Positions 1 to 32,590 of a DNA stretch of 32,590 bases are shown here, one piece after another. Under the pieces are notes generated by a model that saw only the letters and a list, made by a program, of their open reading frames with translations, did no database searches and was not told the DNA's origin. This stretch comes from a virus. The stretch spans positions 1-32,590 of the IMG/VR virus record IMGVR_UViG_3300036828_001638; one strand, given 5' to 3'. The stretch's first letter is position 1; each line of letters opens with the position of its first letter. The translations under genes were made by a program, and so were the position numbers.

Positions 1-492
1 ATGGCTATTCCGGTGTACTTATGGCTAACCGATGATGCAGGCAATCTGGTGAAAGGTTCTGTTGATGTTCAGGGAAGAGAGGGAAGCATTGAAGTGGTTG
101 AACTGATGCACAATGTGGAACTTCCAACCGACGACCTTACAGGCAAAATCACCGCTAAGCGTGTCCACGGCGACTACGCCATCATCAAAGAATTAGACAG
201 TTCATCGCCTTATCTTTATCAAGGGGTATCATCCGGCCGGAAGTATATAAAGGCCGAGCTAAAGTTTTACAGAATCAACCATAACGGTCAGGAAGAAGAA
301 TACTTCCGCACCACGCTGGAGAATGTGCGTATTAACGAGATTGAGCCTTTCATGATGGACGTAAAAAATCCTGCCTGGGAAAAACATAACCACTTAGAGG
401 CGCTCTACCTCAGTTACGAGAAAATCACCTGGCACTATCTGGACGGCAATATCATTCACGCTGATTCATGGAATGAAAGGAGCGTTGCATAA
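1..492 (+). CDS. hcp: Hcp, T6SS tube protein (TssD family)
   Basis: Product is 163 aa, the usual length for Hcp, whose hexameric rings stack into the inner tube of the type VI secretion system and can carry small effectors. It opens with MAIPVYLWLTDDAGN and has the family's alternating beta-strand pattern with a central helix around residues 60-75 and a conserved late segment near NVRINEIEPFM. The window begins exactly at the ATG, so promoter and ribosome site are unseen. The stop overlaps the next start as TAATG, which indicates coupled translation with the effector gene. No other T6SS structural gene is visible, so this is an orphan hcp-effector-immunity unit here, probably serving a T6SS encoded elsewhere. 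Hcp assignment is secure; the pairing with the effector is inferred from the overlap. Confidence 0.93.
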   Translation: MAIPVYLWLTDDAGNLVKGSVDVQGREGSIEVVELMHNVELPTDDLTGKITAKRVHGDYAIIKELDSSSPYLYQGVSSGRKYIKAELKFYRINHNGQEEEYFRTTLENVRINEIEPFMMDVKNPAWEKHNHLEALYLSYEKITWHYLDGNIIHADSWNERSVA

Positions 493-857
493 TGTCATGG
501 GTATATAAAGTTAGTTCACACACTTTTTATCTGAATGGAACCTATCAATTTGATGGCATGTATTCGGGCCGCCCAGGTTACAAAAACGACACCTCACAAG
601 AATGCGTGAAAGGCAAAGGCCCATTGCCTCGCGGTACCTATACAATAGGCAAACCGTTTTACCATCACAAAACGAAAGCATGGACTATGCGCCTGACCCC
701 CAGCGATTCAAATAATATGTGCGGGCGTGATGGCTTTATGATTCATGGCGGAAGTTCAAAACATCCAGGGGAAGCGTCGGACGGGTGTATCATCGTTTCA
801 TTGCCTAACCGCAAGGCCATCGCCGCCAGTGGCGATCATATGCTGAAAGTGGAGTAG
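492..857 (+). CDS. tlde1: Tlde1-type T6SS effector, L,D-transpeptidase-like (DUF2778)
   Basis: Product is 121 aa and matches the DUF2778/Tlde1 family: T6SS effectors with an L,D-transpeptidase-like fold that act on tetrapeptide stems of peptidoglycan in the target periplasm. Visible family blocks are YSGRPG (residues 24-29), the GPLPRGTYTIG block (43-53), FMIHGG with His85, and SDGCI with the probable nucleophile Cys99, giving the His...Gly-Cys arrangement of these enzymes. There is no signal peptide, as expected for a protein delivered by T6SS. Its start overlaps the hcp stop by one base and the next gene begins five bases after its stop, so the three genes form one unit. Loading onto the adjacent Hcp is an inference from context. 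Confidence 0.88.
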   Translation: MSWVYKVSSHTFYLNGTYQFDGMYSGRPGYKNDTSQECVKGKGPLPRGTYTIGKPFYHHKTKAWTMRLTPSDSNNMCGRDGFMIHGGSSKHPGEASDGCIIVSLPNRKAIAASGDHMLKVE

Positions 858-862
858 TAAAG

Positions 863-1303
863 ATGAAAAAGGGATTTCTGCTCTTACTATGTTTTCCGGT
901 ATTGGCTCAGGCCTCGGATTATGGTTGCGCCGCAGTCGGTAGCATGATGGAAGATGCGCTATTTAATGCCATTAGCCATGATTTGAAAATTGACACCGCC
1001 AGCATCCAGCATGACAAGACAAAGATTGAGCATTTGGGTATTTATCCGGTTGGAAAGCCTTATGCGCAGCAACTTGGCCATACGGATTATTTGGCCAACA
1101 AAAGCCAGAATGGCAAAGCGCTAATGCCGGAGGATGATTACGTTATGAGTTTTTACGAAAATGAAGCCCGGACAGTGACGGCAAAATATACCTATCTGAA
1201 CAAACAAGGTAAGCGTGATGTTTTCATTGCGACCAGCATCATGAATACGGATGAATGCACGATACGGTTCAACGGCTACATCACACTGTCGAGAGAGTTC
1301 TAA
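863..1303 (+). CDS. tldi1: Probable periplasmic immunity protein to Tlde1 (Tldi1-like)
   Basis: Product is 146 aa with a clear signal peptide: MKK, a hydrophobic run to about residue 15 and a probable cleavage after AQA (residue 17). It is therefore probably periplasmic, the compartment where a Tlde1 effector attacks. It follows the effector by five bases and has a good ribosome site (GGAG) before the ATG. Two cysteines (Cys22 and one near residue 131) could form a disulfide. Role is inferred from position, since an effector of this class must be accompanied by a self-protecting protein, and from compartment. Sequence resemblance to Salmonella Tldi1 could not be measured here. A strong terminator follows at 1340-1374. 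Confidence 0.75.
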   Translation: MKKGFLLLLCFPVLAQASDYGCAAVGSMMEDALFNAISHDLKIDTASIQHDKTKIEHLGIYPVGKPYAQQLGHTDYLANKSQNGKALMPEDDYVMSFYENEARTVTAKYTYLNKQGKRDVFIATSIMNTDECTIRFNGYITLSREF

Positions 1304-1339
1304 ACTTTTCAGTTTCTGAAATTACCGTATTCACCCTAT

Positions 1340-1374
1340 AACCCGCACTAGCTCTGGCTTTGCGGGTTTTTCTT
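1340..1374 (+). terminator. Rho-independent terminator after the hcp-tlde1-tldi1 unit
   Basis: Eight-base stem AACCCGCA (1340-1347) pairs with TGCGGGTT (1361-1368) around a 13-base loop and runs straight into TTTTCTTT. It lies 37 bases after the immunity gene stop and ends rightward transcription before the convergent phage late operon. Confidence 0.85.
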
Positions 1375-1778
1375 TGCTTGCCGCCTCTCACGCAATTTGA
1401 TCTTCCGATCCCACGTAAAATAGAAAATATCCTTATTTATCTGTTAGTTGCTGTTTTCGTTAGATCCTCCACAGATCCTTTTTACTGAAAAAAACTGAAA
1501 TTCTTTTCACACTTTTCAGTTTGGAGTCAGCGACAACACCTCAGCAGCGGCGCGGGCTGGCGGTATCGTTTGTAAAAATTTCCAACTGAAAAAACTTTAT
1601 GATCCAAAAAGTGCAGGCGGGTGCGGTGTAGCGCGGATTTCGTCGGGGAAAGATTTATTTTGTGAGGATGTGGCGCTGTCAGCGGGGCGTGATGAGTTTG
1701 ATCTCTTTGGGTTGTTGCGGTGCGCGTTCATGCCTTGCCGTGTCTGCTGGCGGCGTTCTGTGCGCTCTGGTGGCGGGT
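1375..1778. other. Non-coding interval with short AACTGAAAA-type repeats
   Basis: About 400 bases with no convincing gene; the short open frames on either strand here are GC-rich and low in complexity. The left part is AT-rich and carries the word ACTTTTCAGTTT at 1304-1315 and 1511-1522, with inverse copies AAAACTGAAA (1491-1500) and AACTGAAAA (1584-1592). The copies at 1492-1500 and 1514-1522 could fold into a nine-base-pair hairpin. The right part (about 1600-1778) is GC-rich like the phage late genes. By P2-type gene order this is where the left attachment site should be, but no tRNA-Ile2 sequence is present on either strand. Confidence 0.6.
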
Positions 1779-1804
1779 ATAAAAAAACCCGCATTACGCG
1801 GGTT
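1779..1804 (-). terminator. Terminator of the leftward late operon
   Basis: Read on the minus strand, AACCCGC (+ strand 1798-1804) pairs with GCGGGTT (1786-1792) around a five-base loop and is followed by a run of seven U. It sits 20 bases beyond the stop of the spike gene, the last gene of the late operon. Confidence 0.88.
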
Positions 1805-1823
1805 GATGTGATGGGGGGTGTAA

Positions 1824-3503
1824 TTACTTGCCGATTACGGGCGAATACTTCTGATTGAGGTTGTCGGCACTGCTGCCCGTCGCCGTAATTGCGTTGGCAT
1901 TCGTTGGCGCGCCTGTGTTGCTGTGCGTATGGCTCGCCGTCTGCGTGGCCAGCTGCTTCACCACGTCGAGCGTATCAAGCATCAGCTGCGCCACGTTGAT
2001 GGTACCCGAACCAATCCACACCACAGGCGCAATAATCTGCTGTTGCACTGCCGCCACGCTTTTGCGTATCTGCCCAATCTGCTCGATCAGGTTTTGCCCA
2101 GTGGTGATGGTCTGGCTTTTGCCCACGTCCGTTTTTGCTTCGCCTTCAACCACGATCAGCGCGTTGCCTTTCACGGCCTGGCTGAAACTTCCCGCGCTTA
2201 TCTGCTGGATAGCTCCGGCCATCAGTGATGCAGTACCTAACACCGTTGTTTTGTCCGTGGCTTTGATTGTCGTTTCTCGGCTCACCAGTTCCCGGCTTTC
2301 AGTATCGGCCTTTACCGTTCGCGCCATCGACGTTTCACTAATGGTCTGATCGGTCTGGCGCACCCAGTCGCCCGCGTGCGTGACGCGTTGTGAGACTTCC
2401 GCACGCTGCTGTTGTAGCTGCTCACCCGGTTTCACATCCGGCAAGCTGGTGCCGTCCGGTACGGTCTGGCGAACAAAAGGCTTATCCGGGCGGCCATCGG
2501 TAAACGCCAGCTCTACTTTGGTGCCTTCCGGTGGAAACTGAAACATGCCCGAATCGTTCCCGGCCATAGGAACCGGCAGCGGCACGGCGGAATAAACAGG
2601 GGTTTGTGTGTCCGGGTTGCCGTCTGCGTCAAGCAGCTGCACATCAACAGCGTAACGTGGGCGAAACGGATCGGAGAAATTACCGCTTTTCACTGCCTCA
2701 CTGGGGGCCATCACCCTGGCGAATTTCGGCAGATGCATCCCGGAAGCCAGTTCCGGGTAATGGCTTTCAATCTGGCGCTGGATGGGCGCTTTTTGCAGTG
2801 GCTTCCCGGTGGCCTTGTTTCGTGGCGTCCAGGTGACGGCCATCGTGTCATTGGTCAGATTAACCTTTGTTAGCCGCTCACCGTTCAGCTCCACGCCCGG
2901 CCGCACGCTCTGCACAACGGGCAGCGTCATGCTGTTACCGCCAGCAGCACCCTGGCTAAACTCGGCCGGGATAGCGACAGGCTTACCCGCGAAAAGCGAC
3001 TTTTCCGCGCCACCGACATATAACCCGCCATCAGGCAGCGGGTACCAGATGTAATCGTTAATGCCAAAGGCTTTGCCCAGGTTGTCTAACAGCTGGTAGC
3101 CACTGCCACTGTGCTGAAAATAGGGGATCGGTTTATCGGCGTAAGCTGCATCCGGCACGCTCACCGTAATACCGCTGTGCTCGGTTAGCCAACTGGCCAC
3201 GCTGCGTAAGGTTGGATGCTGGAACGAACAGGGCCAAAGGCGCTCAAACACGCCAGCCAGTTCACGCACAAAGAGGCGCTGAAAGCCATTTTCCGCAGGT
3301 TGCGAGCGCTCAACATAGCCCGTAAACCAGCGTAAGATCAGATCGGTATAGCCCACATCGAGGCGCACCAGTTTTCCGGTGTAGTCGGTTGTCGTTTCCG
3401 CTGTGATGAATCCCCGGCCGCAGCTGTTCAGCTCCAGCACCAGGCTGGCATCAACCAGATGAACTTCATCAGAAGACAAATAAAGGCGTTTAATCGGCTT
3501 CAT
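1824..3503 (-). CDS. Baseplate hub and tail-tip spike protein (VgrG/gpV-like)
   Basis: Product is 559 aa, last gene of the late operon. The N-terminal part (about 1-300) looks like a hub domain of the gp27/gpD type. Around residues 320-345 the FPPEGTKVELAFTDGRPDKP segment is the OB-fold signature of phage and T6SS spikes. Residues 370-490 are Thr/Ser/Gln-rich and suit a triple-stranded beta-helix. Near residue 528 SHTHSNTG gives the His-x-His motif that holds an iron ion at the apex of P2 gpV-type spikes. It would form the central hub and membrane-piercing tip of the contractile tail. In P2 the hub (D) and spike (V) are separate genes, so this reads as a fused version. The start is two bases after the preceding stop, with a GGGGT-like ribosome site. 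Confidence 0.82.
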   Translation of the reverse strand: MKPIKRLYLSSDEVHLVDASLVLELNSCGRGFITAETTTDYTGKLVRLDVGYTDLILRWFTGYVERSQPAENGFQRLFVRELAGVFERLWPCSFQHPTLRSVASWLTEHSGITVSVPDAAYADKPIPYFQHSGSGYQLLDNLGKAFGINDYIWYPLPDGGLYVGGAEKSLFAGKPVAIPAEFSQGAAGGNSMTLPVVQSVRPGVELNGERLTKVNLTNDTMAVTWTPRNKATGKPLQKAPIQRQIESHYPELASGMHLPKFARVMAPSEAVKSGNFSDPFRPRYAVDVQLLDADGNPDTQTPVYSAVPLPVPMAGNDSGMFQFPPEGTKVELAFTDGRPDKPFVRQTVPDGTSLPDVKPGEQLQQQRAEVSQRVTHAGDWVRQTDQTISETSMARTVKADTESRELVSRETTIKATDKTTVLGTASLMAGAIQQISAGSFSQAVKGNALIVVEGEAKTDVGKSQTITTGQNLIEQIGQIRKSVAAVQQQIIAPVVWIGSGTINVAQLMLDTLDVVKQLATQTASHTHSNTGAPTNANAITATGSSADNLNQKYSPVIGK

Positions 3504-3505
3504 CG

Positions 3506-4048
3506 TTACCCCAGCGCATCATTTACAGGCTTGAGCACTTTGCTTTCAAACCACGTCATTTTATCTTCACCTTCGGCCGCCGTCGCGGGCTGGCTTCCGC
3601 CACTTCCGCCGCCCTGTTTGGTGGTCGCTGTTTTACCGCTCGTTCGGGCTTCCCGCTTCTCCTGCACGCTAATGTGTTCGGTAAGCGTAAAGGTGACTAA
3701 CCACGCCATTTTCCCGTCCTGTTGCGGTGCATCAATCTGCCCTGAAAACGTGGCTTCACGAAAGCACACCGCGCGCGCCATTTCATGGGCTACACGGTAT
3801 TTCTGGCGCTGGCCGCCGCCGTCCGTCACCGTGGCCAGCTCGAAAATGCGCTTTAGTACGGCCGGGGTTTTAAACGGGATTTCACCGGACACGCGCAACT
3901 CTTTGCCCTTCGCGCCCTGCTCTGATTTGGTGGTGGCGCTGGTCTGGCCGGACTGGTCTTTATCCTGAAATTGCTGCGTGACAGTCACGCGCATATTTTT
4001 CAGTTGAATGGCTTCGCCGTTAAGCGCCAGCGTCGGGATCGAGGTCAT
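3506..4048 (-). CDS. Baseplate-region phage protein
   Basis: Product is 180 aa. Residues 1-130 form a compact, beta-rich domain with a hydrophilic region around 25-45; the tail (135-165) is a Gly/Ser/Thr/Gln-rich linker followed by a short C-terminal helix. It lies between the fibre genes and the hub-spike gene, where this phage group keeps a protein usually annotated only as baseplate complex protein, so a role in the hub or as an adaptor to the spike is likely. The start overlaps the preceding gene by 29 bases and has its own AAGGA ribosome site seven bases upstream. No catalytic motif is visible. Function is inferred from position. Confidence 0.65.
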   Translation of the reverse strand: MTSIPTLALNGEAIQLKNMRVTVTQQFQDKDQSGQTSATTKSEQGAKGKELRVSGEIPFKTPAVLKRIFELATVTDGGGQRQKYRVAHEMARAVCFREATFSGQIDAPQQDGKMAWLVTFTLTEHISVQEKREARTSGKTATTKQGGGSGGSQPATAAEGEDKMTWFESKVLKPVNDALG

Positions 4049-4745
4049 GGATCATTCCTTTTATGCCGTCGAGATTGTCACCGACCAGCATCATGGCGGC
4101 AGTATAAATGGCGGACTGTTCCGGGATGGCGGCCGCCAGTGCCAGCAAGGTGCTGGCCATGTCGCCACTGCCCGTAAATACCCAGGCTCTGGCGCTTCTA
4201 CCCTGTAAGTCAGCCAGTGCGCCGGATATGTCATTCACCATTGCATCACGCAGCTGCGCAAAGTTTTTCATCTGGTCTTTGAGGGCATCGAGTCCGGGTA
4301 ATGAGGCGGCAGCATCCTGTGCAGCACTAATGGCCGCAGAGGCAAGCGCCGTCCGGCTGGTTGGCACCGACAGCGGAACGGGCGGCGGCAGTCCACCGCT
4401 GAAACGTGCGGGGATCTGCATTTTTTCGAGGGCAAGCGTGGCCGCTGATTCAGCCAGCCGCTTCACCTGCGTAAATGCGGGGGCCGGGAACACATCGGCC
4501 AGACCGTTCAGCCCGGCCATGAAATTGTCATGCGTCTGGCCTGTAACCATCATAATCACCACATCCTGACCTGCGTCCGCCTGGGCCAGCTTGCCCGCAA
4601 GGTAAGCAATGGCGTTGGCCGGGCTGAGGTATGCGCCGTTTTCCGTCTGCTGGCCCAGTCCGTACACCCAGGGATGCGCCGGAACTACCGAACAATTCAG
4701 GGCCGCAACGGAATCCGTAAACGCCAGACGGGCTTCACGCCACAT
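4020..4745 (-). CDS. Phage tail/baseplate-region protein of unknown function
   Basis: Product is 241 aa from the ATG at 4745, chosen because GGAGG lies nine bases upstream; a longer open frame extends to 4850 but its extra residues (rich in Trp, Arg and Cys) look like out-of-frame reading of the overlapping fibre chaperone gene. The sequence is rich in Ala, Leu and Pro with predicted helices between about 150 and 240 and a Pro-rich stretch around 122-132. I recognise no domain. Its place between the fibre chaperone and the hub proteins, with overlaps on both sides (11 and 29 bases), ties it to tail assembly. Confidence 0.6.
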   Translation of the reverse strand: MWREARLAFTDSVAALNCSVVPAHPWVYGLGQQTENGAYLSPANAIAYLAGKLAQADAGQDVVIMMVTGQTHDNFMAGLNGLADVFPAPAFTQVKRLAESAATLALEKMQIPARFSGGLPPPVPLSVPTSRTALASAAISAAQDAAASLPGLDALKDQMKNFAQLRDAMVNDISGALADLQGRSARAWVFTGSGDMASTLLALAAAIPEQSAIYTAAMMLVGDNLDGIKGMIHDLDPDAGA

Positions 4746-5166
4746 TATTAGGCACCTCCGGCCAGTCGATATCTGGCGCAGCATCAAGTGCCAGCCCGTG
4801 AAGCTCGTCCAGATAATCCAGCACTTTGCCCACGCGCGCAGTTTCATCATCCGTCAGCGCCCGGCCGTTTAACTGTTTAAACTGCACCACGCTGATTGAC
4901 TGCATGGCCCTTTCTTCAAGCATCTGGCGCTGTTCCTGCGCCTCCGCAATCAGGGTTGTCTTGTCCGGCTCTGGCCGGGCTGCCAGATACGGCATCCCTT
5001 TATCATCACTTGCCACAATAAACCCCGCATCCAGACCTTTAATCAGCGACTTATAAAGTGCTTCGCTGATTTCCACAGCATCATCTGGCCAGCTGTTTGC
5101 GGCCAGATAGTCATCTTTCATTTTTTCCAGGTAAAAACCTGTTGCTGTTGCACTGTAATAAATCAT
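4735..5166 (-). CDS. Tail fibre assembly chaperone (Tfa family)
   Basis: Product is 143 aa, typical of Tfa proteins that fold and trimerise the fibre tip. The N-terminal half (EISEALYKSLIKGLDAG followed by IVASDDKGMPYL) and the DKTTLIAEAQEQRQMLEERA helix around residues 68-87 are the classical Tfa pattern, followed by the DDETARVGKVLDYLDEL helix. It sits two bases downstream of the tail fibre gene, the invariant place for Tfa. Chaperone and fibre tip co-evolve, so its C-terminal half should match this fibre. Confidence 0.88.
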   Translation of the reverse strand: MIYYSATATGFYLEKMKDDYLAANSWPDDAVEISEALYKSLIKGLDAGFIVASDDKGMPYLAARPEPDKTTLIAEAQEQRQMLEERAMQSISVVQFKQLNGRALTDDETARVGKVLDYLDELHGLALDAAPDIDWPEVPNNVA

Positions 5167-5168
5167 GC

Positions 5169-7088
5169 TTAACGCCCCTCCGCTATCCAGGTGATTGTCT
5201 CGGTACCGCCGCCAGCTATGCGCAGATACCAGCCTGTGGTGCTGATACTGTAGGGCTGCATGGCCGCTGCGTTTCCGGTGCTGTTGTTTCGGTTAGCGAC
5301 AACGGAATAACACTTGCTGGGGAAGGCAAAAGGGAACGTGACGCGGCCACTGTTTGACACGTTTGCCGTGGTGCCCGTCATTCTGATAACGCCCGTATCG
5401 CCGCATTTCCACCACATGACGCTACCGGAAATGCCATACGTGTTAGGTTTTGCGTAAGTACCTTTTAGCTGATAGCGAGCGTCAAAGTTCGCATAGCTTC
5501 CGGGGACAAACTGTCCATTTTGATAAAAATTGAAGGTCTGCGCGCCGCCTGCGGAATCAATATAATGAAGGCAAAAACGACCATCTTTAACCAGCATCCC
5601 AGCCGACCATGTGAGATTCCCCTGAACATAGTGCTGTTTAACAATGGGCCAGTACTCAGATGCGCCAGCGGTGTTAATTGACTGATAAACAGGTGCGCCA
5701 ACCGTGTTTTGCGAAGCAAATGAACCGCGCCCGGTGATGGGTAATGAAATTTGCCCGGTCAGAGTGCCACCGGACAGGGAAAGCGCTCCCACATCGGAAG
5801 CCGTCGGTTTATTCCCTGTGTGATAAATGTCGTACCAGGCATTCCAGGCTTTAACATCCCCGTTGTATGTCCTGAACCTGATAGCCTTGCCGTTGCTGTA
5901 CGATCCGACAATTTGCGTGCTGTACCCACCATTCAGGCCCGTAAAATCAAGCAATGAACCGGTAATGCCGGGGGAATTGGCTGCGCCACTATAAACAAAG
6001 CTGACTGAGTTCGACGGGAGATCGTTAGTATTCGCCACCTCTGCGTTTGTGTTGTTCGCCTTTACTGTACGTAATGACAGCGAGCTACCCGTAAGCATCA
6101 CGCGTCCAGGCGTTACATCATTTTTTGAGGTTGTCACATCGTGGATCGCAGCCGTTCCCAGTTCGAGACTGGCGCGAGCATCCGACGCGCTTGCAATGTC
6201 ACTTAGATTGCCGTCTTTACGCAGAAAATCATTGTTACCCTGCTGGCTGTCCGTGGTGCCCTTCGGGCGTAAATCCGTTACCACGCCGTCAGCATCAATA
6301 CTGGCCAGCGCAAAAACAAAGTGGGGCGTGCCATTATCATCGTAATCAACCAGGCTTTCGGCCACGGTGATCGTGCTTTCCACATCCCATGTGCTGGTCA
6401 ATAGTCCTTTCCAGCATACATCTACCCAGACTTTGACAGGCTTTGTCGTTACCGTGATGTTTTTACTGGCGGCGAGTGACGCACGTAAGCCCCTGACATA
6501 GCCAATTCCCGGCTCAACGCTGTATTGCGCGCCTTTCTTGCTCACCAGCCAGCCATCACCAAAGAACGCCGCAGCGCCGTAGATATCCATATTCTCCAGG
6601 CGCTGGCGCTCGTCCATGCCCCCCATGCGGGCCGTGAAATCAATCTGCCAGGTTTCTGCCGGGGTGTTGATACTGGTTTCAGCCTGTGCGCCGTTGTATT
6701 CCATCAGAAACGAGCGGGTTAACACGTTGCCCTGCTGGCCTTCGGCCGTTTTAATTTTCTGCTGCATCGGGGCATGAACAATCATGGCCAGCGTGCCAGT
6801 GGTTTTATTCGTCAGCCCGATCCAGTTGAAATCGAAATCCCCGACCTCTGCACCCATGACCACGGAATACACCACGGCGTTGTCGTTCACCCTGCCTGTG
6901 CGGGTGACGGACTGGCGATACACAATCAATGACTCATCCGGCAGCTGTTCGGCGCGGTCAACATCTGCCGACGCATCAAGCCCCGGTACGTTTGCAAAAA
7001 CAAATTCATCCAGCACCACATCACCGCCGTCTGCGGCCTGTTGCGCTTTCCACTGCTCAAACGCCAGTGTGATGGCGGTCTGTGACAT
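5169..7088 (-). CDS. Tail fibre protein (DUF3751 N-terminus)
   Basis: Product is 639 aa. The first ~150 residues (MSQTAITLAFEQWKAQQAA onwards) match the tail-collar fibre N-terminal domain that docks the fibre on the baseplate protein I/J region. The shaft is Thr/Ser/Asn-rich, with a DVGALSLSGGTLTG-type linker near residue 435 that is common in phage fibres. The last ~90 residues (MWWKCGDTGVIRMTG... ending near IAEGR) resemble the gp53-like C-terminal receptor-binding domain. It is the host-range determinant. It lies between the gpI-like gene and tfa. No invertible cassette or second fibre tip is present, so this phage appears to have a single fibre specificity. Confidence 0.88.
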   Translation of the reverse strand: MSQTAITLAFEQWKAQQAADGGDVVLDEFVFANVPGLDASADVDRAEQLPDESLIVYRQSVTRTGRVNDNAVVYSVVMGAEVGDFDFNWIGLTNKTTGTLAMIVHAPMQQKIKTAEGQQGNVLTRSFLMEYNGAQAETSINTPAETWQIDFTARMGGMDERQRLENMDIYGAAAFFGDGWLVSKKGAQYSVEPGIGYVRGLRASLAASKNITVTTKPVKVWVDVCWKGLLTSTWDVESTITVAESLVDYDDNGTPHFVFALASIDADGVVTDLRPKGTTDSQQGNNDFLRKDGNLSDIASASDARASLELGTAAIHDVTTSKNDVTPGRVMLTGSSLSLRTVKANNTNAEVANTNDLPSNSVSFVYSGAANSPGITGSLLDFTGLNGGYSTQIVGSYSNGKAIRFRTYNGDVKAWNAWYDIYHTGNKPTASDVGALSLSGGTLTGQISLPITGRGSFASQNTVGAPVYQSINTAGASEYWPIVKQHYVQGNLTWSAGMLVKDGRFCLHYIDSAGGAQTFNFYQNGQFVPGSYANFDARYQLKGTYAKPNTYGISGSVMWWKCGDTGVIRMTGTTANVSNSGRVTFPFAFPSKCYSVVANRNNSTGNAAAMQPYSISTTGWYLRIAGGGTETITWIAEGR

Positions 7089-7097
7089 AATTTATCC

Positions 7098-7685
7098 TTA
7101 AATCTTCGCGCCAAACGTGGCGCTGCTGGTTTCTGTTCCGGCAAGTGTCGCCGGGTAACATACGTATTCACCCTGATCCCATCCTGCGCGGATCTGGAAT
7201 TTCTCTGTACTGATAACCACAAACTGATAGCGGCGGCAGGTGCGGCCATACTGGCGGATAATCTGGATCATCAGCTGCGGGTTGTCGGCCACCTGATTGT
7301 CAGAAACGCGAACCAGGATCACATCCCAGTCAATGCCGGGCTGGCGCTCCATCAGTTCGACGTAACCAATACCCAGCCGCTGGAAAATATTGATAAATCC
7401 CGCCACGGAACCTGCATCCGACGCATTAACGAAGGCATACGCCACGCGCTTGCGATACAGCGTGAGTGGCTCACCATCAAAGCGGGTGATATCCCGATCC
7501 CACGCCAGCAGGTTTAAAATGGATTCGGTGCAGGTCAGCGGGTCAAACTGACGCAGCGGCCACGTCACCCAGCCATACACCTGCGCCCAGTATTGACGCG
7601 CGGCCCGTAACAGCTTTTGTGGCTCGCCGTTGTCCATCCAGACGGGCAGCGACATAGACGCCAGTTTTTTAATGAAATCAGTCAT
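7098..7685 (-). CDS. I: Baseplate protein gpI-like (fibre attachment)
   Basis: Product is 195 aa from the ATG at 7685; an upstream TTG at 7691 is less likely. It starts inside the end of the J gene (eight-base overlap). It resembles P2 gpI-type baseplate proteins that connect the wedge to the tail fibres: an N-terminal region with Trp-rich helices (VWMDNGEPQKLL, then YWAQVYGWVTWPLRQ), a central LLAWDRDITRFDGEP segment and a compact C-terminus. Order J-I-fibre-Tfa is the same as in P2. Divergence from P2 gpI appears large, so the assignment leans on order. Confidence 0.75.
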   Translation of the reverse strand: MTDFIKKLASMSLPVWMDNGEPQKLLRAARQYWAQVYGWVTWPLRQFDPLTCTESILNLLAWDRDITRFDGEPLTLYRKRVAYAFVNASDAGSVAGFINIFQRLGIGYVELMERQPGIDWDVILVRVSDNQVADNPQLMIQIIRQYGRTCRRYQFVVISTEKFQIRAGWDQGEYVCYPATLAGTETSSATFGAKI

Positions 7686-8862
7686 TTTCAAGGCTCACGG
7701 TGACACTGTTCAGGCGTGGCACGTTCAGCTCGCTGGTAATGTCCGCCAGTGAAAATTCAATGGAGTCCACCAGTGAAAATGCACGGTGCACCTCCTGCCC
7801 CAGTCGGGAAAAGGAGAAGCGGGAATAGGGCCACGTTTTTTTCACGTCATAGTCCGTGTTTTCACGAAACGCACAGCGGATCAGGTTTTCAATTCCCTGC
7901 GTCAGCACGGCCCGGCCTTCATCGTCCAGATTGTTCAGGTTGTTCACATACACCGTGGCGGCAAGGTCATGGCGTGTTTCCGGCATGGCAAAGCACTGCA
8001 TATCATCGCCGTGGCCGTGGTTGCCCTGGGTGGTGATAAAGTCGTTAACGGTTTCGATAAATGGCGCGGAGGCAACACCACTATCCAGCAATAAAAAGGC
8101 GTTGGCGGTGCCGGGGCCGCGCGGCGCGTCATGTTCAAAGAAAATCCGGTCAACACTCAGCCCGGCCACACCTGCAATCATTGAGCGGTAAACCGCATCG
8201 GTGTGGTAATTGCCCACCAGGTTAAATTGATTGCGGCAACGTTCGCGTAATTCGTCGTCACTCTCTGCATCTGCGCCCGGCTGCGTCAGCCAGCCCTCTT
8301 CGCTGGCGACGTGGCTGATACCGTTCACCGCAACGGGCAGGATGCGGTAATAGCCCGGTGCAAGGTTATAAGCACCACCCACGCCCGTCGCGATAACGGG
8401 CAGCAGTGCGCTGGCCACCGTTGCGTCAATGATGAAATCCGCAGTCGTTACCAGCCCGTAAACCATGCCGTTGATGCGCTCGGTCTGAATCAGCGTTCCG
8501 GCTTTCACCGTCACAGCAGCCCCGGCGTCGTTCTTGAAAAAGCGGATCACACCTTCGGCGGCGCTGGCGGGTTTGGGTGTGACGTTGACCGCCCACGCCA
8601 GCAGGCGCAGCATCTGACCGCTTGCCGTAGCCACAAACATATTGGCCATGATGGTGGACACCAGCGCATCTTTAAGCCACATCGCGGGCGCAGTTACAAT
8701 GGCGGTGATCAGCCGCCAGAAAGGTGACATTCTGGATGTGTTGGTGATCAGCCCTTCACTGGCCACAATGGCATTAAATTGCGCGCTCACTTCCTCTTCG
8801 GTGGTTGGCATTCCGCTCTCAGCCAGGATGCTTTCAAAATCCACCTGCGGTTTGTCTGTCAT
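7678..8862 (-). CDS. J: Baseplate assembly protein J-like
   Basis: Product is 394 aa and matches the P2 gpJ/Mu gp47 baseplate family: hydrophobic N-terminal third, a central VKAGTLIQTERINGMVYGL-type region and the characteristic segment near residues 195-212 (GADAESDDELRERCRNQF). The C-terminal third is also family-like. It forms the wedge of the contractile-tail baseplate together with the DUF2590 and I proteins. Start and upstream stop overlap as ATGA with the DUF2590 gene, so translation is coupled. Confidence 0.9.
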   Translation of the reverse strand: MTDKPQVDFESILAESGMPTTEEEVSAQFNAIVASEGLITNTSRMSPFWRLITAIVTAPAMWLKDALVSTIMANMFVATASGQMLRLLAWAVNVTPKPASAAEGVIRFFKNDAGAAVTVKAGTLIQTERINGMVYGLVTTADFIIDATVASALLPVIATGVGGAYNLAPGYYRILPVAVNGISHVASEEGWLTQPGADAESDDELRERCRNQFNLVGNYHTDAVYRSMIAGVAGLSVDRIFFEHDAPRGPGTANAFLLLDSGVASAPFIETVNDFITTQGNHGHGDDMQCFAMPETRHDLAATVYVNNLNNLDDEGRAVLTQGIENLIRCAFRENTDYDVKKTWPYSRFSFSRLGQEVHRAFSLVDSIEFSLADITSELNVPRLNSVTVSLEND

Positions 8863-9188
8863 AAATCCACCTGTGCGGAAATCGGGCCGAAGTCATAGGT
8901 ATTTGCCGTTATCCATAAACGTTTCTGGCTTTCGTCATTCACCTCCACCGTGCCCGGCACAATGCGTTCATCATCTTCAATCAGCAATTCCAGGCGGGTG
9001 AAGATATCGGCGCGCAGTGTCGGGCTGCGTTCCGCGATAAGCTCCGTTGCAAGACCGCTTTCAATAATGGCGTGAATAACATCCTGACCGATGCTTTTGC
9101 GGTTATTGCACAAATCCGGTTCGCGCCCGGTATTCAGGACAAAATCACCACCCTCGATCAGCAGGTCGATATAAAGTAAATCACTCAT
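8859..9188 (-). CDS. DUF2590 protein, probable baseplate wedge (gpW/gp25-like)
   Basis: Product is 109 aa. I recognise the DUF2590 pattern: LLYIDLLIEGGDFVLN, then ELIAERSPTLRADIFTRLE and VPGTVEV. The order (tape measure, this gene, J) is where P2 has W, and its size suits the gp25-like wedge proteins, so it is probably the W equivalent. Both ends overlap neighbours by four bases (ATGA). No enzymatic motif is visible. Confidence 0.8.
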   Translation of the reverse strand: MSDLLYIDLLIEGGDFVLNTGREPDLCNNRKSIGQDVIHAIIESGLATELIAERSPTLRADIFTRLELLIEDDERIVPGTVEVNDESQKRLWITANTYDFGPISAQVDL

Positions 9189-11152
9189 CCGTGTAACTCC
9201 TGCATTTCCATTAACTGGCCGGGGGTTAACATTTCTTTTGGATAAACGTTTACCGTGCCAATTGTTTTGCTGTTATTTGTGGTGGCTTTTGAATTGCTGC
9301 TAATGGTTTTATTAATTCCGCCACGTTCGATATTTTTTAAATTACCGCCCGTTGATAGCGTGTTACTGGCTGTGGCGGGCTGCGTTTCGCCAGACGTTGA
9401 AATATTCACGCCGGGCAGTTTATTTAATTTTTCTACCATCCAATTCCACGAATCATTAAAGCCGCCTTTGATTGTGTTCCAGATGTTATCGAACATATTC
9501 ATAAAGCCCGAAGCCATGCTGCTTAATGCCTGTGCAGGGGAAAAGCCGGAAAGTAAATCCGTGAATTTTGTCCAGCCGTCACTAATGTATTGCCACACAT
9601 CGGCAAACACATCGCCCAGCCACTTCACCACAGCGGCCACAGCTTTAAACGCCTGCGTGTCCATTACCGCCGTCTTCACTGCATCCCAGTGTTTGATAAG
9701 CAGGTAACAGCCCACGCCCAGCAATGCGATCGCACCGACGATCAACAGAATAGGCCAGCTCATGAAGTTAATCGCCGCCCCGGTCAACACGGCCGCCATA
9801 CGCAGTGCCAGCATCACACCGCGCACCATCTTCATGGTTTTCGCCCACACAAGGTTTGCTTTTGTCACCGCCCAGGTGATGGCCGCATTGATTTTGGTGA
9901 CGGCCGTCAGCGCCTTCCAGACTCCGGTCAGCCCCAGCATGATGAATTTAGACACGCCCATCACGATATTGGCCACCGCTCCGGCTGCGGCGAAACTCAA
10001 CAGCGCCATCGCTGCATAACCGACGTACCGCGCAATATTAGGGAACATCTGCATCCAGCGTGCAAAGGTCTGCCCCATATCGGCCAGACTATTGAGGAGC
10101 GGATACAGGACAGGCATCAGCGTGAGGCCAATCACGGTCTGGATAGCTTTCAGGATAGCCATGAATCTGTCCCACGGTTTCACCAGTTTGGCCGCCATTT
10201 CCTGGGTGCGTTTCAGCCCGTCAGAGCCGCCCAGCTCGGTGATGTTGCGCTGGAGTGTGCCCACGTTGCCGTAAAGCTGCTTGATCACGGCCGAACTGCT
10301 GCCAAAGGCTTCATCTAATTCCGCCTGGGCTTTCAGGTTGCCTTCCAGGCTCTTGCCATATTTTCCCTGCAATTTGATAAGCATTTCCGGCATCGAGAGC
10401 ATTTTCCCGCTGGCATCGGTGAACGACAGGCCCAGTTTTTTTGCGCCCGCCGCCGCACTGGTCATAAAGCCTTCATAAGCCCCACTGGCCCCGGTGCCAA
10501 GCGTGCGATTTAGCTCGCCCAGCACGGCCAGTTGTTCGTTCATGTTCACGCCGAAGTTACTGCCCACACCGCGCGCGCCTTCCATCAGCCCTTTGATAGT
10601 GGCCATTTCCGTGCCGAAGGTTTTGCGCATATACACCATTTTCCCGGCCAGCTGTTCCGCAAACGGAACCTTGCCCAGCCGGGCCGCTTCTGACGAGAAG
10701 TTAGCAGTCATCTGCCCCATAAATTCGGCGGTTTCTGCTGTGGTGGACTTCATGGCAAACGCCAGAGTGTTAGCGACTTTCGTCATTTTCGGCAGCTCGC
10801 CCGCCGTCAGCCCGGCAATGGCTGCGTTAATGGTTTCAGTGGATTTAACAAACTCCACCGCACTGGTGCCAAACATCATGCTGAACGTCAGCGCATCACG
10901 CTGTACCGTTTTGAGTGATGTGTTATCAATCCCGTTTGCGGCAGCATCGTTGAGCGCGTCATACATCTCAATTGCCGGAGATAACGCACCCTTGATAGCC
11001 AGTCCGGTGGCGGCCAGCGCCACAGCACCGCCACCAATCTGTTTAAAAGCAGCCGTTGATTTTTCGGCAAAACCGACAACGTTGTTTTGCGCCTGTTTTA
11101 AAGGGCGCGACAACTTGTCGATAAGGCTTAATGTAAAATCTAATTGTTTCAT
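9185..11152 (-). CDS. Tail tape measure protein
   Basis: Product is 655 aa, the longest tail protein. It has the tape-measure layout: N-terminal coiled-coil start (MKQLDFTLSLIDKLSRPLKQ), Ala/Gly-rich stretches, a conserved TPxAA-type region around 100-300, several hydrophobic segments between about 350 and 490 (LLSFAAAGAVANIVMGV and LLIVGAIALLGVGCYLLI among them), and a Ser/Asn/Thr-rich tail. It sets tail length and is ejected with the DNA. Its ATG overlaps the stop of the frameshifted chaperone (ATGA), the classical chaperone-tape measure arrangement. 655 aa suggests a tail somewhat shorter than P2's if the usual length rule applies. Confidence 0.92.
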   Translation of the reverse strand: MKQLDFTLSLIDKLSRPLKQAQNNVVGFAEKSTAAFKQIGGGAVALAATGLAIKGALSPAIEMYDALNDAAANGIDNTSLKTVQRDALTFSMMFGTSAVEFVKSTETINAAIAGLTAGELPKMTKVANTLAFAMKSTTAETAEFMGQMTANFSSEAARLGKVPFAEQLAGKMVYMRKTFGTEMATIKGLMEGARGVGSNFGVNMNEQLAVLGELNRTLGTGASGAYEGFMTSAAAGAKKLGLSFTDASGKMLSMPEMLIKLQGKYGKSLEGNLKAQAELDEAFGSSSAVIKQLYGNVGTLQRNITELGGSDGLKRTQEMAAKLVKPWDRFMAILKAIQTVIGLTLMPVLYPLLNSLADMGQTFARWMQMFPNIARYVGYAAMALLSFAAAGAVANIVMGVSKFIMLGLTGVWKALTAVTKINAAITWAVTKANLVWAKTMKMVRGVMLALRMAAVLTGAAINFMSWPILLIVGAIALLGVGCYLLIKHWDAVKTAVMDTQAFKAVAAVVKWLGDVFADVWQYISDGWTKFTDLLSGFSPAQALSSMASGFMNMFDNIWNTIKGGFNDSWNWMVEKLNKLPGVNISTSGETQPATASNTLSTGGNLKNIERGGINKTISSNSKATTNNSKTIGTVNVYPKEMLTPGQLMEMQELHG

Positions 11153-11597
11153 TCGGTGCCTTTAAATGCCGTGCCTATTCCACCCGCTACCGCAATGCGC
11201 ATATATTCCCAGTGGCGATTATCCAGCCAGACAGCGGCCGCAATATCATCAGCGGAATCATTACCCTGTGGTAAATAATGGCGGCGTAATATTAAGTATT
11301 GTTCGAGTCCGTTCTGTTCAATTGCCCGGACTCGATTACTTAGTTTTTTACTTCGATTTCCAGCTCAGGCGCATAAATTTCATTGACCTTTCCGGCCAAC
11401 TGAATAGCCGCCCCCGGACGCTGTAAAATATCTTCAAGCGCGGGTTTTGTTTTGGTGGAAACAATGCGCATTAAATAACTGTGCGCCGGAGCCACTTTAT
11501 TATCCATCGCCATTTCATTAATGAATTTATTGTATGCGGTCTGGTTCGGTTCGAAAATAACATCCTGACCAGCAACAACCATTTTAATCTGTTCCAT
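11149..11597 (-). CDS. Tail assembly chaperone, -1 frameshift long form
   Basis: Joined product of the 85-aa upstream frame (11340-11597) and a -1 frame open from the slippery site at 11343-11349 to the TGA at 11149-11151. The -1 extension adds about 64 residues beginning LSNRVRAIEQNGLEQYLILR and ending IGTAFKGTE. It has no start codon of its own with a ribosome site, it is open without interruption, and its stop overlaps the tape measure ATG. This is the arrangement of lambda G/GT and P2 E/E+E', where a small fraction of ribosomes slip and make a long chaperone that binds tube subunits and the tape measure. Coordinates span both frames. Frameshifting is inferred from sequence, not measured. 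Confidence 0.8.
11340..11597 (-). CDS. Tail assembly chaperone, short form (DUF2765-like)
   Basis: Product is 85 aa from the ATG at 11597 (MEQIKMVVAGQDV), chosen over an upstream GTG because GAGAGAG lies eight bases before it. It resembles the DUF2765 tail assembly chaperone family, including QTAYNKFINEMAMDNKVAPA in the middle. Acidic and small, it is made in excess relative to the frameshifted long form in related systems. The ATG lies inside the last codons of Rz1 (14-base overlap), so the lysis and tail genes are translationally linked. Confidence 0.85.
   Translation of the reverse strand: MEQIKMVVAGQDVIFEPNQTAYNKFINEMAMDNKVAPAHSYLMRIVSTKTKPALEDILQRPGAAIQLAGKVNEIYAPELEIEVKN
11343..11349 (-). 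promoter_or_regulatory. Programmed -1 ribosomal frameshift site A AAA AAC
   Basis: On the minus strand the zero frame reads GTA AAA AAC TAA; the heptamer A AAA AAC has the X XXY YYZ form and lies directly before the zero-frame stop. Slippage gives AAA AAA CTA AGT and opens the 64-codon extension. Downstream, GAGTCCG and CGGACTC (minus-strand transcript, separated by about 17 bases, + strand 11306-11336) can pair into a hairpin starting about six bases after the heptamer, the usual position for a frameshift stimulator. Confidence 0.82.
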
Positions 11598-11883
11598 AAA
11601 TAACACTCTCTCTTAAATTAATTTCATCAACAAGTTGGTTATGACGTGCGGCGCATTCGCCGTACAGCGCAAGGTAAATCGTTAAAAGGTCTGCGGCGTT
11701 TTTACCCTGGGTGCCAGCCAGGCGCGGCAGCTGCGTGGCGCATTTAGTTTTCAGGCTTTCCTGATAACGCTCGTTCGGTACGGGCGGCTGCTTCGTTGTA
11801 CATGCTGACAAAATCAGCAGACATGCACACATTGGTAAAGACCGGCTTAACCACTTCGGTGCGAATTTCGCGGGGCGGTGCAT
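11584..11883 (-). CDS. Rz1: Rz1-like outer-membrane spanin lipoprotein
   Basis: Product is 99 aa. A lipoprotein signal ends in lipobox Leu-Ser-Ala-Cys with Cys28, followed by the Pro-containing stretch TTKQPPVPNERY. The start at 11883 has GGAGG nine bases upstream. The first 140 bases lie inside the Rz gene in another frame, the classical Rz/Rz1 overlap. It pairs with Rz to fuse inner and outer membranes in the final step of lysis. It is longer than the lambda Rz1 and continues about 50 residues past the end of Rz into the tail chaperone start. Confidence 0.85.
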   Translation of the reverse strand: MHRPAKFAPKWLSRSLPMCACLLILSACTTKQPPVPNERYQESLKTKCATQLPRLAGTQGKNAADLLTIYLALYGECAARHNQLVDEINLRESVIYGTD

Positions 11884-12076
11884 TTTTTAACGCCTCCAGT
11901 TTATCTTCCAGTGCGCGGCCGGAACGGCTGGCAATATCGGCCATGCGCTGCCCGGTGGCCGCTGCCGCTTTGTTCACGGCAAGATCAACACTGTCACGCT
12001 GCCAGCTGGCCGTTTTCCAGCCCCCGGCAAAGGAAAGGACAATCAGGCACAACCAGCCCACCACGACACTATCCAT
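11744..12076 (-). CDS. Rz: Rz-like inner-membrane spanin
   Basis: Product is 110 aa: a single N-terminal membrane segment (about residues 5-20, VVGWLCLIVLSFAGGW) and a helical, charged periplasmic part with heptad-like pattern (ASRSGRALEDKLEALKN). It joins Rz1 to span the periplasm. Its ATG overlaps the endolysin stop (TGATG), and Rz1 begins within it, so holin, endolysin and spanins form one coupled cassette. Confidence 0.85.
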   Translation of the reverse strand: MDSVVVGWLCLIVLSFAGGWKTASWQRDSVDLAVNKAAAATGQRMADIASRSGRALEDKLEALKNAPPREIRTEVVKPVFTNVCMSADFVSMYNEAAARTERALSGKPEN

Positions 12077-12417
12077 CAGCGCACCCCGTTATACTCAAGG
12101 CTAAAGTGATTGCCGTCCGGGTTGGTTTTAAAGCGCCCGCCCCAGTTACCGCCCAGTGTCTCCCAGTATTCGCCCAGGGGGAGATAATCGGCCGTGCGGG
12201 TCATGTATTGCCCGTTCACGAACAGATTTAAATCCACCGCCAGACGCAGGGTGTGCAGGCTGTTGGCGATCCCGCTGCCTTTCTTCGCATTCAGTGCCGA
12301 CTGTTCCGGTGTGCGGTACGCCTCGCCAAAGGTCAGGCGGTAGCCGTGGTCTTCTGCCCAGTTAATCAGGCTGGCAATCTTCACCGTGAACAGCTGCTGT
12401 TTTTCGCTCAGTGTCAT
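12076..12417 (-). CDS. Endolysin, M15-family peptidase
   Basis: Product is 113 aa. Zinc-peptidase M15 features are visible: His55 and Asp62 in SLHTLRLAVD and His104 in GNHFSLEY form the metal site, with an ERAYRTPEQ-like segment (GEAYRTPEQSALN, 31-43). The family includes L-alanyl-D-glutamate and D-Ala-D-Ala cleaving lysins such as that of T5. It has no signal peptide, so it depends on the holin. The start overlaps the holin stop as TAATG. P2 uses a different endolysin class (K), so the lysis module is of another origin. Confidence 0.9.
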   Translation of the reverse strand: MTLSEKQQLFTVKIASLINWAEDHGYRLTFGEAYRTPEQSALNAKKGSGIANSLHTLRLAVDLNLFVNGQYMTRTADYLPLGEYWETLGGNWGGRFKTNPDGNHFSLEYNGVR

Positions 12418-12707
12418 TATTTGGTGTCCTCTTTATCTTTCCCGGCTGCACGACGGCGCAACCACAATTCAACGGCCTGATAACCCGCGATACCCAGTCC
12501 CGCGCCGACTCCCTGGATCGCCAGTGGACTCGCATCCGGGATCTGAATCAGCACCGCCCCGGCCATGACTGCAACAAAGCTGCCCAAAATTACACGGCTG
12601 ACAAACAGGCGCGGTGTAATGGTGTCATTGCTGGCCAGTACTTTGGCCACTGCAATCAGCGCACCCATAATCAGCAGCGTGTAAAGACTCTTGTCGTGCT
12701 CCTGCAT
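12417..12707 (-). CDS. Phage holin
   Basis: Product is 96 aa with two to three hydrophobic segments (about 9-25, 36-53 and 60-78) and a highly charged C-terminal tail (LRRRAAGKDKEDTK), the usual build of holins. It lies directly upstream of the endolysin with a one-base overlap, ten bases after the tube gene. It would form the membrane lesions that release the endolysin. The exact holin class is not certain. Internal starts that would give an antiholin were not evident. Confidence 0.85.
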   Translation of the reverse strand: MQEHDKSLYTLLIMGALIAVAKVLASNDTITPRLFVSRVILGSFVAVMAGAVLIQIPDASPLAIQGVGAGLGIAGYQAVELWLRRRAAGKDKEDTK

Positions 12708-12716
12708 CCTTTGTCC

Positions 12717-13172
12717 TTATCCGATCAGGTTTTCAGTGGCTTCCGGCTCCAGATAAGGAATGCCGTCGATGTTGATAAATTTCGGGCTTGTCACCAGAAA
12801 CTTAATCTTGCGGGTAGCCAGTGCGCCGCCTTTCGGATCGAGGTCGAGGATATTGCTCAACACCAGCTTGCAGCCGAATGCTTCAATTTTTTGCTCCTCG
12901 TTTCCGGCTTTGGCGTAAAACAGGAAATCCAGTTCAGGAATGCCGCGCCATGAACCCGCTGCCTGTGCGCGGGCCTTAATGGCGGCCAGTGCTTTGGTGG
13001 ACAGTTCAATTTCCCCCTCAGCGGAAACATCGCCATCAACGTAACCATCAGGCACACCACGCGTCTGCGCGGCGGCGGTATTGTCGGTAATATCCAGAGA
13101 AATCTTTTCGGCGTGGCACAGGTCGCCTTCCATGAAGAAATCAAAGGATTGCCCGGAAATGCGTCTGCTCAT
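12717..13172 (-). CDS. Tail tube protein (DUF2597)
   Basis: Product is 151 aa. I recognise the DUF2597 pattern: MSRRISGQSFDFFMEGDL at the start, then DGYVDGDVSAEGEIELSTK and a C-terminal KFINIDGIPYLE. In HP1/K139-like phages this follows the DUF2586 sheath protein, where P2 has FII after FI, so it is the likely inner tube. The ATG overlaps the sheath stop as ATGA, in keeping with stoichiometric synthesis of sheath and tube. Confidence 0.82.
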   Translation of the reverse strand: MSRRISGQSFDFFMEGDLCHAEKISLDITDNTAAAQTRGVPDGYVDGDVSAEGEIELSTKALAAIKARAQAAGSWRGIPELDFLFYAKAGNEEQKIEAFGCKLVLSNILDLDPKGGALATRKIKFLVTSPKFINIDGIPYLEPEATENLIG

Positions 13173-14302
13173 GCGGTGGCCTCCAGAGAGCTATCAAGTA
13201 ACAGACTGATTGAGATTTGCAGCGGCACTTCATAGGTGCGCACCACTATATAAATGCTCACCGCTTTTTTGTTCTGCCAGACAATGGTCACATCACCATC
13301 CTGCGGCGGCTTCACCTCGCCGGGGAATGACACACCGTTAATGTTCGCGGCGGTGGACATTTCGCGCAGCGGTTTAGCAAACAGCGTCTGGTGCGCGGCA
13401 ATGCTGCCGGGCGTACTGTTCAGCGAACGATCCGCGATTTTGCTGATAGCCAGCAGGCGCACACGTCGCGCAGCTTTATCCGCAATGCGCAGCGTTTCAA
13501 TCGACTGATAATCACCGCCTTCCACGTCCAGCGTGCGGCCATCGGCCCAGTAATAACCGTCATAATCCGGGTACCACATCGGCACGCTAAAGCGCTGCGC
13601 TTCAAGCGCCTGGAGTGTCGCCAGCTCAAGCGGTAAACCTGTACCGTCCAGCGGCAATTCATCGCTGCCAAGACTCAGGAGCGGCCCGGTTTTTACGCGT
13701 GCCGGGCTGTCTGCGATAGTCACAGCGCGATTGCACAAACGGCCCGCCAGCACGCCTGGCTCACAACCCCACAGGCGGGGAACCAGATTTACCGCTTTTT
13801 CGGCAATGCCGTCCTGCAACATCGACAACCGCGCCAGATAATCCGCCTGGCTTTCCTCGTCCTGAATACCCTGCACAGCCAGCAGGAACCACGCCCAGCG
13901 GCCAAACTTCGCGATCAGTTCAGCGCGAAGCGTTGCAGCCTGATTAATCTGTGTTTTGTCTGCCACATCATCCGACAACACCACGCCTTCCACGGAGCAG
14001 GAAAGCTGTGCGCTGCGTACCGCATCCATCCATGCGTCTGGCTCGCTGTCGTCTTCCAGTACATGGACAAAGCCCCACCAGTTCTGACCTGCGTTAAGCA
14101 TGGCGGCCATCACATCATTTTTTAACGGGCTTTCTTTTTCACCTAGCAGCGCATCAAAATTGGTTTGGGTATTTACGGCGACGGTTTTACCCGCCTGCAC
14201 CGAACCCGTTGCGGCACCGATAAACAGCACTGCACGCTCCACCTCATTGGTTTCGCCAAGCAGCTGATTCACCTGATCCACGTTTACATTAGGCCACGTC
14301 AT
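13169..14302 (-). CDS. Tail sheath protein (DUF2586)
   Basis: Product is 377 aa and fits the DUF2586 family of contractile sheath proteins found in HP1/K139-type phages. Features include the N-terminal MTWPNVNVDQVNQL segment, an acidic central domain, and a C-terminal domain with the strand-rich GDVTIVWQNKKAVSIYIVVRT end expected of sheath cores that interlock through beta-strands. It overlaps the S-like gene by 14 bases and the tube gene by four. It contracts to drive the tube through the envelope. Confidence 0.85.
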   Translation of the reverse strand: MTWPNVNVDQVNQLLGETNEVERAVLFIGAATGSVQAGKTVAVNTQTNFDALLGEKESPLKNDVMAAMLNAGQNWWGFVHVLEDDSEPDAWMDAVRSAQLSCSVEGVVLSDDVADKTQINQAATLRAELIAKFGRWAWFLLAVQGIQDEESQADYLARLSMLQDGIAEKAVNLVPRLWGCEPGVLAGRLCNRAVTIADSPARVKTGPLLSLGSDELPLDGTGLPLELATLQALEAQRFSVPMWYPDYDGYYWADGRTLDVEGGDYQSIETLRIADKAARRVRLLAISKIADRSLNSTPGSIAAHQTLFAKPLREMSTAANINGVSFPGEVKPPQDGDVTIVWQNKKAVSIYIVVRTYEVPLQISISLLLDSSLEATA

Positions 14303-15005
14303 TGCTTCCCCTTATATCCTGCGCCTGGACGTCCCAGCCAAAGCCAATGCCTTGCAGCTGTCGCACCAGGGCGTTGTTAAATTCATCGTCGCTCATGCCC
14401 AAAAAGACGCGGGCAGGAAGATCAACCGTCCAGCTTGTTTTCACCGCCTTGCCGCTTAACTTTCTGATAAGCAGCCCGGCCTGTGCGTATGGCATGGTTT
14501 CCGTAATCTGGCGCATTGTGGGCTTTTTCACCCGCTTGCCGCGCCGTATCTGGTAGCCCAGCGCCCGCAATTTTTTGGCCTGTGCGGCCGTGGCCATCTT
14601 CCCCGGCTCTGCGGGGCGAGATTTGCCGCTGCGATTAATGCGAACACTCATCCCGTTTTGCTGGGAATATCCCACCGTGCCAGCGGGTACCGGGCTTTCT
14701 CCGTTCCGGTAGCCACCGCCCTGCAAATACACCCGCACCGCCTGTATTTCCGGCATTTCCCGGATGTGCAGCAATTTGGGCAGGTTGCGCAGCATCTTCC
14801 CTTTGCGCTTCGTTTTACGCCCTGGCCATGCCGTGCCGTCCGGTGATTCCTGGTTACGAACATGACGTTTTGCGGCCGCAATTAACCCGTATTTGGCCAT
14901 TCGCCACAGCAACCGCTGACGCTTTTTAGGCGGTAGCTCCAGACTGGCCAGCGTGGTGCGCAGTTCGGCCAGTTGCTTTTTATTCAGCTCGCCGCCCGCA
15001 ATCAT
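14289..15005 (-). CDS. S: Virion morphogenesis / tail completion protein S-like
   Basis: Product is 238 aa, strongly basic (Lys/Arg-rich between about 25 and 175), matching the phage virion morphogenesis family that includes P2 gpS. The N-terminal LNKKQLAELRTTLASLELPPKKRQRLLWR segment and the C-terminal RVFLGMSDDEFNNALVRQL are typical. It is longer than P2 gpS (about 150 aa), because of a basic central insertion near residues 90-175. It acts with R at the head-proximal tail end. It overlaps both neighbours. Confidence 0.8.
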   Translation of the reverse strand: MIAGGELNKKQLAELRTTLASLELPPKKRQRLLWRMAKYGLIAAAKRHVRNQESPDGTAWPGRKTKRKGKMLRNLPKLLHIREMPEIQAVRVYLQGGGYRNGESPVPAGTVGYSQQNGMSVRINRSGKSRPAEPGKMATAAQAKKLRALGYQIRRGKRVKKPTMRQITETMPYAQAGLLIRKLSGKAVKTSWTVDLPARVFLGMSDDEFNNALVRQLQGIGFGWDVQAQDIRGSNDVA

Positions 15006-15508
15006 TCGGCCAGTCCTGCGGGTGCGCCCGCTTCGTCAACGGCGTACACGGTGGCGGTGAGCGCCGTCCAGATTTCAGCGTCAGCCAGTGACCAGCGTTC
15101 ACCCCGAAACGGAATATCACCGTTTTCGTCTTTTCTGATCACCAGTTCTTCGGCCATCGGCACAGTCAGCACCACCGTGGCCGTTTCTTCGTCTTCCACA
15201 GTGACATCCCACTGCGGATCGGCATCGGTAATGCCGATATCGTCGAACAAATCGCGATCCGCATCATCCAGCCAGGCGAGCATCAGCGACATAAGCAGCT
15301 GCGGGGCGCACAGGCGATACGGGAAACGCTCCCAGCTCAACACCGCGTCATAGCGGACAATGGCCTGCCGATACTGATCCAGCCCCATATCTTTGGCGGC
15401 CAGTACCAGCCCCAGTTCATCCACAATGCTGTCAAATGACTGCATCGCGCGGGCGGGTACGTTTTCCTTAAAAAATGCCGTCAGGCTTTCAAGCTGTGTC
15501 TGGCTCAT
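15002..15508 (-). CDS. R: Tail completion protein R-like
   Basis: Product is 168 aa and fits the P2 gpR family: LTAFFKENVPARAMQSF at the start, a central RYDAVLSWERFPYR segment and an acidic second half with DDADRDLFDDIG and DPQWDVTVEDEETATVV. P2 gpR acts in tail completion with S. Four-base ATGA-type overlaps at both ends place it in the coupled L-R-S series. Confidence 0.85.
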   Translation of the reverse strand: MSQTQLESLTAFFKENVPARAMQSFDSIVDELGLVLAAKDMGLDQYRQAIVRYDAVLSWERFPYRLCAPQLLMSLMLAWLDDADRDLFDDIGITDADPQWDVTVEDEETATVVLTVPMAEELVIRKDENGDIPFRGERWSLADAEIWTALTATVYAVDEAGAPAGLAE

Positions 15509-15957
15509 ACTTTTTTCACCGTGGCCCGTTTCAGCCCCTTCATGCGGCGAATGACCACTGACGCCTCAGTCAGTAACCCGGCGCGGGTTTCCGTGCTTTC
15601 CTGCCCTGGGTGTGTTTCACGTCGCCCGATGGTGGCAAACTCGCCCAGCAAATCCGCTTTACCCCTGGCAAAAACCGCTTTGGTATACTGGGCGCAAAGG
15701 CCGTTCAGATTACCCATCGTCGCCCCCGGCACCTCGGCGGCCAGCGCATATCCTTTGGCTTTCCAGCCCGCTTCAACCTTTTCCAGTTCGGCGTTAACCT
15801 CCATCACCGCAGCCAGTAGCGCCTGGGCGATGGTGTCGGCAGCAATATCAGGCGGTAGTGACCGTTGTTCCTGAAAATCCTGGAGGTTCAAATCAGGCCA
15901 GAATCCGTTATTCGTCAGCGGTTCATCCTGGTAATCCAGTGGCTTTCCGCTAAACAT
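15505..15957 (-). CDS. L: Head completion/stabilisation protein L
   Basis: Product is 150 aa and fits P2 gpL, which closes and stabilises the filled head at the connector. Visible family traits are the FWPDLNLQDFQEQRSLP segment around residues 19-35 and the helical ALLAAVMEVNAELE around 46-60. A strong ribosome site (AAGGAGGTTTT) precedes the ATG. Unlike P2, a structured 98-base gap separates it from the terminase gene M upstream. Confidence 0.87.
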   Translation of the reverse strand: MFSGKPLDYQDEPLTNNGFWPDLNLQDFQEQRSLPPDIAADTIAQALLAAVMEVNAELEKVEAGWKAKGYALAAEVPGATMGNLNGLCAQYTKAVFARGKADLLGEFATIGRRETHPGQESTETRAGLLTEASVVIRRMKGLKRATVKKV

Positions 15958-15968
15958 AAAACCTCCTT

Positions 15969-16039
15969 AAAAAAGACGGGCTGACCGGTTTCCACGGCGC
16001 TGGTTAACTTAACGTTGCCAGCCCTCCACCGCGCCCGTC
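15969..16039 (-). terminator. Possible attenuator/structured RNA between M and L
   Basis: On the minus-strand transcript GACGGGC (+ 16033-16039) can pair with GCCCGTC (+ 15975-15981), directly followed by six U (+ 15969-15974). Inside lies a second stem, GCTGG with CCAGC, around a 14-base loop rich in TTAAC. The outer loop is long, so it is either a weak partial terminator or a processing site. The run ends just before the ribosome site of L. Confidence 0.4.
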
Positions 16040-16055
16040 CGGGGGTTGGTAGTCG

Positions 16056-16757
16056 TTAGCCCTGCGTCAACTTGCGCAGACGTGCGGCGATTGTTTTACG
16101 GGCAGTCGTAACGCCGACTTTGTGATAGTTCTTCTCTGCAATGGCCAGCAGTTGATCGGCTTTTTGTAGCGTGTCGATATCGTCCACGCCCGCCGCTGTT
16201 TTCTGGCCATCATCACCGCGCAGCAGTTCCAGCCCGGCAAACTTGAACCACTTTGCCGTCACCTGTTCATGTAGTCGCCAGGTATTGGCCACCCGGTCAA
16301 AGGTGCGGGAAAAATACGGCTCAATACTTTCCCCTCGCCCGGCAGACTCTTCCGCCCATGCCAGCATCGTGTCCGCCACAAACGTGGGGAAGTTGCTGCG
16401 AAGGCGATCAGGCGTGGCTTGTTGCTGGTTAATGGCGATATCAGCCCAGTCCAGTGCTTTGTCCAGGTCGCCCACATCAAAGAGCCAGATAACACACCAG
16501 GCCAGAACCGGATTGGCATAGACCTGCTGACTTTCCAGATAGGCTTCCACCGTAGGCACCCAGCGGGGCAGCAGCACATCACGCTTATGTGCAACGCGAT
16601 CCGCAATGACCGTCATGCTGCTGAGGTATGCCAAATCCGTTTCCAGCTCTTTAATCAGGATGTGCAGGCTTTCGCTACTGTTCACGGCCTGACCATCGCC
16701 CAGCTTGCGCTGTGCGGCAATGCGCTGGCTGTGTCGTTGCGCGGGGGAAAGTGCCAT
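16056..16757 (-). CDS. M: Terminase small subunit M
   Basis: Product is 233 aa, the length of P2 gpM (247 aa) and of that family: basic N-terminus MALSPAQRHSQRIAAQRK with the SPAQRH motif, then ESLHILIKELETDLAYL, and CVIWLFDVGDLDKALDWADIAI in the middle. It recognises the packaging site and works with the large subunit P. It starts three bases after the capsid gene stop. Confidence 0.92.
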   Translation of the reverse strand: MALSPAQRHSQRIAAQRKLGDGQAVNSSESLHILIKELETDLAYLSSMTVIADRVAHKRDVLLPRWVPTVEAYLESQQVYANPVLAWCVIWLFDVGDLDKALDWADIAINQQQATPDRLRSNFPTFVADTMLAWAEESAGRGESIEPYFSRTFDRVANTWRLHEQVTAKWFKFAGLELLRGDDGQKTAAGVDDIDTLQKADQLLAIAEKNYHKVGVTTARKTIAARLRKLTQG

Positions 16758-16760
16758 TTA

Positions 16761-17783
16761 TCAGCCCTCCGCTGGTTCGGTCACGGTGCCGATGGTCACG
16801 GCGTCTTCGTCAATTGCCGCGTACAGCTCCGGTACTTCCACCGCGTAACCTTCGTTGCGCAGGTATTTGTTTTCGAATTGCTTGCGGTCTTCCACAAATT
16901 CCGCCTTACGCATACGGGTGTTGCGCTGGGTCAGAATTTGCAGGTTCGCAAGCGTCGTCACCGCCATGCGTTTGCCCGGCATAAACGGCGGAACGATTGA
17001 CGGACGGCCCGCGATGGTGCTGCCCAGCATCTGCGCGGCGATTTTCTCGGTTGGACGATCTGCCGCCTGATACAGTCGGTATTGTTCAGCCGCCACCAGA
17101 TCAGCGCCAACGAGCACAACCAGGCGCGGGTCAGTACGGAACTGCGCCGGGATTTTGTCGTTAATCAGGTCGGAGGCCATCGCATCCAGTGATTTGTAAT
17201 CCCCTGAATCATCCAGCGTCACCGCGTCGGTGATAATCTGACTTCCGCCGTTAAACGACTTCATGCGCTCATGCCAGCCAACGTTCACGTCTTCGCCGTT
17301 CGGGTTAGCTGTCGGATCGGTTGTTTCTGCGCGGGTTTTACCGTTAAAGCCGATACGCAGCATATCCAGCGCAAACGCCTGGGTAGAGAAGGTCTGTACC
17401 AGGTTGAAAAACTCGTTCTCATCCTTGCCAGAGTTCGCCCAGACCGACAGCAAATCCCAGCGCAAGGCGGCGCAACTGTCCGTTTCAACCAGTGAATAAT
17501 CATTGCCGTCAACACCCACACGACGCGTAAAGCGGCTGTCTTTGCTGCGCCCGGTATGCAGTGAAGAGCTACCGACAGAGACAACCTGACCACTCAGCTG
17601 GTCTACATCCAGACAGCTGATCATGTTCAGGAACTCCACGGACTCCAGCAGCGCCAGACGTAGTGCAGTTTCTTGCGGGTCATTCAGGGAAAAATAGCGG
17701 CCCGGAGCGGTGGCACCAAAGTGCTGCGCCATGCCTGCCGAATATTGATCCAGTAATTCCCGCGCACGGTTATTAAGGTGCAT
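16761..17783 (-). CDS. N: Major capsid protein N
   Basis: Product is 340 aa (P2 gpN is 357 aa) and matches the P2-type HK97-fold capsid family: MHLNNRARELLDQYSAGMA start, DPQETALRLALLESVEFL, and the GRSKDSRFTRRVG segment. In P2 the N-terminal 31 residues are removed by the O protease during maturation, and the same may occur here. A strong ribosome site (GAGGGAG) follows a compact hairpin at 17793-17806. It is probably the most abundant late product. Confidence 0.94.
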   Translation of the reverse strand: MHLNNRARELLDQYSAGMAQHFGATAPGRYFSLNDPQETALRLALLESVEFLNMISCLDVDQLSGQVVSVGSSSLHTGRSKDSRFTRRVGVDGNDYSLVETDSCAALRWDLLSVWANSGKDENEFFNLVQTFSTQAFALDMLRIGFNGKTRAETTDPTANPNGEDVNVGWHERMKSFNGGSQIITDAVTLDDSGDYKSLDAMASDLINDKIPAQFRTDPRLVVLVGADLVAAEQYRLYQAADRPTEKIAAQMLGSTIAGRPSIVPPFMPGKRMAVTTLANLQILTQRNTRMRKAEFVEDRKQFENKYLRNEGYAVEVPELYAAIDEDAVTIGTVTEPAEG

Positions 17784-17792
17784 AAAACTCCC

Positions 17793-17806
17793 TCGCGTTT
17801 CCGCGA
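17793..17806 (-). promoter_or_regulatory. GNRA-tetraloop hairpin before the capsid ribosome site
   Basis: The minus-strand transcript reads TCGCG-GAAA-CGCGA, a five-base stem capped by a GAAA tetraloop, placed immediately upstream of the GAGGGAG ribosome site of gene N. Such a stem can stabilise the mRNA 5' end after processing or keep the ribosome site open. Structure is seen; role is inference. Confidence 0.4.
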
Positions 17807-17843
17807 TATATTCAGTTAATCGTTATTCTGTTTGCCGATATGA

Positions 17844-18641
17844 TTACAGGAAGCTAAATTTTCCGGCTTTATCTTTGATATTGCGATTTTGTTTATGCGG
17901 CGCTTTATCTTCCAGCGATTTAAAACGTTTAACAATTTCCGTGGCATTATCACGAATTGCTGCAAACTCTTCCGTATCTACTGCTTCGGAAATAGTATCT
18001 ACATCTTCCACGACAGAATTAAGCTGCGTTTCAATTGCCGATACCCGGCCTTCCAGATCGTTTAATGCATTCGCCAGCGCCTGTAATTTATCGCCATCCT
18101 GCGGCACGTCTTCTGGTGGTACTTCACCCTCAAACTTTGGCTTGAGGCCAAAAAGTTTCTGCCAGTTTTTCATCAGTCCTTCCTGTTTAATTTCACCATC
18201 GAGGGAGATCACACCACTGTAAAATCCCTGCTTGTTCAAATTACGGCGGCCAAATCGCAACCGCGTAGTACCGGTGCTGGCCGGATTATCGGTTACGGCA
18301 AGCCCCATCAGATAAGTGCGCTCACCACCGCGCCAGTTCAGTTCCGGTTCAACGGAGAAGTAAAGCAACTGGCCTTCATCGTTAGCATAAATAAGCCGCT
18401 TATTAGGGCGCAGACTGACAAACAATCGCGCCAGTCCGTCTTCACCTTCATGCCATTCAGCTTCAAGCACCTCACCGAAGTTACCGAAATCACGTTCATG
18501 CTCAGGCCAGAGCAGTGCAGCGTAATGACTGGCGTTATAGGTTTCGCCCATATCAATAATCCACTGCCGTTCAATCGTCCGGCCATCAACCGTGTCGCCC
18601 TCCGTCGCCACACACAGCCAGCCAGTTTTTAAATGCGACAC
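17844..18641 (-). CDS. O: Capsid scaffolding protein and protease O
   Basis: Product is 265 aa (P2 gpO is 284 aa). The N-terminal half is the serine protease part; an acidic-His segment WPEHERDFGNFG (about 43-55) and LLYFSVEPELNW (about 90-101) match the regions of catalytic His and Ser in P2 O, and an Asp-containing TVDGRTIERQW segment lies near residue 17. The C-terminal half is coiled-coil scaffold (DKLQALANALNDLEGRVSAI). The start is GTG at 18641 with GGAGG six bases upstream; an ATG two bases earlier is out of frame and ends after four codons. It opens the leftward late operon. Confidence 0.9.
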   Translation of the reverse strand: MSHLKTGWLCVATEGDTVDGRTIERQWIIDMGETYNASHYAALLWPEHERDFGNFGEVLEAEWHEGEDGLARLFVSLRPNKRLIYANDEGQLLYFSVEPELNWRGGERTYLMGLAVTDNPASTGTTRLRFGRRNLNKQGFYSGVISLDGEIKQEGLMKNWQKLFGLKPKFEGEVPPEDVPQDGDKLQALANALNDLEGRVSAIETQLNSVVEDVDTISEAVDTEEFAAIRDNATEIVKRFKSLEDKAPHKQNRNIKDKAGKFSFL

Positions 18642-18730
18642 ATATTTCCTCCTTTGCCGATTTAATCAATGTCGTGCGGTGAACTGAATTATTACGGAAT
18701 AAACAGGGCACTGCATTACGTTAAATTCGC
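18642..18730. promoter_or_regulatory. Divergent late-promoter region between O and P
   Basis: This 89-base gap separates the leftward O operon from the rightward P-Q genes, as in P2, so both late promoters should lie here and respond to the Ogr-type protein. I see a short dyad TTATT-ACGG-AATAA (18689-18702), but not the TGT-N12-ACA element of P2 late promoters in exact form, so the activator site is not identified. Confidence 0.5.
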
Positions 18731-20581
18731 ATGAGTTCGGATAACACCCCTTTATCGAACAAGCTCGAATTAACACCACCGTTTTTTAATTCTGGTCACG
18801 GCATAATTAAATCTATGGCTAAATACTCAGACGAATTAAAAGGCGTTGCGCGTGCGCTTTATCTGCGCCGCTACACCCCCAAAGAAATTGCATCCGAATT
18901 AAATCTGCCGAATGCGCGGATCGTTTATTACTGGGCGCATAAGGACGGCTGGGCGAATTTGCTCAGTTTTGAAAGCACAGAGGACGCCATTGAGCGCCGT
19001 TACCAGCTGCTGGCCGCGCGTGACGGCAAAACTGATCTCGACCTGAAAGAGATGGATTTGCTGATCGCCCACTCCACTAAACTGCGGGCGCAGAGTAATA
19101 AGCACAAAGAGAAGCTGGCCGCCAGCCAGGGAGCGCGTGAAGCAGCTGCGCCACACGACGATGGATCTCCCGGCAAACGCAAGTACAAGAAAAACGATAT
19201 TTCAGGGCTGACTCAGGAAGATTTTGACACCTGGGCAGATGAAACCCTGTTTGCTTATCAGAAGCACTTGCGCCAGAACATTGGCCAGTTGGTACGCAAC
19301 ATCCTTAAAAGCCGCCAGATTGGGGCGACCTGGTATTTTGCCTTTGAAGCGCTGGAAAATGCGGTACTGACTGGCGATCCGCAAATCTTTCTTTCCGCGT
19401 CAAAAGCTCAGGCGGAGGTGTTCCGCTCGTACATCGTCAACATTGCAGAGCAGAATTTCGGCGTCACGCTTACCGGGAATCCGATCCGACTCAGCAACGG
19501 CGCAGAATTACGCTTTCTGTCCACTAACAAAAACACCGCCCAGTCATACAGCGGCCACCTGTACTGTGATGAATATTTTTGGGTACCGAACTTCGCCCGC
19601 CTGAATGAAGTGGCCAGTGCGATGGCCACACACGACAAATGGCGCACAACATACTTTTCTACGCCATCGGCCAAAACACACCAGGCTTACCCGTTCTGGA
19701 CGGGCGAAGAGTGGAAGCAGGGCAGCAAAAAACGCGCGGCGGTGAAGTTCCCGAAATTCGATGAAATGCGCGACGGCGGGCGACTCTGCCCAGATGGGCA
19801 GTGGCGCTACATCATCACAATGGAAGATGCGATTGCGGGCGGCTTCAACCTGGCCAGCATTGAGAAGCTACGCAACCGCTACAACGACAGTACATTCAAC
19901 ATGCTCTATATGTGCGTTTTCGTTGACAGCAAGGATTCTGTTTTCACCTTTACCGACCTCGAAGGCTGCGCGGTAGAAATTGAGACATGGCAGGATCACG
20001 ACCCCAACGCAAAACGGCCATTTGGCGATCGCCCTGTATGGGGCGGCTTTGACCCGGCCCGCAGTGGTGATTTGTCCTGCTTTGTGATTCTGGCACCGCC
20101 ACAACTGGCCGTTGAAAAATTCCGCGTGCTGGCCGTGTTTAACTGGCGCGGGATGAACTTCCGCTGGCAAGCCAAGCAAATTCAACAGTTGTTCAAGCGC
20201 TACAACTTCACTTATCTGGGCGTGGACGTGACCGGGATCGGCCAGGGTGTCTTTGACAACATTCAACACTTTGCCCTGCGCGTGGCCGTTGCTATTCGTT
20301 ATGACATGAACACCAAAAACCAGCTGGTTTTGAAAGCCGCCGACGTTGTAGAAAGCCAGCGTATCGAGTGGGATAAAAACCTGAAAGAGATCCCGGCCAG
20401 CTTCATGGCCATACGTCGCACGACCACTCAAAGCGGCAACGCCATGACGTTTGTCGCAGACCGCAGTCCCGACACGGGCCACGCAGAAGCATTCTGGGCA
20501 ATCACCCACGCCCTGCACAACGAACCGCTTAACTACGAAAACAAACCTAAATCCCGCTGGGGAGTGAAAAAGGCAGCATGA
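18731..20581 (+). CDS. P: Terminase large subunit P (ATPase/nuclease)
   Basis: Product is 616 aa (P2 gpP is 590 aa). An N-terminal HTH-like part (YSDELKGVARALYLRRYTPKEIA) is followed by a charged linker, the ATPase with a Walker A-like KSRQIGATW near residue 193 and an acidic LYCDEYFW Walker B near 280, and the C-terminal nuclease with GGFDPARSGDLS and YLGVDVTGIGQG. It cuts concatemer or circular DNA at cos and drives it into the prohead. Start choice is uncertain: ATG 18731 and ATG 18815 (MAKYSDELK) both lack a clear ribosome site. Confidence 0.93.
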   Translation: MSSDNTPLSNKLELTPPFFNSGHGIIKSMAKYSDELKGVARALYLRRYTPKEIASELNLPNARIVYYWAHKDGWANLLSFESTEDAIERRYQLLAARDGKTDLDLKEMDLLIAHSTKLRAQSNKHKEKLAASQGAREAAAPHDDGSPGKRKYKKNDISGLTQEDFDTWADETLFAYQKHLRQNIGQLVRNILKSRQIGATWYFAFEALENAVLTGDPQIFLSASKAQAEVFRSYIVNIAEQNFGVTLTGNPIRLSNGAELRFLSTNKNTAQSYSGHLYCDEYFWVPNFARLNEVASAMATHDKWRTTYFSTPSAKTHQAYPFWTGEEWKQGSKKRAAVKFPKFDEMRDGGRLCPDGQWRYIITMEDAIAGGFNLASIEKLRNRYNDSTFNMLYMCVFVDSKDSVFTFTDLEGCAVEIETWQDHDPNAKRPFGDRPVWGGFDPARSGDLSCFVILAPPQLAVEKFRVLAVFNWRGMNFRWQAKQIQQLFKRYNFTYLGVDVTGIGQGVFDNIQHFALRVAVAIRYDMNTKNQLVLKAADVVESQRIEWDKNLKEIPASFMAIRRTTTQSGNAMTFVADRSPDTGHAEAFWAITHALHNEPLNYENKPKSRWGVKKAA

Positions 20582-21630
20582 AAAAGAATAAAAAGTACGT
20601 GAAACGCGAACAGCCCGGCCAGCAAGCCAAAAAAATGAGCATTATTTCGTTCGGCAATCCAGAGCCGATTCTGACTACCGGTACGGATTACCGTGATATC
20701 TGGTATGACAATGCAGCCGATCACTTCACCCAACCCATTGAACGGCTGGCGCTGGCACAGCTGATTAACCTGAACGGCCAGCACGGGGGCATTATTCACG
20801 CCCGTAAAAACATGGTGTTGGCAGATTATCAGGGGGGCGGGCTGACGCATGATGAACTGGAGGCGGCCACATTTGACTATCTGACCTTCGGGGATATTGC
20901 GATTTTGAAGGTGCGCAATGGCTGGGGTGACGTTATCGGGCTGGAACCGTTGCCGGGCCTGTACATGCGCCGCCGCAAAGTGCAGGAAGACGGCGTGAAT
21001 GTACCGGGTGACTTTGTGGTATTGCAGGAAGGTTCCCCGCTGGTTTATCCGGCAGAAGACATTATTTTTTTGAAAATGTACGACCCGCAGCAGCACATTT
21101 ATGGTCTGCCGGACTACATCGGCGGTGTTCACTCCGCATTGTTAAACAGTGAGGCGGTCATTTTTCGCCGTCGCTATTACCACAACGGCGCTCACACTGG
21201 CGGGATTCTCTACACCCGCGATGCGAGCATGACGGATGAAATGGAGGAAGAGATTGAACAGCAGCTGCGTGACAGCAAAGGGATCGGTAACTTCTCCACT
21301 ATCCTGGTGAACATCCCAGGCGGTGACGGTGACGCGATCAAGTTCATTGAAATGGGGGATATTTCGGCCAAAGATGAATTTGCCAACGTGAAGAACATCA
21401 GCGCCCAGGACGTTATGAACGCGCACCGCTTCCCGGCTGGACTGGCGGGCATTGTGCCGCAGAATGCTGCCGGGCTGGGCGACCCTGAAAAAGCAGAAAC
21501 CACCTATAAACGCAATGAGGTGCACCCCATTCAGCGCCGCCTGGCAATGGCCATCAGCAGCGATCCCGAAGTGCCAGCCCGCTTACATCTAAATTTTGCC
21601 GTTGACTCAACGGTTAAGGGTGCGGCGTGA
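20578..21630 (+). CDS. Q: Portal protein Q
   Basis: Product is 350 aa (P2 gpQ is 344 aa) and matches the P2-type portal family: SIISFGNPEPILTTGTDYRD near the N-terminus, DYIGGVHSALLNSEAVIFRR and YYHNGAHTGGILYTRD in the middle, and HRFPAGLAGIVPQNAAGLGD late in the protein. It forms the dodecameric gate at the head vertex. Its start overlaps the P stop as ATGA. Confidence 0.95.
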   Translation: MKKNKKYVKREQPGQQAKKMSIISFGNPEPILTTGTDYRDIWYDNAADHFTQPIERLALAQLINLNGQHGGIIHARKNMVLADYQGGGLTHDELEAATFDYLTFGDIAILKVRNGWGDVIGLEPLPGLYMRRRKVQEDGVNVPGDFVVLQEGSPLVYPAEDIIFLKMYDPQQHIYGLPDYIGGVHSALLNSEAVIFRRRYYHNGAHTGGILYTRDASMTDEMEEEIEQQLRDSKGIGNFSTILVNIPGGDGDAIKFIEMGDISAKDEFANVKNISAQDVMNAHRFPAGLAGIVPQNAAGLGDPEKAETTYKRNEVHPIQRRLAMAISSDPEVPARLHLNFAVDSTVKGAA

Positions 21631-21680
21631 GGCAAAAAAGGTTAAAATCCAGGCATATTTTGACAGCTGGAGAGATGAAC

Positions 21681-21950
21681 ATGCGCGTGCTGAAAATTGA
21701 ATGCCCGGAGTGCGCCTCAAAGGCGGTAATTCGCAAAACCAACCGGAAGCACCGGCAGATCGCAGACATTTACTGTGCCTGTGCTGATGTAGAGTGTGGG
21801 CATACCTTTGTAATGAATTTAACGTTTTCCCACACTCTTAGCCCCAGCGCTAAAACAGGTGACGTGATGGTTCAGGCTCTGCTTAACAACCTGTCACCCG
21901 TACAAAAACAGATGGCACTAGACTTACTGAAAGCTGCACCCGCCGCGTGA
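21681..21950 (+). CDS. ogr: Ogr/Delta-type zinc-finger late gene activator
   Basis: Product is 89 aa from the ATG at 21681, nine bases after GGAG; a longer frame back to the GTG at 21627 overlaps Q and gives a basic non-family extension. Cys8 and Cys11 (CPEC) and Cys34 and Cys39 (C-x4-C) match the zinc-binding pattern of P2 Ogr, P4 Delta and 186 B, which activate phage late promoters by contacting RNA polymerase alpha. It probably switches on the O, P and tail genes. In P2 ogr lies at the other end of the late region near att; here it directly follows Q. Confidence 0.85.
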   Translation: MRVLKIECPECASKAVIRKTNRKHRQIADIYCACADVECGHTFVMNLTFSHTLSPSAKTGDVMVQALLNNLSPVQKQMALDLLKAAPAA

Positions 21951-21952
21951 AA

Positions 21953-21968
21953 CGCCCCTTACGGGGCT
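21953..21968 (+). terminator. Short hairpin after ogr, weak terminator candidate
   Basis: CGCCCC (21953-21958), a short TTA loop and CGGGGC (21962-21967) form a small hairpin two bases past the ogr stop. There is no U run after it, so termination would be weak or Rho-dependent. It marks the end of the P-Q-ogr unit before the AT-rich cargo gene. Confidence 0.4.
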
Positions 21969-22086
21969 AAACATGCACAACAAATGCTATCTTTTCTTTA
22001 ACTAAGTGATCTTTTGAACCTTTCTGACATAAGATCGACGCAGCTAACTTTTATTCTTTTTCGGAAAGATGCTGGAGGATTGGACA

Positions 22087-23124
22087 ATGTCTTTATCAAA
22101 ACTCGCTGGGAAATTGTTGGAAACAGTAGGTGCAAAAGGAGTCAGTGCATTATTTAAACCTGGACAAATACGCAGAGAGGGCATTGCTAATATTGAAGTT
22201 AAAAGAAAAGAAATGCTTATACTGGCCCAAACAGAAAAAGAAATAGAAGCTATAAAAAATGGCAACGCAATAGTTTCATTAACTAACTTCAGCAATCCAA
22301 AAATAATTTCTTTAGAAGGTGGTGGCGAATACGACAAACTTGGAGAAATGGAACCCTATATTAACCTTGAAAATATCACAAAAAAAATTAGCACACAGTT
22401 AGTTGCAAATGAAATTCAAAAAGAAGTAAACATAGCAAAATCACTTCTTGTTGCTGAGGATATTTTAAACAGCGATCAATCTGATCCTACGAATGAAAAT
22501 ATCGAAGATGATTGGTTAATAAGATGGAGAGATAGTGCGGCTACAAGCTCTTCAGAAAAACTTCAAGATTTATGGGGCCGAGTTCTGGCAGGAGAACTTA
22601 AGACACCTGGAAAATATTCATTGCGAACTATAGATTTTATAAAAAACCTGACACAAAAAGAAGCTGAAAAAATACAAAAAATATTTTCATTTGTTATGTT
22701 TGGACGAATAATAAAAGCCAAATCGATGGCTGATGGATTTGAAAATGAATATTTAGATAATGAATTGACCTTCAATTTTTTATCTGAGTTGCAATCACTT
22801 GGAGTTCTCGCTGGTGTGGAGTCCATGGGATTATCAACAAAATTCAAATCAAATGATGATAAAGAATACTCATTTCATGACATTTATAATGACAAAGTTA
22901 TTCATATTACTCATGAGGATTCAACAAAAATTCTAAAATTCAATGTGGTAATCCTTACACCATTAGGTCATGAATTACGTTCTTTATGTCCAGTAACTAT
23001 TGATATAAAATACATTAACTACGTAATTGAAATAATTAAAAAACAAGATTTCAAAGTCACAATAGGCCAAAAAATAATTCTTAGTGATGGAACATTAGCT
23101 TCTAGAAATAGGGTAGAAGTTTAA
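22087..23124 (+). CDS. DUF2806 protein, AT-rich phage cargo gene
   Basis: Product is 345 aa from the ATG at 22087, which has GGAGG eight bases upstream (an in-frame ATG at 22069 is less likely). The C-terminal two-thirds fit DUF2806, a family of unknown function seen in bacteria and prophages, including DDWLIRWRDSAATSSSE and LQDLWGRVLAGELKTPG (around 145-180). Residues 30-75 are charged helix. No enzyme motif, signal peptide or membrane segment is visible. The gene is far richer in A+T than the Q, ogr and A genes around it and uses many rare AT-ending codons (AGA, ATA, TTA). It occupies the locus between Q and A where P2 carries tin and old, so a role in lysogenic conversion or phage exclusion is a reasonable but untested inference. 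Confidence 0.75.
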   Translation: MSLSKLAGKLLETVGAKGVSALFKPGQIRREGIANIEVKRKEMLILAQTEKEIEAIKNGNAIVSLTNFSNPKIISLEGGGEYDKLGEMEPYINLENITKKISTQLVANEIQKEVNIAKSLLVAEDILNSDQSDPTNENIEDDWLIRWRDSAATSSSEKLQDLWGRVLAGELKTPGKYSLRTIDFIKNLTQKEAEKIQKIFSFVMFGRIIKAKSMADGFENEYLDNELTFNFLSELQSLGVLAGVESMGLSTKFKSNDDKEYSFHDIYNDKVIHITHEDSTKILKFNVVILTPLGHELRSLCPVTIDIKYINYVIEIIKKQDFKVTIGQKIILSDGTLASRNRVEV

Positions 23125-23142
23125 CATCTCGTCGATTAACCT

Positions 23143-23186
23143 CGCCCCTCAACTCACGAAAATTAAATACTAGTTTTTGAGGGGCG
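23143..23186 (+). terminator. Ten-base inverted repeat after the DUF2806 gene
   Basis: CGCCCCTCAA (23143-23152) pairs perfectly with TTGAGGGGCG (23177-23186) around a 24-base AT-rich loop, 19 bases past the DUF2806 stop. It lies between convergent genes and may stop transcription from both sides; the U run is poor on the + strand. The GC-rich arms in an AT-rich setting could alternatively belong to the packaging (cos) region, which should lie hereabouts. Confidence 0.5.
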
Positions 23187-23220
23187 TGATATTTCATCAT
23201 TTTACACTACATCGATAGTG

Positions 23221-23403
23221 CTAAACCCCATGTTTCAGTGAGTCCGGGGCACCTTTTCGAATTTCTTTTCTCAATTCCTCCGTAATCTCACCAATCCATA
23301 TCAAGGCCATTGTTTTATCTTTTGTTGAAAAATCATCAAAATGGGAAATTTTTGCTAGTAATTCAATGCGTTCAAGCCTAGCTGACGCCTCCAACAAATC
23401 CAT
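23221..23403 (-). CDS. Small SOS-linked phage protein of unknown function
   Basis: Product is 60 aa from the ATG at 23403 with a GGGGG ribosome site about four bases upstream; a longer frame to 23499 crosses the LexA box and gives a Cys/Phe-rich extension that is not credible. The protein is helical and charged (MDLLEASARLERIELLAKIS, then KTMALIWIGEITEELRKEI), without membrane or catalytic motifs. A near-perfect LexA box lies 23 bases before the ATG, so it should be induced by DNA damage. It sits downstream of A, in the region where 186 has its LexA-controlled tum antirepressor gene. A role in prophage induction is inferred from this; no similarity to Tum is claimed. Confidence 0.7.
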   Translation of the reverse strand: MDLLEASARLERIELLAKISHFDDFSTKDKTMALIWIGEITEELRKEIRKGAPDSLKHGV

Positions 23404-23425
23404 GCAACCCCCACAAACAAACAAA

Positions 23426-23445
23426 TACTGTACAAACATACAGTA
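23426..23445 (-). promoter_or_regulatory. LexA (SOS) box
   Basis: TACTGTACAAACATACAGTA is a 20-base site with both CTGT and ACAG arms spaced by eight bases and with the flanking TA pairs of the enterobacterial LexA consensus. It lies 23 bases upstream of the small gene at 23221-23403 and inside its expected promoter. The A gene ends 76 bases to the right, so the box can control only the small gene in this direction. Confidence 0.88.
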
Positions 23446-23520
23446 AAAGTTTAAAGCACAAATAGAGAAATTGAAACAACCATTTAGGATGTTTCTCACA
23501 GTAGTAATACGGAAGTGTGA

Positions 23521-25536
23521 TCACGACCAGCCCGGCCAAAGCTCATCTATTGGCTCGCTTCGCTTCTCCTGCAACCTTCCATCCTTGAAAATCAGCGCTG
23601 ATTGGCCAAATACCAGCCCGCTGCCACGCATCAAAATGGCCACCTCTTCATCAGTACCTTCAAAACCGCGATGTTTAAGATCCAGTTTTAACCGCCTCCG
23701 GGTTCCTCCCTCCGTACAGTTATTGACAGAACTCCTAGGCGGCGCGTTCGCGCCGCTAACTGCAACCGCCTGATCGGCGGTCAACTTCGGCACAATTTTC
23801 CATTGCGTGAGTCGCGTTAAGATCGGGGTATCTATTCCAACGGCGGGAGAGAAAACCCCCTTAACCCGTATCACTTCCTCACCGTAAACATTGAAGTCGG
23901 TGGCGGTTTCGTACCAGGTGCGGGCAATCAGTTCATCCCTTCTCACAAACGGGCCGCCCTGCTCATTGATGTACCTTGCCCAGTCGCCGTTATCGGCTGC
24001 ATCATGAACAGCAGCAAATTCCACGCTTAAACCCATAGCCGTATCGTGATCGGCCATCCGGCGCAATTCACGCCATACAGTGACAGGAGCGCCACCGACA
24101 AACTGAAACTGGCGGATGCGCCAGCAGGATGACCAGGCAGCCGCTGCGGCTGCTGCTTCTTTCATCGGCTTGCCGCTTTCGTCGTCCAGCTCTTCGTCCA
24201 GTGCGTAACCGTCAATATTTTTGGAAATGTATTTGGCCACATAGCCGGTAGCTGACCCTTTTTCCGGATCGATGCTTTCAGCATGGAAACGTGCCTTTCT
24301 CGCTTTATCGGTGATCAGCTCGGCGTGGTCTTCATTCATCGCGTAATCACGCAAAATGCCGCGCACCTGCTCAACTTCTTCAGGACGCATAAACAGCAAC
24401 ATGTGCCAGTGCGGGGTACCATCGTGATGCGGTTCGGCAACCCGGATCCCGAATACGCGTAGATCGTTACGGTGCAGCTTTGCCCGGATGCGCCCCCAAA
24501 CTTTACTCAAATAGCCTTGTGTATCGGCCGGACTGCTGCCATCCCATTTGCGGTTACGATGCCCGTGAATAGTGGTTGCGTGATATTTGGATGGGGCGGT
24601 GATGGTGTAGAACTCCCCTACATAGCCCAGCTCGTTGCAGACATTTTCAAAACCGCGTATACGCACCATCATTTCAGTGCGCCGAATGGCCGGGTTGGCC
24701 ACGCTGCCCCAGTATTTATCAATCAGGCTGATCCGGTTGCCGAATTCGTCTTCCAGCTCCATTGACTTAAGAAACTCACGCGTCCGGCGCTTTTGTTCCT
24801 TCCAGTCACGAATAAGCGCCCGGCTGGCGTATGTGCTGGTTTTTTTGCTGACATTATTCAGGGCGATGTGCAGATGTTCGCGCCACTCTGTTGCGTGGCG
24901 GCGTAAGCGTCTGGCCCACCATTGGTCAGACATCATGCGGGAAAGAGCGGCGGCTGCTTGCGGCTCGTCAAAGCAACGGCGCATTAGCTTTTCAAAATCT
25001 GGAGCGGTCTGGCGGAATGCCTGCGTGATAGTCGAGGCGCGAATATAGAGCGCGTGCAGCAATTTGAGCGCCCCGGCGTCGGGCATCTGATCATTGATAC
25101 TGGTCAGTTCCGCCGTGATGAACGTCGCAACATCCTGCGCCATCAGGTCAATATCTTCTTTCGACATATCAGGAAGGTGGTTGAAGCGATGCATAAGACG
25201 GACGGTGTCGGCGGTCATTGTGCCGATGTTGTACCGTTCAGAAACGAGGCTGACGCGGGGCCAGATACGTTCTAAAAATGTTTTGGCAAGAAAGGCGTTT
25301 GCGCGTTTTAATCCCTGCGCTTTCTCCAGTTTGTTGGCCGTAGCGTTTACCGACATACGAACAATCACAGACTGCTTTTGCAGCAAATCCTGTGCGCACT
25401 CTAACGCCGCATTTTCTCGATCACGGCGGTGTAATTCTTCGTATGTGGGCACCGGGCTTTCGATGGCCTGGAGCGGGGCATTCCATGAATAAGCCCATGG
25501 TTTGATTGCGGTTGCGCTTTCCGATAGGTTAGACAT
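23521..25536 (-). CDS. A: Replication initiation endonuclease A (HUH family)
   Basis: Product is 671 aa from the ATG at 25536 (P2 gpA is 761 aa), chosen for the GGGAGGGGG ribosome site just before it; a GTG at 25563 would add nine residues. It is the rolling-circle initiator: the metal-binding HxH pair appears in GTPHWHMLLF near residue 375 and the paired tyrosines in YVAKYISKNIDG near 430, the catalytic arrangement of P2 gpA. It nicks its own origin, which in P2 lies inside the A gene, to start replication with host Rep. It is the last large gene of the leftward early operon. Confidence 0.93.
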   Translation of the reverse strand: MSNLSESATAIKPWAYSWNAPLQAIESPVPTYEELHRRDRENAALECAQDLLQKQSVIVRMSVNATANKLEKAQGLKRANAFLAKTFLERIWPRVSLVSERYNIGTMTADTVRLMHRFNHLPDMSKEDIDLMAQDVATFITAELTSINDQMPDAGALKLLHALYIRASTITQAFRQTAPDFEKLMRRCFDEPQAAAALSRMMSDQWWARRLRRHATEWREHLHIALNNVSKKTSTYASRALIRDWKEQKRRTREFLKSMELEDEFGNRISLIDKYWGSVANPAIRRTEMMVRIRGFENVCNELGYVGEFYTITAPSKYHATTIHGHRNRKWDGSSPADTQGYLSKVWGRIRAKLHRNDLRVFGIRVAEPHHDGTPHWHMLLFMRPEEVEQVRGILRDYAMNEDHAELITDKARKARFHAESIDPEKGSATGYVAKYISKNIDGYALDEELDDESGKPMKEAAAAAAAWSSCWRIRQFQFVGGAPVTVWRELRRMADHDTAMGLSVEFAAVHDAADNGDWARYINEQGGPFVRRDELIARTWYETATDFNVYGEEVIRVKGVFSPAVGIDTPILTRLTQWKIVPKLTADQAVAVSGANAPPRSSVNNCTEGGTRRRLKLDLKHRGFEGTDEEVAILMRGSGLVFGQSALIFKDGRLQEKRSEPIDELWPGWS

Positions 25537-25564
25537 TCCCCCTCCCATCAGTAAGGAAAACACG

Positions 25565-25903
25565 ATGAAACACCGCTATACCCGCGATTGCCCGCGCCCT
25601 GATTACGACGCCAGGATCACGGAATGGCTCAGCACCATGGATGAAGACGACGGAATGACAACCTACCCCGTAGCCGTTTATCACGATGGTTTCATTTACC
25701 GAGTAATCACCGGGCATGGAATGAGTGAATACGCCTCTATCAGAAATTTTCTTGGTGGGCTTGGCCTGGTTAACCTGATTGACGATACGGCCAGTTTTAG
25801 GGGTTATGACGCTGTACTGGCCCCCCAAGAGGTCAAATCGGCAATGGCCAGTAGCGCCTTTAAGCTGGCGGACATTCCCAGAAATACCCCACCGAATAAA
25901 TAA
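25565..25903 (+). CDS. Hypothetical phage protein, opposite to the early operon
   Basis: Product is 112 aa from the ATG at 25565, with AAGGAAA as ribosome site. It is acidic at the N-terminus (RPDYDARITEWLSTMDEDDG), then shows a beta pattern (TYPVAVYHDGFIYRVITG) and a Gly-rich helix region. It has coding-like codon use with purine-rich first positions. It is divergent from A (28 bases apart) and convergent with the PP-loop gene, so it lies antisense within the leftward early transcript. A competing minus-strand frame of 152 aa exists over the same interval (see rejected list). Function unknown. Confidence 0.65.
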   Translation: MKHRYTRDCPRPDYDARITEWLSTMDEDDGMTTYPVAVYHDGFIYRVITGHGMSEYASIRNFLGGLGLVNLIDDTASFRGYDAVLAPQEVKSAMASSAFKLADIPRNTPPNK

Positions 25904-25912
25904 ACAAACACG

Positions 25913-25948
25913 AACGCCCGGCGCGGATGTTTCCTGGCGCCAGGCGTT
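25913..25948. terminator. Long GC-rich hairpin between convergent genes
   Basis: AACGCCCGGCGC (25913-25924) pairs with GCGCCAGGCGTT (25937-25948) with one mismatch around a 12-base loop. It lies between the ends of the + gene at 25903 and the PP-loop gene at 25984. No U run follows on the + strand; on the minus strand a T-rich stretch follows. It may be a bidirectional transcription barrier. Confidence 0.45.
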
Positions 25949-25983
25949 AACAGAGTGATGTGAACGCATCGCCACAGCCGGGT

Positions 25984-26997
25984 TCACTCACAAACCCCCG
26001 CATAGACGCTGCTACAAACAGATTTATCATTGGATGCGGCAAGTAAATCAAATTGCGAACCACCGCGCGTTGTCATTGCCCAGTCGCGATAAGTTTCAAT
26101 ACCAAAACCTTCAACCGTAATAAGCTCTATGCGTTTTTCTGCCCGACGAGGATCGTGAGTTGAAGGGAAAAATGTAGAGTTGCCACGGCGTGAACATGCA
26201 GCTACAAGACGCTCCCATTTTGCCACTCGCTCAATTTCTTCGGGCCAGCGCGAAAATATTTCTGCAAGTTCCGATTTGCGGGCGTGGATGCAGGGCATAC
26301 AGCCAACGCGTGAACAACCTTGCTCATATAGAGGGTTAGGCTTAATGCCATGCCGTTTTGCCAAAGCAAAAACATCTTCATGCAGCCATTTCAGGATCGG
26401 ACGGTAGATGTGCAAACCAGGTGTATTGTCCGCATCTTCTTCCCACTCCGGCAGACCTGCACGCGCCGGAGACTCCTGCGCTCTTACTCCCTGCCAGCTT
26501 ATAACTTCGTCATATTCATTTAGTGCAGGATCAACTACATGCTCTTTAACCGGAGTGTGTTTGAGATCGAATGTACAAAAACGGGCTTTTGTAGAAGGGA
26601 ACCTCCCTTTCCACATGCATAAATCAAGAAATGGGTTTCCAGTGGGCCTTAAAACGTCTAAGGCTTCACGAATGCGAGCACTTGCCTGTTCTGGTGTCAT
26701 ACCACATTCATTTACAAGTGAATCAGGCCACCGCTCACGAATAAATTTTCTCTTACCTTCTATTACGCGGGAAAAATCAGCCTTAACCCGAGTGATTGGC
26801 CCCAGCTTGCCTTCCAGATAGCAAAGATAATCCATCGTTTGCGGATGTTCATGTCCGGTGTCAGCAAAAACAGTCTCATGATTTACCCCGGCCTCTAAAG
26901 CCAGTAACCATTGAGCTAAAGAATCTTTGCCACCTGACACACTAACCACATTCAATGTGGCTGAATTGAAGCACCGTGAATCTATAGTAGCTTTCAT
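25984..26997 (-). CDS. PP-loop ATPase, PAPS reductase-like phage protein
   Basis: Product is 337 aa. The ATP-pyrophosphatase signature SGGKDS appears at residues 21-26, followed by FADTGHEHPQTMDYL, the pattern of phosphoadenosine phosphosulfate reductase-like proteins. A cysteine cluster CSRVGCMPC with a following HARKSEL (around 228-242) could bind a metal or Fe-S centre, as in DndC-type enzymes. Cellular PAPS reductase is usually shorter and ends in ECGLH, which is absent, so this is a phage paralogue, probably acting on nucleic acid or a nucleotide rather than in sulfate assimilation. Such genes recur in P2-like early operons without assigned function. Its ATG overlaps the upstream stop (TAATG). 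Confidence 0.82.
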   Translation of the reverse strand: MKATIDSRCFNSATLNVVSVSGGKDSLAQWLLALEAGVNHETVFADTGHEHPQTMDYLCYLEGKLGPITRVKADFSRVIEGKRKFIRERWPDSLVNECGMTPEQASARIREALDVLRPTGNPFLDLCMWKGRFPSTKARFCTFDLKHTPVKEHVVDPALNEYDEVISWQGVRAQESPARAGLPEWEEDADNTPGLHIYRPILKWLHEDVFALAKRHGIKPNPLYEQGCSRVGCMPCIHARKSELAEIFSRWPEEIERVAKWERLVAACSRRGNSTFFPSTHDPRRAEKRIELITVEGFGIETYRDWAMTTRGGSQFDLLAASNDKSVCSSVYAGVCE

Positions 26998-27179
26998 TAC
27001 GCAACCCCCCTTAGAACAATGGAGGCGGGGGATTTGAGGATTAATTCAGCGGCAGTTGAAGCAGCTCCCGCCTTAGCGCCAATACTGCGCGGGGCTTTAA
27101 GCTCATTAATGGAAAAGCGTGAATACAAGCTACGAGCATGGTGGGTGCCCACCCATTTCAGCGGTGTTTTCACTGCCAT
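26997..27179 (-). CDS. Small early phage protein, unknown function
   Basis: Product is 60 aa from the ATG at 27179, with GGTGG as ribosome site; the start overlaps the DUF2732 gene by ten bases and the stop overlaps the PP-loop ATG. It is basic with a Trp/His-containing N-terminus (MAVKTPLKWVGTHHARSLYS) and Ala/Ser-rich C-terminus. No family recognised. Overlaps on both sides argue that it is translated. Confidence 0.6.
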   Translation of the reverse strand: MAVKTPLKWVGTHHARSLYSRFSINELKAPRSIGAKAGAASTAAELILKSPASIVLRGVA

Positions 27180-27403
27180 GCCGCACCACCTTTGCTGCAA
27201 ATGGCCGCAGCTTCATCACGCATCAACTCCACAATCTCCGCAGCGGTCAGCCCTTCGTTGGCGGCATGATTGGCTAGCTTGTCCAGGCGCGTAGAACAAA
27301 GGTCGGCTGCCACCGCTTTTCCTTCCTGGGTAGCCTTTTTCAGCAGAACCAGCAGATCAGTACCTGATTTGGTTACGGGTAAATTTTGGCGAATCATTTT
27401 CAT
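27170..27403 (-). CDS. DUF2732-type early phage protein
   Basis: Product is 77 aa. The pattern of two helices, LLVLLKKATQEGKAVAADLC then RLDKLANHAANEGLTAAEIV followed by ELMRDEAAA, fits DUF2732, small proteins found in P2-like early operons between the CII/Fil region and A. Role unknown. It begins after a 67-base gap that holds a hairpin (27433-27451), so it may have a separately regulated ribosome site. Confidence 0.75.
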   Translation of the reverse strand: MKMIRQNLPVTKSGTDLLVLLKKATQEGKAVAADLCSTRLDKLANHAANEGLTAAEIVELMRDEAAAICSKGGAAWQ

Positions 27404-27432
27404 TTTGGTTTCCTTGAGACAAAAGAATCCCC

Positions 27433-27451
27433 GGCCACTGGATAAGTGGCC
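27433..27451. promoter_or_regulatory. Intercistronic hairpin in the early operon
   Basis: GGCCACT (27433-27439) and AGTGGCC (27445-27451) form a seven-base stem with a five-base loop in the only sizeable gap inside the early operon upstream of DUF2732. Neither strand has a U run directly after the stem in the direction of transcription, so processing or translation control is more likely than termination. Confidence 0.4.
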
Positions 27452-27470
27452 AAAAATTTCAGACGATTAT

Positions 27471-27872
27471 TTAATGAAAGGTTGGTTGTTTAGTTGCGGC
27501 CGAATAACACGGTGCAGGTATGCGGTGGATCTCGAACGACTGCCGCCACCACTCCTGCACAAGCGCTTTAATCTCACCGACACCCAACGCACCAGCGGTA
27601 TAAAACACGGAACGGATCCCGGCCAGTGCTTCGATTTGGGCGCACTTGCTTTCCGCTTCGCGATAAACGCAGCACCAGAAAGCCGCATTTAGCGCCAGCC
27701 AGTGGCGTGGGTTTGTCATGTGCTCAGTGTCATTAAAGAAGAACGGATGCAGGCCAACGCGCTGGTTTTTCTGTTCGCACTTTTCCAGAAACAAGCGCGT
27801 GTAGTTTGCCGGAACACCCCAGGCGTTAACCTCTCCCATGAACAGGCTGGCATCTACTGAAATTGTGTTCAT
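27471..27872 (-). CDS. Early phage protein, unknown function
   Basis: Product is 133 aa. The N-terminus is MNTISVDASLFMGEVNAWGV; the middle contains NPRHWLALNAAFWCCVYREA, with a Trp/Cys-rich hydrophobic patch, and the C-terminus is a helix with EIKALVQEWWRQSFEIHRI. It starts inside the upstream gene (ATGA overlap). No domain recognised. Placement among replication and control genes suggests an early function. Confidence 0.65.
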   Translation of the reverse strand: MNTISVDASLFMGEVNAWGVPANYTRLFLEKCEQKNQRVGLHPFFFNDTEHMTNPRHWLALNAAFWCCVYREAESKCAQIEALAGIRSVFYTAGALGVGEIKALVQEWWRQSFEIHRIPAPCYSAATKQPTFH

Positions 27873-28300
27873 TGTGGATCTCCCTGCTGCATGGCGTTTA
27901 CGATGTGCGGCGCGATTACCATCTGCACGCCGCCATTACTCTGTATCGGGTGAGCCTGTTTTTCCGGGCGATGGCTAGCCTTACGAGGTGAAAAATCAGC
28001 ATCACGCAAAGAGCCAAACTCGCCAAACACTAAACGCGCCCGTGAAATACCACGGCGCAACTGCATCATTGCCCGATAATCCAGTCGGCTAAAAAGCTCG
28101 CGCCAGCTGCATTTGCTCAGATGAACTTTGAAAGACTGCCCACCTGAATGGACGGCGGCGGCGTGGAGCACAACACCGCGCCACTCAGGCGTTAACTTAT
28201 CCCACCAGTCAGCGGCTTTACTGTTCTGACGATCCATCTGGCTATTAATGCGGCGTAGCCATTTGTCTGCGGTTGCAACCTGCTGCTCACTGATTGACAT
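27869..28300 (-). CDS. Early phage protein, unknown function
   Basis: Product is 143 aa, basic, with the helical N-terminus EQQVATADKWLRRINSQMDR, a central LTPEWRGVVLHAAAVH segment, and FSRLDYRAMMQLRRGISRAR. Proteins of this kind are common in P2/186-like early operons next to fil, but I cannot attach a domain name with confidence. It overlaps the Fil gene by 14 bases and the next gene by four. Confidence 0.65.
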   Translation of the reverse strand: MSISEQQVATADKWLRRINSQMDRQNSKAADWWDKLTPEWRGVVLHAAAVHSGGQSFKVHLSKCSWRELFSRLDYRAMMQLRRGISRARLVFGEFGSLRDADFSPRKASHRPEKQAHPIQSNGGVQMVIAPHIVNAMQQGDPQ

Positions 28301-28484
28301 AACGCCCCCTTGCTAATCCCATCAGGCGATGCCACCACGGACGGCGCGGCTGTTCGCCATTGAATTTAAACTGGTGGCCAGGGTTCCAGCGCTTGCCGTT
28401 CGGCAGTTCCAGCCAGCCAGTTGAACCGCTGGCCATTTCCAGCGATGGTGATTGTTTTTTCAGGTAGGTAACGAATGGTTTCAT
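28287..28484 (-). CDS. fil: Fil-like filamentation protein (DUF2724)
   Basis: Product is 65 aa. The QSPSLEMASGSTGWLELPNG region followed by KRWNPGHQFKF matches the DUF2724/Fil family. In 186 the Fil protein blocks host cell division when expressed early, delaying division during phage growth. It follows cII by nine bases, the same order as in 186. C-terminal GEQPRRPWWHRLMGLARG is basic and Trp-rich. Family assignment is from memory of the pattern. Confidence 0.75.
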   Translation of the reverse strand: MKPFVTYLKKQSPSLEMASGSTGWLELPNGKRWNPGHQFKFNGEQPRRPWWHRLMGLARGRYVNQ

Positions 28485-28493
28485 GGTTATCCC

Positions 28494-28997
28494 TCACATC
28501 AAGCCAGTGGCGTTAGTCGTCACAATATCGACGGCGGCCGCCAGAATTGGCGCGGAACTGACCCGGCTTTCTACGGTGTAAGCCAGAACGGAAAGGCAGC
28601 GAATCGCGTCACGAGCACGATCTAAGATTTGATTTCGACGGGCGGAGGTCATGCACTCGGTTGATACGGCTTGCCCAGCAATCGCGCCTATATCGGCGGT
28701 GGCGCTCAAGGCACACAGCTGCATGTTTCCCGGCGTGGCGTTGTTCACTGGTACCGAAGGTAAGCAGTTGATTTGGCTTAACAGCCCATCAAGCAAGCGT
28801 GCATCTTCGGTGTAATCGGTGATAGCCAGTAGTTCGCTGCAATTAAGGTGATGCGGCTGATCCGGATTCAACTTATTGCGGAGAACCTGCGGACGTATAC
28901 CAACGGCAGCGGCCACATCTTCAAGATTGTGAACCTGCGCGAAGGCTCGGCAAGCTGCATCAAAATGTGCATGTTTAGAAGTCTGATAATCAAACAT
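28494..28997 (-). CDS. cII: CII-type regulatory protein (186 family)
   Basis: Product is 167 aa and closely follows 186 CII: MFDYQTSKHAHFDAACRAFA, then an HTH (VHNLEDVAAAVGIRPQVLRN), KLNPDQPHHL and LLDGLLSQINCLPSVPVN. In 186 CII activates a promoter that drives cI for establishment of lysogeny. It is unrelated to lambda CII in fold. It is the second gene of the leftward early operon, as in 186. Confidence 0.92.
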   Translation of the reverse strand: MFDYQTSKHAHFDAACRAFAQVHNLEDVAAAVGIRPQVLRNKLNPDQPHHLNCSELLAITDYTEDARLLDGLLSQINCLPSVPVNNATPGNMQLCALSATADIGAIAGQAVSTECMTSARRNQILDRARDAIRCLSVLAYTVESRVSSAPILAAAVDIVTTNATGLM

Positions 28998-29027
28998 TGT
29001 TCGCGCCTCCCTAATCCGTAGGATGAA

Positions 29028-29249
29028 TTACGCATTAAGCGCAATACTACATTCGCTTAACGCCATCACGGTTAAGGCGGCCATATTGACTTCAACCAGC
29101 CCTTTTTTTTGCGCACCCTTGGGTTTTATTGGCAACTTTCCGTATGAGATCAAATTATTAGCAGTGCTTTTTGATATGCCAGTACGGCGGCAATACTCAT
29201 CAAGCGGGAGGTATGGATCGGGGATCACGATTGTAATGTTAGGTCGCAT
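29028..29249 (-). CDS. Cox/Apl-like excisionase and early repressor
   Basis: Product is 73 aa from the ATG at 29249, with AGGAG nine bases upstream; a GTG seven codons earlier would place the ribosome site inside the gene. The protein has a winged-helix/HTH pattern: YLPLDEYCRRTGISKSTANN, then LISYGKLPIKPKG. Apl (186) and Cox (P2) are first genes of the lytic operon, act as excision factors with Int and repress the lysogenic promoter. The position supports the same dual role. Confidence 0.82.
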   Translation of the reverse strand: MRPNITIVIPDPYLPLDEYCRRTGISKSTANNLISYGKLPIKPKGAQKKGLVEVNMAALTVMALSECSIALNA

Positions 29250-29268
29250 AAGGCAAACTCCTGTTTTC

Positions 29269-29288
29269 ACCGATACACCAATATCGGT
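29269..29288. promoter_or_regulatory. Inverted repeat in the lysogeny switch, operator candidate
   Basis: ACCGAT (29269-29274) and ATCGGT (29283-29288) form a 6-8-6 dyad just upstream of the cox/apl start, within the expected 5' leader of the lytic transcript. A related half-site AATCGG occurs at 29347-29352. It could bind CI or Cox/Apl. Confidence 0.45.
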
Positions 29289-29319
29289 TTATATAAGGCA
29301 ATATTCAAACAACGGAGCT

Positions 29320-29348
29320 AGATTAATTCGCATTTTGCAAAGTGTCAA
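29320..29348 (-). promoter_or_regulatory. Lytic promoter (pR-type) for the early operon
   Basis: On the minus strand TTGACA (+ 29343-29348) is a perfect -35 box, with TAATCT (+ 29320-29325) 17 bases downstream as -10. Transcription would begin near 29312 and read cox/apl, cII, fil and onward to A. The spacer holds GCAAAATGCGAATT, of which a near copy (GAAAATGCGCAATT) lies at 29363-29376, so repressor binding to these repeats would cover the promoter. Confidence 0.65.
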
Positions 29349-29363
29349 TCGGCACATTAGAGA
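29335..29363 (+). promoter_or_regulatory. Possible cI promoter (pL-type)
   Basis: On the + strand TTGCAA (29335-29340) and TAGAGA (29358-29363) are spaced by 17 bases and point into cI, with a start near 29370 and a very short leader. The -10 match is weak. Its -35 overlaps that of the leftward promoter, which would make the two mutually exclusive. Confidence 0.35.
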
Positions 29364-29387
29364 ATTGCGCATTTTCTTGTGATTTAC

Positions 29388-29969
29388 ATGGCAACTTTCA
29401 AACTTGATTTAGGTGTTGATAGCGCCCCCGTTCTGGATCGCGTCATAGAAGCCTATGGGTTTACATCCAAGCTAATGCTTGCCCAACATCTTAATATCGC
29501 AGCAAGTAGCCTTTCCTCCCGTTATAAACGCGGCGGATTTCCGTCAGATATTGCCGTGAGGTGTGTTGCTGAAACAGGTGCAAATCTTGAATGGTTAGCA
29601 ACTGGTGAAGGCAAGAAGTTCAATGGTGAAGAACTTGATATTCTGAAATTGCCACGCAAAAAAATCGTCGATGGCCAGCTTTATGATTCTGGCGTGTACA
29701 TGCTGGACAAGGTTTCTTTTTTACCTGGCATACCCTTGCCATCAGCACCTATGTGCGTTTTGGAGGGTAATACCCAATTTATCGTTGATACCACCTTCAA
29801 CGAGGTTTATGACGATCAATGGTTAGTTGATATTGAAGGTAAAGCTAGCATTCGTACCCTTACTCGCATACCAATCAAAAAAGTTAGAGTTAGCGGTGTA
29901 GGAATGGCTTTCGACTGTTCAATTGAAGATATAAAAGTTCTTGGCAGAGTTGTGTTAACCATAAAATAA
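29388..29969 (+). CDS. cI: CI repressor (186 family)
   Basis: Product is 193 aa from ATG 29388, matching 186 CI (192 aa). The N-terminal HTH is VLDRVIEAYGFTSKLMLAQHLNIAASSLSSRY-like, with ETGANLEWLATGEG (about 57-71); the C-terminal oligomerisation domain shows DDQWLVDIEGKASIRTLTRI and SIEDIKVLGRVV. 186 CI has no LexA-type self-cleavage, and no Ala-Gly cleavage site is evident here, so induction probably needs an antirepressor, in keeping with the SOS-linked gene at 23221-23403. No clear ribosome site precedes the ATG; a GTG at 29379 adds three residues. It heads the lysogeny operon cI, PH-SHOCT, int. Confidence 0.92.
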   Translation: MATFKLDLGVDSAPVLDRVIEAYGFTSKLMLAQHLNIAASSLSSRYKRGGFPSDIAVRCVAETGANLEWLATGEGKKFNGEELDILKLPRKKIVDGQLYDSGVYMLDKVSFLPGIPLPSAPMCVLEGNTQFIVDTTFNEVYDDQWLVDIEGKASIRTLTRIPIKKVRVSGVGMAFDCSIEDIKVLGRVVLTIK

Positions 29970-29985
29970 ACATAAGGATTTGAAG

Positions 29986-30552
29986 ATGATTGACTACAAA
30001 ACAGCATCAAAAGAGCAGTTGAAAGCAGAGATGAAGCGCTTAGCCTCTGCGGTTTCTGACTCTCCCTTTGGTACAAAAAAGGAATTCTTTCACCTTCCAG
30101 AAATTTTAAACTCCGGTGAACAACCGTTAGCTATTGCTAGCGGGATGATGGACGGCAACACATGGCTTATTACGCTCACAAATAAACGAGTGATATTCCT
30201 TGATAAGGGTATGATTTTTGGAGTTAAACAGGTCGATATTAATCTCAACAATATTGTGAGCGTTGGCGGTAAAACTGGACTTCTCTTGGGTGAAATTACG
30301 ATTTCAACCAGCGGCCAAAACTACACCATTAAAAATGTAATGAAGGGATCGGTAATTCCTTTCACTAATTTAGTGAATGAGACAAGAAACACCTTATCTC
30401 CCGCAGCCCAGCCGCACCAAGAACCAACTAAAGCTGCTCAATCTTTTGACGAGCAAATGTCAAAAATTGAGCGAATAGCAGATATGAAAGAAGAAGGGAT
30501 ACTGACTGAAGAGGAATTTCAGCAGCAGAAACAACGCATTCTTAATGGTTAA
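29986..30552 (+). CDS. PH-like domain plus SHOCT protein, lysogeny-operon cargo
   Basis: Product is 188 aa from ATG 29986, seven bases after AAGGA. Residues 30-125 look like a bacterial PH domain: a beta series with GEQPLAIASGMMDGNTWLIT, LTNKRVIFLDKGMIFG, and a final NYTIKNVMKGSVIPF followed by a helix. A polar linker (about 130-155) leads to a C-terminal SHOCT motif (ADMKEEGILTEEEFQQQKQRIL), a short helical hairpin seen on many soluble and membrane proteins. No enzyme motif is visible. It lies 16 bases after cI and three before int, so it is likely expressed in the lysogen. Role unknown; superinfection exclusion or host modification is a hypothesis. Confidence 0.75.
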   Translation: MIDYKTASKEQLKAEMKRLASAVSDSPFGTKKEFFHLPEILNSGEQPLAIASGMMDGNTWLITLTNKRVIFLDKGMIFGVKQVDINLNNIVSVGGKTGLLLGEITISTSGQNYTIKNVMKGSVIPFTNLVNETRNTLSPAAQPHQEPTKAAQSFDEQMSKIERIADMKEEGILTEEEFQQQKQRILNG

Positions 30553-30555
30553 GCT

Positions 30556-31593
30556 ATGCCTGTAAGAAAATTAGCCAATGGCCAATGGGTTGCTGACTTT
30601 TACACTGTAGACAGAAGTAACGGTAAAGACGGTAAGCGGGTTCGCAAAAAGTTTGCTACCAAAGGCGAGGCGCTGGCGTTTGAAAACTACACCCTCCAAA
30701 AAGTTGAGGACACGCCCTGGCTTGGTCAAGGAAAAGACAGACGACGCCTTTCAGACCTGATTCATCTCTGGTTTGATCGCCACGGGATAACTTTGCGTGA
30801 TGGCGAGAAACGTAAAAGCACTATGCTATGGGCTGACGAGTGCATGGGTTCCCCTTTGGCTACAGAGTTCACAGCCCAACTGTTCACCACCTACAGAGCC
30901 AAACGGCTTGATGGCCATTTTGCCCGAACTAAGCGCGTCTCTCAGGTTTCTCCCCGCACCATGAATCTGGAGCACGCATATTTCCTGGCTGTTTTTAATG
31001 AATTGAAACGACTTGGGGAATGGGATGCGCCGAATCCCTTAGAAAATGTTCGCCAGTTCCGAACCGAAGAAAGCGAGATGGCCTATCTGGCCGGAGAACA
31101 GATTAATAATCTTTTGGAAGAATGCCGTCTCAGTTCTGCGAAAGATTTGGAAATGATAGTCAGAATTTGCCTGTCTACCGGTGCTCGCTGGGGAGAGGCT
31201 GAAAAGCTGAAACGCAGCCAGATCACGGCGGGAAAAGTCACATTTATAAAAACTAAAGGGAAACGCAACCGCACAATCCCACTGGATGCTGAAATAATTG
31301 CCGAACTCCCTAAGAAGAATGGCGCTCTATTTAGCCCATGTTATTACGCTTTTCGATCAGCCCTAGAACGGGCTGAAATTGAATTACCGCCTGGGCAGCT
31401 GACGCACGTACTCAGACATACTTTTGCCTCTCATTTTATGATGAACGGCGGCAATATATTGGTCTTGCAAAAAATCCTCGGCCATACCGATATTAAGATG
31501 ACAATGCGTTATGCCCACTTTGCGCCAAACCACCTTGAGGAAGCGTTAAAGCTCAACCCTCTAAAGTGTCTCAAAAGTGTCGCAGCAACTTAA
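30556..31593 (+). CDS. int: Integrase, P2/186-type tyrosine recombinase
   Basis: Product is 345 aa (P2 and 186 Int are about 336). The N-terminal arm-binding domain carries VRKLANGQWVADFYTVDRS. The catalytic domain shows Arg211 in STGARWGEAEKL, His284 and Arg287 in THVLRHTFASHF, His309 in LGHTDIKM and the nucleophile Tyr319 in MRYAHFAP. All active-site residues are intact. It recombines attP with the tRNA-Ile2 site 87 bases downstream of its stop. It starts three bases after the preceding gene, indicating co-transcription from the cI side. Confidence 0.96.
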   Translation: MPVRKLANGQWVADFYTVDRSNGKDGKRVRKKFATKGEALAFENYTLQKVEDTPWLGQGKDRRRLSDLIHLWFDRHGITLRDGEKRKSTMLWADECMGSPLATEFTAQLFTTYRAKRLDGHFARTKRVSQVSPRTMNLEHAYFLAVFNELKRLGEWDAPNPLENVRQFRTEESEMAYLAGEQINNLLEECRLSSAKDLEMIVRICLSTGARWGEAEKLKRSQITAGKVTFIKTKGKRNRTIPLDAEIIAELPKKNGALFSPCYYAFRSALERAEIELPPGQLTHVLRHTFASHFMMNGGNILVLQKILGHTDIKMTMRYAHFAPNHLEEALKLNPLKCLKSVAAT

Positions 31594-31597
31594 GAAC

Positions 31598-31622
31598 ATT
31601 GGCCTTCATTGGTGGATATTGG
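31598..31622. repeat. Three ATTGG repeats in exact 10-base phase
   Basis: ATTGG starts at 31598, 31608 and 31618, one DNA turn apart, within 30 bases after the int stop and about 60 bases before the attachment core. The phasing would put all copies on the same DNA face, as expected for arm-type Int or accessory-protein sites. Function is inferred. Confidence 0.4.
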
Positions 31623-31679
31623 TTTTGTATATCACTGATTTAAAACTAAGTTATTGTTTTTACGTTGGCTGTTATGGTT

Positions 31680-31724
31680 CTCATAATCGCTTGGTCGTTG
31701 GTTCAAACCCAACAGGGGCCACCA
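31680..31724 (+). other. attR core: 3' half of tRNA-Ile2 (CAT)
   Basis: CTCATAATCGCTTGGTCG (anticodon loop with CAT and 3' side), the T arm with GGTTCAAACCC, and AGGGGCCACCA are the 3' half of the enterobacterial tRNA-Ile2 gene (ileX/ileY type). The 5' half (acceptor GGCCCCT, D arm) is absent upstream, where the sequence is phage DNA, so this is not a functional tRNA gene. Coliphage 186 integrates in the same tRNA gene. The intact tRNA should be at the other prophage end, reading into the phage, and is not in this window. Confidence 0.85.
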
Positions 31725-31751
31725 AATTTAAGCAGTAAATACAGACGATTA

Positions 31752-31776
31752 GGCCACTCTCACGAGTGGCCTTTTT
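31752..31776 (+). terminator. Rho-independent terminator of the tRNA-Ile2 locus
   Basis: GGCCACTC (31752-31759) and GAGTGGCC (31764-31771) form an eight-base stem with a four-base loop, followed by TTTTT. It lies 28 bases after the tRNA 3' end, on the host side of attR, and now would also end transcription from int. Confidence 0.92.
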
Positions 31777-32173
31777 GTTAGCTGAATTTGAGTGGCGACA
31801 AAATGGCAGCAAAATCTTGTAGTGCAGCAGTGCCCACCTCTGAGTTTACTCTCCTAGTGCTCCCTTCTGACGGAACAATACGTTGCACCGCTTGCGTTAT
31901 CTATCAAAGCTGACTGCTCGACCCTGAGCTTCACCCTGTATGGGTTCACTACAGATAACATTTATTTTTGGATCAATTATTTTGCGAGAATACTCTTAAA
32001 TCACAAAGATAGATTCTCGACATAGTGAGCGTATCTGCCTCATAAACCTTCATTTTTTAAAGTGAACATTTGAAATAAATGAAAAATTCTCTTCATCGCA
32101 TATCGTTATTTCTTTAAGAAATAAGTAACCTGTGTCGCAATATTCTTTTAATCACTCCAGACAACACAAGATA
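31777..32173. other. Intergenic host DNA, no gene seen
   Basis: About 400 bases between the tRNA terminator and the lipoprotein gene. No credible open frame, tRNA or repeat is seen. The second half is AT-rich, as expected for a promoter region; the last 100 bases hold several TATTT/TTTAA-rich stretches but no clear -35/-10 pair that I would assign. Confidence 0.5.
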
Positions 32174-32590
32174 ATGATGAAAATTCTCCCTATATTATTT
32201 GTTGCGTTAAGCGTGACAGCCTGTCAGGCAAAAAATGCACCCCAACCACAACCCACGACATCACCGATTGTCACAGAAGTCGCGCCCGCTCCTCAGCCAG
32301 TCGTCGCCGAAACAGCACCTGTAGCGGTATCCACTGACTTGCAGGATTGTCGTAATAAAATCAATGAGCTGAAGCGTTACGATCGCAAACAATACAACTC
32401 ACTGAGCAATTCTCTGGCTAAAGTATTGAAACAAAAAAGCGTAATGAGCAGCAGTGAAGCCTATGCAGCGCCTGAAACAGTAAGTTATATCCGTTTCCAG
32501 CAAGATAAATCTATCAGCATGATTTGTACCCAAGCCAGTCAAAAGCTCGACAAAATCATGGTTAAAAAAGCACTTGCTGCTGCGTATTAA
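32174..32590 (+). CDS. Host lipoprotein of unknown function
   Basis: Product is 138 aa from the ATG at 32174 (a GTG at 32132 would add a polar, non-signal leader). A lipoprotein signal MMKILPILFVALSVTAC ends with lipidated Cys17 after Val-Thr-Ala. A Pro/Ala/Thr/Val-rich linker follows (about 22-60, repeated APQP/APAPQPV and ETAPVAV words), then a compact helical domain with two cysteines (DLQDCRNKINELKRYD and ISMICTQASQKLD) that could form a disulfide. The linker would extend the domain from the membrane across the periplasm or toward the cell wall. No family recognised. The stop is at the last base of the window. Confidence 0.75.
   Translation: MMKILPILFVALSVTACQAKNAPQPQPTTSPIVTEVAPAPQPVVAETAPVAVSTDLQDCRNKINELKRYDRKQYNSLSNSLAKVLKQKSVMSSSEAYAAPETVSYIRFQQDKSISMICTQASQKLDKIMVKKALAAAY

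Follow-up and report, generated by a model that had tools for sequence, protein, structure and literature searches.

A LexA-boxed stand-alone tumA gene as the probable antirepressor gene of a 186-type prophage

The window (the whole 32,590 nucleotide stretch of the viral record IMGVR_UViG_3300036828_001638 analysed here) contains a 60-aa ORF whose translation is MDLLEASARLERIELLAKISHFDDFSTKDKTMALIWIGEITEELRKEIRKGAPDSLKHGV. It lies between gpA and the cos/portal end and is transcribed with gpA, the order being gpA (minus), the ORF (minus), a convergent gene encoding a DUF2806 protein and then the portal gene (Table 1). This is where 186 carries tum, after A and before cos and portal, so the gpA and portal neighbours bear out an earlier note on this DNA, made from the sequence alone, which had placed the ORF in a tum-like locus.

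Table 1. Features of the tum locus and of the immunity switch in the window
Feature	Position	Strand	Evidence
Portal (gpQ), other side of the tum locus	20578..21630	+	Homology
tumA, 60-aa stand-alone homologue of the 186 Tum N-terminal (antirepressor) domain	23221..23403	-	Homology, dN/dS, AF2
G-rich ribosome-binding-like run GGGGG before the tumA ATG	23408..23412	-	Sequence
Predicted LexA box TACTGTATGTTTGTACAGTA	23426..23445	-	Sequence match; kept in relatives
Inferred promoter, 186 p95 arrangement	23440..23469	-	Alignment with relatives and 186
gpA (replication protein), whose position upstream fixes the tum locus	23521..25563	-	Pfam
cII	28494..28997	-	Pfam/PHROG
apl/cox homologue (in 186, the first gene of the lytic operon)	29028..29270	-	phrog_575, E 5.6e-29
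cI, immunity repressor of the 186 type lacking a peptidase domain; presumed TumA target	29379..29969	+	Pfam, phmmer

The DUF2806 gene (22069-23124, plus strand; 351 aa, Pfam E 2e-26) occupies the cargo position where P2 has tin/old; its product belongs to no PHROG or PADLOC family, and a search of 50,697 phage records gave no relative. Directly after the portal gene is a 107-aa phrog_603 'transcriptional regulator' (21627-21950, plus strand), and ESSI-2 and YenM324 have a regulator-annotated gene at the corresponding place.

The switch region is of the 186 type, with cI, an apl/cox homologue and cII. The window CI matches the crystal structure of 186 CI (2fjr) over its full length (phmmer E 1e-37, residues 11-192) and consists of the CI_repr (Phage_CI_repr) and CI_C (Phage_CI_C) domains. 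Pfam finds in it no S24/LexA-like peptidase domain, as lambda-type induction would need, and the phage thus has the non-peptidase CI expected of one induced through TumA; the earlier note's claim that CI is of the 186 type was correct. Between cI and int there is a 190-aa phrog_2700 gene (function not known; 29980-30552, plus strand), possibly a lysogenic conversion gene.

The predicted LexA box upstream of the ORF agrees with the consensus at 12/12 positions in both conserved arms and is the sole exact match in the window, where a scan allowing up to two mismatches gave two matches against 0.51 expected by shuffling. The earlier note had reported a near-consensus box 23 bases before the ORF; the close upstream box stands, with 22 nt between it and the ATG. 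The candidate -10 element, TACTGT, is the left arm of the box and has a -35-like TTCTCT 18 nt upstream. The annotated p95 promoter of 186 is built in the same way, with the left arm of its LexA box as the -10 (TACTGT) and TTCACA 18 nt upstream, and a TTCACA-like element 17-18 nt from TACTGT is kept in many relatives of the window gene. A generic promoter scan of the window missed this promoter, and the p95-like layout is visible only by alignment with the relatives and with 186. The predicted LexA box lies over this candidate promoter, as it should for tumA.

Relatives of the 60-aa protein are encoded at 56 loci in IMG/VR. A LexA box (at least 10/12 arm positions) is found 19-27 nt before the start codon in 39 of the 40 distinct homologues that have upstream sequence, whereas the 1130 other ORFs in the same loci (ATG start, 60 aa or longer) include none with a box of this kind within 60 nt. 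LexA-box-linked homologues in other P2-like prophages, which the earlier note had suggested looking for, are thus present. The median dN/dS among the relatives is 0.14, indicating purifying selection. Because the box, its spacing and the protein sequence are all conserved, the ORF is a real gene. That an untranslated ORF had come to lie beside a LexA box by chance would account for its small size and for nothing else; the counts and the selection already contradict it, and we give it practically no weight.

The one record with a TumA gene lacking the box, L392 (G021; TumA at about 10119-10340, plus strand), also has a tandem pair of cI genes (1067-1666 and 1927-2571, minus strand) that differ in their HTH halves but are near-identical in their C-terminal halves.

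A profile (A2) built from the window protein and its close relatives only was compared with known phage genomes. Tum was its sole match in 186 (E 6.9e-7), and single matches were found in Fels-2 (STM2728, 2.1e-11), ENT90 (1.1e-6), ESSI-2 (9.3e-12) and YenM324 (1.9e-13), those in 186, Fels-2 and ENT90 falling inside tum or an annotated tum-locus gene. There was no match in P2, and none in PsP3, where TumA has diverged too far for A2 to find it. The PHROG families form a second bridge: the window protein is a member of phrog_698 (E 6e-20) and also matches phrog_8554 (1.8e-10), and residues 1-61 of 186 Tum match phrog_1993 (1.4e-22), phrog_8554 (1.4e-11) and phrog_698 (2.7e-5). The homology spans 186 Tum residues ~1-50. 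Since A2 finds Tum alone in 186, PHROGs are shared and tum is divided into tumA and a DinI-like tumB in PsP3 and likewise in Fels-2, we identify the window gene with high confidence, by homology and context, as a stand-alone tumA, a member of a known family that corresponds to the N-terminal antirepressor half of Tum. The suggestion that the ORF belonged to no known family, and might be a new minimal antirepressor, has been dropped; the protein shares PHROGs with 186 Tum, and PsP3 (tumA) and Fels-2 (STM2728) already provide examples of this half as a gene of its own.

Searches of Pfam, NCBIfam and PADLOC with the 60-aa protein gave no match, and a PDB sequence profile search gave no significant relative. 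AF2 modelling of the protein alone, also proposed in the earlier note, predicts a two-helix hairpin (residues 3-21 and 27-51, pLDDT 87.9), with the conserved stretches ERIELLAK and ALxWIGE on one helix each. The best Foldseek match to the model has a non-significant E of 0.46, the hairpin resembling many unrelated proteins.

Phrog_698, 8554 and 1993 are listed as being of unknown function; their correspondence to the antirepressor half of Tum clears this annotation gap. TumA is present but unannotated in the public records of ESSI-2 (L002) and YenM324 (L004), and the RefSeq record of 186 labels the entire Tum as DinI protein.

The window TumA is small because it lacks the DinI-like second half. 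Its reading frame stops after 60 residues and what follows is a convergent gene, so that there is neither a fused DinI domain, as in full-length 186-type Tum, nor a tumB. The DinI domain (PF06183) is absent from the window, and none was found in the examined neighbourhoods of all 56 relatives. With no DinI-like domain or gene, the RecA-modulating function of this half is absent from the window phage.

The missing DinI half could also mean that the gene is a decayed, non-working remnant of tum, induction then coming from elsewhere or not occurring, and the C-terminal tail after residue ~50, which is unlike the tails of most relatives, would fit such decay. The conserved core is intact, however, the whole clade shares the short form, the box and the strong purifying selection, and in ENT90, too, the short form stands alone. 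We therefore think it very improbable that the gene is a remnant.

To look at TumA and CI together, 50 near-full-length P2-like records were selected by portal rather than by TumA. The first search found TumA in 40, the CI C-terminal domain in 39 and both in 37. Judging from coordinates and the 5-6 kb spacing seen elsewhere, the contigs of the three TumA-only records (G040, G042 and G044) stop short of the cI region. The two CI-only records (G048 and G050) each have a LexA-boxed 63-aa ORF with a weak match to the TumA profile (E 2e-4 to 4e-4), evidently a divergent TumA, and because of these two a TumA-like gene accompanies the 186-type CI in 39/39 records. TumA and the 186-type CI were both missing from all eight P2 records in the set, which are near-identical and count as about one lineage. 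The association of TumA with the 186-type CI is thus near-obligate. Among these records, 38 TumA genes have upstream DNA, and 37 of them have the LexA box (at least 10/12); one record holds two prophages. DinI occurs in six of the 50 records, all among the 40 with TumA and in five of the six directly behind it; this low share (6/40 TumA-bearing records) points to DinI as an attachment that TumA can dispense with.

There is a new hint, suggestive only, that TumA divergence follows the DNA-binding domain of CI. In Mantel tests, which are liberal on related sequences, TumA distance is correlated with CI distance after correction for portal distance (partial r 0.53, p 0.001; 38 pairs after dereplication), and with distance in the CI N-terminal domain once the portal and the C-terminal domain have been controlled for (r 0.47, p 0.001, 39 pairs; r 0.35, p 0.013 for the 25 nearest). 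The C-terminal domain, which is near saturation, loses its own correlation (0.08 and -0.06). It is for these two reasons, liberal tests and near saturation, that we do not press the hint further.

Additionally, some records have nucleotide-identical tumA genes with strongly different cI genes (G020, G022, G023 and G024; also G011 and G016). The flanks of these tumA genes are about 97-98% identical, and the accompanying CIs differ at 54-68% of positions, with 24-37% identity in the C-terminal domain against 41-60% in the N-terminal domain. This suggests that the immunity gene has been swapped repeatedly. It also means that either TumA reads a conserved feature of CI or more than CI is involved. 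We can put forward only tentatively that TumA recognizes a conserved feature of the DNA-binding half of CI, one TumA serving many CI immunity types. If so, the TumA of a damaged cell could induce several heteroimmune P2-like prophages together, and cI could be swapped between phages without a change of tumA.

Identical tumA genes beside very different CIs are also what would be expected were CI not the target. TumA would then share the ancestry of the Tum N-domain but serve another SOS-timed function, for example a host-directed one acting on replication, division or RecA; phage SOS operons often include other genes. Against this, the pairing with 186-type CI is near-obligate and TumA is absent where the repressor is the P2-type C, TumA distance tracks CI distance even after the portal correction, and in PsP3 it is the homologous TumA half that carries the antirepressor activity (Lemire et al.; the key statement is a personal communication). 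A function other than antirepression is thus unlikely.

Taken together, the data make it very probable that the window gene is a stand-alone tumA that is controlled by LexA, inactivates the non-cleavable 186-type CI and so induces the prophage. The Tum N-terminal homology and the context of locus and CI support as likely the antirepressor role that had been suggested for the gene. In 186, the LexA-repressed p95-tum mediates induction, Tum being the inhibitor of CI (PMC7708051). By analogy, LexA bound at the tumA promoter would keep tumA silent in the lysogen. After DNA damage, RecA-stimulated cleavage of LexA would allow the 60-aa helical-hairpin TumA to be made; TumA would bind CI, which would no longer hold the lytic promoter, and the lytic operon would start. 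At the end of the SOS response LexA would switch tumA off again. LexA binding, TumA-CI binding and prophage release in the window phage are here inferred from 186 and PsP3. The sets of identical TumA with different CI make prophage cross-induction testable, and the 60-aa TumA offers a compact object for locating the antirepressor contact on 186 CI.

The closest known system is 186 Tum (gene 95, p95), which resembles the window gene in its locus, the overlap of -10 and LexA box, the type of CI and the homologous first ~50 residues; the two LexA boxes are identical at 19/20 positions. In contrast to the single 60-aa window gene without DinI, 186 Tum is longer, at 146 aa, carries a DinI-like domain at its C-terminus and has orf97 behind it. 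In PsP3 the antirepressor half is likewise encoded on its own at this locus, by the 60-aa TumA (NP_958094), but this protein is only 14% identical to the window TumA, shares phrog_1993 with Tum and connects to the window family only by way of that PHROG and 186 Tum, and is followed by the DinI-like tumB that the window lacks. Fels-2 STM2728 (62 aa) is 31% identical to the window TumA over the alignment and is also a separate small gene with LexA-like boxes upstream, although a DinI family gene follows it and none does so in the window. The arrangement in ENT90 is that of the window: its tum locus encodes a TumA (YP_007238040, 'putative prophage protein') on its own, not followed by DinI; this protein shares 61% identity with the N-domain of 186 Tum and is closer to 186 than to the window TumA. 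Finally, the Gifsy proteins GfoA and GftA are small LexA-controlled antirepressors acting on a non-cleaved repressor (PMC3121763), and thus work as we propose for the window TumA; they differ in belonging to lambdoid phages and in their operon order, dinI-antirepressor-irsA.
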